Positions 1-64,000 of a stretch of 64,000 bases of DNA are shown here, piece by piece. The stretch's first letter is position 1. The number at the start of each line of letters is the position of its first letter. The stretch is taken from the NCBI RefSeq assembly GCF_003323745.1, contig NZ_QOIL01000002.1, positions 1 to 64,000 of the forward strand, in the 5' to 3' direction. The notes under the pieces were generated by a model that was given only the letters and a program-made list of their open reading frames with translations, was not told the DNA's origin and did no database searches. This DNA comes from Sphaerisporangium album. GTDB lineage: Bacteria; Actinomycetota; Actinomycetes; Streptosporangiales; Streptosporangiaceae. The translations under genes and the position numbers were made by a program.

Positions 1-87
1 CAGGTGATGACTGGGTTGATAGGCCGGGTGTGGAAGCATCGTAAGGTGTGGAGCTGACCGGTACTAATAGGCCGAGGACTTGACCAC
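1..87 (+). rRNA. rrl: 23S ribosomal RNA, 3' end (partial)
   Basis: The window opens inside the last helix region of 23S rRNA. The conserved end segment 'gaccggtactaataggccga' is at about 56-75, preceded by the 'tggaagcatcgtaaggtgtg' arm. The gene runs in from outside the window. The exact mature 3' end near base 87 is estimated by homology. It lies upstream of 5S on the same strand, as in a normal rrn operon. Confidence 0.95.
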
Positions 88-195
88 AGAGCATGCTCGC
101 GTCCACTGTGTGATCTCAGAGACAGCAAACCTGAGACCCGCACCATTCCACGTCTGGCGTGGTGTTGTGTGTGCTTGGTTTGTGTGTTTCGCGGG

Positions 196-314
196 GTTAC
201 GGCGGTTTTAGCGGAAGGGAAACACCCGGTTACATTCCGAACCCGGAAGTTAAGCTTTCCAGCGCCGATGGTACTGCACCGGGGACGGTGTGGGAGAGTA
301 GGACACCGCCGGAC
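196..314 (+). rRNA. rrf: 5S ribosomal RNA
   Basis: This is a complete 5S rRNA of about 119 nt. It shows the conserved loop sequences 'cattccgaacccggaagtta' and 'ggtgtgggagagtaggac' and pairing 5' and 3' ends (GGCGG at 201-205 with CCGCC at 306-310). It follows 23S after a spacer of about 110 bp that contains no tRNA gene. The ends are estimated from family length. Confidence 0.95.
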
Positions 315-328
315 AATCTTTGTATGAC

Positions 329-366
329 GCAGGAAGGCCATCCGAGGTTTCGGGTGGCCTTCCTGC
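329..366 (+). terminator. rrn operon terminator hairpin
   Basis: A 16-bp stem pairs gcaggaaggccatccg with cgggtggccttcctgc (one G-U pair in RNA), with a short loop, and 'gttt' follows. It lies about 15 nt after 5S, where the rrn terminator is expected. Confidence 0.9.
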
Positions 367-687
367 GTTTCCGGGGAAGCTCGAAACCACCGCCCTCCGG
401 CGCCCGCCGTGTTGCCGGTGTGCCGACGTCCACTGTGGCTGTGGCTGTGTGTGTCGTGTTCCCACGCTCCGGGTGCTGACGGTTTCCGCGTGCCGCGGGA
501 GGATGGGTCTCCCCGTTTTCTTCCCCGTTCCCGTTCCGTGGGTTCTGGCTTATGGGTGTTTCCGGGGTGGCGGGTGCGGGCTGGGGTTTGGTGTCAGCCG
601 GGTTCTGGAGGGGGGTGTCCCTTTTCCGGGGCCCGGCTTTTGCATGTCCGGGGCCGGCGCGGGGCCGGAGGAAGGCCGGCGGGTGGC

Positions 688-727
688 GGGTGCCGGTGGC
701 GGGTGCCGGTGGCGGGTTGCCGGTGGG
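688..727. repeat. 13-bp tandem repeat, about three copies
   Basis: The unit gggtgccggtggc occurs at 688-700 and 701-713, followed by a degenerate third copy (gggttgccggtggg) at 714-727. It is a local slippage-type repeat in non-coding DNA. No function is visible. Confidence 0.85.
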
Positions 728-794
728 CCGCCGTATCAGGCGCCGGGTTCGCCGACCCGCGTCCCGCCGCGCCGGCGCCAATGGAGACGAGCCC

Positions 795-946
795 TACGGC
801 GGAGACTCGAGACGGTCCCTCCATGGAGGGGGGAGGGTGGGCGGTCCTTCCCTGTAGAGGGAGGGTGGTCGCTCATGTGGAGAAGGGGAAGGCGATCTGC
901 CCCGCAGTCCCCTTAGTGGAGAACCCGCGGTCTCCTTAGCGGAGGA
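795..946. repeat. Cluster of six short imperfect palindromes
   Basis: Short hairpin-forming motifs begin near 795 (cctacggcggag), 818 (cctccatggagg, perfect), 849 (tccctgtagaggga), 872 (ctcatgtggag), 908 (tccccttagtggaga) and 931 (tctccttagcggagga). Start-to-start spacing alternates 23, 31, 23, 36, 23, so they form three pairs with constant internal spacing. The cluster ends just before the stop codon of the leftward glycosidase gene and may form its 3' untranslated structure. Confidence 0.6.
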
Positions 947-966
947 GGGCATGGGGGTTGGTGGGG

Positions 967-2523
967 TCAGGGGGTTACTAGGAGGGCGTCGCCTACGCCA
1001 CGTTCGGTGCCGTCGGAGGGGTGGTTCACTACCTTGCCGTTGACGACCATGGCGCTGGAGCCGCCGCCGTCGAGGTTGATGGCCTGGCGGGCGCCGAGCC
1101 AGAGCATGAGCTGGGCGGCTTCCACCATGGAGGCTCCGACGGTGACGCCGGGCTTGCGGCCGTCGACGACGGCGAGGATGAGCCGGCCGGACTTGGTGAC
1201 GCCCGCGAGGGTACGCGGGTGGCGGCGCAGGATCATGTTGACGTTGGCGTGCCCGTCGGCCTTGGCGGTGACGTGCTCGGTGCCGTCGCGGACGAGTCCG
1301 ACGCCGCCTCCGATGATGCTGGTCTCGGGGGTGAGGGGGATGGACTTGCCGGAGCGCAGGTCGGTCACCTTGGAGGTGATGTCGAGCGTCCACTGCTCCC
1401 AGGCGTGGGACCAGATCCAGTCGGACATGATGCCGGTGCCGTGCAGCACGCGGGTGCCGGGTTGGACGGGCCCGCCGGCGGGGCGGAGTTCCAGCACCTG
1501 GCCGTTGGCGTCGAGGACGGCCTCGGCCCCGTCGTCGGCAGGGGTGTCGGCGCCGAACTCCTCGGTGTAGAGGATCAGCTCGTCGGGTTTCGACGCCCGG
1601 TTGACGCCGGTGATTCCGGTGCGCTCGCCATCGGCGGAGGTGGCGGTGACGCTGGTGCTCACCTCGGTGATCCGCGCGGAGCGGCCCTTGAGGATGAGCG
1701 CGCTGCGGCCGGGAACGGCCTCGCTGAGCAGGCGGCCGTCCACCACGGAGATGCCGACGGGCTCGCCGCGCAGGTGCTTGTCGGTGTGGATGTTGAAGAA
1801 CCCGCCGTTCACGGCGGCGATGGCCTTGGCCTGCTTGGCCATCGCGGAGGGCCTCTCCTGCTTGGCGACGTTCACGCCCACGCTGGAGTGGTAGGAGCCG
1901 CGGAAGTCGCGAGGGTCTATGGTGAGGACGCGGACGTCCCAGGGGCCGGTGGACTGGACGCCGTCGTCGCCGAGGAAGTCCACCTTCGCCGTGACGCCGG
2001 CCTCTTTGAGCTGCTTCACGACCTTGTCCGCTTCCTTGCGCTCCTTTACGGTCCACAACCCGGTACGGACCATGTAGCCGATGCTTGCCGGGTAGTCGGC
2101 GACCTCGGGACGCGTGAACTGCTGGACGCTGACCTCGAACCCGGCCGCGCGGACCGATTCCGCCGCCGCCTCCGCTTGGGCGCGGGTGCCGTAGTCCTTG
2201 CCCTTCATCAGGACCGACACCGTGTAGCCATCCGTGGCGCTGCCGTGGACGAGCGTGAACAGGTCGATGCCGGGGGCGACGGCCGTGTGCGTCTGGTCGG
2301 CGAGCCCGGGCGGGCCGAGCGGGAAGTCGGTCCTGGGGAGCTCCACGCGCGACGCGGGGGCCGCCGTCCCGGCGAGGGCCACGGACGGGGCGCCGGCCAC
2401 GAGGAGGGACAGGGAGAGAAGGCCGGCGCGGAGGCGGCGTCGCGCCGGATGGGACGACCCCTGGGGGCGCGGCGTCAACGGCCCTTGGGGGCGCGGCGTC
2501 AGGCGCGGCATCGGACGTGGCAT
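967..2523 (-). CDS. Secreted phosphodiester glycosidase (NAGPA-like) domain protein
   Basis: A 518-residue exported protein. The N-terminus has an arginine/proline stretch (two copies of TPRPQG), then a hydrophobic signal segment (LRAGLLSLSLLVAGAPSVAL). A middle region resembles a pair of SPOR-like modules (YTVSVLMKGK, then IGYMVRTGLW). The C-terminal half is the NAGPA/phosphodiester glycosidase domain, recognised by AAVNGGFFN and by NLDGGGSSAMVVNGKVVN followed by GVGDALLV. Members cleave or bind phosphodiester-linked sugars at the cell surface; the substrate here is unknown. The start at 2523 was preferred over a GTG 57 nt upstream because GGGAG lies 6 nt before it. Confidence 0.85.
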   Translation of the reverse strand: MPRPMPRLTPRPQGPLTPRPQGSSHPARRRLRAGLLSLSLLVAGAPSVALAGTAAPASRVELPRTDFPLGPPGLADQTHTAVAPGIDLFTLVHGSATDGYTVSVLMKGKDYGTRAQAEAAAESVRAAGFEVSVQQFTRPEVADYPASIGYMVRTGLWTVKERKEADKVVKQLKEAGVTAKVDFLGDDGVQSTGPWDVRVLTIDPRDFRGSYHSSVGVNVAKQERPSAMAKQAKAIAAVNGGFFNIHTDKHLRGEPVGISVVDGRLLSEAVPGRSALILKGRSARITEVSTSVTATSADGERTGITGVNRASKPDELILYTEEFGADTPADDGAEAVLDANGQVLELRPAGGPVQPGTRVLHGTGIMSDWIWSHAWEQWTLDITSKVTDLRSGKSIPLTPETSIIGGGVGLVRDGTEHVTAKADGHANVNMILRRHPRTLAGVTKSGRLILAVVDGRKPGVTVGASMVEAAQLMLWLGARQAINLDGGGSSAMVVNGKVVNHPSDGTERGVGDALLVTP

Positions 2524-3019
2524 CAAGGGCTCCCGGGGGGTGATCGCATCCTTGCCGCACCATGGTCTTGGCTGGGACACGCCGAGCGCCCGGGAACACG
2601 CCGACGTCTATGAGAATGTAACCGACTGTTATCCGCCATCCGGAAATGTTCTATTAAGTGTTGAATTCCTCCTCTGTGCTGGGCTGTGAGCGTTACAACT
2701 GGTGAATGCGCTGCTAACCGGCACGCCGTGGCCCGTGTTCACCGACGCTCGGCTCCGGCGGGTCGTTGGGGTCTTCGGCGCCGTCGCCGCCTGGCCGCGG
2801 CGGGCCAGTGCGCTGTCCCGCGACGTTCACCGGGTGACGGACCATGCGGCGGCACCGGATTCGCCGTAACGGTCCCCGCCGACCGGGCGCCGAATGAGGC
2901 CGATTGAGAAGGACCGCAGCGAGAGGACGGGACCTGGGCGTCGTGACTAGACACCGCACCGGGGACGCGACGACCGGTCCCCGAGGCCGGTCACCTTACG
3001 AGACCGGTGGACGGCACGC
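2524..3019. other. Intergenic region; promoter of the glycosidase gene
   Basis: About 500 bp between two leftward genes. Bases 2605-2680 are clearly AT-richer than the surroundings and probably carry the promoter for the downstream leftward gene. Bases 2700-3019 are GC-rich, with only weak short frames on both strands and no supported gene. Confidence 0.5.
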
Positions 3020-4138
3020 TCACGTGAGCAGGGCGGCCAAGCGCTTGCCGTCCAGACCATGGGCGGTGACGCCGTCGGCGCCGGTCATGGTGCCGGCGGC
3101 CACCAGGGCGTTGACGATGGCCTCCTCGGTGGCCTCGATCACGGCGTAGAACAGCGGGTTGATGTGGTCGTCGGCGAGGACGGACACCTGGAAGGTGCGC
3201 GGCGGGTCGGCGTCCAGGGCGTTGGTGGGCAGGTCGCGGTTGCCGGTGGAGAAGCACAGGAACCCGTCGCCGCTGGAGTTCTCGCCCGCGCCGCCCGTGC
3301 GCCCGACGCCCAGCCCGGCACGCCGGGCGAGCCGCCGGCACTGGTGGGGGAGCAGCGGGGCGTCGGTGGCGACGATGCCGATGATGGACCCCGCGCCCTC
3401 GTAGGACGGGCGCGGCATCGCGGGGCGCGGCACGTCGTCCAGCTCGCGTCCGACCGGCACGCCGTTGACGGTGAGCCGGTCACGGATGCCGTGGTTGGCC
3501 TGGACGAGCACGCCCACGGTGTAGCCGCCGTCTCGCTCGGGGAGCACGCGCGAGGCGGTGCCGATGCCGCCCTTGAAGCCGTGGCAGATCATGCCGGTGC
3601 CGCCGCCGACCGCGCCCTCGGCCACCGGGCCGCCGGAGGCCGAGGCGTGGGCGGCCTTGACGTGCTCGGGCCTGACGTGCCGGCCGTCGATGTCGTTGAG
3701 GGTGCCGTCCCAGGTCTCGCCGACCACGGGCAGGGACCAGGCCTGACGCCCCTTGCCGAGGGAGGCGACCTCGATCTCGACGATGGTGTCGCGGACCACG
3801 CCCACGGAGGCGGTGTTGGTGATGCCGATCGGCGAACCGAGCAGGCCGAACTCGTCGAGGAACGCCATGCCGGTGATCTCGCCGTTGCCGTTCAGCCAGT
3901 GGTAGCCCGCGTACAGGGGCTCGTCGAAGGCGGAGCCGCCGTGCGGGAGCACCATCGTCACGCCCGTGCGCACGGGGCCGCGGCCGACGACGCGGGGTCC
4001 GTCGCCCTCGATGAGGGTGGTGTGGCCGACCTTGACGCCGGCGACGTCGGTGATCGCGTTGTACCGGCCTGGGGTGCCGGTGCCGATCACGATGCCGTGG
4101 TCACGTGCCCGCATGGCCGTCGTCTGGCCGTGGCTCAC
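3020..4138 (-). CDS. DmpA/P1-type aminopeptidase (peptidase family S58)
   Basis: A 372-residue member of the N-terminal nucleophile DmpA family, which releases N-terminal residues (D-amino or beta-amino acids in known members) after self-cleavage into two chains. Family motifs in order are NAITDVAGVKVGH near residues 27-39, GGGTGMICHGFKGGIGTASR (178-197), and EGAGSIIGIVATDAPLLPHQ (247-266). The Gly250-Ser251 bond in the last motif matches the autocleavage site of DmpA (Gly249-Ser250), which creates the nucleophilic serine. The GTG start overlaps the stop of the upstream PucR gene (GTGA) and has a GGAG ribosome site, so the two are translationally coupled. Expression probably depends on the PucR promoter. 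Confidence 0.9.
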   Translation of the reverse strand: MSHGQTTAMRARDHGIVIGTGTPGRYNAITDVAGVKVGHTTLIEGDGPRVVGRGPVRTGVTMVLPHGGSAFDEPLYAGYHWLNGNGEITGMAFLDEFGLLGSPIGITNTASVGVVRDTIVEIEVASLGKGRQAWSLPVVGETWDGTLNDIDGRHVRPEHVKAAHASASGGPVAEGAVGGGTGMICHGFKGGIGTASRVLPERDGGYTVGVLVQANHGIRDRLTVNGVPVGRELDDVPRPAMPRPSYEGAGSIIGIVATDAPLLPHQCRRLARRAGLGVGRTGGAGENSSGDGFLCFSTGNRDLPTNALDADPPRTFQVSVLADDHINPLFYAVIEATEEAIVNALVAAGTMTGADGVTAHGLDGKRLAALLT

Positions 4139-5745
4139 CGGATCTCCCTTCGGAACGACTCCAGCGCCAGCAGGGCGACGTGGAGGGACAGACAGGATTC
4201 GACGTCGTCGAGGTCGGTGTCGAGGATGCGTTCGAGGCGGCGCAGCCGGTCGTAGAAGGCGGGCCGCGACAGGTGGGCGCGCTGGGCGGCGACGGCCTTG
4301 TTGCGCCCGGCGTCGAGGTAGGTGCGCAGGATGCCGGTCAGGTCGCCGCCGCGGTGGGCGTCGTGGGCGAGCAGCGGGCCGAGCTCGCGCTCGGCGAAGG
4401 TCTGCAGCCGGGCGTCGTCGCGCAGTAGGTGGAGCAGGCCGCGCAGCCGGAGGTCGGGCAGGCGGTAGTACGGGCGGCGGTCGGGCTGGCGCGCGGCGGC
4501 CTCGGCGACCTGCTCGGCCTCCAGGAAGCTGCGGCGCACGTCCCGCACGGACTCGACGACGGAGCCGGCGGCGAGGACGAACGGCGTGGCGAACGCCGTG
4601 CGGAGGCGTTCGGCGAGCGAGGTGAGGGCGGTCTCGGCGGCGGTGCGCGGCGGCAAGGGGAGCAGGACGCCGACGCGGTTCTGGTCCAGGGCGCCGACCA
4701 GTGCGGGCAGCTTCGCGTCCCGGCAGGCCGCGGCGGTGGCCTCGGCGAGCTCGCCGAGCTGCGCCTGGAGGTTGAGCGCGGTGTCGGTCGGGTCGGTGAG
4801 CCGCAGCACCACGCTGATGAGCTTCCTGCCGGTGAGCGGGACGCCCACCGCGCGGGCGCGGGCGGCGGCCTCGTCGGGGTCGGAGTAGGCGTGGGTGAGG
4901 ATGCCGGTGATGATCGTGCCGTGCGCCTGGCGCTCCAGGCTCTCCTGGTGCCGTTCGAGGAGGCGGCCGAGGGCGAGCGTCGTCGCGGCGCGTTCGGCGA
5001 GGACGATGTCGCGGGGGCCTGGCGGGGCCTCGCAAAGGAGGATGAGCCGCCCCCAGTCGTGGCCGCGCGCGCCGACCATGGTGACCAGCCAGCCGGAGGA
5101 GGGGTCGTACGCCGTGCGCTCGTGGGGGGCGACGGCGCGGGAGCGGGCCTCCCAGTTGGCGAGGAGCGCGCCGGTATCGCGACCGGCGGTCTCGCAGGCG
5201 AGCACCTGGTGGGCGAGGTTCTCCAGCAGCGCCGGCCGGGCGGACAGGCGGGAGACCTGGGTGAGCACCTCGGCGGGTGAGGCCCCCTCGACCGACAGCT
5301 CGGTGAACACCTCGTGGAGCTGCTCGGAGGCGCGCAGCTCTTCGAGCTGGATGTCGATGATGCGGGCGTGCACGGACTCGGTGATCTGCACGAACGGGGT
5401 CTCGCGGCTGAGCGTCACCAGGGGCAGACCATGGGTCTCCGCGGACTCGACGACCGCGCGGGGCAGCTCGCGGATGAACCTGCGGCCGAGTTCGACGATG
5501 AGGCCGGAGGCGCCGACGGCGGCGAGGTCGGCGATGTAGTCGGCCAGCTTGTCGGGTTCCTCGGGCAGGGCAACCCCCGTGGTGAGGATCAGCTCTCCGC
5601 CGCGCAGCAGGTGGGCGATGTCGCTGACCTCGCCGACGTGGACCCAGCGGACGCGGGTGTCCAGCCGGTCGGCGCCGGCGACGACGCGCGGGCTGCCTCG
5701 GCGGACGGCGTCCAGTGCGAGGACGTCGGCCAGGGTCGGTAGCAT
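4135..5745 (-). CDS. PucR-family transcriptional regulator
   Basis: A 536-residue regulator. The N-terminal PucR ligand-sensing region starts MLPTLADVLALDAVRRGSPR and contains LLRGGELILTTG. A GGDEF-like linker follows, and the C-terminal PucR helix-turn-helix lies around RAHLSRPAFYDRLRRLERIL. PucR proteins typically sense nitrogenous metabolites (purines, amines, amino acids). It overlaps the downstream DmpA-type peptidase gene by 4 nt, so the natural prediction is that it controls uptake or use of peptides or unusual amino acids. TACGCT lies 7 nt before the ATG and no ribosome site is seen, which suggests a leaderless transcript. Confidence 0.9.
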   Translation of the reverse strand: MLPTLADVLALDAVRRGSPRVVAGADRLDTRVRWVHVGEVSDIAHLLRGGELILTTGVALPEEPDKLADYIADLAAVGASGLIVELGRRFIRELPRAVVESAETHGLPLVTLSRETPFVQITESVHARIIDIQLEELRASEQLHEVFTELSVEGASPAEVLTQVSRLSARPALLENLAHQVLACETAGRDTGALLANWEARSRAVAPHERTAYDPSSGWLVTMVGARGHDWGRLILLCEAPPGPRDIVLAERAATTLALGRLLERHQESLERQAHGTIITGILTHAYSDPDEAAARARAVGVPLTGRKLISVVLRLTDPTDTALNLQAQLGELAEATAAACRDAKLPALVGALDQNRVGVLLPLPPRTAAETALTSLAERLRTAFATPFVLAAGSVVESVRDVRRSFLEAEQVAEAAARQPDRRPYYRLPDLRLRGLLHLLRDDARLQTFAERELGPLLAHDAHRGGDLTGILRTYLDAGRNKAVAAQRAHLSRPAFYDRLRRLERILDTDLDDVESCLSLHVALLALESFRREIR

Positions 5746-5919
5746 ATGTCCGAGCGTAGCCGATCACGATGTAAGAACGACCGCCCACTACCTGACAGGG
5801 TGACGGTATCCGTGCACGTCAGCGCGCGTCCGCACGGTCACCGTACGTGCCGTCCGCCACCCCTGGCGGCCATCGTGATCACCGTGGGTGATCGCGAGCG
5901 CCGCAGGGGCCGCCGCGGT

Positions 5920-6732
5920 TCAGCCGCGTCCGGCGGCGTCGACGGCGGCGTCGACGGCGGGGGACGCCGATGACGGATCCGGTGGCTTGGACTCGTCCAG
6001 ATGCCACCGTAGCCGGACCTCCAGGCCGTCGAGCATGGCGACCAGGCCGAAATCGAAGGTGAGGCTTTTGGCGACCCCCATGTCGCTGAAGTCCTCGGTG
6101 GAGTAGCGGGCCAGCATGTCGGGGTAGTCGGCCGCGGCGACCTCGACCTGCCGCATCAGGTTCGTCAGCCACTCGTCGGCGCCGGCCTCCGAGCGCGCGA
6201 CCATGTTGAGCCAGGTCACCTCGGGCGTCGTGGCGCCGAGCGTGTAGGAGACCACGGCGCCGACGGCGTAGTCCAGGGTCTTGCCGGTGAAACCCGCTTC
6301 CTCGAACGCGGTCATCAGCGTGTTGTTGACCGCCAGGGCGTTCGGCCCGAAGCTGGGCAGCACGCCGAGCAGCGGCACCATCCAGGGATGCTTGAGCATC
6401 GCCTGGCGCATCCCGTAGGCGAACACGGCCGCCGCGTCCCGCCAGCTCGCCGGCTCGGTGAGTTCGGGGATCCTGACCTCGCCGTACACCTCGTCGAGAA
6501 CCAGCTCCAGCAGCTCGTCCTTGTTGGACACGTGCCAGTAGATGCTGGTGGCGCCCGCGCCGAGCCTGGCGCCCAGCTTGCGCATGCTGAGCGCCTCCAT
6601 GCCCTCGGCGTCGAGGAGCTCCAGCGCCGCCCGGACGATCTGCTCGCGGCTCAGGGCGGGATGCTCGCGCCCACGCCTGGGCGGCGGGGTCTCGCGGGCC
6701 CAGACCGAGATGAACGGGGGCTTGGTCGCCAC
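5920..6732 (-). CDS. TetR/AcrR-family repressor divergent from MFS exporter
   Basis: A 270-residue TetR-family protein. The N-terminal HTH region is LSMRKLGARLGAGATSIYWH, followed by the usual KDELLELVLDEVYGE helix. The C-terminal ligand-binding domain resembles TetR_C types that control drug exporters. It starts at GTG with GGAGG nine bases upstream and is divergent from an MFS exporter. Three palindromic sites lie in the shared region, so autoregulation and control of the pump are likely. The last 20 residues are low-complexity (SASPAVDAAVDAAGRG). Confidence 0.9.
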   Translation of the reverse strand: MATKPPFISVWARETPPPRRGREHPALSREQIVRAALELLDAEGMEALSMRKLGARLGAGATSIYWHVSNKDELLELVLDEVYGEVRIPELTEPASWRDAAAVFAYGMRQAMLKHPWMVPLLGVLPSFGPNALAVNNTLMTAFEEAGFTGKTLDYAVGAVVSYTLGATTPEVTWLNMVARSEAGADEWLTNLMRQVEVAAADYPDMLARYSTEDFSDMGVAKSLTFDFGLVAMLDGLEVRLRWHLDESKPPDPSSASPAVDAAVDAAGRG

Positions 6733-6769
6733 GTATGAGCCTCCTTCGTTCGCTCAAGGATAAAACCAC

Positions 6770-6825
6770 TCGCACACTGTCCGATCCTCATCGTACGCTG
6801 TGCGAGTGACTTCGAACACTGTACG
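6770..6825. promoter_or_regulatory. Triple TetR-type operator between regulator and exporter
   Basis: Three copies of the near-palindrome TCGnACAnTGTnCGA lie at 6770-6784 (tcgcacactgtccga), 6791-6805 (tcgtacgctgtgcga, central AC/GC mismatch) and 6811-6825 (tcgaacactgtacga). Their centres are 21 and 20 bp apart, two helical turns, so they lie on one DNA face. They cover the -35 area, the proposed -10 (TACGCT, 6794-6799) and the start codon of the exporter gene. Binding by the adjacent TetR protein is inferred. Confidence 0.8.
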
Positions 6826-8338
6826 AGAAGCCGGGCACGGCGGTGCCCCGGAGAAGAACCCCCGCCGCTGGTGGATCCTCGGCGTCCTGTGCCTCAGCCT
6901 GCTGGTGCTCGTCGTCGACAACACGGTGCTGAACCTGGCGATCCCGTCCCTCATCCGTGACCTGGGCGCGACGCCCTCGGACATCCAGTGGATCATCGAC
7001 GCCTACATCCTGGTGTTCGCCGGCCTGTTGCTCACCGCGGGCAGCCTGTCCGACCGGTACGGCCGGAGGCGCTTCCTGATCATCGGGCTCGCCCTGTTCG
7101 GCGGCGCCTCGGTGGTGGCGATGCTGGCGCAGGAGCCGTGGCAGCTCGTCGGCGCGCGGGCGCTCATGGGCGTCGGCGGCTCGTTCCTGATGCCGAGCAC
7201 GCTGTCCATCCTGATCACCGTCTTCGACGAGTCCGAGCGCCGCAAGGCGTTCGCCGCCTGGAGCGCGGTGGCCATGGTCGGCGTGATCGCCGGGCCGACG
7301 CTCGGCGGCTTCCTTCTCGAGCACTATTGGTGGGGCTCGGTCTTCCTGCTCAACGTGCCGATCGCGGCCCTCGCGATCGTGGCCGCGGTGCTGCTGATGC
7401 CGGAGTCCCGCGCGCCCGCCCGTCCCACCGACCCGTTCGGCGCGCTGCTGTCCACGGTGGGCATGACGGGCCTGGTCTACGCGGTCATCGCGGCTCCCCG
7501 CGCGGGCTGGACCTCGACGGGCACGCTGGTCGCGCTCGCGGTCGCCGTGGTCGCGCTCGGGATCTTCGTGTTCTGGGAGCGCAGGTCGGAGCACCCGATG
7601 CTCCCGCTGGAGCTGTTCCGCGACCGCAACTTCCGGGGCTCGTCGTTCTCCATCGTGCTGCTGTCGTTCGGCACCGGCGCGCTGCTGCTGATGCTCACGC
7701 AGTACCTGCAGTTCGTCCTCGGCTACGGGCCGATGCGGGCGGGCCTCGCACTGCTGCCGTACGCGGTGGCGGCGGCCCTGTTCAACGCCGTCGGCGCCGG
7801 GCTCGGTCAGCGGGTCAGCAACCGCCTGCTGATCGCGGGCGGCATGGTGATCATGGCCGTGGGCTTCGTGGTGATCGCCCTCATCGGCCCGGGCGATGGG
7901 TATGTCAAGCTCATCGCCGGCCTGCTGATCATGGGCGTCGGCGGCGGTCTCGCCGGGCCGGCCGCGTACACGACGCTGCTCGGCGCGGTGCCGCCGGAGC
8001 ACGCGGGGGTGGGGTCGGCGCTCAACGACACCGTCCAGCAGGTCGGCATGGCGCTGAGCGTGGCGGTCCTCGGCAGCGTGCTCGCCGGGATCTACACCGC
8101 GCAGATGCCGGACGGCGCCCCGGCGGCGGCCAGGGACTCGATCGGCGCGGCGCTGGCGTCCGGCGACCCGGGGCTGGCGCGGGCGGCCAAGGATGCGTTC
8201 GTGTCCGCGATGTCCTTCGGCTCGTGGGTCGACGTCGCCCTGACGCTCGCCGCGGCCGTGCTGGCCTTCACCATGCTGCGGCCCCGGGCGACGCCCGCCG
8301 CCGCGGTCGCCGACCGCCAGACCGAGACCGTCGCCTGA
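6806..8338 (+). CDS. MFS drug exporter, DHA2 (14-TMS) family
   Basis: A 510-residue membrane transporter with about 14 hydrophobic segments. It carries the MFS loop motif GSLSDRYGRRRF and the motif-C-like GPTLGGFLLEHYWWGSVF typical of proton-driven drug exporters of the EmrB/QacA type. It ends with a polar tail. The GTG at 6806 was chosen because TACGCT lies exactly 6 nt upstream, as in leaderless actinobacterial promoters; GTG at 6800 is the alternative. Neither has a Shine-Dalgarno sequence. It is expected to be tightly repressed by the divergent TetR protein. The substrate is unknown. Confidence 0.9.
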   Translation: MTSNTVREAGHGGAPEKNPRRWWILGVLCLSLLVLVVDNTVLNLAIPSLIRDLGATPSDIQWIIDAYILVFAGLLLTAGSLSDRYGRRRFLIIGLALFGGASVVAMLAQEPWQLVGARALMGVGGSFLMPSTLSILITVFDESERRKAFAAWSAVAMVGVIAGPTLGGFLLEHYWWGSVFLLNVPIAALAIVAAVLLMPESRAPARPTDPFGALLSTVGMTGLVYAVIAAPRAGWTSTGTLVALAVAVVALGIFVFWERRSEHPMLPLELFRDRNFRGSSFSIVLLSFGTGALLLMLTQYLQFVLGYGPMRAGLALLPYAVAAALFNAVGAGLGQRVSNRLLIAGGMVIMAVGFVVIALIGPGDGYVKLIAGLLIMGVGGGLAGPAAYTTLLGAVPPEHAGVGSALNDTVQQVGMALSVAVLGSVLAGIYTAQMPDGAPAAARDSIGAALASGDPGLARAAKDAFVSAMSFGSWVDVALTLAAAVLAFTMLRPRATPAAAVADRQTETVA

Positions 8339-8381
8339 CCCTCCGCGACGGCACGCCTTCCAGCCGAGCCCCCGTCCCCGG

Positions 8382-8436
8382 CACGTGACGGCCCGCTGCG
8401 CGCGGGCCGCCGTCCGGGGGCGGGGGCCGTCACGTG
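8382..8436 (+). terminator. Large hairpin after the MFS gene
   Basis: The arms cacgtgacggccc (8382-8394) and gggccgtcacgtg (8424-8436) are perfect 13-bp inverted repeats. The enclosed sequence can form a second GC stem (gcccgc/gcgggc). It lies 44 nt after the exporter stop codon and is a likely terminator despite having no T-run. Confidence 0.7.
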
Positions 8437-8464
8437 TGCACGGAGGCCTGCGTCTGATATGTCA

Positions 8465-8477
8465 GGACATTATGTCC
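8465..8477. promoter_or_regulatory. Palindromic operator candidate upstream of aminotransferase operon
   Basis: GGACATTATGTCC is a perfect 13-bp palindrome about 85 nt before the aminotransferase start. A further half-site (ggacaat) follows at about 8489. The region is AT-richer than its surroundings and probably contains the promoter. The cognate regulator is unknown; the PucR protein at 21104-22609 is one candidate. Confidence 0.5.
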
Positions 8478-8561
8478 ACAGGGTCACAGGACAATAGAAG
8501 CAACGGGTTGCCAGCATGTAATGTGAACTCGCGGTACGCCGACATGTTGGGGGTAATGCCC

Positions 8562-9887
8562 ATGGCGATAAATCGACATAATCAGGCTATGTCCGACCTT
8601 CTTGCGCGCCATCGTGCGGTCATGCCCAACTGGTTGTCCATCTACTACGACGAGCCCATCGAGATCGTGCGGGGGAAGGGCAACCGCGTCGTCGACGCCG
8701 AAGGCCATACCTACCTGGACTTCTTCGCCGGCATCCTCACCAACATGATCGGGTACGACGTGCCCGAGGTGCGCGAGGCCGTGGAGCGCCAGATCGCCAC
8801 GGGCGTGGTGCACACCAGCACCGTCTACCTGCTGCGCGGCCAGATCGAGCTCGCCGAGAAGATCGCCAGACTGTCGGGCATCGAGAACGCGAAGGTCTTC
8901 TTCACCAACTCCGGCACCGAGGCCAACGAGACGGCCCTGCTGCTCGCGACCTACGCCCGCAGGTCCGACCAGGTGCTCGCCATGCGGCAGAGCTACCACG
9001 GCCGCAGTTTCGGCGCGCTGTCGGTCACCAGCAACCGCTCCTGGAAGAACAACTCCCTGTCGCCGCTCAACGTGCACTTCCTGCACGGCGCCGACCGCCA
9101 CCTTCCCCAGTTCCGCGGCCTCTCCGACGCCGAGTACATCGAGGTCTGCGTCGAGGACCTGCGGCACGTGCTCGCCACGGCCGTGTCCAACGACGTCGCC
9201 GCGCTGATCGCCGAGCCGATCCAGGGCGTGGGCGGCTTCACCATGGCCCCCGACGGCCTGTTCAAGGCGTACAAGGAGGTGCTGGACGAGGAGGGCATCC
9301 TCTTCATCTCCGACGAGGTGCAGACCGGATGGGGCCGCACGGGCTCGGCCTTCTTCGGCATCCAGAACCACGGCATGACGCCGGACATGATGACCTTCGC
9401 CAAGGGCCTCGGCAACGGGTTCGCGGTCGGCGGCGTCGTGGCCCGCGGCGACCTGATGGACGGCCCGCACGCGATCGGCCTGGCGACCTTCGGCGGCAAC
9501 CCGATCTCCATGGCCGCCGCCAACGCGACGCTCGACTACGTCCTCGACCACGACCTGCAGAGCCGCGCCGCCGTCACCGGCAAGATCCTCATCGACGGCC
9601 TGCGCGAGGCCAAGGGCCGCCTGCCCATCGTGGGCGACGTCCGCGGCAAGGGGCTGATGTTCGCCGTCGAGCTCGTCGACCCCGCGACCGGCGCCCCCGC
9701 GCCCGCGCTGGCCGGCCGGTTCATGGAGGAGACCAAGAAGCTGGGCCTGCTCGCGGGCAAGGGCGGCCTGTACGGCAACGCGCTGCGCATGGCGCCCCCG
9801 CTGACGCTCACCGAGGACGAGGCGCGCGAGGGCCTGGGCATCATCCTCAGCGCGCTGGAGACGATCAACGAGGAGGCGGGCAAGTGA
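8562..9887 (+). CDS. Class III aminotransferase (omega-amino acid type)
   Basis: A PLP-dependent class III transaminase of about 441 residues. Landmarks are DFFAGILTNMIGYDVPEV, FFTNSGTEANETALLLAT, the aspartate motif LFISDEVQTGWGRTGSAF and the PLP lysine in FAKGLGNGFAVGG. It overlaps the next gene by 4 nt (GTGA). That gene encodes methylmalonate-semialdehyde dehydrogenase, so the likely substrates are beta-alanine, beta-aminoisobutyrate or similar omega-amino acids, with the aldehyde product passed to MmsA. The ATG at 8562 was chosen because GGGGG precedes it by 8 nt; ATG 8589 is also possible. Confidence 0.9.
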   Translation: MAINRHNQAMSDLLARHRAVMPNWLSIYYDEPIEIVRGKGNRVVDAEGHTYLDFFAGILTNMIGYDVPEVREAVERQIATGVVHTSTVYLLRGQIELAEKIARLSGIENAKVFFTNSGTEANETALLLATYARRSDQVLAMRQSYHGRSFGALSVTSNRSWKNNSLSPLNVHFLHGADRHLPQFRGLSDAEYIEVCVEDLRHVLATAVSNDVAALIAEPIQGVGGFTMAPDGLFKAYKEVLDEEGILFISDEVQTGWGRTGSAFFGIQNHGMTPDMMTFAKGLGNGFAVGGVVARGDLMDGPHAIGLATFGGNPISMAAANATLDYVLDHDLQSRAAVTGKILIDGLREAKGRLPIVGDVRGKGLMFAVELVDPATGAPAPALAGRFMEETKKLGLLAGKGGLYGNALRMAPPLTLTEDEAREGLGIILSALETINEEAGK

Positions 9888-11407
9888 CGGCCTCCGTGCC
9901 GAAGCGAGTCGGTCACTGGATCGGCGGCGCGCAGGCGGACGAGCCGTCCGTCCGCCGGGCGGAGATCTTCAACCCCGCGACCGGCGAGGTGAGCGGGCAC
10001 GTCGATCTCGCCTCCGCGCAGGAGGTGGACGCGGCGGTCGCGACGGCGGCGGCGGCGTTCCCGGCGTGGCGGGACGCCTCGCTGGTCAAGCGCGCGCAGG
10101 TGCTGTTCCGCTTCCGCGAGCTGATGTACGCCCACCGGGACGAGCTGGCCGCGCTGATCAGCTCCGAGCACGGCAAGGTGCACTCCGACGCGCTCGGCGA
10201 GGTCGCCCGGGGCCTGGAGGTCGTGGAGTTCGCCTGCGGCATCCCGCACCTGCTCAAGGGCGGCTTCTCCGAGAACGTCTCCACGAACGTGGACTCCTTC
10301 TCCATCCGCCAGCCGCTCGGGGTGGTGGCCGGCATCACGCCGTTCAACTTCCCGGCGATGGTGCCGATGTGGATGTACCCGGTGGCGATCGCCTGCGGCA
10401 ACACCTTCGTCCTCAAGCCGTCCGAGCGCGACCCGTCGGCGTCGCTGCTGATGGCGCGGCTGTGGAAGGAGGCCGGTCTGCCCGACGGCGTGTTCAACGT
10501 CGTGCAGGGCGACAAGGAGGCCGTCGACCGCCTGCTCGAGCACCCCGACGTGCGCGCCGTCTCGTTCGTCGGCTCCACGCCGATCGCCCGGTACGTGTAC
10601 GAGACCGGCACCCGCAACGGCAAGCGGGTGCAGGCGCTCGGCGGCGCCAAGAACCACATGCTGGTGCTGCCGGACGCCGACCTGGACCTGGTGGCCGACG
10701 CCGCGGTCAACGCGGGGTTCGGGTCGGCGGGGGAGCGCTGCATGGCGATCTCGGTCGTGCTCGCGGTGGACCCGGTCGGCGACGAGCTGGTCGACAAGGT
10801 CGTCCAGCGGGTCGGCGAGCTGACGATCGGCCCCGGCGACGACCCGGAGTCGCAGATGGGGCCGCTGGTCACGCGGGTGCACCGGGACAAGGTCGCGTCC
10901 TACCTCGACACGGCGGTCGCCGAGGGCGCCAAGCTGGTGGTCGACGGGCGCGAGACCCAGGTCAAGGGCGGCACGACGGCCGCCGGGACGCCCGGCTTCT
11001 GGCTCGGGCCCACGGTCATCGACCAGGTGCGGCCGGGGTCGGTCGTCCACAGGGACGAGATCTTCGGCCCGGTCCTGTCGATCGTGCGGGTGTCCTCCTA
11101 CGAGGAAGGGCTGAAGATCATCAACGACGTCGAGTACGGCAACGGCACGGCCATCTTCACCAACGACGGGGGCGCCGCCCGGCGCTTCCAGAACGAGGTC
11201 GAGGTGGGCATGGTCGGCATCAACGTGCCGATCCCCGTGCCGATGGCGTTCTACAGCTTCGGCGGCTGGAAGGCCTCGCTGTTCGGCGACACGCACGTGC
11301 ACGGCACCGAGGGCGTCCACTTCTACACGCGCGGCAAGGTGGTCACGTCCCGCTGGCTCGACCCGAGCCACGGCGGCGTCAACCTCGGGTTCCCCACCAA
11401 CAAGTGA
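9884..11407 (+). CDS. mmsA: CoA-acylating methylmalonate-semialdehyde dehydrogenase
   Basis: A 507-residue ALDH-superfamily enzyme that converts (methyl)malonate semialdehyde with CoA and NAD to propionyl- or acetyl-CoA. Diagnostic features are GVVAGITPFNFPAMVPMWMY, QALGGAKNHMLVLPDADLD and the catalytic cysteine in GSAGERCMAIS, where arginine before the cysteine is typical of the MMSDH group. Its length matches the family. GTG overlaps the aminotransferase stop, so the two are translationally coupled and form an omega-amino acid degradation unit. Confidence 0.93.
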   Translation: MTASVPKRVGHWIGGAQADEPSVRRAEIFNPATGEVSGHVDLASAQEVDAAVATAAAAFPAWRDASLVKRAQVLFRFRELMYAHRDELAALISSEHGKVHSDALGEVARGLEVVEFACGIPHLLKGGFSENVSTNVDSFSIRQPLGVVAGITPFNFPAMVPMWMYPVAIACGNTFVLKPSERDPSASLLMARLWKEAGLPDGVFNVVQGDKEAVDRLLEHPDVRAVSFVGSTPIARYVYETGTRNGKRVQALGGAKNHMLVLPDADLDLVADAAVNAGFGSAGERCMAISVVLAVDPVGDELVDKVVQRVGELTIGPGDDPESQMGPLVTRVHRDKVASYLDTAVAEGAKLVVDGRETQVKGGTTAAGTPGFWLGPTVIDQVRPGSVVHRDEIFGPVLSIVRVSSYEEGLKIINDVEYGNGTAIFTNDGGAARRFQNEVEVGMVGINVPIPVPMAFYSFGGWKASLFGDTHVHGTEGVHFYTRGKVVTSRWLDPSHGGVNLGFPTNK

Positions 11408-11414
11408 CGCGCTC

Positions 11415-11466
11415 CCCAGGCTGAGGCCTGGGATTCCGCCCGTGCCGCATGGCGATCATGCGGCAC
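11415..11466 (+). terminator. Two consecutive terminator hairpins after mmsA
   Basis: The first stem is cccaggc/gcctggg (11415-11432, 4-nt loop). The second is gtgccgcatg/catgcggcac (11442-11466, 10-bp perfect, 5-nt loop), followed by ttcggtgtttt. Both lie between mmsA and the next promoter. Confidence 0.85.
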
Positions 11467-11546
11467 TTCGGTGTTTTCCTCGGCCGCGCCCGGCTAGGCT
11501 GCTCGCAACGACGGTGCGGACATACGGTGCGGACAAGGGGGCCCGC

Positions 11547-12833
11547 GTGACGAAGGTCAGAGGACGTCGTACCGGCCTGACGGCGGTGGCCGGGGCCGCC
11601 GCGATGCTGCTCGCCGGGTGCGGGGCCGTGAGCAGCGCGTCCGAGCGTACCGGGGTGGCGCCCTCGCGGACCGGCCCGACGTCCCCCGCCCCCTCCGCCT
11701 CGCCGAGCCCGGCGACGCCTGCTCCTGGCGCGTCCGCCACTCCGAGGCCCACGGCGCCCGGGCGCGGTGAGGGCGCGCTCACCGTCCTGGCCGGCCGTGG
11801 GTACGCCGAGTACGGCGCGAGCGACTCGGCGGTCAACTGGGTGGGGGAGTTCGAGCGCGGCTCCGGGTGCAAGGTGAACCTGCGCTACCCGCAGCCCGGC
11901 ACCGACGGCATGGACAAGCTGGTGTCCCAGGGCGCGTTCGACGTCGTCTCGGCGCCTCCGGAGGTCGCGGGCCGGTTGATCGCCGAGAGGAAGGCCGCGC
12001 CGCTGACCACCTCGCTCCTCCCGTACTACCAGCAGATCCCCGAGTGGCTGCGCGACCAGCGCGCGTTCACCTCCGGCGGCAAGGTGTACGGGGTGCCGTA
12101 CCTGTGGGGATACCACCTGACGCTGTACGACGCCGGCGCGCTGTCGCGGGCGCCACAGGACGCGCCGTACTCCGACCGCGGCCCCGTCATGCTGAGGGAC
12201 AGCCCGATGTCCATCGCCGACGCCGCGCTCGTGCTGAAGAAGCGGCGGCCCGCGCTGGGCGTGGAGGACCCGTTCCAGCTCACCCGGCAGCAGTTCGACG
12301 CGGCCGTGTCGTTGCTCGCCGAGAAGAAGGACGCCGGGCGGTCGTACTGGACGAACCCCGTCGAGGCGGTGCAGGGCTTCACGGGAGGCGGCGTGCGGGT
12401 CGAGCGCGCACTGCCCTACACGCTCGCGGTCGCGGGCGGCGCCGGGCGGCAGGTGAAGGCCGTGGACGAGCGGGGGACGACGACCGGGTGGGTCGACTCG
12501 TGGATGATCTCGGCGCAGGCGGCGGCGCCCAACTGCGCCTACCGGTGGATCGACTGGGTCAGCTCGGCCAAGCCGCAGCAGCAGGCGGCCGCGTGGAACG
12601 GGCTCGCCCCCGCCAACCCCCGGGCCTGCTCCTACGACCCCAAGGGCACCGCGGGCCAGGCCGCGCGCGCCGCCCTGGCCGCCCGTGTGTGCGACGCCTA
12701 CGGCGTGGACGACGACGCGCGGATCGCGAAGATCGACTTTGCCGTTCGCCCATCCAAGGATTGCGGCGGCCGGGACGGGGAATGCACCGACTATGCCGAC
12801 TGGGCCGCGGCCTGGCAACGGCTCGTCGGATAG
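11547..12833 (+). CDS. PotD-like solute-binding lipoprotein
   Basis: A 428-residue exported lipoprotein. The lipobox is LLAGCG, with Cys at about residue 24, followed by a Ser/Pro/Thr-rich linker. The mature part resembles periplasmic spermidine/putrescine-binding proteins (TVLAGRGYAEYG, YGVPYLWGYHLTLYD, TTTGWVDSWMISAQAAAP, YRWIDWVSS). Such proteins capture polyamines for an ABC importer, but no permease or ATPase gene is adjacent, so the partner must lie elsewhere or the protein acts as a sensor. GTG is preceded by AAGGGGGC. Neighbouring amine-catabolic genes support a polyamine-related role. Confidence 0.82.
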   Translation: MTKVRGRRTGLTAVAGAAAMLLAGCGAVSSASERTGVAPSRTGPTSPAPSASPSPATPAPGASATPRPTAPGRGEGALTVLAGRGYAEYGASDSAVNWVGEFERGSGCKVNLRYPQPGTDGMDKLVSQGAFDVVSAPPEVAGRLIAERKAAPLTTSLLPYYQQIPEWLRDQRAFTSGGKVYGVPYLWGYHLTLYDAGALSRAPQDAPYSDRGPVMLRDSPMSIADAALVLKKRRPALGVEDPFQLTRQQFDAAVSLLAEKKDAGRSYWTNPVEAVQGFTGGGVRVERALPYTLAVAGGAGRQVKAVDERGTTTGWVDSWMISAQAAAPNCAYRWIDWVSSAKPQQQAAAWNGLAPANPRACSYDPKGTAGQAARAALAARVCDAYGVDDDARIAKIDFAVRPSKDCGGRDGECTDYADWAAAWQRLVG

Positions 12834-12906
12834 ACGGGGTCATCTTGGACAACGCGTGAGAAGACCGCGGGCGCGCCCGTTCCCCCGCTGGGCGCCGCCC
12901 GCCCCT

Positions 12907-12941
12907 GGCGCTCCGGATCATCCCCCCGAGTCCGGAGCGCC
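12907..12941 (+). terminator. Terminator hairpin after PotD-like gene
   Basis: The arms ggcgctccgga (12907-12917) and tccggagcgcc (12931-12941) are a perfect 11-bp inverted repeat with a C-rich loop. It lies 73 nt after the stop codon. Confidence 0.8.
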
Positions 12942-13091
12942 TTCTCGCGGCGTGCCGTGTGCGCGTGGGTGCGCGGCTCTTCTCGACGTGTGATCCGTGC
13001 CCCGAAGGGCCCGTGACGGGCGTTCTCCCCGGTGGTCGCCGGGCCGTACGACGAAATCCGCATTGCCGGCCCGGCCGTCCGTAGTTCTTTG

Positions 13092-13133
13092 CTGACTGGT
13101 CGACCAGCCAGTATTGAATGGTCGACCAGTCAG
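13092..13133. promoter_or_regulatory. Double palindromic operator before saccharopine dehydrogenase-like gene
   Basis: ctgactggtcgacca (13092-13106) and tggtcgaccagtcag (13119-13133) are perfect 15-bp inverted repeats with a 12-bp spacer. Each arm also contains the palindrome GGTCGACC, with centres 22 bp apart, so two regulator dimers could bind one helix face. The pattern is typical of TetR-family operators. No regulator is adjacent. Confidence 0.75.
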
Positions 13134-13150
13134 TTGGTACCGTCGATGAC

Positions 13151-14413
13151 ATGCGCATTCTGCTCGTAGGCGCAGGTGGCGTGGGGTCCGCAGTGGTCCC
13201 CATCGCCGCGCGCCGGAAATTCTTCGAACACATCGTCGTCGCCGACTATGACCGCTCACGCGCCGAGGCAGTGGTCTCCAAACAGGTCCTTTCCGGGCCC
13301 GCTCCCGGACGAGACGCCCTTCGGTTCAGCGCCATCGGCCTGGACGCCTCCGACCAGGACGCGGTGGAGGCGGCCCTTCGCGAGCACGCGTGCGACGTGC
13401 TCTTCAACGCCGTCGACCCCCGGTTCGACATGCCCCTGTTCAGGGCCGCGCTGAACGCCGGCGCGCACTACCTCGACATGGCCATGTCCCTGTCCCGGCC
13501 GCACCCCAGCCGGCCGTACGAACTGCCCGGCGTCAAGCTCGGCGACGAGCAGTTCGCGCTGTCGGCGGCCTGGGAGGACAAGGGGCTGCTCGCCCTGGTC
13601 GGCATGGGCGTCGAGCCGGGCCTCGCCGACGTCTTCGCCCGGTACGCCGCCGACCACCTCTTCGAGAGCATCGACGAGATCGGTATCCGCGACGGGGCCA
13701 ACCTGGTCGTCGAGGGCCCGGACGGGGAGGAGGCGTTCGCGCCCACCTTCTCCATCTGGACCACGATCGAGGAGTGCCTCAACCCGCCCGTCGTCTGGGA
13801 GGACGGCGGCTGGCACACCACCGAGCCGTTCAGCGAGCCCGAGGTCTTCGACTTCCCCGAGGGCATCGGCCCGGTGGAGTGCGTGAACGTCGAGCACGAG
13901 GAGGTGCTGCTCGTCCCCCGCTGGGTGAAGGTCCGCAAGGTGACGTTCAAGTACGGCCTCGGCGCGGAGTTCATCGACGTGCTGCGCACCCTGCACAAGC
14001 TCGGCCTGGACTCCACCGAGCCCGTGCGCGTGCGAGGCATTTCGGTGTCGCCCCGCGACGTCGTGGCGGCCTCGCTGCCCGACCCGGCGACGCTCGGCGA
14101 GCGGATGCGCGGCAAGACCTGCGCGGGCACCTGGATCAAGGGTGTCGGCAAGGACGGTGAGCCGCGCGAGGTCTACCTGTACCACGTGGTCGACAACGAA
14201 TGGTCGATGCGCGAGTACGGCGCCCAGGCGGTGGTCTGGCAGACGGCGGTCCACCCCGTCGTCGCGCTGGAGCTACTCGCGCGCGGCGAGTGGAAGGGCG
14301 CCGGTGTCCTCGGCCCCGAGGCGTTCGAGCCCGAGCCGTTCCTGGCGCTGCTGAACGAGTACGGCTCTCCCTGGGGGATGCGCGAGGGGTCTCCGGGCGT
14401 GGCCGGCGGCTGA
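13151..14413 (+). CDS. Saccharopine dehydrogenase family protein
   Basis: A 420-residue oxidoreductase with an N-terminal Rossmann motif (MRILLVGAGGVGSAVVPIAA) and the saccharopine dehydrogenase/carboxynorspermidine fold (LFNAVDPRFDMPLFRAALNA, YLDMAMSLS, GMGVEPGLADVFARYAADHL). Known relatives act on lysine-derived or polyamine-derived conjugates; the exact substrate cannot be read from sequence. The ATG at 13151 gives the canonical nucleotide-binding start. No ribosome site precedes it, and the operator ends 17 nt upstream, so transcription probably begins close to the start codon. Its context among amine-catabolic genes suggests lysine or polyamine breakdown. Confidence 0.85.
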   Translation: MRILLVGAGGVGSAVVPIAARRKFFEHIVVADYDRSRAEAVVSKQVLSGPAPGRDALRFSAIGLDASDQDAVEAALREHACDVLFNAVDPRFDMPLFRAALNAGAHYLDMAMSLSRPHPSRPYELPGVKLGDEQFALSAAWEDKGLLALVGMGVEPGLADVFARYAADHLFESIDEIGIRDGANLVVEGPDGEEAFAPTFSIWTTIEECLNPPVVWEDGGWHTTEPFSEPEVFDFPEGIGPVECVNVEHEEVLLVPRWVKVRKVTFKYGLGAEFIDVLRTLHKLGLDSTEPVRVRGISVSPRDVVAASLPDPATLGERMRGKTCAGTWIKGVGKDGEPREVYLYHVVDNEWSMREYGAQAVVWQTAVHPVVALELLARGEWKGAGVLGPEAFEPEPFLALLNEYGSPWGMREGSPGVAGG

Positions 14414-14444
14414 CGCGGGCCGCGGGCGCGCCGCCGGGCGGTGA

Positions 14445-14696
14445 TCAGGGGAGAGCGGCCCTCTTGGGCGAAGAGGGGCTGTGCCGAGGCGCGGGCGTGG
14501 CGGGGAGCAGGGCCTTCGCGCAGTCCTCGCACGCCATGACGGGGGCGCCGCCGGGTAGCCTGCCCACCCGGACCCGAGGCCGCGGCCACTTCTTGTGGCA
14601 GACGACGCAGGCGTCCCCGTCGCGCTGGGGGCCGGTGAGATCTTCTGGGTCGAACGTCAGGTTCAGCCGTGCCGTCGCGGTCGGATCCCGGCTCAT
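14445..14696 (-). CDS. Small CxxC/CxxC putative zinc-binding protein
   Basis: An 83-residue protein with two cysteine pairs, ACVVCHKKWPRPRVRVG and MACEDCAKAL, in a zinc-ribbon-like layout. The flanks are polar (N-terminal ARLNLTFDPEDLTGPQRDGD; proline/serine tail). AGGAG lies 4 nt before the chosen ATG; the GTG immediately upstream is an alternative. It is convergent with the saccharopine dehydrogenase-like gene and lies upstream of the leftward frame of the histidine kinase. The function is unknown. Zinc binding is inferred from the cysteines only. Confidence 0.65.
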   Translation of the reverse strand: MSRDPTATARLNLTFDPEDLTGPQRDGDACVVCHKKWPRPRVRVGRLPGGAPVMACEDCAKALLPATPAPRHSPSSPKRAALP

Positions 14697-14783
14697 CACG
14701 CTCCTGTGGATCGAGAAACATATACCCGAACCGTTATAGCGCCATTACCCTTAGTGATCGACTACGGCGACGTCAAGAATGGA

Positions 14784-15644
14784 TCAAATCGGGGCTCTAG
14801 CCCGGATTCCGGCCGGCGGGAGTCTCTTGGCCGGCCAGCGGAAGCCGGAGCGTGAAACGCGCCCCGCCGATGGGCGCGTCCTCGACGGACAGGATCCCGT
14901 GGTGGCGTCGGCGATCTCGCGCGCGATGGCGAGGCCGAGGCCGGTGCCGCCGCGGTCCCGGCCGCGGGGGCCGCACAACCGGGTGAAGCGCTCGAAGACG
15001 CGTTCCCGGTCGGCCTCGGCGATGCCGCATCCGTCGTCGGAGACGGCCAGTTCCCCGGTGCCGTCGTGGCGGGTCACGTCGACCGCCACGACGCTCCTGG
15101 CGTACCGCTGGGCGTTGTCCAGCAGGTTGGTGAGCAGGCGGCCGATCTGGATGGGGACGATGTCGACGTGGACCTCCTGGTCGAGCCGCGTCCGCAGGGC
15201 GATCTTGTCCATCCGGCGGGAGACCTCCGCCTGGACCAGCAGCGCCAGGTTCACGGGCCTTCGCTCGGCCGGCGTGTTCCCGTTGAGCCGCGACAGCAGG
15301 AGCAGGTCGCCCATGACCGCCTCCATGCGGTCGATGTCGTCCAGCGCGTGCGTCAGGACCTCGTGCAGGTCCTGCTCACCGGGGTGGAGAAGGGCTTCTT
15401 CCAGTTGCGCGCGCAGTCCGGCCAAGGGGGTGCGCAGTTCGTGTGAGGCGTCGGAGGCGAAGTCACGCTGCCGGCGCAGTGCCCGGTTCAGCCCCCCCAG
15501 AGTGGAGGTGACGGTGCGGATGGTGCGGTCGATCTCGTCCTCGCCCGGATGCGCGGGCGTCATATCGGACGAACGCCGGGATTCTGCCGGCATGTCGATC
15601 GCGTCGATGTAGTCGCACAAACGTGTCAAGCGTCGCAGGTCCAT
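14784..15644 (-). CDS. Histidine kinase without sensor domain; C-terminus frameshifted
   Basis: A HisKA/HATPase kinase of 286 residues as read. The phosphoacceptor is His68 in DFASDASHELRTPLAGLR, the N box is LLTNLLDNAQRYA, and the G boxes are SDDGCGIAEADRERVFERF and RGGTGLGLAIAREIADA. No transmembrane or input domain precedes the kinase core; the short N-terminus looks like a HAMP remnant. After ADA at about 14904 the reading frame departs. The expected ending, with HHGILSVEDAPIGGARFTL, is in the next frame and stops at 14797, so one base appears to be missing. GGAGG precedes the ATG at 15644. It probably pairs with the upstream NarL-type regulator. Confidence 0.8.
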   Translation of the reverse strand: MDLRRLTRLCDYIDAIDMPAESRRSSDMTPAHPGEDEIDRTIRTVTSTLGGLNRALRRQRDFASDASHELRTPLAGLRAQLEEALLHPGEQDLHEVLTHALDDIDRMEAVMGDLLLLSRLNGNTPAERRPVNLALLVQAEVSRRMDKIALRTRLDQEVHVDIVPIQIGRLLTNLLDNAQRYARSVVAVDVTRHDGTGELAVSDDGCGIAEADRERVFERFTRLCGPRGRDRGGTGLGLAIAREIADATTGSCPSRTRPSAGRVSRSGFRWPAKRLPPAGIRARAPI

Positions 15645-15857
15645 GTCCTTCCTCCCTCGGCGCGCGCCCACCGGACACCGGGGCGTGTGGATCGCCGGTG
15701 AGGTGCATGTCGCGCGTGCCCGTCGGACACGGTGACGGCCCGCCGACGTCGTGCGACGGGGTCCTGTCCAGACATGTCGACCACGCTAGAGGTTCGGCCG
15801 ATGGCCCGCGACCCTCATGTGGTCCGAACACACCCCTCAGATGGGCTGAACGTGGGC

Positions 15858-16523
15858 TCAGCGGGGGGAGTGCGGGCCGGGCATCAGGCCGGTGCGGATG
15901 GCCACGACGACCGCTTCGAGCTGGCTGTGCGCGCCCAGCTTCGTCATGAGGTTCTTGACATGGCCACGGGCCGTGTGCGGGCTGACGACGAGGCGTCCGG
16001 CGATCGACCGGGGATCGAGCCCCTCGCCCATCAGGCCGAGGACCTCCAGCTCGCGGTCGGTCAGCATGGCCCAGTTCCCCCGCACGGCCTGGTGCGGCCC
16101 GGCGGGGGCGAGGTGGGCGAGGAGCGCTTTGAGTGTCCGGCCCTCGACCATGATGATCTTCTCGTCGGCCGCGGCGCGGATCGCGCGGAGGATGTCGGGG
16201 AACGCGGCGTCCTTGGCCAGGAACCCGGCCGCGCCCGCCGCCGCCGCGGCCGTGAACAGGCCGGGGTCGACGTCGGCGGTCAGGATGAGCACACGGGCCC
16301 GCGGCCGTGACGCCTTGATCCGCCGGGTGCCCTCGATACCGTCGAGGTCGGGCAGATGCACGTCCATGAGCACGACGTCGGGGTGCCGTGCCTCCGTGAG
16401 GGCGAGCGCGTCCCCCACGGTCGGGACGGCGCCCACGCAGTCCATGTCGGGCTGCGCGCCGATCGCGATCTCCAGCGCTCCGGCCAGCGCCCGCTGGTCC
16501 TCGACGACGAGAACCCGGGTCAT
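15858..16523 (-). CDS. NarL/LuxR-type response regulator
   Basis: A 221-residue two-domain response regulator. The receiver domain has the acidic pair (VVEDQ), phosphoacceptor Asp54 in VVLMDVHLPDLDG and the conserved Thr/Lys region (ILTAD; FLAKDA). The C-terminal LuxR HTH reads LTDRELEVLGLMGEGLDPRS, then VSPHTARGHVKNLMTKLG. GGAG lies 7 nt before the ATG. It is transcribed leftward toward the kinase at 14784-15644 (213 bp between) and is divergent from kaiB. It is therefore a candidate output regulator of both the kinase and the Kai island. Confidence 0.92.
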   Translation of the reverse strand: MTRVLVVEDQRALAGALEIAIGAQPDMDCVGAVPTVGDALALTEARHPDVVLMDVHLPDLDGIEGTRRIKASRPRARVLILTADVDPGLFTAAAAAGAAGFLAKDAAFPDILRAIRAAADEKIIMVEGRTLKALLAHLAPAGPHQAVRGNWAMLTDRELEVLGLMGEGLDPRSIAGRLVVSPHTARGHVKNLMTKLGAHSQLEAVVVAIRTGLMPGPHSPR

Positions 16524-16793
16524 CGGCGGGCTCCGCTCGGTCCCATCGTGCGCCTCCGCTCCGCGGCCCTGTGGCCCACCATCGGGCTGACAAAAAGGAT
16601 AAATAGCTTTAAATCGGGCATCTCCGCTTTGATGGGAGACGCCGGGGTGTCCGCACGCTTCGTCCAACGGTCCTGGTCACGACGTTACGCGCGGTACGTC
16701 GCGGCGATCGAGGCGGGCCGGTCGCAGAGGTCTTCGCGAGGTGGGGGTGTCGGTGGCGATGACGCATCCGGGGGCGGGACGGCGGGGGCTCGC
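16524..16793. promoter_or_regulatory. Shared divergent promoter region of kaiB operon and response regulator
   Basis: This 270-bp region separates two divergent starts. Its centre (about 16587-16617, ctgacaaaaaggataaatag and on) is strikingly AT-rich for this genome and is the likely promoter site for one or both directions. A frame continuous with kaiB runs upstream through this region from ATG 16632 but has no KaiB-family sequence before 16794. Confidence 0.55.
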
Positions 16794-17093
16794 GTGACCG
16801 TCTACTCCTTCCGGCTGTATGTGGCGGGCAAAACCGAGCGGTCCCAGACCGCGGAGGTCAACCTGCGCTTCCTGTGCGACTCAAGGCTTCCCGGCGGGTA
16901 CGAGGTCGAGATCGTCGACGCCTCCGAACGCCCCGACCTGGCGGAGGACGGGCGCATCCTCGCCACGCCCACGGTGGTCCGGCTCGCGCCGCTCCCTCAG
17001 CGACGGGTGATCGGGGACCTGTCCGACCACGGCCGCGCCGCCGTCGCCCTCGGCCTGCCGGCCGCGGACGAGCTGCCCCCGGATAGGCGGTGA
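16794..17093 (+). CDS. kaiB: KaiB-like thioredoxin-fold protein
   Basis: A 99-residue protein matching the KaiB family along its length: FRLYVAGKTERSQTAEVNLR at the start, YEVEIVDASERPDLAEDGRI in the middle, and the proline-rich LATPTVVRLAPLPQRRVIGD and LSDHGRAAVALGL at the end. In cyanobacteria KaiB binds the ATPase ring of phosphorylated KaiC. Here it is directly coupled to a KaiC homologue through a GTGA overlap. No kaiA is present. GTG at 16794 gives the family-length protein and follows GGCGGGGG; a longer N-terminus in frame is possible but looks non-homologous. Confidence 0.9.
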   Translation: MTVYSFRLYVAGKTERSQTAEVNLRFLCDSRLPGGYEVEIVDASERPDLAEDGRILATPTVVRLAPLPQRRVIGDLSDHGRAAVALGLPAADELPPDRR

Positions 17094-18541
17094 CGATGAC
17101 CGGCGGCGACGCGATCAAGCGGGTCCCCACGGGGATCAACGGATTCGACCAGATCGCCCTGGGCGGCCTCCCCGCGTGCAGGTCCACGCTGGTGAGCGGC
17201 ACCACCGGCAGCGGCAAGACGCTGTTCGCCGTCGAATTCCTCGCGCGTGGCATCACGACCTTCGACGAGCCCGGGGTGTTCGTCACCTTCGAGGAGACCT
17301 CCGCCGACATCCGGCGCAACTCGGCCTCGCTGGGCTTCACGATCGACCGGTGGGAGGGCGCGGGGAAGTGGGCGTTCGTCGACGTGTCGGCGAGCCTCGG
17401 CGAGGAGGAATCGGCCGTCGGCGCCTACGACTTCGGCGCGCTGCTGTCGCGCGTCGGGCACGCCGTCCGCAGGACCGGAGCCCGTCGCGTCGCGGTCGAC
17501 TCGCTGGGCTCGATCTTCCTGCGCTTCGCCGACGTCGGGATCGTCCGCCACGAGCTGGCCCGGATCGCCGGCGCGCTCGAGGAACTGGGAGTGACCTCGG
17601 TGGTCACCGCCGAGCGGCCCGAGGAGTACGACGGCGTCACCCGCTACGGGGTCGAGGAGTTCGTGTTCGACAACGTCATGATCCTGCGCAACGTCCTGCG
17701 GCGGCAGCGGCGCAGCCGCACCATCGAAATCGTCAAGTTCCGCGGCGCGCAGCACCGCACCGGCGAATGGGTCTTCACCATCGACGGGCGGGAGGGGATC
17801 GTTGTCGTCCCGATCGCGTTCCTCGCCTCTCGTGAGACCGCGTCATCGGCCCGCGTCTCCTCCGGCAACGCCGAACTGGACCGGATGTGCGGCGGCGGCT
17901 TCTTCCGGGACGGGATCGTGCTGGTCAGCGGGCCCTCCGGCGCGGGCAAGACGTTGACGGGGCTCGCCTTCACCGCCGCCGGGGTCGCCGCGGGGGAGCG
18001 CTGCCTGCACTGGAGCTTCGACGAGACGCGCGAGCAGCTCGTGCGCAACGCCGGCGGCTGGAACCTCGACCTCGCGGCCATGGAGGCGTCCGGTCTGCTC
18101 AGGATCGTGTCCGGGTACCCGGAGGCGGCGTCGCTCGAAGACCACTTCCTGGAGATCAGGCGGGCCGTCGAGGAGTTCGCGCCCGCCCGGCTCGTCGTCG
18201 ACCCGCTGTCCGCGCTGGAGCGCGTCGCCAGCCCGAAGGCGCTGCTGGACTTCGTGCTCGCGCTGACGGCCATCCTGCGCCGCCGCGAGATCACGACGCT
18301 GTACGTGTCGGCGCCCGGCGGGCGGTTCACGCCGGTGGACCCTCCGGTGATCGCGGGTCTGGTGGACATCTCGATCATGTTCCGGTACACCGAACGCGAC
18401 GACGAGATCCGGCGTGCCATCGCGGTCCTCCAGTCGCGAGGTTCCGCCCACGATCACCGCATCCGCGACGTCACCATCGACGGCACCGGCATGCACATCG
18501 GCGAGGGCATGCGAAACGGCACCCCGGACGGCGCGAAGTGA
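17090..18541 (+). CDS. kaiC: KaiC-family double-domain ATPase lacking the phosphosites
   Basis: A 483-residue protein with two RecA-like domains. CI has Walker A GTTGSGKT (37-44) and the catalytic pair in VFVTFEET (Glu68-Glu69). CII has Walker A GPSGAGKT (281-288) and FDET at 310-313, where KaiC has YEES. C-terminal KaiC landmarks are RAIAVLQSRGSAHDHRIRD and MHIG. Aligning VIAGLVDISIM with the clock protein's HISTITDTIIM puts Ala422 and Gly423 at Ser431 and Thr432, and Asp417 at Thr426. Autophosphorylation at these sites is therefore impossible. ATP binding and hexamer formation remain plausible. It is in an operon with kaiB and a PAS kinase. GTG 17090 or ATG 17096 could be the start. Confidence 0.93.
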   Translation: MTMTGGDAIKRVPTGINGFDQIALGGLPACRSTLVSGTTGSGKTLFAVEFLARGITTFDEPGVFVTFEETSADIRRNSASLGFTIDRWEGAGKWAFVDVSASLGEEESAVGAYDFGALLSRVGHAVRRTGARRVAVDSLGSIFLRFADVGIVRHELARIAGALEELGVTSVVTAERPEEYDGVTRYGVEEFVFDNVMILRNVLRRQRRSRTIEIVKFRGAQHRTGEWVFTIDGREGIVVVPIAFLASRETASSARVSSGNAELDRMCGGGFFRDGIVLVSGPSGAGKTLTGLAFTAAGVAAGERCLHWSFDETREQLVRNAGGWNLDLAAMEASGLLRIVSGYPEAASLEDHFLEIRRAVEEFAPARLVVDPLSALERVASPKALLDFVLALTAILRRREITTLYVSAPGGRFTPVDPPVIAGLVDISIMFRYTERDDEIRRAIAVLQSRGSAHDHRIRDVTIDGTGMHIGEGMRNGTPDGAK

Positions 18542-18547
18542 GGCCTG

Positions 18548-19612
18548 ATGAAGGATCGCCGGCCTGACCGAAGGCCCGTGACGGACGCCGAGCCGGGAAG
18601 GGCCGGCGACGCGAGGTCCGGCGGCGACATCAGCCAGGTGATCGTCTCGGCCTCCGCCGACGGCATCGTCGCGGTCGACGAGCGGGGGATCATCCGGCTG
18701 TGCAACCCCGCCGCCGCCGACCTCTTCGCCCGCTCGACGCGCGAGCTCATCGGCACCCAGTTCGGCTTCCCCATCGTGGCGGGCGAGTCGGCCGAGATCG
18801 ACCTGATGCTTCCCGGCGGGGGCAGGCGCGTGGTCGAGATGCGGGTCACCGCCACGATCCTGGAGGGCGAGCGGCTGTACGTCGCGGCGCTGCGCGACAT
18901 CACGCGCCACACGCACGCCGAGCGGGAACTCGAGGCGGCCCTGGACCGCCAGAACATCGTGGTGGCCATCGCGGCCCACGAGCTGCACAACCCCCTGGCC
19001 ACGATCAGCGTGCTGGTGGACGTGCTGCGCGACCGCGTGGCCGCGCTCGCCGAGGAGCAGCGGGCCGACATCGTCGACCGCATCGCCGGCCGCGTGGCCC
19101 GCCTGCAGAGCCTGGTCCGCAAGCTCCTCATCGCCTCGACCATCGACATCGGCGGCGTGTCCGGCGCCGCGGAGCGCGTGCCGGTGCTGGAGTTCATGCT
19201 CGAACAGCTCGGCGAACTGGACGGGGGGTCCCAGGACGTCCACCTGTCGTGCAGCCCCGACCTGGTGGCCCTCGTGGACCGCCAGGAGTTCTCCGCGATG
19301 CTCGGCAACTACCTGGAGAACGCCTTCGCCTACGGGCGCCCGCCGGTCGAGGTGTCGGCGGTCGAGCGGGCGGGCTGGGTGGAGGTCCGGGTGCGCGACC
19401 ACGGCGCGGGCGTGCCCGAGGCGTTCGTGCCCTGGCTGTTCGAGCGTTTCAGCCGTGAGCCGGGGGTCGAACGGGAGACCGAGGGAACGGGGCTCGGCCT
19501 GTGGATCGTCCGCAGCCTCGCCCGGGCCAATGGCGGCGACGCCTGGTACGAACCCGACGCGGACGGCTGCTTCTGTCTCCGCCTGCGGCGCGGTGACGCC
19601 CGGTCCGCCTAG
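18548..19612 (+). CDS. PAS-domain histidine kinase linked to kaiBC
   Basis: A 354-residue soluble sensor kinase. Residues about 28-120 form a PAS fold (VIVSASADGIVAVDERGIIR, CNPAAADLFARS, ALRDITRH). HisKA follows, with His144 in IAAHELHNPLATISVLVDVL. The HATPase domain has an N box (MLGNYLENAFAYG) and G boxes (RDHGAGVPEAFVPWLFERF; EGTGLGLWIVRSLAR). It has no membrane segment. It starts 6 nt after the kaiC stop, so the three genes form one operon, and the kinase is the natural partner for reading the KaiC state. Its 3' end overlaps the convergent gabT-like gene by 4 nt. Confidence 0.92.
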   Translation: MKDRRPDRRPVTDAEPGRAGDARSGGDISQVIVSASADGIVAVDERGIIRLCNPAAADLFARSTRELIGTQFGFPIVAGESAEIDLMLPGGGRRVVEMRVTATILEGERLYVAALRDITRHTHAERELEAALDRQNIVVAIAAHELHNPLATISVLVDVLRDRVAALAEEQRADIVDRIAGRVARLQSLVRKLLIASTIDIGGVSGAAERVPVLEFMLEQLGELDGGSQDVHLSCSPDLVALVDRQEFSAMLGNYLENAFAYGRPPVEVSAVERAGWVEVRVRDHGAGVPEAFVPWLFERFSREPGVERETEGTGLGLWIVRSLARANGGDAWYEPDADGCFCLRLRRGDARSA

Positions 19613-20985
19613 AGCGCCGAGAGCGCCTTCTCCAGGATCGACAGTCCTTCTTCGAGCAGGGCGTCGGAGATCGCGAGCGGGGGCAGGAAGCGCAGGACGT
19701 TGCCGTAGGTGCCCGCGGTGAGGACCACCAGGCCCTCGGCGTGGCAGCGGCGGGCGATCTCGCCGGTGACGGCCGCGTCCGGCTGCTTGGAGCCCGGCAC
19801 GACCAGCTCGATCGCGATCATCGCGCCGCGCCCGCGCACGTCGCCGATGACGTCGAATCGCTCGGCCAGCGCGCGCAGCCGGGGCAGCATGACGGCCTCG
19901 ACGCGCCGGGCCCGCTCCACCAGGCCCTCCGCCTCGATCGTCTCCAGCACGGCCAGCGCGGCCTCGCAGGCCAGCGGGTTGCCGCCGTAGGTGCCGCCGA
20001 GGCCGCCCACGTGGACGGCGTCCAGCAGCTCGGCCCTGCCGGTGACGGCGGCGAGGGGCAGGCCGCCCGCGATGCCCTTGGCGGTGCAGATGATGTCGGG
20101 GACGATGCCCTCGTCCTCGCAGGCGAACAGGTGGCCGGTGCGGGCGAAGCCGGTCTGCACCTCATCGGCGACGAACACGATGCCGTTGGCCTTGGCGTAC
20201 TCGGCGAGCCTGGGCAGGAAGCCGCGGGCCGGCACGACGAAGCCGCCCTCGCCCTGGATCGGCTCGATCACGATCGCCGCGACGTTGGCCGCGCCGATCT
20301 GCTTGTCGATCGCGTCGATGGCCTGCGCCGCGGCCTCCTCGGCGCAGTTCTCCGGGCCGGTGGGCCAGCGGTACGGGTAGGCCATGGGCATGCGGTAGAC
20401 CTCGGGGGCGTACGGGCCGAACCGGTGCTTGTACGGCATGTTCTTCGCCGTCAGCGTCATGGTCAGCAGCGTGCGGCCGTGGTAGCCGTGGTCGAACACC
20501 ACGACGGCCTGGCGGCCGGTCGCGTGCCGGGCGACCTTCACGGCGTTCTCGACGGCCTCCGCGCCCGAGTTCAGCAGGAACGAGCGCTTCTCGTGGTCGC
20601 CGGGGGTGAGCCGGTTGAGCTTCTCGCACACCTCGACGTACGCCTCGTACGGCGTGACCATGAAGCAGGTGTGGGTGAAGTCGGCGACCTGCCGCTGGAC
20701 CCGCTCGACCACGCGCGGCGCGGCGTTGCCGACCGTGGTGACGGCGATGCCGGAGCCGAAGTCGATGAGGGAGTTGCCGTCCGCGTCCACGACCACGCCG
20801 CCGCCCGCGTGGGTGACGAAGACCGGCAGGGTGGTCCCGATGCCCGGCGGCACGGCTGCCTGCTTGCGCGCGAACATCTCCCGCGACCTCGGGCCGGGGA
20901 TCTCGGTGACCAGGCGGCGCTCCTGCGGGAGCGAGGGGCCGCCGTGCGCGAAGGGCTGCTCGTGTGCGTCACGCTCGGTGCTCAT
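19609..20985 (-). CDS. gabT: 4-aminobutyrate--2-oxoglutarate aminotransferase (GabT-like)
   Basis: A 458-residue class III transaminase. Family marks are HTCFMVTPYEAYVEVCEKLN, LNSGAEAVENAVKVAR, FDHGYHGRTLLTMT, IEPIQGEGGFVVPARGF, FVADEVQTGFARTGHLFA and the PLP lysine in CTAKGIAGGLPLAAVTG. It is closer to GabT than the class III enzyme at 8562-9887. It converts GABA (or 5-aminovalerate) and 2-oxoglutarate to succinate semialdehyde and glutamate. It is divergent from a PucR regulator and near an aldehyde dehydrogenase (23481) that could oxidise the product. Succinate semialdehyde as that enzyme's substrate is inferred. Confidence 0.9.
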   Translation of the reverse strand: MSTERDAHEQPFAHGGPSLPQERRLVTEIPGPRSREMFARKQAAVPPGIGTTLPVFVTHAGGGVVVDADGNSLIDFGSGIAVTTVGNAAPRVVERVQRQVADFTHTCFMVTPYEAYVEVCEKLNRLTPGDHEKRSFLLNSGAEAVENAVKVARHATGRQAVVVFDHGYHGRTLLTMTLTAKNMPYKHRFGPYAPEVYRMPMAYPYRWPTGPENCAEEAAAQAIDAIDKQIGAANVAAIVIEPIQGEGGFVVPARGFLPRLAEYAKANGIVFVADEVQTGFARTGHLFACEDEGIVPDIICTAKGIAGGLPLAAVTGRAELLDAVHVGGLGGTYGGNPLACEAALAVLETIEAEGLVERARRVEAVMLPRLRALAERFDVIGDVRGRGAMIAIELVVPGSKQPDAAVTGEIARRCHAEGLVVLTAGTYGNVLRFLPPLAISDALLEEGLSILEKALSAL

Positions 20986-21103
20986 GCTCCGACCGTACGG
21001 CCACCGGCTCAGGATGCCGATCGGGCGACATGGCACAATAAGGCCATTCTCCTTATCCAAGTTGTACAAGCTTGTGCTGATTTCGAGGGGGTCGGGGGAC
21101 TCG
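20986..21103. promoter_or_regulatory. Divergent control region of gabT-like and PucR genes
   Basis: The 118-bp region contains three nested inverted repeats: ATAAGG (21038-21043)/CCTTAT (21051-21056), the 8-bp palindrome TTGTACAA (21062-21069), and outer arms gcacaa (21033-21038)/ttgtgc (21072-21077). It is AT-rich compared with the flanks. PucR binding here is expected from the divergent layout but not shown. Confidence 0.55.
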
Positions 21104-22609
21104 ATGGCTCCGAGCTTGCGGCGGGTGACGGCGATGCCGCCGCTGCGCCTGCGGGTTCGCGCGGCGCAGGACGCGCTGGACCGGCCGGTGCGCTGGGTGG
21201 CCGTCAGCGAGCTGGAGGACCCGACGCCGTTCCTGGAAGGCGACGAGCTCCTTCTGACCACCGGGATGCGGCTCGGCCCTCACGACGCCGAGTCCTATAT
21301 ATCCAGGCTTGTCGTCCGGGGCGTGGCCGGGCTCGGGTTCGGCGTCGGCCTGGGTCACGAGGAGGTGCCCCCCGCGTTCGTCGAGGCCGCCGCCGGCGCC
21401 GGGCTGCCGCTCGTCGAGGTACCCCGGGAGACGCCGTTCATCGCGATCGGCAAGGCCGTCAGCGAGATGCTCGCGGCCGAGCGGTACGAGGAGCTGAGCG
21501 ACGCCTTCGCCGCCCAGGGACGGCTCACCCGCGCCGCGCTGCGGGCCGGGGGCACGGACGCGGTGGTGGAGCGGCTCGCCAGGGAGATCCACGGCTGGGC
21601 CGTGCTGCTCGACGACGCCGGCGACGTGATGTGCGCGGCCGGTGAGGGCGCCGCCGCGGGGGCGGAGGCCGCCCGGGGGGAGGTGCGCAGGCTCCTGGCC
21701 CCCGGCGCGCCCTCCAGCCTGGCCGTCTCAGGGCCGTCCGAGCACGTGATCGTTCAGCCCCTCGGCGACCGGCCGCGCGTCAGGGGGTTCTTCGCCGTCG
21801 GCGCCGAGCGGCCGTTCTCGCCGGTCGGGTACACCGTCGTCAACACCGCGGGCTCCCTGCTCACCCTCGCGCTCGAACAGGAACGGGTGCGGCTCGCCGC
21901 CACGCGCCGGGTCCGCGCGGCCGCGCTGCGCCTGCTGCTCACCGGGGACCGGCGGTCGGCCGAGGAGGTCCTGGAGGCGGCGGGCGGCCCCGAGCCCCAC
22001 CGGGCCGGGCGGCCCGGTCCGGGGACCGGCCTCCCGGACGGGCGGCTCGTGGTGCTGGCCTGCGAGCCGCGCGACGCCGAAGCGCTCCAGGACGCGCTGC
22101 CCGCCTTCGCCGCGCCGTGGGGAGACGACCTCGTCGTGGCGCTCGCCGCCCAGGACGACGCCGAGCCGGTCATCGCGCTTGCCTCGCAGCACGGCCGGGT
22201 GGGGGCGAGCGGGCCGGTCGCGGCGCCGGACGTCGCGGCCGGGCTCGACCAGGCCCGGCGGGCGCTGGCGTCCGCGGCCCCCGTCATGCGGTTTCCCGAC
22301 CTCGCCGGCCAGGGGCTGCTGTCGCTGGTGGACCCCGGCATGCTCGCGGGCTACGCGTCCTCGCTGCTGGCCCCGCTGCGGGAGTACGGCTCGCGCGCCG
22401 ACCTGGTGGAGTCGCTGCGCGCGTACCTCGCCTGCAACGGCCACTGGGACGCGGCGGCGCAGCGGCTCGGCGTCCACCGGCACACCCTGCGTTACCGCAT
22501 GCGGCGGGTGCGCGAGCTGCTCGGCCGCGACCTGGACGAGCCCGCCGTGCGCGCCGAGCTGTGGATCGCCCTGTCCGCGCCGGAGCCGGGTACCGGCCGG
22601 CGGGGCTAG
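21104..22609 (+). CDS. PucR-family transcriptional regulator, divergent from gabT
   Basis: A 501-residue PucR-type regulator. The N-terminal PucR domain includes VAVSELEDPTPFLEGDELLL and TTGMRLG, and VEVPRETPFIAIGKAVSEML. The C-terminal HTH lies in AQRLGVHRHTLRYRMRRVRE. It resembles regulators of GABA and polyamine use in actinomycetes. The ATG at 21104 follows a G-rich stretch (gagggggtcgggggac). It is divergent from the gabT-like gene, and its stop codon overlaps the convergent TetR gene by 4 nt. Confidence 0.9.
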   Translation: MAPSLRRVTAMPPLRLRVRAAQDALDRPVRWVAVSELEDPTPFLEGDELLLTTGMRLGPHDAESYISRLVVRGVAGLGFGVGLGHEEVPPAFVEAAAGAGLPLVEVPRETPFIAIGKAVSEMLAAERYEELSDAFAAQGRLTRAALRAGGTDAVVERLAREIHGWAVLLDDAGDVMCAAGEGAAAGAEAARGEVRRLLAPGAPSSLAVSGPSEHVIVQPLGDRPRVRGFFAVGAERPFSPVGYTVVNTAGSLLTLALEQERVRLAATRRVRAAALRLLLTGDRRSAEEVLEAAGGPEPHRAGRPGPGTGLPDGRLVVLACEPRDAEALQDALPAFAAPWGDDLVVALAAQDDAEPVIALASQHGRVGASGPVAAPDVAAGLDQARRALASAAPVMRFPDLAGQGLLSLVDPGMLAGYASSLLAPLREYGSRADLVESLRAYLACNGHWDAAAQRLGVHRHTLRYRMRRVRELLGRDLDEPAVRAELWIALSAPEPGTGRRG

Positions 22610-23250
22610 AGGGGGATCGGGAGGCTGTCCTTGTGGACGAGATAGCGGCTGATGGCGGCCAGCGTCACGGACAGGTAGACCCGTTCGTCCCTGAGGTGAC
22701 CGGCACGTTCCAGGCTGACGGCCCCCTGCGCCGCGGCCCAGAGGCAGTCGGCGATCTTGCGCGGCTGGGTGGGGACCAGGTACCCGGCGGTGATGCAGTC
22801 GGCGATGGCGCGGTCGAGGGCGTTGACCGCGGCCCTGGCCAGCGTGCGCGCCCGCTCGCTCGGCTCGAAGCCCGGGATCGCCTTCTCGAACATGACGCTG
22901 TAGTAGCCCGGCTCGGCCAGGCACGCCTCGCGGTAGGCGGGGCCGAGCGAGGTGAGGTACTCCAGCGGGTCGGGGTGGCGCGGCACCGCGGCGAGCCGGC
23001 GCCGGAAACGTTCGAAGCCTTCGAGATAAAGCGCCTCGGCGAGCCCTTCCTTGTTGCCGAACATCGTGTAGACGACCGTGGTGGAGCAGCCGGCCTCGCT
23101 GGCGATGCGGCGTACGGTAAGGCTGTCGGCGCCATGGGTCAGAAGGAGGTCCCCCGCCACCTGGATGAGACGGTTGCGTAACTCGTCATGGGACGTCTGG
23201 TTGCCCAGTGCGTACGCCCCTTGGAGACCCAGCGGCGCCGGCGAACCCAT
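22606..23250 (-). CDS. TetR/AcrR-family regulator
   Basis: A 214-residue TetR-family protein with HTH at LTVRRIASEAGCSTTVVYTM and the following FGNKEGLAEALYLEGFERF helix. The C-terminal domain (residues about 80-210) is of the WHG/TetR_C type (IPGFEPSERARTLARAAVNA, IADCLWAAAQGAVSLERAGH). It is divergent from the aldehyde dehydrogenase gene at 23481. An imperfect 11-bp inverted repeat lies between them, so it may control that gene. No clear ribosome site precedes the ATG at 23250. Confidence 0.88.
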   Translation of the reverse strand: MGSPAPLGLQGAYALGNQTSHDELRNRLIQVAGDLLLTHGADSLTVRRIASEAGCSTTVVYTMFGNKEGLAEALYLEGFERFRRRLAAVPRHPDPLEYLTSLGPAYREACLAEPGYYSVMFEKAIPGFEPSERARTLARAAVNALDRAIADCITAGYLVPTQPRKIADCLWAAAQGAVSLERAGHLRDERVYLSVTLAAISRYLVHKDSLPIPL

Positions 23251-23260
23251 GAGCGACCCA

Positions 23261-23280
23261 GACCCTTCTCACCAAGGGTC
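23261..23280. promoter_or_regulatory. Short stem-loop in TetR leader
   Basis: gaccctt (23261-23267) pairs with aagggtc (23274-23280) across a 6-nt loop, 11 nt upstream of the TetR start. It may be an operator half or an RNA hairpin. The role is not determined. Confidence 0.4.
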
Positions 23281-23326
23281 CCCGCGCGGACCCGCATGGG
23301 GACTTAACCACGTGTCAGAGGCTTCA

Positions 23327-23372
23327 AACCGACATGCAATAGAAAACATTCTGAAATTGCGGCATGTCTGTT
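23327..23372. promoter_or_regulatory. Inverted repeat upstream of aldehyde dehydrogenase
   Basis: aaccgacatgc (23327-23337) and gcatgtctgtt (23362-23372) are 11-bp inverted arms with one mismatch, in an AT-rich part of the divergent region. It is a plausible binding site for the neighbouring TetR protein. Confidence 0.5.
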
Positions 23373-23480
23373 ACAGAAAGGGGAAGTACCGTGTCTTATG
23401 CGGATTGTAGCGGTCTCCCCGGCCGCTTGTCCGTAGTGGAGTGGGGGCTCCCTCCGGCTACGTGACATACGGTCATGGTC

Positions 23481-24908
23481 ATGGACGTACGCCCCTTCTG
23501 GCTCGCCGGTTCGCCCGCCCGGGGCGAGGCGGAGCTCACGGTGACCAACCCCCACGACGGCCGCGTCGCCGGCATCGCCTCGGTGCCGACGCCCGAGCAG
23601 ACCGAGCAGGCCCTGGCCGCCGCGCACGCGGTCCGCAAGGAGGCCGCGGGCCTGCCCATCCACGTACGCGCCGAAGCCCTCGCCCACGTGTCGCGGCGCC
23701 TGGCCGAGCGCGCCGAGGAGATCGCCGCGCTGATCAGCGCCGAGAACGGCAAGCCTATCTTCTGGGCGCGCGGCGAGGTCGGCCGCGCGGTCGCGACCTT
23801 CCGCGTCGCCGCCGAGGAGACCCGCCGCTTCAGCGGCGTCACCCAGCGCCTCGACACCGAGGCCGCCGCCACCGGCCGGCTCGCCTACATCACCCGGCAG
23901 CCGCACGGCCCGGTCCTGGCGATCACACCCTTCAACTTCCCGCTCAACCTGGTCGCCCACAAGGTGGCCCCGGCCATCGCCGTCGGCGCGCCGGTGATCG
24001 TCAAGCCCGCGCCCGCCACCCCGCTGTCGTCCCTGCTGCTCGGCGAGCTGCTCGCCGAGACCGGGCTGCCCGCGGGCATGTTCTCGGTCCTGCCGGTGCC
24101 CAACGACCGCGCCGGCGCCCTGGTCGAGGACCCGCGCCTGCCGGTGGTGTCGTTCACGGGCTCGGGGCCGGTCGGGTACGCCATCCAGGACCAGGTGCCG
24201 CGCAAGCACGTCACGCTGGAGCTCGGCGGCAACGCCGCGGCGGTCGTGCTCGCCGACGCCGACCTGGACTGGGCCGCGAGCCGCGTCGCCCTGTTCTCCA
24301 ACTATCAGGCCGGCCAGAGCTGCATCGCCGTGCAGCGGGTGATCGTCGAGGAGTCCGTGCTGGAGGCGTTCACGCCCAAGCTGCTCGCCGCGGTCGACGC
24401 CCTGGTCGTCGGCGACCCGGCCGACGAGAAGACGCAGGTGGGGCCGCTGGTGTCGGTGCAGGCCGCCGAGCGGGTCGAGCAGTGGATCAACGAGGCCGTC
24501 GAGGGCGGCGCCCGCGTCCTGGCCGGCGGCGGCAGGGACGGGGCCACCGTCGCGCCGACCGTCCTCGCGGACGTGCCCGCGGGCGCCAAGGTCGTGTGCG
24601 AGGAGGTCTTCGGCCCGGTGCTGGTCATCCAGCCGGTCGCCTCGGCCGACGAGGCGTTCGCCGCCGTCAACGACTCGAGGTTCGGCCTGCAGGCCGGAGT
24701 GTTCACCCGCAGCCTCGACCTCGCCTTCCGCGCGAACAAGGAGCTGGAGGTCGGTGGGGTGATCATCGGCGACGTGCCGTCGTACCGCGCCGACCAGATG
24801 CCCTACGGCGGGGTCAAGGAGTCCGGCGTCGGGCGCGAGGGCGTGCGCTCGGCGATGGAGGACTTCACCTACGAGAAGGTGATGGTGCTCACCGGGCTGG
24901 TCCTCTAG
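23481..24908 (+). CDS. NAD(P)-dependent aldehyde dehydrogenase
   Basis: A 475-residue ALDH-superfamily enzyme: AITPFNFPLNLVAHKVAPAI, FTGSGPVGYAI, the glutamate motif VTLELGGNAAAVV, and the catalytic cysteine in NYQAGQSCIAVQRV. EEVFGPVL lies near the end. Substrates in this family group include glyceraldehyde-3-phosphate, succinate semialdehyde and aminoaldehydes; specificity cannot be fixed from motifs. The gabT/PucR context makes an amine-derived semialdehyde likely. ATG 23481 was chosen because TACGGT lies 7 nt upstream (leaderless pattern); ATG 23475 is 6 nt earlier. Confidence 0.88.
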   Translation: MDVRPFWLAGSPARGEAELTVTNPHDGRVAGIASVPTPEQTEQALAAAHAVRKEAAGLPIHVRAEALAHVSRRLAERAEEIAALISAENGKPIFWARGEVGRAVATFRVAAEETRRFSGVTQRLDTEAAATGRLAYITRQPHGPVLAITPFNFPLNLVAHKVAPAIAVGAPVIVKPAPATPLSSLLLGELLAETGLPAGMFSVLPVPNDRAGALVEDPRLPVVSFTGSGPVGYAIQDQVPRKHVTLELGGNAAAVVLADADLDWAASRVALFSNYQAGQSCIAVQRVIVEESVLEAFTPKLLAAVDALVVGDPADEKTQVGPLVSVQAAERVEQWINEAVEGGARVLAGGGRDGATVAPTVLADVPAGAKVVCEEVFGPVLVIQPVASADEAFAAVNDSRFGLQAGVFTRSLDLAFRANKELEVGGVIIGDVPSYRADQMPYGGVKESGVGREGVRSAMEDFTYEKVMVLTGLVL

Positions 24909-24975
24909 GCATCTCGCGGCGGGGCCGCCGTCCGGGCGGCGGCCGCCGTGCCGCACTGAGATCTGTTCAGTTCGC

Positions 24976-26097
24976 TCAGGCGCGCTCGGCCGTATCGAAC
25001 AGCCGCCGCGCCTCGTCGCCGAAGTACGGGCCGTACATCGTGCCCGGGTCGTCGCTGTACTTGAAGCTGCTGACCGAGGTGACCACCCCCTGGCCCGTCG
25101 CGGAGTCGAAGGAGCTCAGCCAGGGGCCGCCGCTGGAACCCGCCGTGAGGTCGCAGCGCATGCCCTGGTCCTTGGTCTGGTTGTGCGGGTCGCCGTGGAG
25201 GCCGCCCGAGCAGTAGACCAGGTGCTCGCCGTCGAAGGGCGGGTCGGCGGGGAAGCCGAAGCCGAACGCGCGCAGGCCGCGTGGCTGGTTGAACCCGATG
25301 TCCTGGCCGCCCACCACCTCGTTCAGGTGGCCGCGCTCCGAGGGGTTCAGCGCGACCATGGCGAGGTCGTGGCTGTCGTCGCCCCGCTGCGACCACGCCT
25401 CGGGCACGAACACGCGCCGGGCCGTGAAGACGCCGTACGGCCTGCGCCCCGACTCGTACCCGGGGACGAACGTCCAGTTCTCGGCCCAGACGCCCACGCC
25501 GTCCTTCACGCAGTGCCCGGCCGTGACCACGACGTCCAGGTTTCGGCTGCGCACCGCGCCCGCCGAGCAGACGTAGTCGACGCCGCGCATGGTGAGGAAC
25601 ACCCGGCCGGTCGTGCGCGTCACCGCGCCGCCGGCCGCCCACCGCGCGCCGGTGACGCCCACGCGCGCCCCCGTCGCGCCCATGCGGCGGTCGCCCGGCC
25701 TGGAGGGGACGCCCGGCGGCGGGCCGAGGAACGTAGGCGCCGACGCCAGGCGCAGCGGGGCGCCCCGGGGGACGGCGCCGGACGCCAGGGCGCCCAGCGT
25801 GGAGACCGGGCCCAGCAGGCCGGCGGGCAGCGCGCGGGCCATGCGCCGCGCGGTCCAGTACCCGAGCACGCGGCGCCGCTCGGCGGGGGTGCGCGCCGCC
25901 GCGTGCTCGACGACGCCGGAGGACCGCAGGGGCCCGGCGAGGGAAGCGGGGGGAGAGGCGGGCATCGGGGAGAGGGACGTCCGTTCGTTCCTCGTGACGG
26001 CGTCCCCGGCCGCGCGCGAGGCCGCCGGGCCGCCGGGCGGGGCGCCCAGGAGCCCGGCGGCGAGCACCGCGGCGATCAGGGGGAGGATCGGGGTCAT
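24976..26097 (-). CDS. Secreted trypsin-like (V8-type) serine protease, copy 1
   Basis: A 373-residue exported protease. A signal peptide (LPLIAAVLAAGLLGAPPGGP) and a long pro-region come first. The chymotrypsin-fold domain follows, with His in VVVTAGHCVKDG, Asp in DDSHDLAMVAL and Ser in LTAGSSGGPWLSS. It ends YGPYFGDEARRLFDTAERA. Its neighbour at 26149-27252 shares the same pattern throughout the catalytic domain (FVPGY, RPYG, LVYCSG, DQG), so the pair arose by tandem duplication. The cleavage preference is unknown. Confidence 0.9.
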   Translation of the reverse strand: MTPILPLIAAVLAAGLLGAPPGGPAASRAAGDAVTRNERTSLSPMPASPPASLAGPLRSSGVVEHAAARTPAERRRVLGYWTARRMARALPAGLLGPVSTLGALASGAVPRGAPLRLASAPTFLGPPPGVPSRPGDRRMGATGARVGVTGARWAAGGAVTRTTGRVFLTMRGVDYVCSAGAVRSRNLDVVVTAGHCVKDGVGVWAENWTFVPGYESGRRPYGVFTARRVFVPEAWSQRGDDSHDLAMVALNPSERGHLNEVVGGQDIGFNQPRGLRAFGFGFPADPPFDGEHLVYCSGGLHGDPHNQTKDQGMRCDLTAGSSGGPWLSSFDSATGQGVVTSVSSFKYSDDPGTMYGPYFGDEARRLFDTAERA

Positions 26098-26148
26098 GGC
26101 TCCCGAGTCTGAACCACCGTCCGTGCCCTCGCGGATACTTTCGGTAAA

Positions 26149-27252
26149 TCAGGTGGCGTCGGCGTTCTGGGCGGCCGTGTAGACCGCCTGGGCCTCGGGG
26201 CCGAAGTACGGGCCGAACATCCAATAGGGCGCGAAGTTGTACTTGAAGCTGTTCACCGAGTTCAGCGTGCCCGTCCCCGTGCGCTCGTTGAAGCTCAGGA
26301 ACCAGCCGCCGCCGCTGGAGCCGCCGGTCATGTCGCAGGTGAGCCCCTGGTCGGTCGAGATCAGGTAGTCCTCGAACACCCTGCCGCTGCAGTAGACCAG
26401 CCTCGACCCGTCGTACGGGCTCGCGGCCGGGTACCCGAAGGCGTACATCTGGCGGCCCCGGGCCTGGTTGAACGCCACGCCCTGCCCGCCGACGACGTCG
26501 GTGAGCGACTCGCCGTTCAGGGGGGCGACGACGGCGGCGGCCATGTCGTAGTTCATGTCCTCGCTCGCGTTCCACTGCGGGGTGGTGAGCAGGTTGGTGG
26601 CCACCCACGTGCCGTACGGGCGGGCGCCGGCGTTGTAGCCGGGGACGAAGACCCAGTTGGTGTGGAAGGCGCCGCCGAGCTTCACGCAGTGCCCCGCCGT
26701 GATCACGACGCTCTTGTTCGCGCTGGTGACGGCGGTGCCCGAGCAGGAGGCGCTGCGGCCCTGGTAGGTGAAGAAGACCCGTCCCTCGGTCTTCGCGATC
26801 GCGCCGCCCGCCGTCCACGAGGCCCCGGGGGAGCGGGCCGAGACCACCGAGGCGGCCGTGGGGCTGGGGCTGGGCGAGGCGGACGCGGAGGGGGTCGGCG
26901 ACGCGGTCACCGGGGGCGGGGCAGTGGACGGCGCGGGGGACGGCTCGGCGTCCGCGCGCCTCGGGCCGGCGGAGCCGGGCGTGATGATCATGCCGGCGCC
27001 GCTGGGGGCGACGGTCGTGCGCCCGCCGCGCGTGCGGACGAGGTCGAGGGGCTTGGCGGCGGCCATCTTCGCCGGCGTCCAGAACTTCTTGACGACGCGC
27101 TGCTCGGGCGTGGTGTCGGCCGCGTCGTGGACGATGGGCCTAGGCGTGGCGGGCGGCCTGGCGGCGTCGGCGGCCGGGGCGGTCAGCACGATCCCCGCCG
27201 CCACGGGGGACAGGGCGAGAACGGGGATGAGACGTCGTGCCGTGCGGTGCAT
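26149..27252 (-). CDS. Secreted trypsin-like (V8-type) serine protease, copy 2
   Basis: A 367-residue paralogue of the adjacent protease, 51 bp upstream of it. It has a signal peptide (LIPVLALSPVAAGIVL), a pro-region, then a Ser/Pro/Thr linker (about residues 100-140) absent from copy 1. The catalytic triad is His in SVVITAGHC, Asp in MNYDMAAAVV and Ser in MTGGSSGGGWFLS. AGGAGG lies 6 nt before the ATG at 27252. The two genes probably share one transcript. The role is likely extracellular protein degradation or maturation. Confidence 0.9.
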   Translation of the reverse strand: MHRTARRLIPVLALSPVAAGIVLTAPAADAARPPATPRPIVHDAADTTPEQRVVKKFWTPAKMAAAKPLDLVRTRGGRTTVAPSGAGMIITPGSAGPRRADAEPSPAPSTAPPPVTASPTPSASASPSPSPTAASVVSARSPGASWTAGGAIAKTEGRVFFTYQGRSASCSGTAVTSANKSVVITAGHCVKLGGAFHTNWVFVPGYNAGARPYGTWVATNLLTTPQWNASEDMNYDMAAAVVAPLNGESLTDVVGGQGVAFNQARGRQMYAFGYPAASPYDGSRLVYCSGRVFEDYLISTDQGLTCDMTGGSSGGGWFLSFNERTGTGTLNSVNSFKYNFAPYWMFGPYFGPEAQAVYTAAQNADAT

Positions 27253-27386
27253 ACGGGTCCTCCTGGTGGTCGCGCTCGCCGGGCGGGCGGAGGCGGGGCG
27301 GCGCGCCGGCCGGGGGCGGCATGGCGCGTGCTCCGTCGTGCCCGGCTTCCGCATTTTCGGGTGCCGTGTCTGACGCGGGACCGTAG

Positions 27387-27403
27387 TGCGGCTGATTGCC
27401 GCA
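27387..27403. promoter_or_regulatory. Small inverted repeat in the protease/dxr divergent region
   Basis: tgcggc (27387-27392) and gccgca (27398-27403) are separated by tgatt. It lies 135 nt upstream of the protease start and 140 nt before dxr. It may be an operator of the protease pair; this is a weak inference. Confidence 0.35.
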
Positions 27404-27531
27404 TTTCTCGTGATTCACCGAGACCGGTATGGCGGGATTCGGGCATTGAGCTGCTGTTTTCCCACCTGTCGCTCTGGTGACCGTTCGATGGCCATGCGGA
27501 GGGGACGGGGAGGGGACGCGGCGGGCGGGCC

Positions 27532-27537
27532 GATAAT
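27532..27537 (+). promoter_or_regulatory. -10 element of dxr, leaderless
   Basis: GATAAT lies exactly 6 nt before the dxr ATG (27544), and there is no Shine-Dalgarno sequence. This places the transcription start at or next to the start codon. Confidence 0.65.
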
Positions 27538-27543
27538 GGGGGC

Positions 27544-28767
27544 ATGCAGACCCCAGTCGCGGTTCCGGACGGCCTCGCGGGCCCCGCCGACCTCCCTGGC
27601 CCGTACGAGCCCCGCTCGATCGTCGTGCTCGGCTCCACGGGGTCGGTGGGAAGCCAGGCGCTCGACGTGATCGAGCGCGAGCCCGGCCGCTTCCGGGTCG
27701 CCGGGCTGGTCGCGGGCGGCGGCAGGCCCGACCTCCTCGCGCGCCAGGTCGAGCGGTTCCGTCCCGAGGTCGTCGCCGTCGCCGACGAGCGCGCCGTCCG
27801 GGCGGTCCGCGAGGCCGTCGGCGGGGTGCCGGTGCTGGCGGGGGCCGAGGGCGTCGCCGAGGTCGCCGCCTGGCCCTGCGACATCGTGATGAACGGCATC
27901 ACCGGCGCGGTCGGGCTCACCTCCACGCTGGCCGCGCTGGCGGCGGGGCGGGTGCTGGCGCTGGCCAACAAGGAGTCGCTGATCATCGGCGGCCCGCTGG
28001 TGAAGCGGGCGGCCGGCCCGGGGCGCATCCTGCCGGTCGACTCCGAGCACTCCGCGCTCGCCCAGTGCCTGTGGGCGGCCGGTCCGGACGGCTACGACCC
28101 CGGGGCGGTGCGGCGGCTGGTCGTGACGGCCAGCGGCGGGCCGTTCCGCGGCCGCACGCGCGCGGAGCTGAAGGACGTGACGCCCGAGCAGGCACTCAAG
28201 CACCCCACGTGGGACATGGGGACGGTGATCACGATCAACTCGGCCACGCTGGTGAACAAGGGCCTGGAGGTGATCGAGGCGAACCTGCTGTTCGACATCC
28301 CCTTCGACCGCATCACCGTCGTCGTCCACCCGCAGTCCGTCGTCCACTCGATGGTCGAGTTCGTGGACGGCTCGACGATCGCGCAGGCCAGCCCGCCGGA
28401 CATGCGGCTGCCGATCTCCCTGACGCTCGGCTGGCCCGCCCGCGTCCCCGGCGCCGCGCGGCCGGTCGACTGGACCGCCGCCCACACCTGGACGTTCGAG
28501 CCCCTGGACGACGAGGCGTTCCCGGCCGTGGCGCTGGCCCGGCACGTCGGCGCCCTGGGCGGCACGGCGCCCGCCGTCTACAACGCGGCCAACGAGGTGT
28601 GCCTGGAGGCGTTCCTCGCCGGGCGGCTGCCGTTCCTCGGCATCGTCGACACGATCGAGGCGGTCGTGGGTGAGCACAGCGTCTCGGGGTCGGTGGAGTC
28701 GGTGGAGGAGGTCTTCGAGGCGGACGCCTGGGCACGTGCGCGGGCCCGCGAGCTGACGGGCGCGTAG
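27544..28767 (+). CDS. dxr: 1-deoxy-D-xylulose-5-phosphate reductoisomerase
   Basis: A 407-residue enzyme of the MEP isoprenoid pathway that converts DXP to MEP with NADPH. The NADPH-binding motif is [18 protein letters not shown]. The metal and substrate sites are [34 protein letters not shown] and LKHPTWDMG. Length and motifs are complete. It lies upstream of ispG on the same strand. The site-2 protease gene that normally lies between them in Streptomyces and Mycobacterium is missing here. Confidence 0.97.
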
Positions 28768-28804
28768 GGACCACCAGGGGCGGGAGATCAGGGACAAGTC
28801 CGGA

Positions 28805-28830
28805 CACCTCACGCCTAAAGCCGTGAGGTG
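28805..28830 (+). terminator. Hairpin between dxr and ispG
   Basis: cacctcacg (28805-28813) and cgtgaggtg (28822-28830) form a perfect 9-bp stem with the loop cctaaagc, followed by ggggcgatg. It may terminate dxr transcription. The form also resembles the palindromic ends of IS200/IS605-type elements, but no transposase or tnpB is present. Confidence 0.5.
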
Positions 28831-28962
28831 GGGCGATGTAGCCTCTTGATCCTCGAAGGCCACTTATGTGGTTATCTCAGTGTCCGGAACCCTGTGGTGC
28901 GCCGGGTTACCTAGACTGGACGGGTCTGAGCGCGTAGCCGAGCGACCAAGGTGCTGGAAAAG

Positions 28963-30132
28963 ATGACATCTGTTGATCTGGGCATTCCCGCGGTACGGAG
29001 CAAGCCGATCGCCACGCGGCGGGTGTCGCGGCAGATCATGGTGGGGTCCGTGCCCGTGGGCGGCGACGCGCCGGTTTCGGTGCAGTCGATGACCACCACG
29101 CTCACCGCCGACGTGAACTCCACCCTGCAGCAGATCGCCGAGCTCACGGCCTCGGGCTGCCAGATCGTCCGGGTCGCGGTCCCCTCGCAGGACGACGCGG
29201 ACGCGCTGTCGGCCATCGCGCGCAAGTCGCAGATCCCGGTGATCGCCGACATCCACTTCCAGCCGAAGTACGTCTTCGCGGCGATCGACGCCGGGTGCGC
29301 GGCCGTCCGGGTGAACCCGGGCAACATCAAGAAGTTCGACGACAAGGTGGGCGAGATCGCCAAGGCGGCCGCCGACGCCGGGGTGTCCATCCGCATCGGC
29401 GTGAACGCCGGGTCGCTCGACCCCCGCCTGCTGGCCAAGTACGGCAAGGCGACGCCCGAGGCGCTGGTCGAGTCCGCGCTGTGGGAGTGCTCGCTGTTCG
29501 AGGAGCACGGCTTCCGCGATCTCAAGATCTCGGTCAAGCACCACGACCCGGTCGTGATGATCCAGGCCTACCGCCTGCTCGCCGCCAAGTGCGACTATCC
29601 GCTGCACCTCGGGGTCACCGAGGCCGGCCCCGCGTTCCAGGGCACGATCAAGTCGGCCGTCGCGTTCGGGGCCCTGCTGGCCGAGGGCATCGGCGACACC
29701 ATCCGCGTGTCGCTCTCCGCCCCTCCGGTCGAGGAGGTCAAGGTCGGCATCGGCATCCTGGAGTCGCTGAACCTGCGCGAGCGCGGCCTCGAGATCGTCT
29801 CCTGCCCCTCGTGCGGCCGCGCCCAGGTCGACGTCTACACCCTGGCCGAGCAGGTGCACGCCGGGCTCGACGGGCTGAAGGTCCCGCTGCGGGTCGCCGT
29901 GATGGGCTGCGTCGTCAACGGCCCCGGCGAGGCCCGCGAGGCCGACCTCGGGGTCGCCTCCGGCAACGGCAAGGGCCAGATCTTCGTCAAGGGCGAGGTC
30001 GTCAAGACCGTCCCCGAGTCCCAGATCGTCGAGACCCTGATCGAGGAGGCCCTGCGCCTCGCCGAAGAGATGGGCGTCGACGTCGACCTGGACGACGAGG
30101 ACGCGCCGGGCCCGGAGGTCGTCGTCCGCTGA
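28963..30132 (+). CDS. ispG: 4-hydroxy-3-methylbut-2-enyl diphosphate synthase
   Basis: A 389-residue [4Fe-4S] enzyme of the MEP pathway that converts MEcPP to HMBPP. Conserved blocks are [49 protein letters not shown] and [20 protein letters not shown]. The cluster cysteines are in [14 protein letters not shown] and [20 protein letters not shown] 28963 matches the usual start of actinobacterial IspG; GTG at 28951 would add four residues. The acidic C-terminal tail is normal for the group. Confidence 0.97.
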
Positions 30133-30257
30133 TCCGAGGCGCGCCCGCCCCCGCGCCGGGCGGGCGGTGCCCGTCGTATGCCGGGCCTGTCGGGGAGGTC
30201 CCAGCTTCGGATGGCCCAGCCGTCCTGAGCGGTCGCAGGCTGGTGTATGCAGGAAGG

Positions 30258-31367
30258 GTGCGGTTTCGGCAAAGGGCGTCGGATTTCTCCCGGACATGGC
30301 TGTCCGGCAGCACCCTGGTGGCCATTCCGCTCGCACTGATCGTGGTCATCGCGATCGCCGACATCATCACCCCGGCCACGATCCAGCTCAGTCCCTTGCT
30401 GGTCGCCGCCCCCGCGGTCACCGCCTCCTTCGCGGGGCCGAAGCCCACCGCGCTGATCGGCGCGGTCGCCGTCGCCGTCCAGGTCCTGCTCGACGTGCGC
30501 GCCGAGTCCCTCGGCTTCGGCGGCGCGCAGACGCAGCTCGCGGCACTGGCGCTGGTGTCGGCGTTCCTGGTGCTGTTCGCCACGGTCATCGACCGGCACC
30601 GCGAGGAACTCGTACGGGTCCGCTCGGTGTCGGAGGCCGCGCAGCGGGCGCTCCTGCGGCCTCTTCCCGCGCGGCTCGGGTCGCTGCGGGTGGCGTCCAT
30701 GTACCTGGCCGCCCAGCGGGAGGCGCAGATCGGCGGCGACCTCTACGCCGCCGCCCGCTCGGGAACCGGATCCCGCCTGCTGATCGGGGACGTCCGGGGC
30801 AAGGGGCTGCCCTCGGTCTCGGACGCCGCCCTGCTGCTCGGCGCGTTCCGCGAGGCGGCCCGCCGTCAGGCCACGCTGCCGGAGATCGTGCAATACCTGG
30901 ACGAGAGCGTCCGGACCGACCTGGAGGAGCACGCCGAGGAGTCCGGTGAGATCTCGGAGAACTTCATCACCGCCGCCATCCTGGAGATCCCCGAGGACAA
31001 GCCGGTGGTCCACCTGATCGACTGCGGGCACCCGCCGCCGTTGCTGATCCGCGACGGGCAGATAGCGACCCTGCAGGTCGCGGCGCCCGCGCCGCCGCTC
31101 GGCCTCGGTGAGCTCGGTGACAGGGCCTACCTCGCCGAGACCTTCGACTTCAAGCCGGGCGACACCCTCCTGCTCTACACCGACGGCGTCGTCGAGGCCC
31201 GCTGCCCCTCCGGGGGCTTCTACCAGCTCGCCGACCGGCTCGCCTCCTGGCCGTGCGGCGGTCCCGAGACGCTGGTCGCGCACGTCCGCGACGACCTGCT
31301 CGCCTACGTCGGCGGGCGGCTCGGGGACGACGCGGCCATGGTCGCCATCCAGCGCCTCCCCGTCTGA
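30258..31367 (+). CDS. Membrane PP2C/SpoIIE-type serine phosphatase
   Basis: About 369 residues. The N-terminal quarter has three hydrophobic segments (LVAIPLALIVVIAIADII; VAAPAVTASF; LAALALVSAFLVLFATVI). The rest is a SpoIIE/RsbU phosphatase: QIGGDLYAAARSGTGSRLLI, GDVRGKGLPSVSDAALLLGA, IDCGHPPPLLI, DTLLLYTDGVVEAR and GDDAAMVAIQ, which provide the metal-binding aspartates. Such proteins dephosphorylate anti-anti-sigma factors in partner-switching cascades. The start is uncertain (GTG 30243 or 30258). It has no dedicated partner gene nearby, although a HATPase regulator lies at 49202. Confidence 0.88.
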   Translation: MRFRQRASDFSRTWLSGSTLVAIPLALIVVIAIADIITPATIQLSPLLVAAPAVTASFAGPKPTALIGAVAVAVQVLLDVRAESLGFGGAQTQLAALALVSAFLVLFATVIDRHREELVRVRSVSEAAQRALLRPLPARLGSLRVASMYLAAQREAQIGGDLYAAARSGTGSRLLIGDVRGKGLPSVSDAALLLGAFREAARRQATLPEIVQYLDESVRTDLEEHAEESGEISENFITAAILEIPEDKPVVHLIDCGHPPPLLIRDGQIATLQVAAPAPPLGLGELGDRAYLAETFDFKPGDTLLLYTDGVVEARCPSGGFYQLADRLASWPCGGPETLVAHVRDDLLAYVGGRLGDDAAMVAIQRLPV

Positions 31368-31542
31368 GGCGTCTCCTCGCGGGCCGCTGAAGCGCCGTCC
31401 TGCCCCGTCCCGGGGACCTGCTCCCGGCGGCTACAATGAGCAATCGCACGACTACGGATCGGTAAACTTCGGCTCGTGCGGACGGTCGGGGGGCGGTCCC
31501 ATCGGGGAGCATCGCCTCTGTCCCAGGAGCGGAGGAGCAAGG

Positions 31543-33132
31543 GTGAGACGTGTTCTCGGAGTGGTCGTGGGCGTGGCGGTGCCGGTCGTGCTGGTCGCCG
31601 GCCTCACGACAGGGGCGCGGGGCGCGGCCGCCGCACCCCGCGACGCGGTGGCGTGGGGGTCCTGCCCCGGGTCGAAGACGGCGGCGACGGTCGAGTGCGC
31701 GACCGTGAACGTGCCACTGGACCCGTCCAAGCCGGACGGGCCCACCATCGCCCTCGCCGTCAACCGCATCAAGGGCTCGGCCTCGCACGACCACAACGGC
31801 CTCGGGGTGCTGCTGGTCAACCCCGGCGGCCCGGGGGCGTCGGGGGTGACGCTGGCGCGGTACGTAGCGGCCGCGTTGCCCAAGGACGTCGCCGCCCGCT
31901 ACGACGTGATCGGTTTCGACCCGCGCGGCGTCGGGGCCAGCGAGCCGGCGCTGAGCTGCGTCGACCCCAAGAAGCACTTCGCCGCCCCCCGCCCCGACCA
32001 GGTGCCGCGCGACGACGCCGCGGCGGGGGCGCTGGTGGCCAAGGCGAAGGCGTACGCCGAGGCGTGCGGGGCCCGCTGGTCGTGGCTGCTGCCGCACCTG
32101 ACCACCGAGAACTCCGCCCGCGACATGGACGCGATCCGCCAGGCGCTCGGCGAGCAGAAGATCAGCTACCTCGGCTACTCCTACGGCACCTACCTCGGGT
32201 CGGTGTACGCGACGCTGTTCCCGAACCGGGTGCGGCGGCTGGTGCTGGACAGCGTGGTCGACCCCCAGGGCGTGTGGTACGACGCGAACATCGCCCAGGA
32301 CTACGCCTTCGACCGGCGCCACCGCGACTTCCTGGCCTGGGTCGCCCGCCACAACGACACCTACCACCTCGGCCGCACCCAGGCCGAGGTCTCGGCGGCC
32401 TACACCGCCATGCGCGACCGGCTCGCCGCCGGGCCGTCCGGCCCGGTGGGGCCGAGCGAGCTGGACGACATCTTCACCGTCGGCGGGTACACCGACATCG
32501 TCTGGCCGCAGCTCGGCGCCGCCTTCGCCGCCTACGCCAAGAAGGGGCAGGCCGACGGGCTGGTGACGGCCTACCGCCAGCACGTCGACCACGACGCGGC
32601 GGCCGAGAACAACTACGCCGTGTACCTCGCGGTCCAGTGCCGCGACGCCGAGTGGCCCCGCGACTGGGCGCGCTGGACGGCCGACACGGTCAAGGTGAAC
32701 GCCAAGGCGCCGTTCATGGCCTGGGCGAACGCCTGGTACAACGCGCCGTGCGCCTTCTGGCCGGAGAAGGGCGGCACCCCCGTCCGCGTCGGCGACACCG
32801 CCGCGCACCTGCCGCCCATCCTGCTCGTCCAGTCCCGCCATGACGCCGCCACCCCGTACGCCGGCGCGCTGCGCGTGCGCGCCCGGTTCCCGAGCGCGCG
32901 GCTGCTCCAGGAGGGCGGCGGCAACCACGGCGTGTCGCTCGGCGGCAGCGCCTGCGTCGACCGCCACCTGGCCGCGTACCTGCGGGACGGAAGTGTCCCG
33001 GGAGGCGCCGCGCGGCAGGCGGGACGCAGGCCGGACGCCACGTGCGCCGCCGGGCCGGAGCCCCGGCCGCTGCCCTCGGCGGCGCGCGGGCGCGGCCACC
33101 TGCGGCTGACCAAGGTGATTGTCGGCCAGTAG
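31543..33132 (+). CDS. Secreted alpha/beta hydrolase, tripeptidyl aminopeptidase-like
   Basis: A 529-residue exported hydrolase of the Tap/SlpD family. Signal peptide VLGVVVGVAVPVVLVAGLTT; oxyanion region LLVNPGGPGASGV; nucleophile in ISYLGYSYGTYLG; Asp in LVQSRHDAATPYAGAL; His in GGGNHGVSLGG. Relatives remove N-terminal tripeptides or hydrolyse peptide esters outside the cell. It has a C-terminal extension rich in Arg and Pro. GTG is preceded by GGAGGAG with good spacing. Confidence 0.9.
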   Translation: MRRVLGVVVGVAVPVVLVAGLTTGARGAAAAPRDAVAWGSCPGSKTAATVECATVNVPLDPSKPDGPTIALAVNRIKGSASHDHNGLGVLLVNPGGPGASGVTLARYVAAALPKDVAARYDVIGFDPRGVGASEPALSCVDPKKHFAAPRPDQVPRDDAAAGALVAKAKAYAEACGARWSWLLPHLTTENSARDMDAIRQALGEQKISYLGYSYGTYLGSVYATLFPNRVRRLVLDSVVDPQGVWYDANIAQDYAFDRRHRDFLAWVARHNDTYHLGRTQAEVSAAYTAMRDRLAAGPSGPVGPSELDDIFTVGGYTDIVWPQLGAAFAAYAKKGQADGLVTAYRQHVDHDAAAENNYAVYLAVQCRDAEWPRDWARWTADTVKVNAKAPFMAWANAWYNAPCAFWPEKGGTPVRVGDTAAHLPPILLVQSRHDAATPYAGALRVRARFPSARLLQEGGGNHGVSLGGSACVDRHLAAYLRDGSVPGGAARQAGRRPDATCAAGPEPRPLPSAARGRGHLRLTKVIVGQ

Positions 33133-33171
33133 GGTCGGTTCGTTCCAAAATCTGGCCCGTCGCGTAGGCTA

Positions 33172-34023
33172 ATGCGCGTGATGCTGCGAACATCGGCGTC
33201 GCGCGTGCTCGACGACCAGGACCGCGACGAGGTGCTCACGATCCTCGACGCGGACCCCGTCGCCAACGTCTTCGTCGCCTCCCGGGTGCGGTCGGTCGGG
33301 CTCAGCCCGGCCCGTCTCGGTGGGCAGATGTGGGGGTTCGGCCCGCGCGGCGGGATGACGTCTCTGTGCTACTCCGGGGCCAACCTGGTGCCGGTCAACG
33401 CGGGGCCCGAAGCCGTCCAGGCGTTCGCGGACCGCGCCCGCAGGCAGGGCCGCCGGTGCTCCTCGATCGTCGGCCCCGCCGAGGCCGTGGAGAGGCTCTG
33501 GGAGCGTCTGGAGCCGTACTGGGGCCCGGCGCGGGCGATCCGCTGGGCCCAGCCGGTCATGGCGACCTCCTCGCCGTCCCCCGTGCCACCGGACCCGCTG
33601 GTACGCCGGGTCCGTCCCGATGAGTTCGCCACGCTGCTGCCCGCATGCGTGGCGATGTTCACCGAGGAGGTCGGCATCTCTCCCGACCTCGGGGACGGCG
33701 GCGCGCTCTACCGCTCCCGCGTGGCCGAGCTGATCCGCATCGGCCGCTCGTACGCCCGCATCGAGGACGGCCAGGTCGTCTTCAAGGCGGAGGTCGGGGC
33801 GGTGACGCCACAGGTGTGCCAGATCCAGGGCGTGTGGGTGCATCCGGACCGGCGGGGCCAGGGGCACGCGGTCGCGGGCATGGCGGCGGTCGTCGACCAG
33901 GCGCTGCGGCACTTCGCGCCGGTGGTCTCGCTGTACGTGAACGACTTCAACGTCGCCGCGCGGGCCGCGTACCGCAAGGTGGGCTTCAAAGAGGTCGACA
34001 CCTTCATGTCCGTCCTGTTCTGA
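33172..34023 (+). CDS. GNAT N-acetyltransferase with DUF4081 domain
   Basis: A 283-residue protein. The N-terminal half is the DUF4081 region (VLTILDADPVANVFVASRVR, GMTSLCYSGANLVPV). The C-terminal half is a GNAT fold with the acetyl-CoA loop in GVWVHPDRRGQGHAVAGMAA and the ending SLYVNDFNVAARAAYRKVGF. Related genes follow ispG in mycobacteria, so the neighbourhood is conserved even though the substrate is unknown. No ribosome site is present. TAGGCT at 33165-33170 suggests a leaderless transcript, perhaps starting at GTG 33178. Confidence 0.85.
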   Translation: MRVMLRTSASRVLDDQDRDEVLTILDADPVANVFVASRVRSVGLSPARLGGQMWGFGPRGGMTSLCYSGANLVPVNAGPEAVQAFADRARRQGRRCSSIVGPAEAVERLWERLEPYWGPARAIRWAQPVMATSSPSPVPPDPLVRRVRPDEFATLLPACVAMFTEEVGISPDLGDGGALYRSRVAELIRIGRSYARIEDGQVVFKAEVGAVTPQVCQIQGVWVHPDRRGQGHAVAGMAAVVDQALRHFAPVVSLYVNDFNVAARAAYRKVGFKEVDTFMSVLF

Positions 34024-34119
34024 GGAGGTCGGTCCGGTGCCGAGCGGCCGCTTCCTTCCCCCGCGGTGGGGGGAGCGGCCGGGGACGGGCGGTCTCGCGG
34101 GCGCCGGTAATCTTGGCGG

Positions 34120-34872
34120 GTGCTCGAACTGGTGACCGCGACGCGGTACGTGACCCCGCTGCGGGAGGGCGGGTCACTGCCGGGCGTCGTCGAGGCGGAT
34201 GACCTAGGCACCTATGTGGTGAAATTTCGCGGCGCCGGGCAGGGGCGCCGGGTGCTGGTCGCCGAGATCATCTGCGCCGAACTCGCCCGGCGGCTCGGCC
34301 TGCGCACCCCCGACCTCAGGATCGTCGACCTCGATCCGCAGATCGGCGCCCGGGAGCCCGACCAGGAGATCCAGGATCTGCTCAAGGCCAGCGAGGGGCA
34401 CAACCTCGGCGTCGACTTCCTGCCCGGGGCCCTCGGCTTCGACCCCCTCGCCTGGACGCCCGACCGCGACTTCGCCTCCCGGGTGCTCTGGTTCGACGCC
34501 CTGATCCACAACGTGGACCGCAGCTGGCGCAACCCGAACCTGCTGGTCTGGCACGGCGGCACCTGGCTGATCGACCACGGCGCCGCCCTGTGGTTCCACC
34601 ACAACTGGCGCACGGCCGACCCGAGGCGCGCGTTCGACGCCCGCGACCACGTGATGGCGCCGTTCGCCAAGCGGCTCGCACAGGCCGACGAGGAGATGCC
34701 CGGCCTCGTCACCGAGGACCTGCTGCGCACGGTGACGGCCCTGGTCCCGGACGAGTGGCTGGAGGACGAGCCCGGCTTCGACGACGACGCCGCCGTCCGC
34801 GACGCCTACGTCGACCACCTTCTCACCCGCGCCGCCGCCCCGCGCGCCTGGCTCCCCGAGGTGGGCGAATGA
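34120..34872 (+). CDS. HipA-like kinase family protein
   Basis: A 250-residue protein of the stand-alone HipA-like kinase group. It includes YVVKFRGAGQGRRVLVAEII (nucleotide-binding lysine region), FDALIHNVDRSWRNPNLLVW (catalytic HNxDR-type loop) and WLIDHGAALWFH (metal-binding Asp). It is much shorter than true HipA (about 440 residues), and no HipB antitoxin precedes it. Its stop overlaps the start of a DUF3037 gene (ATGA). TAATCT at 34108-34113 lies 6 nt before the GTG start, another leaderless pattern. The function is unknown; protein kinase activity is inferred from the motif layout. Confidence 0.82.
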   Translation: MLELVTATRYVTPLREGGSLPGVVEADDLGTYVVKFRGAGQGRRVLVAEIICAELARRLGLRTPDLRIVDLDPQIGAREPDQEIQDLLKASEGHNLGVDFLPGALGFDPLAWTPDRDFASRVLWFDALIHNVDRSWRNPNLLVWHGGTWLIDHGAALWFHHNWRTADPRRAFDARDHVMAPFAKRLAQADEEMPGLVTEDLLRTVTALVPDEWLEDEPGFDDDAAVRDAYVDHLLTRAAAPRAWLPEVGE

Positions 34873-35258
34873 GGTTCGTCTACGAGTACGCGGTGATCCG
34901 GGTCGTGCCGTGCGTCGTGCGGGGCGAGCTGATCAACGCGGGCGTGATCCTCTACTGCCAGCCCCGCGACTTCCTGTGCGCCCGGACGGAGCTGGACGAG
35001 ACGCGGCTGAGGACGCTCGACGAGAACGCCGACGTCGAGGGGGTGCGCAGGGCGCTCGTGGCGTACGAGCGGGCCTGCGCCGGAGAGTCCGAGGCGCTGC
35101 GCGCGCAGTCGCTGGGCAGCAGGTTCCGCTGGCTGACCGCGCCGCGCAGCACGATCGTCCAGGCGGGCCCCGTGCACGCCGGGCTGACCGCCGACCCCGA
35201 TGCCGAGTTGGAGGATCTTCTCGACCGTCTGGTGCGCAGGGCCACCCGGACGCGATAG
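34869..35258 (+). CDS. DUF3037 protein coupled to the HipA-like kinase
   Basis: A 129-residue protein matching DUF3037 (YEYAVIRVVPCVVRGELINA, GVILYCQPRDFLCAR, LGSRFRWLTAPRSTIVQAGP, LEDLLDRLVRR). No function is known for the family. The ATG overlaps the stop codon of the HipA-like gene by 4 nt, so the two products are made together, probably in fixed ratio, and may act as a pair. Confidence 0.85.
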   Translation: MRFVYEYAVIRVVPCVVRGELINAGVILYCQPRDFLCARTELDETRLRTLDENADVEGVRRALVAYERACAGESEALRAQSLGSRFRWLTAPRSTIVQAGPVHAGLTADPDAELEDLLDRLVRRATRTR

Positions 35259-35363
35259 ACATTCTGGGCAAGCTGTCCGGCGAGAACACCCCCGGCCGAG
35301 CACCTGCGCTCGGTCCGCGCGCCCTCCGCGCGCCCGGGTCACGTCAGGGAAAGGAACGGCCTC

Positions 35364-36188
35364 ATGCGGCTGGGCGTCACCATGTTCGCCACCGACCAGG
35401 CGATGCCGATCACCGATCTGGCACGCGCGGCCGAGCAGCGCGGCTTCACCTCGCTGTACGTGCCCGAGCACACGCACATCCCCGTCTCCCGCCGGACGCC
35501 GCACCCGTCCGCGGAGGTGCTGCCGGAGGAGTACAAGCGCACCCACGACCCGCTGGTCGCCCTCGCGTACGCGGCGGCCGTCACCGAGCGCCTCACCGTC
35601 GGCACGGGCATCATGCTGCTCGCCCAGCGCGACCCGATCGTCACGGCGAAGGCCGTCGCCACGCTCGACCACCTGTCCGGCGGGAGGGTCGCGCTCGGCA
35701 TCGGCTACGGCTGGAACGTCGAGGAGATGGAGGACCACGGCGTCCCCTACCGCGAGCGCCGCGAGGTCGTCCGCGAGCACGTCCTCGCGATGAGGGCCCT
35801 GTGGAGCCGGGAGGTGGCGGGCTTCGACGGCCGTCACGTCACGTTCGAGCCGTCCTGGTCATGGCCCAAGCCGGTCCGCGTGCCACCGGTGTACATCGGC
35901 GGCGGGGCCGGGCCGAAGACGTTCGCGGCCGTCGCCGAGTACGCCGACGGGTGGCTGCCCATCGGCGGCAGGGGCGTCAAGGACGCGCTGCCCGACCTGC
36001 GGGCCGCCTGCGAGCGGGCGGGACGCGACCCGGAGGAGGTCGCCGTCATCCCGTTCGGCACCGTGCCGACCGCGGGCAAGCTCGACTACTACGCCGGGCT
36101 CGGCATCGAGGAGGTCGTGTGCAGCCTGCCGAGCGCGCCGGCCGACGTCATCCTCCCGCTCCTCGACGACTACGCCACGCTGCTCTGA
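35364..36188 (+). CDS. LLM-class F420-dependent oxidoreductase
   Basis: A 274-residue luciferase-like (TIM-barrel) enzyme. Marks are LAAEQRG-like ARAAEQRGFTSLYVPEHTHI, LTVGTGIMLLAQRDPIVTAK, ATLDHLSGGRVALGIGYGWN and PPVYIGGGAGP, as in F420-dependent LLM proteins of actinomycetes. The physiological substrate is unknown. It has a weak ribosome site (aaaggaacgg) before ATG. No cofactor or operon partner is adjacent. Confidence 0.87.
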   Translation: MRLGVTMFATDQAMPITDLARAAEQRGFTSLYVPEHTHIPVSRRTPHPSAEVLPEEYKRTHDPLVALAYAAAVTERLTVGTGIMLLAQRDPIVTAKAVATLDHLSGGRVALGIGYGWNVEEMEDHGVPYRERREVVREHVLAMRALWSREVAGFDGRHVTFEPSWSWPKPVRVPPVYIGGGAGPKTFAAVAEYADGWLPIGGRGVKDALPDLRAACERAGRDPEEVAVIPFGTVPTAGKLDYYAGLGIEEVVCSLPSAPADVILPLLDDYATLL

Positions 36189-36268
36189 GCCGGTCGGACG
36201 CCGTCCAAGCGGTCCGAGCCGGTCCGCGCCGGTAGAAGCCGGTAGAAGCCGGTAGAGGTAGGTCCGGG
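36189..36268. repeat. Decamer tandem repeat between convergent genes
   Basis: A 10-bp unit repeats about eight times with decay. The core copies are ccggtagaag, ccggtagaag and ccggtagagg (36229-36258), flanked by related units such as ccggtccgcg. It fills the whole gap between the LLM gene and the convergent MBL gene and may act as a transcription-termination or spacer element. Confidence 0.75.
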
Positions 36269-36278
36269 CGCTCCGGGG

Positions 36279-37625
36279 TCACTCCGGGGCGGCCGGACCG
36301 GTGGCCGGGTCGGGCGGGGGCACCCACCACATCTGCCCGGCCGCGATCTCCTGGTACACGTCCAGCAGGTCCTTGGACGTGATCACGCTGCGCGACTCGG
36401 CCGCGGCCCAGGTGTAGACGCCGCGCGCCATGGCGGAGGTCTCCTGACGCACGCGCAGTGTGTAGACCCGCGCCCTGATCTCGTGCACCTTGTGGTCGTG
36501 CGGGTCGGCCTGCACGGCCAGCTCGGCGAGCTGGCAGGCCAGTCGCAGGTCGCCGTCCGCCGCGGCGGTGGCGGCCCGCGCGGCGAGGGCCGGGGCGCCG
36601 CCGGACAGCCCGGCCAGGGCGCGGGCGAGCACGTCGTCAGGGGCGGGCTTGAGGTGGGCCGGGTTGCCGTCGTACCAGCCGCCGTACAGCCGCCAGATGT
36701 TGCGCACGACGAACTCCGGCTCGTCGTAGTGAGGTCGCAGGTACGGCCGGCGGGCGAGCGCCTCCGGGGGCCGCACGGCCCGGACGATCTCGTCGAGCCG
36801 GGCTCCCGCGTTCATCAGCTCCAGCGTCTGCTCGACCAGGCTGTCCAGGTAGTCGGCGGTGTCGGTGAGCGCCTGGCGCACCCGGCCCGCCCCGGCGACG
36901 GGGAGCCCGTGGCCGGGCAGCAGCATCTCGGCGTCCAGGGCGGCCATCTTGCGCAGCGCGACCGCCCACTCGTCGGGGTAGCGCTGGGCCTTCTGCGGGT
37001 TGCCGGCGTTGGGCGTGACCCAGACGAACAGGTCGCCGGTCAGCAGCACGCCGCGCTCGGGCAGGAACGCCCAGGTGGCGTCGTCGGTCTCGCCGCGCGC
37101 GTGCCGCATCTCGAACGTCACGTCGCCGAGCGAGACGCTGATCTGGTCGCGGTAGGTGAGATCGGGCTGTCGGTAGGAGGTGGGCCATCTCAGGGTCGAG
37201 AAGCCGAACTGCCGCTGGTTGATCACCGTGTTATAGCCGGCGGTCCTGGCGTAGCGGGCGAACCGGGCGGTGACGCCCTCGTGGGCGATCACGAGCGGGC
37301 GCGGCCCGTCGTCGTGCTCGAACGGGCGCAGGCCCCCGACGTGGTCCAAGTGCCCGTGGGAGAAGATCGCGTAGCGGACTGGCTCGTCCGACCAGGCGCG
37401 CATGGCCGCGTGCATGGTGGGCGCGTCCACGTTGTTGCCCGTGTCGAACAGAGCCAGACCGCCATCGCCACTGATGCCGTACACGTTGCCGAAGGCGGGC
37501 CACATCACCACGCCCTCGGCGACCTCCTGCACCCCCCTCGAGCGCAGGTCCCGCAGTGGCACCTCCTGCGGGGTCACCGCCCCCCGCCAGACGGCGTCGG
37601 CATGGGCGAGGATCGGTGACGTCAT
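36279..37625 (-). CDS. MBL-fold metallo-hydrolase, alkyl sulfatase-like
   Basis: A 448-residue protein. The N-terminal metallo-beta-lactamase domain has the metal motif FSHGHLDHVGGLRPF, HARGETDDATWAF, LLTGDLFVW and LPGHGLPV. The C-terminal part has the alkyl sulfatase dimerisation region (NIWRLYGGWYDGNPAHLKPA; LACQLAELAVQADPHD). No signal peptide is visible. Relatives hydrolyse alkyl sulfates, but the substrate here is not certain. It starts 37 nt from a 16-bp palindrome that may regulate it, with a possible leaderless start. Confidence 0.85.
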   Translation of the reverse strand: MTSPILAHADAVWRGAVTPQEVPLRDLRSRGVQEVAEGVVMWPAFGNVYGISGDGGLALFDTGNNVDAPTMHAAMRAWSDEPVRYAIFSHGHLDHVGGLRPFEHDDGPRPLVIAHEGVTARFARYARTAGYNTVINQRQFGFSTLRWPTSYRQPDLTYRDQISVSLGDVTFEMRHARGETDDATWAFLPERGVLLTGDLFVWVTPNAGNPQKAQRYPDEWAVALRKMAALDAEMLLPGHGLPVAGAGRVRQALTDTADYLDSLVEQTLELMNAGARLDEIVRAVRPPEALARRPYLRPHYDEPEFVVRNIWRLYGGWYDGNPAHLKPAPDDVLARALAGLSGGAPALAARAATAAADGDLRLACQLAELAVQADPHDHKVHEIRARVYTLRVRQETSAMARGVYTWAAAESRSVITSKDLLDVYQEIAAGQMWWVPPPDPATGPAAPE

Positions 37626-37661
37626 GCCGACAAGCCTGACCCGGGTCGCCGCGCCGCCGCA

Positions 37662-37677
37662 GTAGGGAGGTCCCTAC
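37662..37677. promoter_or_regulatory. 16-bp palindrome upstream of MBL gene
   Basis: GTAGGGAGGTCCCTAC has perfect 7-bp arms with a 2-bp centre. It resembles the consensus bound by PimM-type LuxR regulators (CTVGGGAWWTCCCBAG). The next gene upstream encodes a LuxR-type LAL regulator, so it is a good candidate target site for it. Confidence 0.6.
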
Positions 37678-37715
37678 ATCTGCGGATCCTTGCCGTTCCC
37701 GTGCCGTCCGTCGGC

Positions 37716-40349
37716 CTACAGCTCGCCGCGCTCGTAAGCGAGCGCCAGCTCCACGCGCGAGCGCAGCCCGGTCTTGGCGTACACCCGCGACAGGTAGACC
37801 TCCACGGTCTTGCGGCTGTAGTGCAGCTCCTCGGCGATCCGCGGGTTGGAGAGCCCGTCCGCGACCAGCTCGACGACCCGGCGTTCCGCGGCGGTGAGCG
37901 CGGTGGACCGCGCCGGGGCGAGCCCGGCCTCCCGGAGCCGGTAGGCGGCCCGGTCGCGCCAGGGCGCCGCGCCGAGGTCGCTGAAGATGCCGTGCGCCCG
38001 AACGAGCTGCCGGCCGTCCCCGAGCGCGCCGAGGATGAGCCGGGCTCGCGCCTCCTCGAACTTCAGGCCGTCGGCCCGCGCGACCTCCAGCGCGGCCTCC
38101 GCCCGGGAGGCGTCCTTGAACACCGCGGCCATGGCCAGCTCGCCCGCCAGCCGGGCGCGCGGCGTCCCCGTGCGGGCCGACTCGGCGAGCGTGACGGCGG
38201 CCGTGCGGGCGCCGTCGTCGTCCCCCGCGACGATGAGCATGACGACCCGGACCCCGAGCGCGCGGTGGACGACGTCGGCGGGCCCGTCACGGACGGCCTG
38301 GTCCAGCAGCCGCGCCGCGGTCGCCCGGTCGCCGAGGCCGAAGAACGCGCGCCTGGCCCTGAACATCTTCCGCAGCGACACCTGGAGCACGCAGCCGGGC
38401 GGCGGGCCGGCCAGCAGGGGCTCGGCCTCGTCGTAGCGTCCCTGGTCGAGCAGGATGTCCAGCTCGACGTTGCGCAGGAGCGCGGCGTTCTCCGACAGCC
38501 CGGCGTCGGCGAGCGTGACGGCGTCCGCGCGCAGGTCGCGCAGGGCGTGCTCCCACTCGCCGCCGAGCCTGCGCACCACCGCCATCGTGCGCACGTGCTG
38601 GCCGGCGATGTCGCGCCAGCCGAGCCCCTTGTAGATGCGCTCGGCCTCGGAGAGCAGGGCCAGCGTACGGGTGCGCACGCCGCCGCTCGCCAGGAGGTGC
38701 GCGGCCGATTCCAGCGCGGCCAGCCGTGCCCCGGGCGGCAGCGCCGCGGACGCCGACAGCAGGGTGTCCAGCGCGCGCTCGGTGCCTGGCCAGTCGCCTT
38801 TGATCATCGCGTCGCCCGCGAGCGCGCTGAGCGCGATGACCAGGTCCTCGGGCGGGCAGGTCCCCATCGCCTTCCACGCCTCGGCGACCAGCTCGGCCGA
38901 GTCGATGCCGAGCTGGGTGCTGATGACCGCGCGCTGGGCGAGCAGGGCCGCCCGGTCGTCGGCGAGCGGGAGCTGCTCGGCCGCGATCGACACGGCCAGC
39001 TCGTACCGGCCCATCGCGTGCGCGGCGTTCACCATCGTGTGGGCGGTGCGGGTGTGGCGGCGTCCCGGCGCGAGGACGGCGAGCGCCGCCTGCCCGGCGC
39101 GCAAGGCCTCCATGGGACGCGACCCCTTCCAGTACGACAGCGCCTGCCGGGCCAGCAGCACGCCGCGCTCGGCGGCGGGGGCGAGCGCGGCGGCCCTGCC
39201 GTACCAGTGCCCGGCCGACAGCGGAGCGGTCCAGCGGGTGACCTCGGCGGCGCGGAGCATGGCGGGCAGCGCCTCGGCGCTGCCGCCCTCCGCCAGGTGG
39301 GAGGCCCACTCCAGGACGCTGCGCGTCCCGCGGAGCCCCTGCCGGTGCAGCAGGGCGGCGATGCGGGCGTGCACGCGCCGGCGCTCGGCCGGTCCGAGGT
39401 CGGCGTACAGCGCCTCGGCGACCAGCGGATGGGCGAACTCGAAGGCGCCGTCGTCCAGCGGCAGGAGCAGACCGTCCCTGACCAGCCCGTCGAACGCGCG
39501 CTCGGCCTCGCCCACCTCCAGGCCGGCGATCTCGGCGAGGTCGGGGAGGTCGGTCGTGCGCGCGGGGCGGGTGCGGCGCAGCGCGGCCAGCACGCGGGCC
39601 AGGCCGCGCCCGCCGCGGTCGCGCTGGAACAGGCGGCCGAGGAGCGCGCCCCTGCGCGGGCCGGGATAGGCGGACCGCACCGCGCCGCCGTGCACGAGCG
39701 ACAGCACGGCCTCGCGGACGAACCACGGGTTGCCCCGGCTCTCGTCGTGGACGTGCCGCACGATGGCGTCGCTCGGCGTGCGTCCGAGCAGCCCGGTCAC
39801 CAGCTCGGCGACCTCGCCGAGCGACAGCGGGCTGAGCCCGGCCACGACGTCGGCGTCCATCGCCGGGAGCCGCCGCGCCGTCCCGGCGACCGCGAGCCCG
39901 GCCACGCGGCGGGGGAGCAGGGACAGCGCGCCGAGGGTGTCGGCGTCGGCGAGGTGCAGGTCGTCGATGGCGAGCAGGGTGCGGCCCGGGAGCCGCCGCA
40001 GCAGGTTGGCGGTGCGCACGGCAGGCGCGGCGCCGAGGACGCCGAGCGCGGCCTGGTCGATGGCGTCGACCAGCTCGGTGTACGCCTCCCGCGTGGCAGG
40101 GTCGTCGTGCAACGGGGCGAGGGCCTCGGTGAGCGACGCGTACGCCAGGCCGCTGCCGAAGTCGCGCGCCTGCCCGTGGAGCACGCGGTACCCCATGGAC
40201 CCGGCCAGCTCCTCGGTCTCGGCCAGTAGGTGCGTCTTGCCGATGCCGGCCTCCCCGTGGAGGAGCAGGGTGACGGGCGGGGTGAGGAGCGCGGTCTCGA
40301 ACCGGCGCAGGATCGCGGCCCGGCCGGCGCCTTCTAAGTGCTCGGTCAC
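37716..40349 (-). CDS. LuxR-family large ATP-binding regulator (LAL)
   Basis: An 877-residue regulator. The N-terminal AAA-type ATPase has Walker A LLLHGEAGIGKTHLLAE (about 29-45) and Walker B TLLAIDDLHLADADTL. A long helical TPR-like middle region follows. The C-terminal LuxR HTH is LTAAERRVVELVADGLSNPR, then IAEELHYSRKTVEVYLSRVY. LAL regulators act as activators of secondary metabolism or carbon use. The 16-bp palindrome just after its stop codon and before the MBL gene suggests that it controls that gene. GTG is the start; no obvious Shine-Dalgarno precedes it. Confidence 0.92.
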   Translation of the reverse strand: MTEHLEGAGRAAILRRFETALLTPPVTLLLHGEAGIGKTHLLAETEELAGSMGYRVLHGQARDFGSGLAYASLTEALAPLHDDPATREAYTELVDAIDQAALGVLGAAPAVRTANLLRRLPGRTLLAIDDLHLADADTLGALSLLPRRVAGLAVAGTARRLPAMDADVVAGLSPLSLGEVAELVTGLLGRTPSDAIVRHVHDESRGNPWFVREAVLSLVHGGAVRSAYPGPRRGALLGRLFQRDRGGRGLARVLAALRRTRPARTTDLPDLAEIAGLEVGEAERAFDGLVRDGLLLPLDDGAFEFAHPLVAEALYADLGPAERRRVHARIAALLHRQGLRGTRSVLEWASHLAEGGSAEALPAMLRAAEVTRWTAPLSAGHWYGRAAALAPAAERGVLLARQALSYWKGSRPMEALRAGQAALAVLAPGRRHTRTAHTMVNAAHAMGRYELAVSIAAEQLPLADDRAALLAQRAVISTQLGIDSAELVAEAWKAMGTCPPEDLVIALSALAGDAMIKGDWPGTERALDTLLSASAALPPGARLAALESAAHLLASGGVRTRTLALLSEAERIYKGLGWRDIAGQHVRTMAVVRRLGGEWEHALRDLRADAVTLADAGLSENAALLRNVELDILLDQGRYDEAEPLLAGPPPGCVLQVSLRKMFRARRAFFGLGDRATAARLLDQAVRDGPADVVHRALGVRVVMLIVAGDDDGARTAAVTLAESARTGTPRARLAGELAMAAVFKDASRAEAALEVARADGLKFEEARARLILGALGDGRQLVRAHGIFSDLGAAPWRDRAAYRLREAGLAPARSTALTAAERRVVELVADGLSNPRIAEELHYSRKTVEVYLSRVYAKTGLRSRVELALAYERGEL

Positions 40350-40589
40350 CCCTCACCGCCCCGGGCCGCCGTCCGCGGCGCTGTGCCGGTGATGGTCCCG
40401 GTGCCGGCGCGGGGGACGGCGGGCGCGGCGGGGAGGGTCCGGCGGGGGGTGTCATCGGCACGTGGGGGTGCGGTCATCGTCTCACTTCTCGGCGCATCGA
40501 TTTGTCAGGGTATTCGCGCTCCACCGCGTCGTGGATGTTGAGAAGTGATGTTTCGCGCGGGCCTATCTGTTGCGCATGGTGCGAACGGC

Positions 40590-41354
40590 TTACGGCGTCC
40601 TCCGGGAGACCGCGTGACGGGCGCGCTCGGGGGAGGCCGCGTCCCGTCGGTGAGGGCCGGTCATCACGTGGGCGAGCCGGGTGGACAGGCGCGTGACCCT
40701 CAGGCAGGCGACCACGAGCAGGAGGGCCACCAGAAGGAGGGCGCCGGCGGCGCCGGGGCCCGGCTGGTGCGCGGTCTGGCCGGACGGGACGCCGGTGAGG
40801 GTGAGCGGGGTCTCGGCGGCGATGAGGGTCAGGGACTTGGCGTCGGTGAGGGAGGTCTTCTCCGTGTGCGCGCCCTGGCCCTGCATCGCGGTCTTGATCT
40901 TGTCGGGGTAGCCGTAGCCGACGACGTAGGTCTGGTCCCGGGTCTTCTCCCTGACGTACCCGCCGTCGACGTTGCCCTCGATCGTGTGGATGGTCCCGTC
41001 GTCGTCGGCCGAGATCACCATGCCGACGTGGTCGATGCCGTCCACGGTGCCCGAGCCGCTCCAGTCGTAGAACACGACCGCGCCGGGTTCGGGGTCGTGC
41101 CCCCAGGCGTCGTGGTCGACGAACCACCGGGCGTGGTTCGGGGTGAAGGCGAACTGGCCGAACCACTTCTCGTAGCCGAGCTTGTGGGCCGTCCACGACA
41201 GGAGCATGTCGCACCAGGGCTGGGCCGAGTAGTCCGAGTCGAACTCGACGGTCTTGCCGTACCAGTCTCCGTATTTCGTGTACCCGCCTCCCTGCTCGCC
41301 GTAGCCGAGCTGGGACTTCAGCAGGTCGATCATGTTCTGCAGTTCAGACGACAT
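40590..41354 (-). CDS. CHAP-domain protein with C-terminal membrane anchor
   Basis: A 254-residue protein. Residues about 1-150 form a CHAP cysteine/histidine amidase domain, with the catalytic cysteine in SAQPWCDMLLSWTAHKLG and the histidine in GIDHVGMVISADDDGTIHTI. One hydrophobic segment (GAAGALLLVALLLVVACLRV, near 205-225) follows, then a basic tail of about 25 residues. There is no N-terminal signal peptide, so export, if any, must be unconventional; the tail-anchored layout could keep the domain on either side of the membrane. CHAP domains usually cut peptidoglycan peptides. Confidence 0.82.
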   Translation of the reverse strand: MSSELQNMIDLLKSQLGYGEQGGGYTKYGDWYGKTVEFDSDYSAQPWCDMLLSWTAHKLGYEKWFGQFAFTPNHARWFVDHDAWGHDPEPGAVVFYDWSGSGTVDGIDHVGMVISADDDGTIHTIEGNVDGGYVREKTRDQTYVVGYGYPDKIKTAMQGQGAHTEKTSLTDAKSLTLIAAETPLTLTGVPSGQTAHQPGPGAAGALLLVALLLVVACLRVTRLSTRLAHVMTGPHRRDAASPERARHAVSRRTP

Positions 41355-41627
41355 GGAAGTGAGGGACCTTCCGCTTGTTCCCCCCCGGCGCCGGGGCAGC
41401 GCCAGGTCTTCTGTGAGGCAGGACGTTAGTCAGGAAAAGCGCAGGTCAAAAGCGTGCCAACCGCGGGTGGCCCGCTCGCCGGGCCGTGGTCGCCGGGTGC
41501 GGGAGCCCTTGTGGCGCCGGGGTTTCCGTGCCCGCGACGGCCGCTCGCGGACCATTCCTCGAATCGGATTTCTTTACCCAAACATGACTCAAACGGTCAG
41601 ATTAGAAACCCGTTCGGTCGCGCGCCC

Positions 41628-41633
41628 TACAAT
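41628..41633 (+). promoter_or_regulatory. -10 element of thioesterase gene, leaderless
   Basis: TACAAT lies 7 nt before ATG 41641, with no ribosome binding site between. This supports a leaderless transcript and fixes the start codon. Confidence 0.7.
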
Positions 41634-41640
41634 CGGCGGC

Positions 41641-42282
41641 ATGATGCCCGATCTCGCGCAGCCCCAGGAGTCCGGCGACGGGACCCGGTTCGCCGCGCTC
41701 GCCGTCCTCGCCCAGCAGGTCCGGGACCTGGTGGACGCGGTCGTGCTGACGGACGTGCCCGAGGAGGAGCTCACGGCGGTGACGGCCGACCTCGTGGCGC
41801 TCACCGAGCGGCTGAAGGAGTCCCGCCGCGCCGCCCCGCTGCCGCACGAGTGGACGCCCGACGGCCGGTTCCGCCACCTCGGCAACGCCGTCACCGGAGA
41901 GTGCAACCCGCACGCGCTTCCCCTCGTCATCGAACGGACGCCCGAGGGCGGTTCACGGGCCGAGATCACCTTCCGGCCCACGCACGAGGGGCCGCCCGCG
42001 GCCGTGCACGGCGGCGTGATCGCGATGATCTTCGACCACCTGCTCGGGGACGCGGTGGCCGCCTCCGGGGCCGCCGGTCTCACGGGCACGCTGAGCGTCC
42101 GCTACCGGCGGCCCGTTCCGTACGGCCAGCCGATGACGGCGCACGCGGCCGTGTCGCGGGGCGAGGGCCGCAAGACCTGGGTCGAGGGCACGCTCACCTC
42201 GGCGGGCGGCACCGTGCTGGCCGAGGCCACGGCGCTGTTCATCACCCCGGCGCAGTGGGCGGAGGCCCTCGGAGCCCGCTGA
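41641..42282 (+). CDS. PaaI-family hotdog thioesterase
   Basis: A 213-residue protein with a helical N-terminal extension of about 75 residues and a C-terminal hotdog domain (FRPTHEGPPAAVHGGVIAMI, FDHLLGDAVAASG, LTGTLSVRYRRPVPYGQPM, VEGTLTSAGGTVLAEATALF). PaaI-type enzymes hydrolyse acyl-CoA thioesters; the substrate is unknown. The start at 41641 is supported by the -10 element 7 nt upstream. It is convergent with the esterase gene, with 8 bp between their ends. Confidence 0.88.
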   Translation: MMPDLAQPQESGDGTRFAALAVLAQQVRDLVDAVVLTDVPEEELTAVTADLVALTERLKESRRAAPLPHEWTPDGRFRHLGNAVTGECNPHALPLVIERTPEGGSRAEITFRPTHEGPPAAVHGGVIAMIFDHLLGDAVAASGAAGLTGTLSVRYRRPVPYGQPMTAHAAVSRGEGRKTWVEGTLTSAGGTVLAEATALFITPAQWAEALGAR

Positions 42283-42290
42283 CCGCCGGG

Positions 42291-43478
42291 TCAGGAGGAC
42301 GGGCTCGGCGCCGGCGCGGGGGAGCCCGGCGATGCGGGCGACGGCATGTGCAGTTGCTGCGCCAGCCAGGGCAGCGCCTGGGGCAGCTCGCGGATCCAGG
42401 TGTTGAAGTTGTGGCCCCCGCTCGGAAGGATCAGCGAGGCCGCCTGCATCGGCGGCTTCACGGCCCGCAGGAACGCCAGCGTGGACGGGTAGTTCGACTC
42501 GCCCTTCCTGCTGCTGGTCACCAGCACCGAGATCGGCGGGTGGGGCAGGTGGTCCAGGCGCCACATCATGTCGTTCTCGTTCCTGAGCTTGCGGCTGCCG
42601 CCGAACAGGTCGCCGGTGGTGGCGTCGATCGGGGGCTTGAAGTACCCCGAGAGCGAGACGGCGGCGGAGTACGCTTCCGGGTGCCGCATGGCGATCTTGA
42701 GCGCGCAGTAGCCGCCGGTGGAGGCGCCGAGGATGCCCCAGTTCGCGGCGTCGGTGCCCACGCGGAAGCTGCCCGCCATCGCCTCCTTGAGGTCCTTGGT
42801 GAAGTACGTCTCGGCCTGCGGGCCGCCGGGCACGTCCACGCACTCGGTGTCGCGGGGCGGCGCCACGGTCGGGCGCATCAGCACCATGATCGTGGGGATC
42901 ATCTCGCGCCGGTCGATGGCCCTGGCCGCGACGGCCGGCATGTTCATGCGGGTCACCAGGTTGCGGGCGTCGCCCGGGTAGCCGGTCAGCGCGACGATCA
43001 CCGGGAAGCGGGTGTTGGCGTACCGCTCCTCGAAGTACTGCGGCGGCAGATAGATGTACGCCGGGGAGCTGAGCCGCGAGGTGGCCCCCGAGATGACGAC
43101 CTGCTGGAGCCTGCCCCCGGCGTCGCCGTTCCTGCCGGAGATCAGCGGGACCCGGGTGGTGCCGATGACCTGGACCCCGCCGGTGACCTCGGCGGGTGGG
43201 ACCCCGGGACCCTGGTCGGCGACGATGGGCGCCGACTGCGAGGTGTCGGTGCCGAGCAGATCCGCCCAACTGCCATAAAAGCCGAAATAGTTGTTAAGCG
43301 CGAGCCCGAGCAAGGCCAGGGTGAGGATCTGATTCAGGAGGAGCACCCCCACACGTCCGAGAATGGATGGAAATGTGCGCGCGCTGAGCCGCGGCCATAT
43401 CCACCACACCGTCGTGACGAGGCCCGCTACGGCGAGCAGGCCCACCAGAAGCTCCAGCTTTATAGCGGTGAGTCCCAA
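42291..43478 (-). CDS. Membrane-anchored esterase (antigen 85/esterase D-like)
   Basis: About 395 residues. Two hydrophobic helices at the N-terminus (LVGLLAVAGLVTTVWWIW; VLLLNQILTLALLGLALN) anchor an extracellular alpha/beta hydrolase. The nucleophile is in WGILGASTGGYCALKIAMRH, the histidine in LILPSGGHNFNTWIREL, and the strand region in RFPVIVALTGYPG. Relatives are carboxylesterases and mycolyltransferase-fold proteins of actinobacteria. TTG at 43478 was preferred because GGGGGAAG lies 5 nt upstream; GTG at 43505 would add nine residues. Confidence 0.82.
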   Translation of the reverse strand: MGLTAIKLELLVGLLAVAGLVTTVWWIWPRLSARTFPSILGRVGVLLLNQILTLALLGLALNNYFGFYGSWADLLGTDTSQSAPIVADQGPGVPPAEVTGGVQVIGTTRVPLISGRNGDAGGRLQQVVISGATSRLSSPAYIYLPPQYFEERYANTRFPVIVALTGYPGDARNLVTRMNMPAVAARAIDRREMIPTIMVLMRPTVAPPRDTECVDVPGGPQAETYFTKDLKEAMAGSFRVGTDAANWGILGASTGGYCALKIAMRHPEAYSAAVSLSGYFKPPIDATTGDLFGGSRKLRNENDMMWRLDHLPHPPISVLVTSSRKGESNYPSTLAFLRAVKPPMQAASLILPSGGHNFNTWIRELPQALPWLAQQLHMPSPASPGSPAPAPSPSS

Positions 43479-43625
43479 TGTTGCTTCCCCCGGTCTTGGT
43501 CTCACTCCATGGCGTCTTTTATGGTAGTGCCAGTAAAAGTCACTGAAGCGATAGAGGGCCAGGGTAACGATGTATCACTTCTCGGACGCCCGAAGCACGG
43601 ACCACACCCTCTAGTGTGTCCTGAT

Positions 43626-45434
43626 GTGAAGGACCGGACACGCCTTTCGCGTTTCGTGGCATCGCGTTCCTGGGTGCCCGCCGCGGCGGGATACGCCGCG
43701 CTCGTCGTCGGGATAATCGACATCATTCGCGGAGTGTTCCCGCATTTCCGGCGAAGCCGGGTCGGGGTTATCGCGGGTGTGCTGCCGGGCACGGCCACCA
43801 CGCTGGCCGCCGCCGCCTCGCTGCTGGTCGGCGTCCTGCTCGTGATGCTCGCCCATGCCCTGCGCCGGCGCAAGGTGCGGGCGTGGCGCGCGGTGGTCGT
43901 GCTGCTCCCGCTCGGCGCCGTGGTCGAGGCCCTGCGGTGGAGGCACTCCGCGACGGCGGTCATCGGCCTGCTGCTGTTCATCGTGCTCCTGGTCAACCGG
44001 CGTGAGTTCCATGCCCTGTCCGACCCGCGGTCACGCTGGCGCGCGCTGTGGAACTTCCTGGCCCTCGCCGTCCTCGACCTGGGCATCGGCTGGGTGATCG
44101 TCAGCGTCCACCCGGCGACGATCGTCGGCGACCCGTCCCCCGGCGAACGCCTCCAGCACGTCCTGCTCGGCCTGTTCGGCATGGAGGGCCCGGTCCAGTA
44201 CTCCCTCGACCGCACCGCCGATCTCGTGTACTTCTCGCTGGCCGGGCTCGGGGCGCTCACCGCCATCACGACGCTCTACCTGGCGCTGCGCCCCGAGCGG
44301 CCGGTGTCCGCGCTGAGCCCCGAGGACGAGCGCCGCGTCCGCGCCCTGCTCGACCGGCACGGCGCCAACGACTCGCTGGGGTACTTCGCCCTGCGGCGCG
44401 ACAAAAGCGCCATCTTCTCGCCGAGCGGCAAGGCCGTGATCGCCTACCGCGTGGTCGCCGGCGTGGCCCTGGCCAGCGGCGACCCGATCGGCGACGTCGA
44501 GGCCTGGCCGGGCGCCATCAAACGGTTCATGGAGGAGGTCAGGCGGCACGCCTGGGTGCCGGCGGTGATCGGCTGCAGCGAGACCGGCGGCGAGGTATGG
44601 GCGCGCGAGGCGGGCCTGTGCGCGCTGGAGATCGGCGACGAGGCGGTCGTCGAGGTCGGCGACTTCACGCTGGAGGGCCGGGCCATGCGCAACGTCCGCC
44701 AGATGGTCAACCGCACCGAGCGGGCCGGCTACAAGTGCGTGGTGCGGCGCGTCCGCGACCTGGGCGAGGCCGAGAAGCTGCAGATCCGCGCCGCCGCCGG
44801 GTTCTGGCGTGGCACCGAGACCGAGCGCGGCTTCTCCATGGCGCTCGGCCGCTTCGGCGACCCCTCCGACGGCGACTGCGTCGTGGTCACGGCGCACAAG
44901 CCGGGCGAGGACGGCCGCGACCTGCCCGGCGGCGACATCCGCGCGGTCCTGCACTTCGTCCCGTGGGGCGCGGGCGGCATCTCGCTGGACCTGATGCGCC
45001 GCGACCGCGACGCCGACCCGGGGCTGAACGAGCTGCTGATCGTCAAGACGTTGCAGGCGGCCCCGCTGCTCGGCGTGACGAGGGTCTCGCTGAACTTCGC
45101 CATGTTCCGCTCGGCGCTGGCGCGCGGGGAGCGGCTCGGGGCGGGGCCGGTGCTGCGGGCCTGGCGCGGCGTCCTGGTGTTCCTGTCGCGCTGGTTCCAG
45201 ATCGAGTCGCTGTACAAGTTCAACGCCAAGTTCAGGCCCTTCTGGGAGCCGCGGTTCCTGCTGTACCCGACGGCACGCGACCTGCCGCGCATCGGCGTCT
45301 CGGCGCTGCAGGCCGAGGCGTTCCTGACCGTCGGCGTCCCCAAGCTGTCCTGGCCGAGGCGGCGGCACCGCAGCTCCGGCTCCACACCCTCGGGCTCCGC
45401 GCCGCCGCCCGGCCCGCTTCCGATCTCCCCCTGA
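43626..45434 (+). CDS. MprF-like DUF2156 membrane aminoacyltransferase
   Basis: A 602-residue protein. The N-terminal third has about six transmembrane segments (for example AAAGYAALVVGIIDII, TAVIGLLLFIVLLVN, LALAVLDLGIGWVIVSV). The C-terminal part is the DUF2156/phosphatidylglycerol lysyltransferase domain (LGYFALRRDKSAIFSPSGKA, NVRQMVNRTERAGYKCVVRR, GRFGDPSDGDCVV, LGVTRVSLNFAMFRSAL, LYKFNAKFRPFWEPRFLLYP). Members transfer amino acids from tRNA to membrane lipids, which alters charge and peptide resistance. The GTG at 43626 follows TAGTGT by about 8 nt with no ribosome site, consistent with a leaderless message. Confidence 0.88.
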   Translation: MKDRTRLSRFVASRSWVPAAAGYAALVVGIIDIIRGVFPHFRRSRVGVIAGVLPGTATTLAAAASLLVGVLLVMLAHALRRRKVRAWRAVVVLLPLGAVVEALRWRHSATAVIGLLLFIVLLVNRREFHALSDPRSRWRALWNFLALAVLDLGIGWVIVSVHPATIVGDPSPGERLQHVLLGLFGMEGPVQYSLDRTADLVYFSLAGLGALTAITTLYLALRPERPVSALSPEDERRVRALLDRHGANDSLGYFALRRDKSAIFSPSGKAVIAYRVVAGVALASGDPIGDVEAWPGAIKRFMEEVRRHAWVPAVIGCSETGGEVWAREAGLCALEIGDEAVVEVGDFTLEGRAMRNVRQMVNRTERAGYKCVVRRVRDLGEAEKLQIRAAAGFWRGTETERGFSMALGRFGDPSDGDCVVVTAHKPGEDGRDLPGGDIRAVLHFVPWGAGGISLDLMRRDRDADPGLNELLIVKTLQAAPLLGVTRVSLNFAMFRSALARGERLGAGPVLRAWRGVLVFLSRWFQIESLYKFNAKFRPFWEPRFLLYPTARDLPRIGVSALQAEAFLTVGVPKLSWPRRRHRSSGSTPSGSAPPPGPLPISP

Positions 45435-45856
45435 GCGCGCCGCTCGGGTGGTTTATGCCCTGCTTAGCGCCTGCGGCCTAGCATCTCATTTCAATCGCGG
45501 GAGAACGGGTCTGTTCGTGCACTGCTCCCCCAGTACGGAGCATTTTCCGGGCGCTCGCCGGGTATCGGTGTTGTATGTCCGGATAGGTGTACCAAAACAG
45601 GGCTGAGTGTGATTAGCGCACTCAATGCCCGTCGCCTATCGTGACCGCGCGAAACCTCTCCGTTCTCGTTGTGACTCGGGCCTCATCGGTCATCGACTCG
45701 CCCATATCCGGCCGTTCCCGGAACACCCCGCAATTACCCCTTCCGGGTGATCATATCCTAGGATGAACGTCACACTAAATCCGTGTAAGTCGCCCAAGAC
45801 GCGGCCGCCTTCGCCGCCGGAGAAGGCGGCCGCCCGCGTTTTCCGAGGAGCCGACG
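45435..45856. other. Intergenic region with structured leader of the MptB-like gene
   Basis: About 420 bp. Bases 45435-45740 show no gene and no strong repeat. A promoter-like TAGGAT (45759-45764) and a strong hairpin with T-tract (45801-45842) lie in the last 100 bp and are annotated separately. The frame from ATG 45763 would encode a peptide reading through the hairpin and is not considered a gene. Confidence 0.6.
45801..45842 (+). terminator. Terminator-like hairpin in the leader of the MptB-like gene
   Basis: gcggccgccttc (45801-45812) and gaaggcggccgc (45822-45833) form a perfect 12-bp stem with a 9-nt loop, followed by a pyrimidine stretch with tttt at 45839-45842. It lies only 15 nt before the start codon and downstream of TAGGAT (45759), a possible -10, so it would sit inside the leader RNA of about 85 nt. 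It may cause premature termination or be a terminator for upstream reading. Confidence 0.7.
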
Positions 45857-47311
45857 ATGAGGCAGGTCCGGGTCGCCGGGCTCGCGGGGCTGGGGACGAT
45901 CGGCGGCGCCGTGGTCGTCATGGCGGTGATCGCGCTGCTCGGTCCCTCGGCGGCGGTGCCCGACCTCGGCGGCGGCGCCCCGCCGTGGTCCTTCCACGCC
46001 GCGCCCGGCGACACGACGGTGATCGTGCTCGGCTGGCTCGCGATGATCACGGGCGCGGCCGGCGTCGGCGCCGCTCTGTACGCGCTGCGCCGGGGGTGGC
46101 GACCGCCGGTCGGTGTGCTGCTCGGCGGCGCCATCGCCGCCGTCCTCCTGCTCGCCGTCGTGCCGCCCGCCGGGTCCACCGACGTGCTGAACTACGCGAT
46201 CTACGGGCGGATCGCCGCCCTCGGCCACGACCCGTACGTCACCACGCCCGCCTGGCTGCACGAGATCGGCGACCCGGTCGGCCGGATGGCCCCCCTGGCC
46301 TGGCGCGACACCCCGTCGGTGTACGGGCCGCTGGCCACCTGGGCGCAGTTCGCCTGCGCCCGCCTGGGCGGCGCCTCCATGGCGGGCATCGTGTTCACGA
46401 TCAAGCTCGCCACGGCGCTCGCGTTCCTGCTGTCGGCCCTCGTGCTGGACCGGCTGGCAGGTCCGGACCGCGAGCGGCGGATCCGCGTCCACCTGCTGTG
46501 GAGCCTGAACCCGCTGATGCTCTGGCACGTCGTCCTCGGCGGCCACGTCGACGGGCTCGGCGTCGCGCTCCTGGTCGCTTCGCTGCTCGCGCTGCGGCGG
46601 GGAGGAGTGGCGGCGGGCCTGGTCGCGGGCGCCCTGCTCGGCGCGGCCGCGGCCGTCAAGGCGCCGTTCATCCTCGCCGGAGCCGGCCTGGCGTGGGCGG
46701 CACGCCGGTCGTGGGCCACCCTGGCTGCCCTGCTCATGGGCGTGTCCGCCGCCCTGCTCGGCGCGTACGCCACGCAGGGGCCCGAGGCGATCGACAACCT
46801 GGCGGGCAAGCTCGGGGCCCGGTCCCTGGCCGACCCCTGGCGGCCGGTCGTCGAGCTCCTGGCCCCTGGCACGACGGGACCGGGCGCGGCGGACTCCCCG
46901 CTGGAGGGCCGCCTGGCGCTCGGCGCCGCCTTGCTGATCGGGCTGCTGCTCTGCCGGCGGCTCCCCGAGGGGCCGCCGGACGTCGCCTCCGCGCGCCCCG
47001 CGCTGGCGTGGTGCCTGGGCTGGCTGCTGACGTCCCCCGTGCAGCACCCGTGGTACGACGCCATGCTCTTCCCGCTGCTGGCGCTCATGCCGGCCGGCCG
47101 CCTGGACGGTCTGGTGCTGACCCGCGGGGTCGTCACGAGCCTGATCTACCTGCCCGGCGCCGTGGGACTGCTCCGGCTCCAGGGCCCGGCGCCGTGGATC
47201 GCCGAGACCTACCGGCCCTGGGTGGCCCCGCTGGCAGAGGACCTTCTCATCATCGCCGTGATCGCGCTGGGCCTGGCCGGCGCCCTGCGCGCCCGCCCGC
47301 TCAGGCGATGA
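45857..47311 (+). CDS. MptB-like polyprenol-phosphomannose mannosyltransferase
   Basis: A 484-residue polytopic membrane protein with about 11-13 hydrophobic segments. The MptB/GT87-type signature is seen in PPAGSTDVLNYAIYGRIAAL, GHDPYVTTPAWLHE, WRDTPSVYGPLATWAQFACA and WSLNPLMLWHVVLGGHVDGL. Actinobacterial MptB enzymes extend alpha-1,6-mannan chains of lipoglycans from polyprenol-phosphomannose on the outer membrane face. GAGGAG lies 6 nt before ATG. A terminator hairpin lies in its leader. Its end overlaps the convergent XRE-type gene by 11 bp. Confidence 0.85.
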   Translation: MRQVRVAGLAGLGTIGGAVVVMAVIALLGPSAAVPDLGGGAPPWSFHAAPGDTTVIVLGWLAMITGAAGVGAALYALRRGWRPPVGVLLGGAIAAVLLLAVVPPAGSTDVLNYAIYGRIAALGHDPYVTTPAWLHEIGDPVGRMAPLAWRDTPSVYGPLATWAQFACARLGGASMAGIVFTIKLATALAFLLSALVLDRLAGPDRERRIRVHLLWSLNPLMLWHVVLGGHVDGLGVALLVASLLALRRGGVAAGLVAGALLGAAAAVKAPFILAGAGLAWAARRSWATLAALLMGVSAALLGAYATQGPEAIDNLAGKLGARSLADPWRPVVELLAPGTTGPGAADSPLEGRLALGAALLIGLLLCRRLPEGPPDVASARPALAWCLGWLLTSPVQHPWYDAMLFPLLALMPAGRLDGLVLTRGVVTSLIYLPGAVGLLRLQGPAPWIAETYRPWVAPLAEDLLIIAVIALGLAGALRARPLRR

Positions 47312-48896
47312 GCCGGGCGGTGTACAGGCGCTCGTCCAGCGCGGCCACGCTGCGGGTGCGGTTCCACGGGCTGAGCTTCTCGCGGGTCTCCACGACCGAC
47401 CGCGCCAGACGCGGCGAGGTGTTGCGCTCGGCCAGGCGCGCGGCCTCCCCGAGCTCCTCGCACGCCTGGTCGATGTCGCGCAGGTCGAGGTGGGCCTGCG
47501 CGGTCTTCAGGCGGATGTAGGCCACGTTGCGGACGAAGGTCGGGTCGATGCCCGCCGTCGCGGCCCCGGCGACCTCCAGCGCCCGCGCCGGGTCGCCGGT
47601 GTCGAGCAGGCAGCCCGTCTTCGTCGACAGGTACTGCCCCTGGCCGTAGAACGGGACGAGCCGCGCCCCCGGATCGCCCTCGTCGGCTCCGTGCAGCTCG
47701 CGTTCGGCCTGGTCCACCGACCGGAAGCAGCGGGAGTGGTCCTTGCGGCGCTCCGCCTTGGCCGACCGCCTGACCACCGCGGCGTACGCGCGGGCGCCGA
47801 CGTCGCAGGCGTAGGCGGTCAGCATCTTGCTGCCCGCGCGGCGTCCCCAGGCCAGCGCCCCGAGGGCGTGCTCGACGCCGAGCCGCGGGTCGCCGCGCCA
47901 GGTGGCGAGCTGGCTCCAGTTGGCCAGCACCATGCCGCACATCGCGTCGTCGTCGGCCTGGTGGGCCGCGTCTCGCGCCTGCGCGTAGTAGTAGTCGGCT
48001 CCCCGGAAGTCGTTGAGGTTGAACAGCATCCAGCCGGTGCAGCGGTGGATGTCGGCCAGCAGCGACAGTACCCGGCCGCGCATGTGCGCGGACACCCCGG
48101 CCGACAGCAGCGAGAGGACCAGGTTCTGCTGGGCCAGGACGGTCGCCACGGTGGCCTGCGGGCCGAGCACGTCCTCCTGGCGCATGCTGTGGCGCAGGAT
48201 CGCCTGGATGTGGGCGATCGTCGCGTCGTCCACGCGGTTCGGATCGGTGATCGCCATCCTGAGGCGCTGCGACTCCTCGGCGTCGAGCCGGTCCAGGAGC
48301 GGGGAGACGTAGGCGGAGGTGGCGGCCGCCCCGATCAGGGCGAGAACGTCACGTCGATTCATCTGCGTTGCCCAATCCGTGAAGGCGTGGACGAGCTGCT
48401 CGAACTCCCGGTCACGCGGTTCGCCTGGCGACGTCGGCCCGGGGAGTGGTTGAGTCGGCAGGATGTCCTGTATGTCGCTAAAAGTGAGGGTAAGCTTGCC
48501 CGGCGTGGTCGGGATATCCCGTCTGCGGGGCACATTCGCGTTCTGGTCGGAGCCGGTGTGATCCTCGCCGTCGACGAGGTCGCACGCCCGGCATCCGTAG
48601 ATGCGGGCGAGCCGGTTGAGCCCGGCGACCGGGGGTTCGTTTCCGGTGAGGCCGGGCCATGCCTCCCACGAGCCGAGCTTGCGCACGCTGAACGGCTCGG
48701 AGGGCCACAGCTCCCTCCACTGCTCGACCACACGCTCCTGGGTGAGGCGGTGGGCCTCGCGGAACGCCTGCCGGGCGTTCAGCCGGTAGCGCCGCCGGTA
48801 CTCCTCCGCGACCTCGATCCAGGTCGAGCCCCGTTCGCGAAGTTCGGCGGTGAGGCGGTCCATCTCCTCTTTGATACTGCGTGGCTTGCGTGGCAT
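47301..48896 (-). CDS. XRE-like HTH regulator with TPR-type C-terminus
   Basis: A 531-residue protein. The N-terminal about 110 residues have an HTH-like character (YRLNARQAFREAHRLTQERV, FSVRKLGSWEAWPGLTG, IYGCRACDLVDGEDH). A short linker and then an alpha-helical repeat region follow (MFNLNDFRGADYYYAQARDA, VLANWSQLATWRGDPRLGVE, AYIRLKTAQAHLDLRDIDQA). This matches a common Streptomyces/Nonomuraea-type class of regulators with TPR-like sensors. The tail-anchoring-like AALIGAAATSAYVSPLLDRL segment after RRDVL is a family feature. Its target is unknown. Confidence 0.82.
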   Translation of the reverse strand: MPRKPRSIKEEMDRLTAELRERGSTWIEVAEEYRRRYRLNARQAFREAHRLTQERVVEQWRELWPSEPFSVRKLGSWEAWPGLTGNEPPVAGLNRLARIYGCRACDLVDGEDHTGSDQNANVPRRRDIPTTPGKLTLTFSDIQDILPTQPLPGPTSPGEPRDREFEQLVHAFTDWATQMNRRDVLALIGAAATSAYVSPLLDRLDAEESQRLRMAITDPNRVDDATIAHIQAILRHSMRQEDVLGPQATVATVLAQQNLVLSLLSAGVSAHMRGRVLSLLADIHRCTGWMLFNLNDFRGADYYYAQARDAAHQADDDAMCGMVLANWSQLATWRGDPRLGVEHALGALAWGRRAGSKMLTAYACDVGARAYAAVVRRSAKAERRKDHSRCFRSVDQAERELHGADEGDPGARLVPFYGQGQYLSTKTGCLLDTGDPARALEVAGAATAGIDPTFVRNVAYIRLKTAQAHLDLRDIDQACEELGEAARLAERNTSPRLARSVVETREKLSPWNRTRSVAALDERLYTARLIA

Positions 48897-49201
48897 CGCG
48901 TACCCTCCGACCCCCGTGGATGCGTATCGCCGACACCGAGAGTAGCCAAAGGCTTCATTCCGCTACGCAGTGTTGTCAGGAATCGGCGATCAGGCCGCCG
49001 GTTTCTGCCACCGGAATCCGCCCTCGCGCCGGATCAGGGGTTCCCCGCTACAGACGCACCCCGTCTGAACGCCTGTTGACGCCCGTGCCGCCCACCGGAA
49101 GGTAAAGGTCCGGCCCCGTCGCCCGGATCCGCCTGGATCCGCGCGCGGGGCCGTCACGAAGCCGATGCACCGCGACGCGCGAAAGGCCAGGGAGATTCGT
49201 G
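48897..49201. other. Intergenic region, divergent promoters expected
   Basis: About 305 bp between the start of the XRE-like gene and the HATPase gene. It probably holds both promoters. No repeat, RNA gene or small coding sequence could be supported. Confidence 0.5.
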
Positions 49202-49807
49202 ATGACCGACATCCCGACCTGCCCCCGCGAGGCCCGCTGGGAACTGCCCGCAGACCCGAGCGTCACGGCGAAGTGCCGCGCGCTGGTCCGCGAGACGCTC
49301 GACGAGTGGGACCTGCGCGACCTGACCGACGACATGGTGGTCGTCGTCACCGAGTTACTGGGCAACGCGCTGATCCACGGCGCGCCCCCGATCCACCTGA
49401 CGCTGCGGCTCGACTCCGGCACCCTCGCCGGCTCGGTGGCCGACCACGGCCCCGGACGGCCGAGGCTGCTCGCCGCAGGGACGGACCTGGAGCACGGGCG
49501 CGGCCTGCGCATCGTGGCCGCGCTCACCGACGGCTGGGGGGTCGAGCCCCTTCCCGGGGGAGTGGGCAAGGCCATCTGGTTCGCCCGCGCCGAGCCGCTG
49601 CGGGAGCCGGGCCTGCCGCCGCCCGACGAAGCCGAGACGCTGCCCGGCCATGGGCGTCAGAGGGAGGAGTACAGCACCAAGGTGTTGCCGGAGGGGTCGC
49701 GCAGCACGGCCCTGACCTCGTGCGGGCCGGTCTCGGGGCCGCTGACGAGCTCGGCCCCGGCCGCCGTCAGGTCCTCCACGGCCTCGGCGACGTCGCCGAC
49801 CTTGTAG
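49202..49807 (+). CDS. HATPase (anti-sigma-type) regulator with extended tail
   Basis: A 201-residue protein. Residues about 1-135 are a complete GHKL ATPase of the RsbW/SpoIIAB type (DDMVVVVTELLGNALIHGAP, GSVADHGPGRPRL, EHGRGLRIVAALTDGWGVEP, GGVGKAIWFARAE). These bind anti-anti-sigma or sigma factors. Family members usually end near this point. Here the frame continues about 65 residues, and the last 50 are encoded antisense to the VOC gene, reading STALTSCGPVSGPLTSSAP with no recognisable fold. GGAG lies 7 nt before ATG. Confidence 0.85.
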   Translation: MTDIPTCPREARWELPADPSVTAKCRALVRETLDEWDLRDLTDDMVVVVTELLGNALIHGAPPIHLTLRLDSGTLAGSVADHGPGRPRLLAAGTDLEHGRGLRIVAALTDGWGVEPLPGGVGKAIWFARAEPLREPGLPPPDEAETLPGHGRQREEYSTKVLPEGSRSTALTSCGPVSGPLTSSAPAAVRSSTASATSPTL

Positions 49808-50010
49808 GACGGCGCGGTGACCGCGCCCGCGACCTGCTCGGCCGAGGCGGCCAGCGCGACGGTGACGCCGCCGCCGTCCAGCGCGGCGAAACGGTCGCCG
49901 TCCCGGAACTTCACCTTCAGGCCGAGGGTCTCCGAGTAGAAGGCGACCGCCTTGTCCAGATCGCTGACGGGGATCAGGACGTTGCCGACCTTCTGGGCAT
50001 GCGCGCTCAC
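49657..50010 (-). CDS. VOC-family (glyoxalase/bleomycin-resistance fold) protein
   Basis: A 117-residue single-domain VOC protein: VGNVLIPVSDLDKAVAFYSE, TLGLKVKFRDGDRFAALDGG, PSYKVGDVAEAVEDLTAAGA, VRAVLRDPSGNTLVLYSSL. Metal-binding side chains are not clearly all present, so it may bind a ligand rather than catalyse. The GTG at 50010 follows GGAGG by 5 nt. Its last 151 bp overlap the tail of the HATPase gene on the other strand. Confidence 0.87.
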   Translation of the reverse strand: MSAHAQKVGNVLIPVSDLDKAVAFYSETLGLKVKFRDGDRFAALDGGGVTVALAASAEQVAGAVTAPSYKVGDVAEAVEDLTAAGAELVSGPETGPHEVRAVLRDPSGNTLVLYSSL

Positions 50011-50130
50011 GCTGGCCTCCACTGGGGTAGATCCTCTGCCCCGACGCTACCGGTGGGGGCGGCCCGGACGGCACCCCGATAGGGGGCACTCGGGGACACC
50101 GCGCCCTCCCGTGGGAGGGCGCGGCCCGGC

Positions 50131-52497
50131 TCACCGGATGACGGGCGGCCTCGGGGTGTCCTCGGGCTTGGGGCTCTCGGGCTGCGGGTCCTGCGGCTCG
50201 TCGGTGGTCGGGTCGGACGGCTCGGGAGTCGGCTCGGCGCACGGGTCGCCGCGTCCGGCCCACCGCGCGCTGTCGCTCGCCGTGCCGAGGTCGGAGCCGA
50301 CGCTCACCGTGACCCGGCGCACGTCGCTGTAGCCGCAGTCCGGGGTGGCGAAGCGGACCGTGAACGTGCGGTCGTACACCGTGTCGCCGGACAACCGCGC
50401 CTGACGGCTCGACGTGCGGGTCACCGTGCGATCGCCCACGTCCAGCGTCTGGGTGAACTGCGCCGAGAGGCTGACCTGGTCCGGCGTCGCGTTCCTCACC
50501 CTGACCGTCAGCGTGCGGCCGTCGAAGGAGGCGATCGAGACCGACGGCGGGGCGCACTTCGGCCCGGCGACCCGGACCTCCTTGGCCTGCGCGCCGTTGG
50601 CGGCGGCCGGCTGCGTCGTCACCCGCACCCCGAAGTAGGCGGTCGTGCCGCAGGAGATCTCGCCGAGGTCGCCCGCCAGCGAGAGGCCGTAGGACGTGTC
50701 GCCGGAGAGCGTGCGGCTCGCCTGGTCGACGACCTTCGCCGCGCCGTCACCCTCCCTGCGGGTGAACTCCGCCGCGAGGCGCACGGCCCCGGGCCCGCCC
50801 GCGCGCACGGAGACGCGCGCGGTGCGGCCGTTCCACTCGACGGCGAGGTTGTCGACCGTCGGCGGCGGGCACGGCTCGCCCTTCACCGACACCACCTTGC
50901 CGGCCGTCCCGCCCCGCGCCTTGGGCGAGGTCGACACGCTGACCTGGCGGTAGACGGTGACGCCGCAGGCCGGGGGCGTGAACCCGGCGTCGATCGGGCG
51001 CGTGTAGGACGTCGCGCCGGCGAGCGTGAGCGTGCGCGTGCCGGCCGGGCTCAGGTCGGAGGCCGACGGGCCTTCGGCGAAGCGCGCGGTCAGGATGACG
51101 TTCTGCGGCGTGGACGTCCGTACCCGCACGGAGGCCGTCCGCCCGTCGAAGGAGACGACGCTCAGGTCGCTCACCGACAGGGTGGTGGGCGTCGGGGTCG
51201 GCGTCGGCTTGGGGGTCGGCTTGGGCGTGGGAGTGGGAGACGGTTCGTGGGTGGTGCCGGGCGTCGGCGTGACCTTCCCCGTGGCGGAGGGCTCGGGGGA
51301 GCTCTCCGGGCTGCGGGGGCTCGACGGCGGGGTGGCCGGCTCTTGGGACTCCGGCGTCAGCGTGACCGCCGGCTCAAGGCCGGAGTCGGCGGGCGAGGGC
51401 GACGCGGGGTCGGCCGTCCCCTCGCCGACGGCGGCCTTCACGGTCGGCGCCGTCAGGGCGACGTCCCGCACGGGCGTGTTGTCGCGGTTGGCGGCGAGCA
51501 CGGCGATCACCACGCCGACGGCGAGGATGCCGGTGCCGACCAGCACGCGGGGGAGGTGGCGCAGCCGCGCGCGCCCCGGCCGTCCCAGCACCGACTCGGC
51601 CAGGCTGGAGCCCGCCTGCGCGGGCGGCTCGGCGAGGGGGAACAGCAGCGCGAGGAGCGCCGCCAGCTCGGCCAGGTGACGGCGGCCGCGCTGCTCCCAC
51701 TCGGGCCCGTACGCGGCCAGGGCGGCGGCCTCCAGCTCGCCGATGAACGCCTGGGCGGACGTGGGACGGTCGGCGGGGTTCTTGGCCAGGCCGCGGGTCA
51801 CCAGCGACCGGACGGAACCCGGCACGGCGTCGGCGGGGATCGGGGCCGTCTGGTGTTGGTGCCGCAGGGCGGCCATGTTCTCGGCGCGGTAGGGACGGCG
51901 CCCGGTCAGGCACTCGAAGAAGACGCAGGTCGCGGCGTACACGTCGGTGGCGGGGCCCGCGGGCGCGCCGTTCCACTGCTCGGGCGCCATGTAGGAGGGG
52001 GTGCCCGAGGGGCTGCCCGGCCGCCCGGCCGGGGTGGCGATGCCGAAATCGGCCAGCCTGCTGAAGCCGTCGGCCTGCACGAGGACGTTCTCGGGCTTGT
52101 AGTCGCGGTGGACGATGCCATGGGCGTGCGCGGCCGACAGCCCGGCGAGCGAGCCCTTGAGCACGACCAGCGCGGCCTCGGGGCTCGTGGAACCGTGCTC
52201 GTGGAGGATCCTGCGCAGGGCCACGCCGTCGACCAGTTCCATGACGATGGCCGCCCCGAGCGGGCTCTCGACGTACTCGTAGAAGCGCACGATGTTCGGG
52301 TCGTCGATCTCGACCATCGTGCGGGCCTCTTCGCGGAACGCCGCCAGGAAGCGGGGGTCGCCCCTCAGCTCGTCGCTCAGGTATTTGATCGCCACGTGGG
52401 CGCCGGTCTCGTTGTAGGTGGCCAGCACGACCCGGCCGCTCCCGCCGGAGCCGAGGATGCGTTCTTCCCTGTATCCCGGAACCGACCAGGTGTTCAT
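50131..52497 (-). CDS. Membrane Ser/Thr protein kinase with triplicated ectodomain
   Basis: A 788-residue PknB-type kinase. The cytoplasmic catalytic domain (about 10-260) has GSGGSGRVVLA, Lys38 in VAIKYL, HRDYKPENV (Asp132), DFG (150-152) and GTPSYMAPEQW. One TM helix lies at about 317-336 (VLVGTGILAVGVVIAVLAAN). A Pro/Ser/Thr stalk (about 360-440) leads to three repeats of about 105 residues, each with SFDGRT/EWNGRT-like openings and a cysteine pair 32 residues apart (511/543, 616/648, 721/753). The fold is probably an Ig-like sandwich. It is likely a sensor kinase for an extracellular ligand. ATG 52497 is preceded by GAGGGGAAAG. Confidence 0.93.
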   Translation of the reverse strand: MNTWSVPGYREERILGSGGSGRVVLATYNETGAHVAIKYLSDELRGDPRFLAAFREEARTMVEIDDPNIVRFYEYVESPLGAAIVMELVDGVALRRILHEHGSTSPEAALVVLKGSLAGLSAAHAHGIVHRDYKPENVLVQADGFSRLADFGIATPAGRPGSPSGTPSYMAPEQWNGAPAGPATDVYAATCVFFECLTGRRPYRAENMAALRHQHQTAPIPADAVPGSVRSLVTRGLAKNPADRPTSAQAFIGELEAAALAAYGPEWEQRGRRHLAELAALLALLFPLAEPPAQAGSSLAESVLGRPGRARLRHLPRVLVGTGILAVGVVIAVLAANRDNTPVRDVALTAPTVKAAVGEGTADPASPSPADSGLEPAVTLTPESQEPATPPSSPRSPESSPEPSATGKVTPTPGTTHEPSPTPTPKPTPKPTPTPTPTTLSVSDLSVVSFDGRTASVRVRTSTPQNVILTARFAEGPSASDLSPAGTRTLTLAGATSYTRPIDAGFTPPACGVTVYRQVSVSTSPKARGGTAGKVVSVKGEPCPPPTVDNLAVEWNGRTARVSVRAGGPGAVRLAAEFTRREGDGAAKVVDQASRTLSGDTSYGLSLAGDLGEISCGTTAYFGVRVTTQPAAANGAQAKEVRVAGPKCAPPSVSIASFDGRTLTVRVRNATPDQVSLSAQFTQTLDVGDRTVTRTSSRQARLSGDTVYDRTFTVRFATPDCGYSDVRRVTVSVGSDLGTASDSARWAGRGDPCAEPTPEPSDPTTDEPQDPQPESPKPEDTPRPPVIR

Positions 52498-52881
52498 CGC
52501 TTTCCCCTCAGAGGTGAAGATGCTCCCGTCTCCCCAGACGAAGGTCTCACCCGATACGCGAAATGTCACGGGATTGGTAGATCATCACGGTGACGATTTA
52601 ATTACGCCTGGTATGCGGATTCAGCATACGTCAAGGTCAGGGCGGTATCCGGTCAAGGGTGGGGCAAAACGATCCCGACGAGGGCTGCTGGACCAGTGCT
52701 TATGGCCTCGCTCCGCTCGGCGGTTCGGGGCGCCTTAGAGTCGGCGTTCTTCCACCGTTGGGGGCAAGGGATCGTTCCTCACCCTTGCCCCCAACGGCTC
52801 CAGAACACCGCCGCGTCCCGAACAGTGCTTATGGCCTCGCTCCGCTCGGCTGGTTCGGGGCGCCGGGAGGCGGTGCCGGGC
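52498..52881. other. Intergenic region between kinase gene and beta-lactamase-type gene
   Basis: 384 bp. Bases 52498-52640 are AT-rich and contain the kinase promoter (leftward). Bases 52694-52864 are a compound repeat, annotated separately. No coding sequence is supported. Confidence 0.6.
52694..52864. repeat. 41-bp direct repeats flanking a 16-bp stem-loop
   Basis: A near-identical sequence beginning cagtgcttatggcctcgctc occurs at 52694-52734 and 52823-52864 (the second has one extra t). Between them, ccgttgggggcaaggg (52755-52770) and cccttgcccccaacgg (52782-52797) form a perfect 16-bp stem with an 11-nt loop. It lies in the 3' region of the leftward beta-lactamase-type gene and could terminate it. 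Its repeat structure is more elaborate than an ordinary terminator. Confidence 0.85.
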
Positions 52882-54069
52882 TCAGTCCAGGGAGTCGTAC
52901 ACGGCCGAGGCGAGGCGGTAGGCGCGCAGGACGCCCGGGCCGGCGGTCGTCATCCTGTTCATCGTGTACGCCATCGCGAGGCCGTGGTCCGGGTCGCCGA
53001 GCCCCAGCGACCCGCCGAGCCCGGTGTGGCCGAACGCCGTGTCGGCGGCCCGGCGCGGGGTGAGGAAGTTCATCGAGGAGCGCATGTAGCCGAGCCCGAA
53101 CGAGCTGTCGATGATCAGCACGCGGTCGGGGCCGTGCGCGCGGCGGCGCATGGCGTCCCGCAGGGTGTCGTGCTTGAGGATCTCGCCCGCGATCAGGTCG
53201 CGGTAGAACCCGGCCAGGCCGCGTGCCGTGGCCACCAGGCCCATCGCCGGCCATCCTGTCCGCAGGATCACCGGGTGGTTGCCCCCGCCCTTCAGCTTGT
53301 TCGGGTTGGGGTTGCCGAGCGCGCGGTTCATCAGGCTCGTCTTGTCCAGCACCGCCCTGGCGAGCTGTTCCAGCGGCGTTCCCTCCCCTGGCGGCGGCGG
53401 GGGCGTGGCCATCCCGCCCGTGGATCCGGCGCGTTCGCCGGCCGACAGGCGGGCGGCGCGCGCGGCGACGTCGTCCGGGGCTCCGAGCCACAGGTCGAGC
53501 CCGCGCGGACCGGCGATCTCCTCGGCGACGACCTCACCGGTGCTCCTGCCCGTGACCCGGCGGACGATCTCCCCGGCCAGGAAGCCGTAGGTGAGCGCGT
53601 GGTAGCCGTGCGCGGTGCCCGGCTCCCAGATCGGGGCCTGCCCGGCGAGGCGGGCGGCGATGGCGGGGTGGTCCTCGAACTCCTCGACCGGGACCTCCTC
53701 GTCGATGGCGGGGAGCCCGGACTGGTGGCTGAGCACCTGCTCGACCGTGACGTCCTGCTTGCCGTGGGCCGCGAACTCCGGCCACACCTCGGCCACCGGC
53801 GCGGCGACGTCGACCAGCCCGCGCTCGGCGAGCATGAGCAGCGCGGTCGCGGTGACGGCCTTGGTACACGAGTAGGTGAGCACCGGGGTGTCGCGCTCCC
53901 AGGCGCGCCCTGTGTGGCGGTCGGCCACGCCGCCCCACAGGTCCACGACCGGCTCGCCGCCGAGGTACACGGCGAACGCCGCGCCGAGCTCCTCGCCGCC
54001 GGCGAAGCTCGTGTCGAACACCTCGCGCACCCGGGCGAACCGGGGATCGCAGTGACCCTGAACCGTCAT
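52882..54069 (-). CDS. Serine hydrolase, beta-lactamase/penicillin-binding fold
   Basis: A 395-residue protein of the class C beta-lactamase/EstB esterase superfamily. The active SxxK motif is in VLTYSCTKAVTATALLMLAE. The YxN-equivalent region includes HGYHALTYGFLAGEIVRRVT, and the conserved C-terminal block contains GHTGLGGSLGLGDP. It has no signal peptide, which points to an intracellular esterase or lactonase rather than drug resistance. Substrate and role are unknown. Confidence 0.88.
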   Translation of the reverse strand: MTVQGHCDPRFARVREVFDTSFAGGEELGAAFAVYLGGEPVVDLWGGVADRHTGRAWERDTPVLTYSCTKAVTATALLMLAERGLVDVAAPVAEVWPEFAAHGKQDVTVEQVLSHQSGLPAIDEEVPVEEFEDHPAIAARLAGQAPIWEPGTAHGYHALTYGFLAGEIVRRVTGRSTGEVVAEEIAGPRGLDLWLGAPDDVAARAARLSAGERAGSTGGMATPPPPPGEGTPLEQLARAVLDKTSLMNRALGNPNPNKLKGGGNHPVILRTGWPAMGLVATARGLAGFYRDLIAGEILKHDTLRDAMRRRAHGPDRVLIIDSSFGLGYMRSSMNFLTPRRAADTAFGHTGLGGSLGLGDPDHGLAMAYTMNRMTTAGPGVLRAYRLASAVYDSLD

Positions 54070-54190
54070 GCGCGTCCTCTCCTGGGAAGTCCTCGCGGGA
54101 AGCCGTACCGCCTCGCCGAGCCTAACAACCGGCCGCGAGGCCGCCCAGACGATCAGTTGCGCACCTGGCCCGGGTTCACCGACCCGGCGG

Positions 54191-54277
54191 CGGCGCTCGC
54201 CTGTCGGCGGACGCGGCCGCGGCGCTCGCCCGTCGGCGGACGCGGCGGCGGCGCTCGGCCGGTCAGCGGACGCGGCG
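54191..54277. repeat. 29-bp tandem repeat overlapping the end of the MarR gene
   Basis: The unit starting cggcgctcgc recurs at 54191, 54220 and 54249, exactly 29 bp apart, with a shared tail gtcggcggacgcggc/gtcagcggacgcggc. The last copy runs into the C-terminal codons of the MarR gene. Because the period is not a multiple of three, it does not encode a repeated peptide there. Confidence 0.8.
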
Positions 54278-54784
54278 GCGGCCGACGACGAGCAGGACCT
54301 CGCGCAGCGCGTCGGCCGCGCGGCGCACGACGTCCTCGGGCACCGAGGCCATGACGTCGGAGTGGGCCCGGCTGGAGGCCGCGAGGGCGGTGGCGGTCAC
54401 CCGCCGTCCCTCGTCGGTGAGCCGCACCCAGCGGCTACGGCCGTCCTCGGCGTCGGCCTCGCGCTCGACGTAGCCCGTGCGAGCGAGCCGTTGCAGGACG
54501 TTGCTGATGCCGCCGGAGGTCAGGAACAGCGCGCGGGCGAGCTCGCTCGGCTTCAGCCGGTGGGGCGGGCCCGCGCGGTGCAGCGCGGCGAGCACGTCGA
54601 ACTCGGCGTACGTCAGGCCGAGTTCGGCCATCTCGGCGCGCGTGGCCTGCTCCAGCAGCCCGCCGATGCGCGAGATCCGCTTGCTGAGCTCCAGGACGGC
54701 CACCAGGGACGAGGGAAGCTCGGCCTCCCAGCCGGGGACCAGGGCGTCGACCTCGTCTCGCGCGTCGTCTCGTTCATGCTGCAC
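54263..54784 (-). CDS. MarR-family transcriptional regulator
   Basis: A 173-residue MarR protein with a winged helix. LGLTYAEFDVLAALHRAGPP, LKPSELARALFLTSGGISNV, LQRLARTGYVEREADAEDGR and RWVRLTDEGRR form the wHTH and wing. It is divergent from an amidohydrolase gene, with a 61-bp gap containing a palindrome, so it probably represses that gene and itself. The C-terminal basic residues are encoded in a repeat. Confidence 0.9.
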   Translation of the reverse strand: MQHERDDARDEVDALVPGWEAELPSSLVAVLELSKRISRIGGLLEQATRAEMAELGLTYAEFDVLAALHRAGPPHRLKPSELARALFLTSGGISNVLQRLARTGYVEREADAEDGRSRWVRLTDEGRRVTATALAASSRAHSDVMASVPEDVVRRAADALREVLLVVGRRRVR

Positions 54785-54815
54785 CCGAAAAGCGTACCTT
54801 CATCTATATTGCTTT

Positions 54816-54831
54816 CTTAAAAGCTTTTGAG
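54816..54831. promoter_or_regulatory. MarR operator candidate
   Basis: CTTAAAAGCTTTTGAG is a 16-bp palindrome with one mismatch, containing perfect aaaagctttt. It is in the AT-rich 61-bp gap between the MarR and amidohydrolase starts and would block both promoters. Confidence 0.65.
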
Positions 54832-54845
54832 CTAAGTTTTCCGGC

Positions 54846-56138
54846 ATGGCTACGTCGCTTTTGATCCGCAATGGGCTTCTCATCGACACAGATCCCACTC
54901 CGGTCGTCCGGAGCGGTGACATCCTCGTCGAGGACGGCCTGATCGCCGCCGTGGAAACCTCGCTGCCGGACGTACCCGGCGCGGAGGTGATCGACGCGAT
55001 GGACCGCATCGTCATGCCCGGATTCGTGGACACCCACCGGCACACCTGGCAGGCCGCGATCCGGTCGGTGGCCCCCGACATCACCTTTCCCGGCTACATC
55101 GGCCGCGTGCTCGGCGAGCTGGCCCCCCGGTACCGCCCCGAGGACGTCCACATCGGCAACCTCGCCGGGGCGCTGGAGTGCCTCGACTCCGGCATCACGA
55201 CGCTGCTGGACTGGTCGCACATCCAGTTCAGCCCGGCGCACACCGACGCGGTGGCCGACGCCCTGAAGCGGTCCGGCATCCGCGCCGTGCTCGGCTACTG
55301 CTACGGCGGCGACGGCGGACCCGCCGGGCTCGCCGCCGAGGGGCGCCGCGTCCACAAGGAACACTTCGACCGGACCGGTGGACTGCTGACGATGGCCGTC
55401 GCCGCGCTCGGCCCCGAGATCGCCGGCGAGGACCTGGCCCTGCACGAGTGGCGGCTCGCCCGCGATCTGGACCTGCCGCTGTCGGTGCACATGGGCGGGC
55501 ACGGCGCCGAGAGCGCCGAGCGCGGCCTCGACTTCCTGGTGAGGAACGACCTGCTCGGCCCGCGCACCACCTACGTCCACCCCAACCACTACACCGACGA
55601 GGCGCTCAGGCGGATCGCCGACAGCGGCGGCTCAGCCTCGGTGTCGCCGTTCGTGGAGGCAGGGCTCGGCATCGGCTACCCCGCGACCGGCCGCGCCCTC
55701 GCCGCCGGAGTGCCCACCGCGCTCGGCGCGGACACCGTCGCGAGCGCCCCGGGCGACATGTTCAGCGTCATGCGGGCGGCGTACGCGCTGGAACGCGCGC
55801 GTCCCGGAGGCGCGGGCATGGGCTTCACCACCGCGGACGTGCTGCGCATGGCCACGATCGACGGCGCGCGGGTCGCGGGGCTCGGGGACGTCACCGGGTC
55901 GCTCACCCCGGGCAAGCAGGCCGACCTGATCCTGCTGCGCACCGACACGCTCGGGCTGGCCCCCGCGCACGACCCCGTCGGCGCGGTGGTGATGTCGGCG
56001 GACCGCGGTTCGGTGGACACCGTCCTGGTGGGCGGCCGTGTGGTCAAGCGGGACGGCGCGCTGTGCGGCCACGACGTGCCCGCGCTGATCGCGGCACTCA
56101 CCGAGTCCGCCGGTCACCTCGCCGCCGCCGGGGCGTGA
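54846..56138 (+). CDS. Amidohydrolase (chlorohydrolase/cytosine deaminase-like)
   Basis: A 430-residue metal-dependent hydrolase of the AtzA/TrzN subgroup. Metal ligands are in PGFVDTHRHTWQAAIRS; others include LSVHMGGHGAESAERG, TTYVHPNHYTDEALR and ALGADTVASAPGDMF. The C-terminal part has GSLTPGKQADLILLRTDTLG and DTVLVGGRVVKRDG. Enzymes of this group deaminate or dechlorinate N-heterocycles. It is divergent from MarR, which is the likely repressor. The substrate is unknown. Confidence 0.88.
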   Translation: MATSLLIRNGLLIDTDPTPVVRSGDILVEDGLIAAVETSLPDVPGAEVIDAMDRIVMPGFVDTHRHTWQAAIRSVAPDITFPGYIGRVLGELAPRYRPEDVHIGNLAGALECLDSGITTLLDWSHIQFSPAHTDAVADALKRSGIRAVLGYCYGGDGGPAGLAAEGRRVHKEHFDRTGGLLTMAVAALGPEIAGEDLALHEWRLARDLDLPLSVHMGGHGAESAERGLDFLVRNDLLGPRTTYVHPNHYTDEALRRIADSGGSASVSPFVEAGLGIGYPATGRALAAGVPTALGADTVASAPGDMFSVMRAAYALERARPGGAGMGFTTADVLRMATIDGARVAGLGDVTGSLTPGKQADLILLRTDTLGLAPAHDPVGAVVMSADRGSVDTVLVGGRVVKRDGALCGHDVPALIAALTESAGHLAAAGA

Positions 56139-56165
56139 GCGGGGACGCGCGGGGTCCGGCGCCGC

Positions 56166-56798
56166 TCAGGTGCCGAGGATGCGGGCGGACTCCGACTCCT
56201 GGGCCAGCCTTCTGAGCACGTCGAACGCCTTCCCGTACAGCACCGTGCCGATCACCAGCGTCTCGACGGCGGTCTCGCGGGGGCCGTGGAACGGGATGAG
56301 CGCCATGTCGTACTCGGAGACCAGCCGCATCGTCACGTCGGCGTAGTCGCGCAGGCGCTCGTCGGTGGCGGGCATGCCGAGCTGGTCGAGCCGGACCAGG
56401 ATCTCCGCCAGCTCGTCGCGGGTGGGCGCCTCGGGCTTCACGTCCCAGCCGAGGCCGGCGATCAGCGCCTCGACGCGTTCGCGCGCGCGGACGTGCTCGG
56501 CGTCGCCGGGGGAGGGCTCGGCGGGCGAGGCGAGGGCGTAGTGCGCGGTGCCCAGCATCGTGTGGACGGGCATGTCCTCGTCCTCGACGGCGGCGATGAT
56601 CTTGGCGATCGTGGCGACCGGCACGCGGCCGACCTCCAGCAGCGCCCGGATGAGCCTGAGCCTGCGCAGGTGGGCCTCGTCGTACTCCGCGCGGGTGGCG
56701 GCCGTCTGCTCGCCCTGGGGGAGCAGCCCTTCGCGCAGGTAGTACTTGATCGTGGGGATCGGCACACCCGACGCGGCGCTGAGCTGGGATATCCGCAT
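56166..56798 (-). CDS. MerR-family transcriptional regulator
   Basis: A 210-residue MerR-type protein. The N-terminal wHTH reads MRISQLSAASGVPIPTIKYY, then LREGLLPQGEQTAATRAEYD, followed by a helical linker and a variable effector domain (residues about 90-205). A perfect 7-5-7 inverted repeat lies just upstream, so it is probably autoregulated. The ligand is not apparent. Confidence 0.9.
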   Translation of the reverse strand: MRISQLSAASGVPIPTIKYYLREGLLPQGEQTAATRAEYDEAHLRRLRLIRALLEVGRVPVATIAKIIAAVEDEDMPVHTMLGTAHYALASPAEPSPGDAEHVRARERVEALIAGLGWDVKPEAPTRDELAEILVRLDQLGMPATDERLRDYADVTMRLVSEYDMALIPFHGPRETAVETLVIGTVLYGKAFDVLRRLAQESESARILGT

Positions 56799-56819
56799 GA
56801 GCCGATGGTACCCCTTACC

Positions 56820-56838
56820 TGGATAGCATGACTATCCA
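56820..56838. promoter_or_regulatory. MerR operator candidate
   Basis: TGGATAG and CTATCCA are separated by catga, a perfect 19-bp inverted repeat, 21 nt upstream of the MerR start. MerR regulators typically bind such sites within a promoter that has a long spacer. Confidence 0.75.
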
Positions 56839-56971
56839 ATGCGGGTCTGTGTGTGCCGCCGGTCGCGACGCCCCGGCCTTCAGGACGGGCGGGCGATGTC
56901 CCCGATCTCCTCGATGTCCCCTGTATTCCCCGTGTCCCCGTCGTCCCCCGCTGGTCTGCTGCTCGCGTCGC

Positions 56972-57781
56972 CTAGGCCCGGGGGGCCAGCCCCACGCCCA
57001 CCAGCGCGCCGGGCGCCGAGGGGTCGACCGGCACCTCGAAGTCGGGCCGCCACGCCTGCACGTACGTGAGACCCGGCTCCACCATGTCCAGGCCGGTGAA
57101 GTACTCGGCGATCGTCTCGCGGTCGCGCAGCTTGAGCGTTCCCCTCGTGCGCGTGTAGATCTCCTGTGCCTGCGCGACGGCGTCCACCGCGACCTCCCCC
57201 CTGTACCCGTGCGACAGGACCAGCGCCCCGCCGGGCACCAGCGACCGTCGCAGGTAGGACACGATGCTCGCGGCCTCGTCATCGTCGTCGACGAAGTGCA
57301 CGATCGCGCAAAGGATCACCGCGAACGGCCGTTCCAGGTCCAGGTGGCCGCGCACGCGCGGGTGCTCCAGGATCGCCTTGGGGTCGCGCAGGTCCCCCTC
57401 GACCACGACGGTGCGGGGGCTGCCGGCCAGCAGGGCGCGGGCGTGCACGAGCACGATGGGGTCGTTGTCCACGTAGACGATGCGCGCGTCGGGCGCGGCT
57501 TCGAGGGCGACCTCGTGGACGTTCTCCTGGGTGGGAAGCCCGGCGCCGATGTCGATGAACTGGGTGATGCCGGACTCGGCGAGGAGCCGGACGGCCTTCT
57601 TCAGGAAGGCCCGGTTGTCGCGGGCGAAATCCCTGGCGTTCGGGAACAACTTGATGATCTTCTCCGCGGCTTCGCGGTCCGACGCGAAGTTGTCCTTTCC
57701 GCCAAGGTAGTAGTCGTACATGCGGGCCACGCTGGGGGTCCGGGGGTCGATCCCGGGGAACGTCTTTTCGCCTTCGCTCAT
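56972..57781 (-). CDS. SAM-dependent methyltransferase (DUF574 family)
   Basis: A 269-residue actinobacterial methyltransferase-type protein. It starts GIDPRTPSVARMYDYYLGGK, has the SAM-binding strand QFIDIGAGLPTQENVHEVA, then IVYVDNDPIVLVHARALLA and VILCAIVHFVDDDDEAASIV. DUF574 proteins are numerous in actinomycetes and often uncharacterised. The ATG at 57781 matches the family start. An AT-rich region with a repeated gatcatg and a small stem-loop (gtgacg/cgtcac at 57869-57886) lies upstream and probably holds the promoter. Confidence 0.88.
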   Translation of the reverse strand: MSEGEKTFPGIDPRTPSVARMYDYYLGGKDNFASDREAAEKIIKLFPNARDFARDNRAFLKKAVRLLAESGITQFIDIGAGLPTQENVHEVALEAAPDARIVYVDNDPIVLVHARALLAGSPRTVVVEGDLRDPKAILEHPRVRGHLDLERPFAVILCAIVHFVDDDDEAASIVSYLRRSLVPGGALVLSHGYRGEVAVDAVAQAQEIYTRTRGTLKLRDRETIAEYFTGLDMVEPGLTYVQAWRPDFEVPVDPSAPGALVGVGLAPRA

Positions 57782-58004
57782 CCGCGCCCTCGCCCTCGCC
57801 GAGACATCACGCCGTGTGATCAGTGCTTTATTGCGAATATAGACGAAAATCCAGATCATGTTGATCATGTGACGGTTTTTCGTCACAAGCTGACAACGTG
57901 GTCACGGGAGGCGGCCACGCGCCGTGTCCGGCGGATGAACGGCAGGGGAACGAAAGGGAAACGACGGCGGACCATACGGTGTGGTCGCGCCCTGGGGCAT
58001 GGCC

Positions 58005-58688
58005 TCAGGTCACCGGGAGGTTCTTCAGCGCCTCGCGCCGGCTCAGGCCGTTCAGCCCCGTGTGGTCGACGTACCGGACGACCTCGCGCGGGTCGGTCTT
58101 GGCGTACTCGCGCAGCGCCCAGCCGATCGCCTTACGGGCGAAGAAGTCGGTGTCGGACAGGCTCGGCTCGATGCAGGCGTATAAGAGGCCGAGGTCGGTG
58201 CGCTCCTTGAAGGAGTTCTGGCAGAGGATCGCGGTGCGCCGCTTCCACAGGTCGGCGCCGGCGGCCCACTCCAGCATGAGGGGGCGCATCGTGTCGGGGT
58301 AGGCGCGCAGCAGCGCGCCCACGCGGTGGATCGCCAGATCGTCGACGTAGTCCCACCACGCGCCGGAGACGATCATCTCCTCGTACATCGGCACGGTGTA
58401 GAGGGTCTGGAAGCCTTTGTAGTAGCGGAACGCGCACAGCTCGATCGCGGCGTAGCGCTCCTCGCGGTACTCGGCGTCGCGCCAGAGCGCCAGCACGGCC
58501 CTGCGCCACTCGGGCGCCGTCTCCAGGCGGTGCTCGGCGAACACGCGCCTCACCGCGGCCCGCCTCGGCGTGGCCTGCACGCCGAGGAACGGCATGGCCG
58601 ACTTCATGTACGCCTGCATGGCGGGTGCCTTGGCAGGGTCGGCGGCTTCGCTGAGGGCCAGCCGCACGGCCTTGTGGAGCGGGGTCAT
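58005..58688 (-). CDS. DNA alkylation repair protein (AlkD-like)
   Basis: A 227-residue all-helical protein of the AlkD HEAT-repeat DNA glycosylase family. Marks are AYMKSAMPFLGVQATPRRAA, YREERYAAIELCAFRYY, IVSGAWWDYVDDLAIHRVGA and RTAILCQNSFKERTDLGLLY, ending with ARKAIGWALREYAKTDPREV. AlkD enzymes remove N3- and N7-alkylated bases. The ATG overlaps the stop of the upstream TetR gene by 4 nt, so it is translated from the KstR2-like regulator transcript, an unexpected pairing. Confidence 0.9.
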   Translation of the reverse strand: MTPLHKAVRLALSEAADPAKAPAMQAYMKSAMPFLGVQATPRRAAVRRVFAEHRLETAPEWRRAVLALWRDAEYREERYAAIELCAFRYYKGFQTLYTVPMYEEMIVSGAWWDYVDDLAIHRVGALLRAYPDTMRPLMLEWAAGADLWKRRTAILCQNSFKERTDLGLLYACIEPSLSDTDFFARKAIGWALREYAKTDPREVVRYVDHTGLNGLSRREALKNLPVT

Positions 58689-59422
58689 GCTTGGTGGCTG
58701 GTCCGTTCGCCCGTGGCGAGGCCGTCGAACAGGACGGTGATGAAGTGGTCGGCCAGCGCGTTGGTGTTGAGCCGCCCGCCGGGGCGGAACCAGCGCACGG
58801 CGACCCACATCGTGTCGCGGATCATGCGGTAGGTGAGCTTGACGTCGACGTCGGGGCGGAACAGGCCCTCGGTCTGGCCGCGCTTGATCTGGCCGATCCA
58901 CATGCGCTCGACCTCGTCCTCGGCCTTGATGAGGTAGTCGAAGCGGTCGCCGGGCAGGGAGCGCAGATAGTTCCAGTCGTTCTGCATCACCGTGATGGCG
59001 GCGCGGTGGGGCTCCAGCGTGCCGAAGCCGATGCGCACCATCTCGGACAGCACCGCGCGGGCGTCGCCGTCGGTCTCCAGGGCCGCGCGGTAGCGCGCGA
59101 TAAGGTCTCTGAGGAACGTCGACAGGACCTCGTCGACGATCGTCTCCTTGGAGTCGAAGTGGTGATAGAGGCTTCCCGAGAGGATGCCGGCCTCGTCGGC
59201 GATCTGCCGCACGGTGGTGGCCTGGAAGCCCTTGCGGGCGAAGAGCTCGGCGGCGATCTTCACCAGGTGGTCGCGGCGGTCGGAGGCGGAGCCCGAAGCG
59301 GCCGCCCGGCGTGTGGTGCCCTGGCGCTTGGCCGCGGAGCCGCCACGGGGGACCGCGCCCGTGGGGGTCGCGGCGACCGCGGACGCGCCGCCGGAGTTCT
59401 TTCGGGAGTTCACGTCCTCCAT
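58685..59422 (-). CDS. TetR-family regulator, KstR2-like
   Basis: A 245-residue TetR protein. Residues 1-48 are low-complexity. The HTH is VKIAAELFARKGFQATTVRQ, IADEAGILSGSLYHHF. The C-terminal domain resembles KstR2 (WNYLRSLPGDRFDYLIKAED, MIRDTMWVAVRWFRPGGRL). KstR2 represses late steroid-ring catabolism in actinobacteria. A matching operator lies in the divergent region, and a thiolase gene follows it; fadA6 is adjacent to kstR2 in Mycobacterium. The KstR2 identity rests on similarity and operator. GGAGG lies 6 nt before ATG. Confidence 0.82.
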   Translation of the reverse strand: MEDVNSRKNSGGASAVAATPTGAVPRGGSAAKRQGTTRRAAASGSASDRRDHLVKIAAELFARKGFQATTVRQIADEAGILSGSLYHHFDSKETIVDEVLSTFLRDLIARYRAALETDGDARAVLSEMVRIGFGTLEPHRAAITVMQNDWNYLRSLPGDRFDYLIKAEDEVERMWIGQIKRGQTEGLFRPDVDVKLTYRMIRDTMWVAVRWFRPGGRLNTNALADHFITVLFDGLATGERTSHQA

Positions 59423-59434
59423 TATGGGCCTCCG

Positions 59435-59511
59435 TGCAATCGCTTGCTCGCCTAACGGGGATGGCGAGTCGGCTGCTCATCCCGCGTTCCTGTGAACACC
59501 AAGCGCTTGCT
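59435..59511. promoter_or_regulatory. KstR2-type operators
   Basis: The best site, accaagcgcttgct (59498-59511), fits the published KstR2 consensus AnCAAGnnCTTGnT at every fixed base. A weaker copy, tgcaatcgcttgct (59435-59448), has two mismatches. Centres are 63 bp apart, six helical turns. The divergent TetR protein is the expected ligand-responsive repressor. Confidence 0.75.
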
Positions 59512-59570
59512 ACACTCACGGCCGCGCCGGGCCGCCGTGAAGCCGGAGTACGGGAAGGACCACCCCCCGC

Positions 59571-60737
59571 ATGACCCCTCGCACGGCCCCTCCGGCGACG
59601 GAGGCCTACATCATCGGCGCCGTGCGCACCCCCCTCGGCCGGGAGGGCGGCGGGCTCGCCGGGGCCCACCCCGCGGACCTCGGCGCCCACGTGATCCGGG
59701 CGCTGCTCGATCGTACCGGTGCCGATCCCGGTGCCGTGGACGAGGTCGTCTTCGGCTGCGTGGACGCGGTGGGGCCGCAGGCGGGGAACGTCGCGCGCAC
59801 CTGCTGGCTGGCCGCCGGGCTGCCCGGCGAGGTACCCGGCGTGACCGTGGACCGGCAGGGCGGGTCCTCGCAGCAGGCCCTCCACTTCGCCGCGCACGCC
59901 GTGTGGAGCGGGAACGCCGGGCTGGTCGTCGTCGGCGGCGTGCAGAACGCGAGCATGGTGCCGTCCTCCCAGGTGGCGGCCGTGGGCAAGGCGCTCGGGT
60001 TCGCCACGCCGGTCGCGGGCTCCCGGGGCTGGCAGGCGCGGTACGGGGGACGGGAGCCGTCGTCGCTGCGGGGCGCGGAGATGATCGCCAAGAAGTGGGA
60101 TATTTCGCGACAGCAGATGGAGGAGTTCGCGCTCGCCTCCCACCGGCGCGCCGTCCGCGCCACCGCCGAGTGGCGGTTCGAGCGCGAGGTCGTCCCCGTG
60201 GCCGGGCTGCTCGCCGACGAGGGCCCGCGGGACGTCACCCCGGGCGAGCTCGCCGCCCTGGAGCCGCTCGCCGAGGGCGGCAGGCTGACCGCCGGGCTGT
60301 CCGCGCAGGCCGCCGACGGCGCCGCCGCGCTGCTGGTCGCCTCGGAGCGGGCCGTGCGCGAGCACCGGCTGAGCCCGCGCGCCCGGGTCCACCACACCTC
60401 CGCGCGCGGCTCCGGCCCCGGCATGCCGTCCGCCGCCGTCGCCGCCACCGCGCGGGCTCTGAACCTCGCCGGGATGGCGATCGACCAGTTCGACGTCGTG
60501 GAGGTGGACGAGGCGTTCGCCTGCGTGCCCCTGGCCTGGACGCGCGAGACCGGCGCCGGCCCGGAGCGGGTCAACCCCAACGGCGGCGCCCTCGCCTTCG
60601 GGCATCCCGCCGGCGCGGCGGGCGCGCGGCTGATGACCTCGCTGCTGCACGAGCTCGAACGCACCGGCGGGCGCTACGGCCTGCAGGTGACGGGGGAGGG
60701 CGGCCAGGCCACCGTGACGGTCCTCGAACGCCTCTGA
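59571..60737 (+). CDS. Thiolase-fold protein lacking catalytic cysteines (FadA6-like)
   Basis: A 388-residue thiolase-superfamily protein that aligns with steroid 3-ketoacyl-CoA thiolases along its length (AVRTPLGREGGGLAGAHPAD, PSSLRGAEMIAKKWDISRQQ, NPNGGALAFGHPAGAAGARL). The nucleophilic cysteine is absent: VDRQGGSSQQ has Gly97 where functional enzymes have Cys (RQCGSS). The Asn of NEAF is Asp313 (VDEAFA), and the C-terminal cysteine of the CxGGG motif is replaced in QVTGEGGQA (Thr374). Only His345 (GHP) remains. It cannot be a normal thiolase and may be a scaffold or have another activity. It is divergent from the KstR2-like gene. Confidence 0.85.
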   Translation: MTPRTAPPATEAYIIGAVRTPLGREGGGLAGAHPADLGAHVIRALLDRTGADPGAVDEVVFGCVDAVGPQAGNVARTCWLAAGLPGEVPGVTVDRQGGSSQQALHFAAHAVWSGNAGLVVVGGVQNASMVPSSQVAAVGKALGFATPVAGSRGWQARYGGREPSSLRGAEMIAKKWDISRQQMEEFALASHRRAVRATAEWRFEREVVPVAGLLADEGPRDVTPGELAALEPLAEGGRLTAGLSAQAADGAAALLVASERAVREHRLSPRARVHHTSARGSGPGMPSAAVAATARALNLAGMAIDQFDVVEVDEAFACVPLAWTRETGAGPERVNPNGGALAFGHPAGAAGARLMTSLLHELERTGGRYGLQVTGEGGQATVTVLERL

Positions 60738-60832
60738 CGGCGCCCGCAGGGGGGCGGCCCGGTCTGTGAGCCCTCTCCGCAACGGCCGGGCGGGCGACGC
60801 GGGAAAGGGGTGGTTATGGGCCGCACCGAAAA

Positions 60833-60894
60833 TGAGAGCGTTCTCAACCAGCGAGATGCAATGGTCGTGGGTATGGAAAACAGGAAACTTTCCT
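60833..60894. promoter_or_regulatory. LacI-type operator and second palindrome before GH3 gene
   Basis: TGAGAGCGTTCTCA (60833-60846) is a 14-bp near-palindrome with perfect TGAGA/TCTCA arms, resembling LacI-family sugar operators of actinomycetes. AGGAAACTTTCCT (60882-60894) is a perfect 13-bp palindrome (6-bp arms). Both lie in the AT-rich region about 120-180 nt before the GH3 start. The repressor is not encoded nearby. Confidence 0.6.
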
Positions 60895-61016
60895 ATTAGA
60901 TTGTCGAAAGTCCGAGACGGCGGCCGTGAGAGAGCCCTCTCCCGGGCGCCGCGCCCCGTACTGTCCTGGACGCTTCCGGCGCGAGCCGCCGACGAGCCAC
61001 CAGGCGAGGAGAGTGC

Positions 61017-62762
61017 ATGAAGCGCAGCCCCGAACTACTGCGTCTGGCCGATTCGGTCCTCCTCCCCGGGTTCGAAGGACGAACACCCCCCGACTGGCTC
61101 CGCCGCCGCCTCGGCGAGGGGTTGTCCGGAGTGGTGATCTTCTCCAGGAACGTCGGAACGCCGTCCGAGCTCGCCGAGCTGACCGCGGCCCTGCGCGCCG
61201 AGCGCCCCCAGGCCGTCATCGGCATCGACGAGGAGGCGGGGGACGTCACCCGGCTGGAGGCCCACACCGGCAGCTCACGCCCCGGCAACTACGCCCTCGG
61301 CGTGGTGGACGACGTCACGCTCACCGAGCGGATCGCCCACGATGTGGGCGTGGACCTCGCCGCCGTGGGGATCAACGTCAACTTCGCGCCGGCCGCCGAC
61401 GTCAACTCGAATCCGCGCAACCCCGTCATCGGCCTGCGGTCCTTCGGCGCCGATCCCGACCTCGTGGCCCGGCACACCGCCGCCTGGGTGCGTGGGCTCC
61501 AGGCGGCGGGCGTCGCCGCGTGCGCCAAGCACTTCCCCGGACACGGCGACACGGCCGTGGACTCGCACCACGGGCTGCCGTCGGTCACCGCCTCTGCGCG
61601 GCAGCTCCACGACGTGGAGCTGCGTCCCTTCCGCGCGGCCGTCGCCGAGGGCGTCCGCATGATCATGACGGGACACCTGCTCGTCACCGCGTACGACCCC
61701 GAGCTGCCCGCGACCCTGAGCCGGCGCATCCTCACCGGCCTGCTCAGGAACGAGATGGGCTTCGACGGGGTGACCGTCACCGACGCCATGGAGATGGCGG
61801 CGATCGTCGAGCGGTACGGCATCGGCGGCGGCAGCGTGCGGGCGGTCGCGGCCGGGGCGGACCTGATCTGCGTGGGCGGCGAGAACGCCGACGACGCGGT
61901 GGTCGTGACGATCCGCGAGGCGATCGCCGATGCCGTGGCGGGCGGGATCCTGCCGGAGGAGCGGCTGGTGGAGGCCGCCCGCCGGGTCGGCGCGCTGACC
62001 GCCTGGACCAGCGCGTTCTCCACACCCGGGACCGCTTCGCCGGCCGACGGACGGGGCGTCGCGCTCCTCACCGTGGGCGGCGACGGGAACGGGGCCGCGG
62101 TGGACGGATACGGGCGGCTGGACGCGGCCGCGAGCGTGTCCGCCAACGGCGGCCCGGACGGCGTGACGCGCGACGGCGTGACGCGCGACGGCGCCTCGCG
62201 CGGCGGGGTGGCACCAGACGGGGGCGACCACGGGCCGGCCGTCCACGACGGCACCGCGAATGACGGGGGAGCGAGCGACGGCCACGTGCCGGTCGGGCTG
62301 GCCGCCGCGCGCCGGGCCATCCGGATCGCCGGCACCGACCCCGACGGGGTGCTGCCGCTCGCCTCCGCGCCGCACGTGGTCGAGCTGGCGCCCCAGATGA
62401 ACCTCGCGATCGACAAGCACATGCCCTGGGGCGTCGGCGAGCCGCTGGGCAAGCTCCTTCCCGGCACCACGGTGACCCGCGTGGGCGAGGCAGAGGCGCG
62501 GACGGTGCTGGAGGACGTCCTGCTCGGCGCGGCCGCCGACCGGCCGCTGGTCGTGGTCGTCCGCGACGCGCACCGTCACGCGTGGCAGACCGACGCGCTC
62601 GTCCGCCTGCTGGACGCGCGGCCCGACGCGGTCGTGGTGGAGATGGGCCTGCCGGGGCGCACCGACCTCGGCGCGGTCCACATCGCCACGCACGGCGCCG
62701 CCCGCGTCTGCGGCCAGGCCGCCGCCGAGGTCCTCACGGGGCTGCTCACCGTCGCGCCCTGA
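61017..62762 (+). CDS. Glycoside hydrolase family 3 (NagZ-like beta-N-acetylhexosaminidase)
   Basis: A 581-residue GH3 enzyme. The catalytic TIM barrel has VGINVNFAPAADVNSNPRNP, RSFGADPDLVARHTAAWVRG, KHFPGHGDTAVDSHHGLPSV and the nucleophile-bearing FDGVTVTDAMEMAAI. The loop KHFPGHGDT is typical of NagZ-type enzymes that use a His/Asp dyad and release N-acetylglucosamine from peptidoglycan or chitin fragments. A C-terminal domain of about 150 residues follows after a repetitive glycine/aspartate linker (about 370-430). No signal peptide is visible, so cytoplasmic. It may be induced by aminosugars through the LacI-type operator. Confidence 0.9.
   Translation: MKRSPELLRLADSVLLPGFEGRTPPDWLRRRLGEGLSGVVIFSRNVGTPSELAELTAALRAERPQAVIGIDEEAGDVTRLEAHTGSSRPGNYALGVVDDVTLTERIAHDVGVDLAAVGINVNFAPAADVNSNPRNPVIGLRSFGADPDLVARHTAAWVRGLQAAGVAACAKHFPGHGDTAVDSHHGLPSVTASARQLHDVELRPFRAAVAEGVRMIMTGHLLVTAYDPELPATLSRRILTGLLRNEMGFDGVTVTDAMEMAAIVERYGIGGGSVRAVAAGADLICVGGENADDAVVVTIREAIADAVAGGILPEERLVEAARRVGALTAWTSAFSTPGTASPADGRGVALLTVGGDGNGAAVDGYGRLDAAASVSANGGPDGVTRDGVTRDGASRGGVAPDGGDHGPAVHDGTANDGGASDGHVPVGLAAARRAIRIAGTDPDGVLPLASAPHVVELAPQMNLAIDKHMPWGVGEPLGKLLPGTTVTRVGEAEARTVLEDVLLGAAADRPLVVVVRDAHRHAWQTDALVRLLDARPDAVVVEMGLPGRTDLGAVHIATHGAARVCGQAAAEVLTGLLTVAP
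62157..62201. repeat. 15-bp tandem repeat within the GH3 gene linker
   Basis: gacggcgtgacgcgc occurs at 62157-62171 and 62172-62186, followed by a diverged copy, gacggcgcctcgcgc. It keeps the reading frame (DGVTR repeats) and encodes part of a flexible linker between the two domains. Confidence 0.85.
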
Positions 62763-62903
62763 CGCCCGGCACCGCCGAAGTTCCCGTCCCGGCGGCCCCG
62801 ACGCGGGGCCGCCGATGCCGGTTGGCGATAATCCCAGAAGTCCCAACATATATCGCCATTTCCAGGGAAAACTTCGGTGATCACGGCGGAAAAGGATCGG
62901 TGA

Positions 62904-63818
62904 ATGAGCGGTATCTGTGAAGGGCGCGTCGTCGTGGTGACGGGCGGAGGCCGGGGCATCGGCCGGCAGCACGCCCTGGAGTTCGCCCGGCAGGGCGCGA
63001 AGGTCGTCGTCAACGACCTGGGGACCGACACGCGTGGCCGGGGACGCTCGGGAGGCCCGGCGCAGACGGTGGTCGAGGAGATCCGCGACCTCGGCGGGCA
63101 GGCGGTCGCCCACTGCGACGACGTCGCGGACTGGGACGGCGCGGGGCGGCTCGTGAAGACGGCCGTCAGCGCCTTCGGCCGGCTGGACGTCCTCGTCGGC
63201 AACGCGGGCTACGTGCGCGACCACATGATCGTCTCGATGACCGAGCAGGACTGGGACGACGTCATCCGGGTCCACCTCAAGGGGCACTTCCTGCCGCTGC
63301 GGCACGCCGCCGCGTACTGGCGCGAGCGCGCGAAGGCCGGGGAGCCCGTGGACGCGCGGGTCGTCACCACCACCTCCGGCGCGGGCCTGCTGGGCAGTGT
63401 CGGGCAGGCCAACTACGCCGCGGCCAAGGCCGGGATCGTCGCCCTCACCCACACGGCCGCCGCCGAGCTCGGGCGCTACGGCGTGACCGTGAACGCGGTC
63501 TCGCCGGCCGCGCGCACGCGCCTGACCGAGGAGTTCTTCGCCGACATGGTGGCCAGGCCCGAGACCGGCTTCGACATCATGGACCCGGCCAACGTGGCGC
63601 CGCTGGTCGTCTGGCTCGGCTCGGCCGAGTCCGCCGGGGTGACCGGGCGGGTGTTCGAGGTCGAGGGCGGCATGATCTCCATCGCCACCGGCTGGAGCCA
63701 CGGCCCCGGCGTGGACAAGGGCTCCCGCTGGGAGCTCCACGAGATCGGCGAGGCCGTGAACAAACTCCTGGCCGAGGCACCCCTTCCCGGCCCCGTGTAC
63801 GGCTTCGCCCAGTCGTAG
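62904..63818 (+). CDS. SDR-family oxidoreductase, steroid catabolism-like
   Basis: A 304-residue short-chain dehydrogenase. The cofactor motif is VVVTGGGRGIGRQHALEFAR, followed by VVVNDLGTDTRGRGRSGGPA, LVGNAGYVRDHMIVSMTEQD and the catalytic NYAAAKAGIVAL (YxxxK). The C-terminal extension (GMISIATGWSHGPGVDKGSR) resembles SDR proteins in the KstR2-controlled gene set of Mycobacterium. It is likely to oxidise a hydroxyacyl-CoA or ring intermediate; the substrate is inferred. Its promoter may lie in the AT-rich stretch at 62830-62870. Confidence 0.88.
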   Translation: MSGICEGRVVVVTGGGRGIGRQHALEFARQGAKVVVNDLGTDTRGRGRSGGPAQTVVEEIRDLGGQAVAHCDDVADWDGAGRLVKTAVSAFGRLDVLVGNAGYVRDHMIVSMTEQDWDDVIRVHLKGHFLPLRHAAAYWRERAKAGEPVDARVVTTTSGAGLLGSVGQANYAAAKAGIVALTHTAAAELGRYGVTVNAVSPAARTRLTEEFFADMVARPETGFDIMDPANVAPLVVWLGSAESAGVTGRVFEVEGGMISIATGWSHGPGVDKGSRWELHEIGEAVNKLLAEAPLPGPVYGFAQS

Positions 63819-63825
63819 AGGCGTC

Positions 63826-63950
63826 CGTGCCCAGCGGTGTGAATGCGCCGCCCGGCCATGTGAATGCCAGTCCGGCGGTGTCAATGCGCGCCCAGACGGT
63901 TGTGCGCGCACGTCCGGCGCTGTGAAGCCGCGCACGGCGGTTCGACTCCG
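63826..63950. repeat. Degenerate 20-22-bp tandem repeats
   Basis: About five units follow the SDR stop, each with a core such as ccagcggtgtgaatgcgc, ccggccatgtgaatgcc, ccggcggtgtcaatgcgc. Some units have lost the core (cccagacggttgtgcgcg). Spacing is about 19-23 bp. No coding sequence is supported in the last 180 bp of the window. Confidence 0.7.
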
Positions 63951-64000
63951 CGCCCGGGGGCGGGAGGCCGTGCGGGAGACGTTGACCATACTTCGCGAGG

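Follow-up and report, generated by a model that had tools for sequence, protein, structure and literature searches.

We propose, with a probability of roughly one half, that a self-contained KaiBC cassette of Sphaerisporangium album operates as a nucleotide-state switch in which KaiC undergoes no phosphorylation cycle, and that this switch would be read by a PAS kinase acting on a NarL-type regulator. Since the two residues phosphorylated in clock KaiC have been lost, the protein resembles a clock less than it does an energy-state switch that feeds into a kinase and a gene regulator. The cassette lies within the window, a stretch of 64,000 nucleotides of genomic DNA, in which analysis of open reading frames and Pfam domains confirmed the five genes originally predicted, together with their order, overlap and spacing. 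Two genes, encoding a kinase (HK1) and the NarL regulator, occupy the minus strand; they are separated by a divergent intergenic region of 270 bp (16524-16793) from kaiB, kaiC and the PAS kinase gene, which follow one another on the plus strand.

HK1 (14784-15671, minus strand) is a HisKA-HATPase_c kinase (Pfam HisKA 1.8e-12, HATPase_c 3.8e-20) in which, as had been noticed, Pfam recognizes no sensor domain. The regulator (15858-16523, minus strand) consists of a receiver and a GerE/LuxR helix-turn-helix (Pfam Response_reg 2.2e-21, GerE 7.8e-14), the composition expected of the NarL/FixJ type. On the plus strand, kaiB (16794-17093, 99 aa; Pfam KaiB 2.2e-22; best PDB match the KaiB of 8fwj, E 2e-20) overlaps kaiC (17090-18541, 483 aa; Pfam KaiC ATPase in two stretches, E 5e-99) by 4 nt (17090-17093), and 6 nt separate kaiC from the gene of the PAS-HisKA-HATPase_c kinase (18548-19612, 354 aa; Pfam PAS, HisKA and HATPase_c). 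These three genes, adjacent and co-directional, have the organization of a kaiBC-PAS/HK operon. No kaiA was seen among the open reading frames of the window that were looked at.

The window KaiC consists of a tandem pair of KaiC/RecA ATPase domains that contain Walker A motifs, the one in CII being intact. Its AlphaFold model has a mean pLDDT of 84.2, and all 50 of the 50 PDB matches listed are KaiC, aligned over about 470 columns. The CI catalytic glutamate pair (E77/E78) is EE in this protein and in 37 of the 41 KaiCs of its clade (defined below). Alignment to S. elongatus KaiC chains placed A422 and G423 at the positions of the phosphosites S431 and T432, and D311 at that of the CII catalytic residue E318; the T426 position is not a Thr either, being a gap in one alignment and an Asp in the other. 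Thus, both marks of a clock-type KaiC, the S431/T432 phosphosites and E318, are missing. The description of the module as clock-like, which the original prediction had offered, is not supported because both phosphosites and E318 are altered, and a phosphorylation clock was rejected for this KaiC on the same residues.

Related loci give a more varied picture. When site positions across the clade (and in one of the window alignments) were read off the designed KaiC 8zn6_F, the S431 equivalent was Ala in 34 of 41 proteins, Asp in 2, Thr in 2, Ser in 2 and Asn in 1, and the E318 equivalent was Asp in 40 of 41. The commonest state of the two phosphosites is Ala-Ser (19/41). A view based solely on the family loci, that the clade as a whole is devoid of sites, had to be abandoned: S, T, D or E is absent at both positions in 15 of the 41 KaiCs, including all 10 from loci of the HK1 type. 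Ser stands at the T432 position in 26 KaiCs of the 41, 2 of them being Ser-Ser, so some members of the clade may still undergo phosphorylation. Among 18 sequences outside the clade (L096 and L120-L136), 15 have Ser at 431, 7 have HISTLTD and all 18 have EE in CII. The changes in the clade look derived, since these outside sequences mostly keep Ser at 431 and all keep the CII EE; site loss also occurs among them (Pro-Ala in L129, Ala-Ser in L133, Thr-Ser in L136).

A search of genome contigs with a single protein found no relative, and a search with an alignment yielded 38 loci. In one actinomycete KaiC clade of 41 loci, from which the outgroup L096, a MAG, is excluded, kaiB-kaiC is present in every locus and all five genes are present in 10. 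Streptosporangium amethystogenes carries the same cassette. KaiC identity across genera is 58-71%. Scanning 341 genomes of the family, with at most 4 (KaiC), 14 (PAS) and 8 (regulator) preliminary candidates per genome scored and weaker matches possibly missed, detected KaiC in 21 genomes: 19 have the clade KaiC, and two (G038 and G218) a distant one with 38-39% identity. The KaiC-linked PAS was found in 20 of the 341, namely in 19/19 genomes with the clade KaiC and in 1/322 others; the NarL regulator (E 1e-50 or better) was found in 16, of which 15 are among the 19, and one genome (G313) has the regulator and no KaiC. At the level of loci, the regulator accompanies 23 of 32 PAS-HisKA loci (in the other 9 it was not found nearby) and none of the 8 scorable loci whose output differs, L074 being unscored at a contig end; this association comprises only 3 independent pairs on the tree, too few for a test. 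PAS kinase and regulator lie side by side on the same strand in two genomes of another genus, one of them without a KaiC match. The co-occurrence over 341 genomes, the contrast of 23/32 with 0/8 and these neighbouring genes support a co-inherited signalling module in which the PAS kinase is tied to both KaiC and the NarL regulator. The original idea of a single signalling circuit is supported to that extent.

HK1 is lineage-specific and not a general part of the cassette, since it is present in only 10 of the 41 loci (L070, L072 and L074 being unscorable and L086 only partly scorable at contig ends) and accounts for one change on the tree. The window copy, 52-58% identical to its relatives in nine other loci, appears to be frameshifted near 14900: with five of the nine relatives, a further match lies in a different frame at 14898-14830, and the remaining four align in a single frame reaching 14790-14805. 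A sequencing error could account for this frameshift.

The PAS domain of the downstream kinase (about 18608-18922, plus strand) belongs to a KaiC-linked subfamily that precedes HisKA, SpoIIE or GAF-HisKA_3 outputs in sister loci; by sequence, it is the part shared among loci whatever output domain follows. (One locus counted as PAS-SpoIIE, L073, has its PAS match split across two frames.) Twelve genomes of relatives, out of the 38 named loci, were tested: in every one the PAS at the KaiC locus matched the window PAS best, with E values of 6e-13 to 4e-39, the next best match being 2.5e-4 or worse. In 403 of 496 pairs the PAS is better conserved than the kinase core (64% versus 59% on average). 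The extreme of 34 kinases comes from a genome without a KaiC match (G043, a single genome, 93% complete), with 36% for the PAS and 48% for the kinase, and L091 shows a slight difference in the same direction. In three Actinopolymorpha rutila loci, kaiBC is present and no PAS match was found. The AlphaFold model of the window kinase (mean pLDDT 76.8) matches PAS/LOV kinases at modest TM-scores; Pfam and the model agree on an N-terminal PAS in place of the KaiB-like domain of SasA-type kinases. LOV domains carry their photoactive cysteine in the motif GxNCRFLQ, which was not seen by eye in the window PAS; RLCNPAAADLF stands at the likely place.

In the mechanism that we favour, KaiC would form a two-ring ATPase, presumably hexameric, whose CI ring keeps its catalytic residues. 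KaiB would bind CI holding ADP, by analogy with R. sphaeroides, in which KaiB binding is reported to follow the CI nucleotide state (ADP-bound KaiC) and hardly phosphorylation (PMC10076222, excerpts). The near-exclusive association of the PAS subfamily with KaiC, irrespective of the output domain, suggests that the PAS domain reads the KaiB/KaiC state; likewise, co-occurrence and direct gene neighbourhood elsewhere suggest that the kinase phosphorylates the divergent regulator. More speculatively, the regulator might then alter transcription, possibly from its own divergent promoter. HK1 would be a lineage-specific second kinase acting on the same regulator, and is probably impaired in this strain. 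Beyond this strain, it is conceivable, and we suggest it only tentatively, that actinomycetes possess a phosphorylation-free Kai switch in which KaiC reports ATP/ADP by KaiB binding alone, and in which a dedicated PAS subfamily, unrelated to the KaiB-like domain of SasA, serves as a plug-in KaiC reader for varied outputs (histidine kinase to NarL regulator, SpoIIE phosphatase, GAF-HisKA_3 kinase, GGDEF-EAL).

The S. elongatus KaiABC-SasA-RpaA system has the same KaiB/KaiC fold and domain order and a histidine kinase plus response regulator output, whereas the window KaiC lacks S431/T432, and no KaiA was seen. RpaA is OmpR-type, unlike the NarL-type regulator of the window. SasA has a KaiB-like domain (PMC5520375, excerpts) where the window kinase has a PAS. 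The R. palustris and R. sphaeroides kaiC-kaiB-PAS/HK operons likewise combine KaiB, a KaiC of two domains and either a PAS protein or a PAS histidine kinase, with, as described in the available parts of PMC4794148 and PMC6627678, no kaiA there; the cassette differs in its kaiB-kaiC order and its divergent NarL regulator, with or without HK1. The KaiCs of those operons retain two phosphorylatable residues (TSS in R. palustris, PMC4794148; S413/S414 in R. sphaeroides), whereas both sites are lost in the subclade of the window. Outside cyanobacteria, it had already been noted that kaiC or kaiB can be followed by kinases or GGDEF/EAL proteins, but the kaiB-linked KaiCs in the available part of that paper (PMC3164672) are ST or SS, while those of the present clade are mostly A-S, A-G or A-R, with outputs that include SpoIIE phosphatases. 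Fifty myxobacterial KaiCs also lack phosphorylation sites; they form a distinct clade, and the available part of that report (PMC11832031) does not describe a linked kaiB-PAS kinase-NarL cassette. No description of the actinomycete cassette appeared among the open-licence literature matches listed, which does not establish its absence in print.

Could the cassette be a canonical KaiC timer, with CII autophosphorylation and dephosphorylation setting an hourglass or clock for the PAS kinase to read? The likeness to the R. palustris and R. sphaeroides operons (PMC4794148, PMC6627678), the intact CII Walker A and the Ser that 26 of 41 related KaiCs keep at the T432 position speak for it, but A422/G423, D311 and the lack of Thr at the T426 position make it very improbable here. 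PMC3164672 (excerpts) argues that a KaiC which cannot phosphorylate two residues is unlikely to maintain cyclic timing. That the cassette is a mobile or repeatedly lost passenger, decaying in this strain, would fit its patchy distribution (a strong match in 2 of 11 genus genomes; 19 of 341 family genomes with the clade KaiC), the HK1 frameshift and the short KaiC, 483 aa compared with up to 522 in relatives. This too is improbable: the other four frames are open, the kinase, receiver and CI motifs are kept, KaiC is conserved across genera, and the frameshift itself may be an error.

A rival of more weight, though doubtful, holds that KaiBC and the PAS kinase are co-inherited, but that the PAS senses a small ligand or redox state of its own while KaiBC acts on another target. 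PAS domains commonly bind ligands, light-sensing PAS kinases are among the model matches, and the A. rutila loci show kaiBC with no PAS match. Nevertheless, this PAS subfamily remains next to KaiC even where the output differs, is almost confined to genomes with KaiC, and is clearly less conserved than the kinase only where KaiC was not found. The nucleotide-state switch remains the favoured reading. Excerpts of PMC5520375 state that KaiC outputs outside cyanobacteria must differ from the Synechococcus one; as a single clade offers KaiB-linked KaiCs with and without phosphosites, and one PAS subfamily on different outputs, both KaiBC signalling without a phosphorylation cycle and a physical KaiC reader outside cyanobacteria become directly testable.

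The divergent region had been described as a shared AT-rich promoter. The 270-bp gap is real; as a whole it is not AT-rich (68.9% GC, about 16% of 270-bp windows having a lower GC) and contains only a short AT patch near 16590-16615. A block at 16679-16702, with the core GACGNTAC, recurs in 9 of the 10 five-gene loci, which makes it a candidate operator or promoter. It was missing from 19/19 loci that lack the regulator or are unscorable for it, and no binding site is claimed, because of the 13 other loci with the regulator only 1 has it, and there the distance differs.

The surrounding amine-catabolic genes had suggested a metabolic input. In eight other genomes of the genus, the segment corresponding to about 14791-19609, i.e. 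the cassette, is absent, and the saccharopine dehydrogenase-like and class-III aminotransferase genes adjoin, with a terminator-like hairpin, seen by eye, between them. Since in these relatives the two genes adjoin with no cassette between them, the neighbourhood was rejected as a clue to the input; a metabolic (ATP/ADP) input is likely on other grounds. The two genes that flank the S. corydalis copy lie about 8.6 kb apart in the genome of the window.

The original prediction placed the five genes of a kaiBC signalling module at 14784..19612, and all five lie where it put them. On the minus strand are HK1, a kinase with Pfam HisKA and HATPase_c domains (14784..15671), and a NarL regulator with receiver and GerE domains (15858..16523). 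On the plus strand, KaiB (Pfam KaiB) is followed by KaiC, with two KaiC ATPase stretches, and by a PAS-HisKA-HATPase_c protein, the PAS kinase (18548..19612). The stated sizes of the kaiB/kaiC overlap (4 nt), of the gap between kaiC and the PAS kinase (6 nt) and of the divergent region (270 bp) are exact. The divergent region had also been called AT-rich, which holds for a short patch only, since overall its GC content is 68.9%. A block at 16679-16702, with the core GACGNTAC, lies upstream of kaiB and is present in 9 of the 10 five-gene loci. Near 14900, HK1 has a second match, in another frame, with 5/9 relatives, and its reading frame seems to change there.

The flanking genes, for a saccharopine dehydrogenase-like protein and an aminotransferase, are found in 9 and 11, respectively, of the 11 genomes of the genus (the window's included). 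In the eight others that have both, whose junctions were compared, the two genes always adjoin, separated by a short stretch in which a terminator-like hairpin is visible by eye. Homology of the window to these junctions ends at 14790-14803 and restarts at 19602-19625; therefore, the difference is almost exactly the interval from HK1 through the PAS kinase, filled by the five genes. In Sphaerisporangium corydalis, this site is empty and the species' own cassette is on another contig. Insertion of the cassette here is a simpler reading than its loss in all eight genomes. The amine-gene neighbours had been taken as a hint to the input signal, which was not borne out: because the flanks adjoin without the cassette in 8/8 genomes, and because the genes around the remaining family loci, as predicted by a crude gene caller, for the most part belong to no shared cluster, the amine genes are no evidence on that signal. 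The exceptions with shared neighbours are two Streptosporangium loci, four Actinoallomurus-type loci and a few scattered clusters. At the Actinoallomurus-type loci L051-L054, a conserved gene lies 3' of the PAS kinase in 4/4 cases, with more shared genes beyond; Pfam, run on L054 alone of these, identifies its product as a GFO/IDH-type oxidoreductase.

Within the genus, 2/11 genomes give a strong KaiC match, the remaining nine giving weak ones (E 5e-5 or worse). A KaiC match at E 1e-40 or better occurs in 21 of the 341 family genomes, of which two are distant and 19 form a close clade that includes the window's own KaiC (100%); in the other 18 genomes of the clade, identity is 59-71% over most of the protein, one fragment included. 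The named genomes scanned yielded 38 loci, in Streptosporangium, Microbispora, Planotetraspora, Herbidospora, Actinomadura, Actinoallomurus, Saccharopolyspora, Kutzneria, Streptomyces, Actinopolymorpha and others. Of 396 genomes sampled evenly across the phylum, 18 had a match at E 1e-60 or better, namely the window's own and 17 labelled as lying within its phylum but outside its class. A tree of 61 KaiCs unites the 41 actinomycete rows in one group with an SH-aLRT of 100 (a quick method, no bootstrap). Actinopolymorpha rutila carries three kaiBC loci (L075, L077, L088) on one 6.95 Mb contig, with no PAS match at any; at L075, the gene after kaiBC encodes a protein with two GAF domains. In five distant loci from other families of Actinomycetota (L131, L132, L133, L135, L136), kaiC precedes two tandem kaiB matches.

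Conservation of the five-gene set is partial among the 41 clade loci: KaiB is present at 41/41 and a PAS-HisKA-HATPase protein at 32/41, but HK1 at only 10/41, which amounts to one change on the tree. The output protein is PAS-SpoIIE at five other loci (by Pfam for four, by a 77% match for the fifth, L073) and PAS-GAF-HisKA_3 at one; three have no PAS match. The regulator accompanies 23 of the 32 PAS-HisKA loci versus 0/8 scorable others (Fisher p 3e-4 with kinship ignored, and only three independent pairs). It occurs without HK1 at 13 loci, of which L070, and in part L086, is truncated at a contig end. In L073 (Streptomyces sp. HNM0575), the PAS domain of the PAS-SpoIIE protein is split across two frames (7565-7874).

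Aligned with S. elongatus chains, the window KaiC has A422 and G423 at the phosphosites 431 and 432, and D311 and E312 at the catalytic position 318 and at 319. Position 431 is Ala in 34 of the 41 clade proteins, Asp in two, Thr in two, Ser in two and Asn in one; the commonest 431/432 pairs are A-S (19), A-G (10) and A-R (3). Position 318 is Asp in 40/41, and the glutamate pair of CI is EE in 37/41. Outside the clade, Ser occupies 431 in 15 of 18 rows (7 read HISTLTD), the others being P-A (L129), A-S (L133) and T-S (L136), and EE is found in CII in 18/18. The KaiC fold is predicted confidently by AlphaFold, but confidence is low at 411-420, directly before the phosphosite position. Two Streptomyces KaiCs (L070, L081) have an Asp-Ser pair, a natural look-alike of the phosphomimetic S431D.

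Myxobacteria also have phosphosite-free KaiCs, like that of the window (PMC11832031). KaiB of R. sphaeroides binds ADP-bound KaiC in any phosphorylation state, and a higher ATP-to-ADP ratio reduces this binding (PMC10076222). A site-less KaiC with CI and KaiB kept would be expected if only ADP-dependent KaiB binding were retained. Gene content, residue changes, co-occurrence and empty sites are observed directly; in the mechanism that we propose, KaiB would bind ADP-bound CI, the PAS domain would read KaiC, and phosphate would pass to the NarL regulator. Kinases or GGDEF/EAL proteins beside kaiBC (PMC3164672) and kaiBC adjoining PAS kinases (PMC4794148; PMC6627678) have long been known. In the open-licence literature searched, we found no description of phosphosite loss combined with such neighbours in a kaiB-linked actinomycete clade, of swapped outputs on one PAS subfamily or of a divergent NarL regulator beside such kaiBC genes.

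The candidate KaiC reader is the PAS domain. In each of 12 genomes, picked among the 38 named loci to span the output types, the window PAS finds its best match at the KaiC locus, at E 3.2e-30 or better in ten, 2e-14 for the split L073 and 6e-13 for the outgroup MAG L096, where the gene lies on the opposite strand, beyond KaiC. The next-best match is 2.5e-4 or worse in these genomes and 4e-7 in the window's own. When 32 PAS kinases are compared pairwise, conservation is higher in the PAS domain than in the kinase core for 403/496 pairs. The pattern is reversed in G043, a family genome (93% complete) in which KaiC was not found, and which is the most extreme case of 34; apart from it, only L091 is reversed, and slightly so. 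This conservation, and its reversal where KaiC is not found, suggest that KaiC binding keeps the PAS domain in place. At KaiC loci of other Actinomycetota families (L125, L129, L130), PAS matches that share 38-44% identity with the window PAS adjoin GGDEF, GGDEF-EAL or HisKA-type matches.

The window PAS domain is matched at E 1e-12 or better in 20/341 family genomes, that is, the 19 clade-KaiC genomes and G043, and the regulator at E 1e-50 or better in 16/341, that is, 15 of these 19 and G313. In G043, the PAS kinase adjoins the regulator (cut by the contig end) on one strand. In G041 (77% complete), a KaiC fragment without CI (L145:4400-5245), the PAS kinase and the regulator follow one another on one strand. 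No kaiB match is found nearby, and it seems that KaiB was lost together with the domain to which it docks. G313 has no kaiBC match; there, a kinase of 485 residues comes after the regulator. By eye, its N terminus shows hydrophobic stretches, and it is 38% identical to HK1 over the aligned part. Therefore, the kinase accompanying the regulator is the PAS kinase in some genomes and an HK1-like one in another. The G313 kinase is probably membrane-bound, and HK1 may represent the same type in a sensor-less form.
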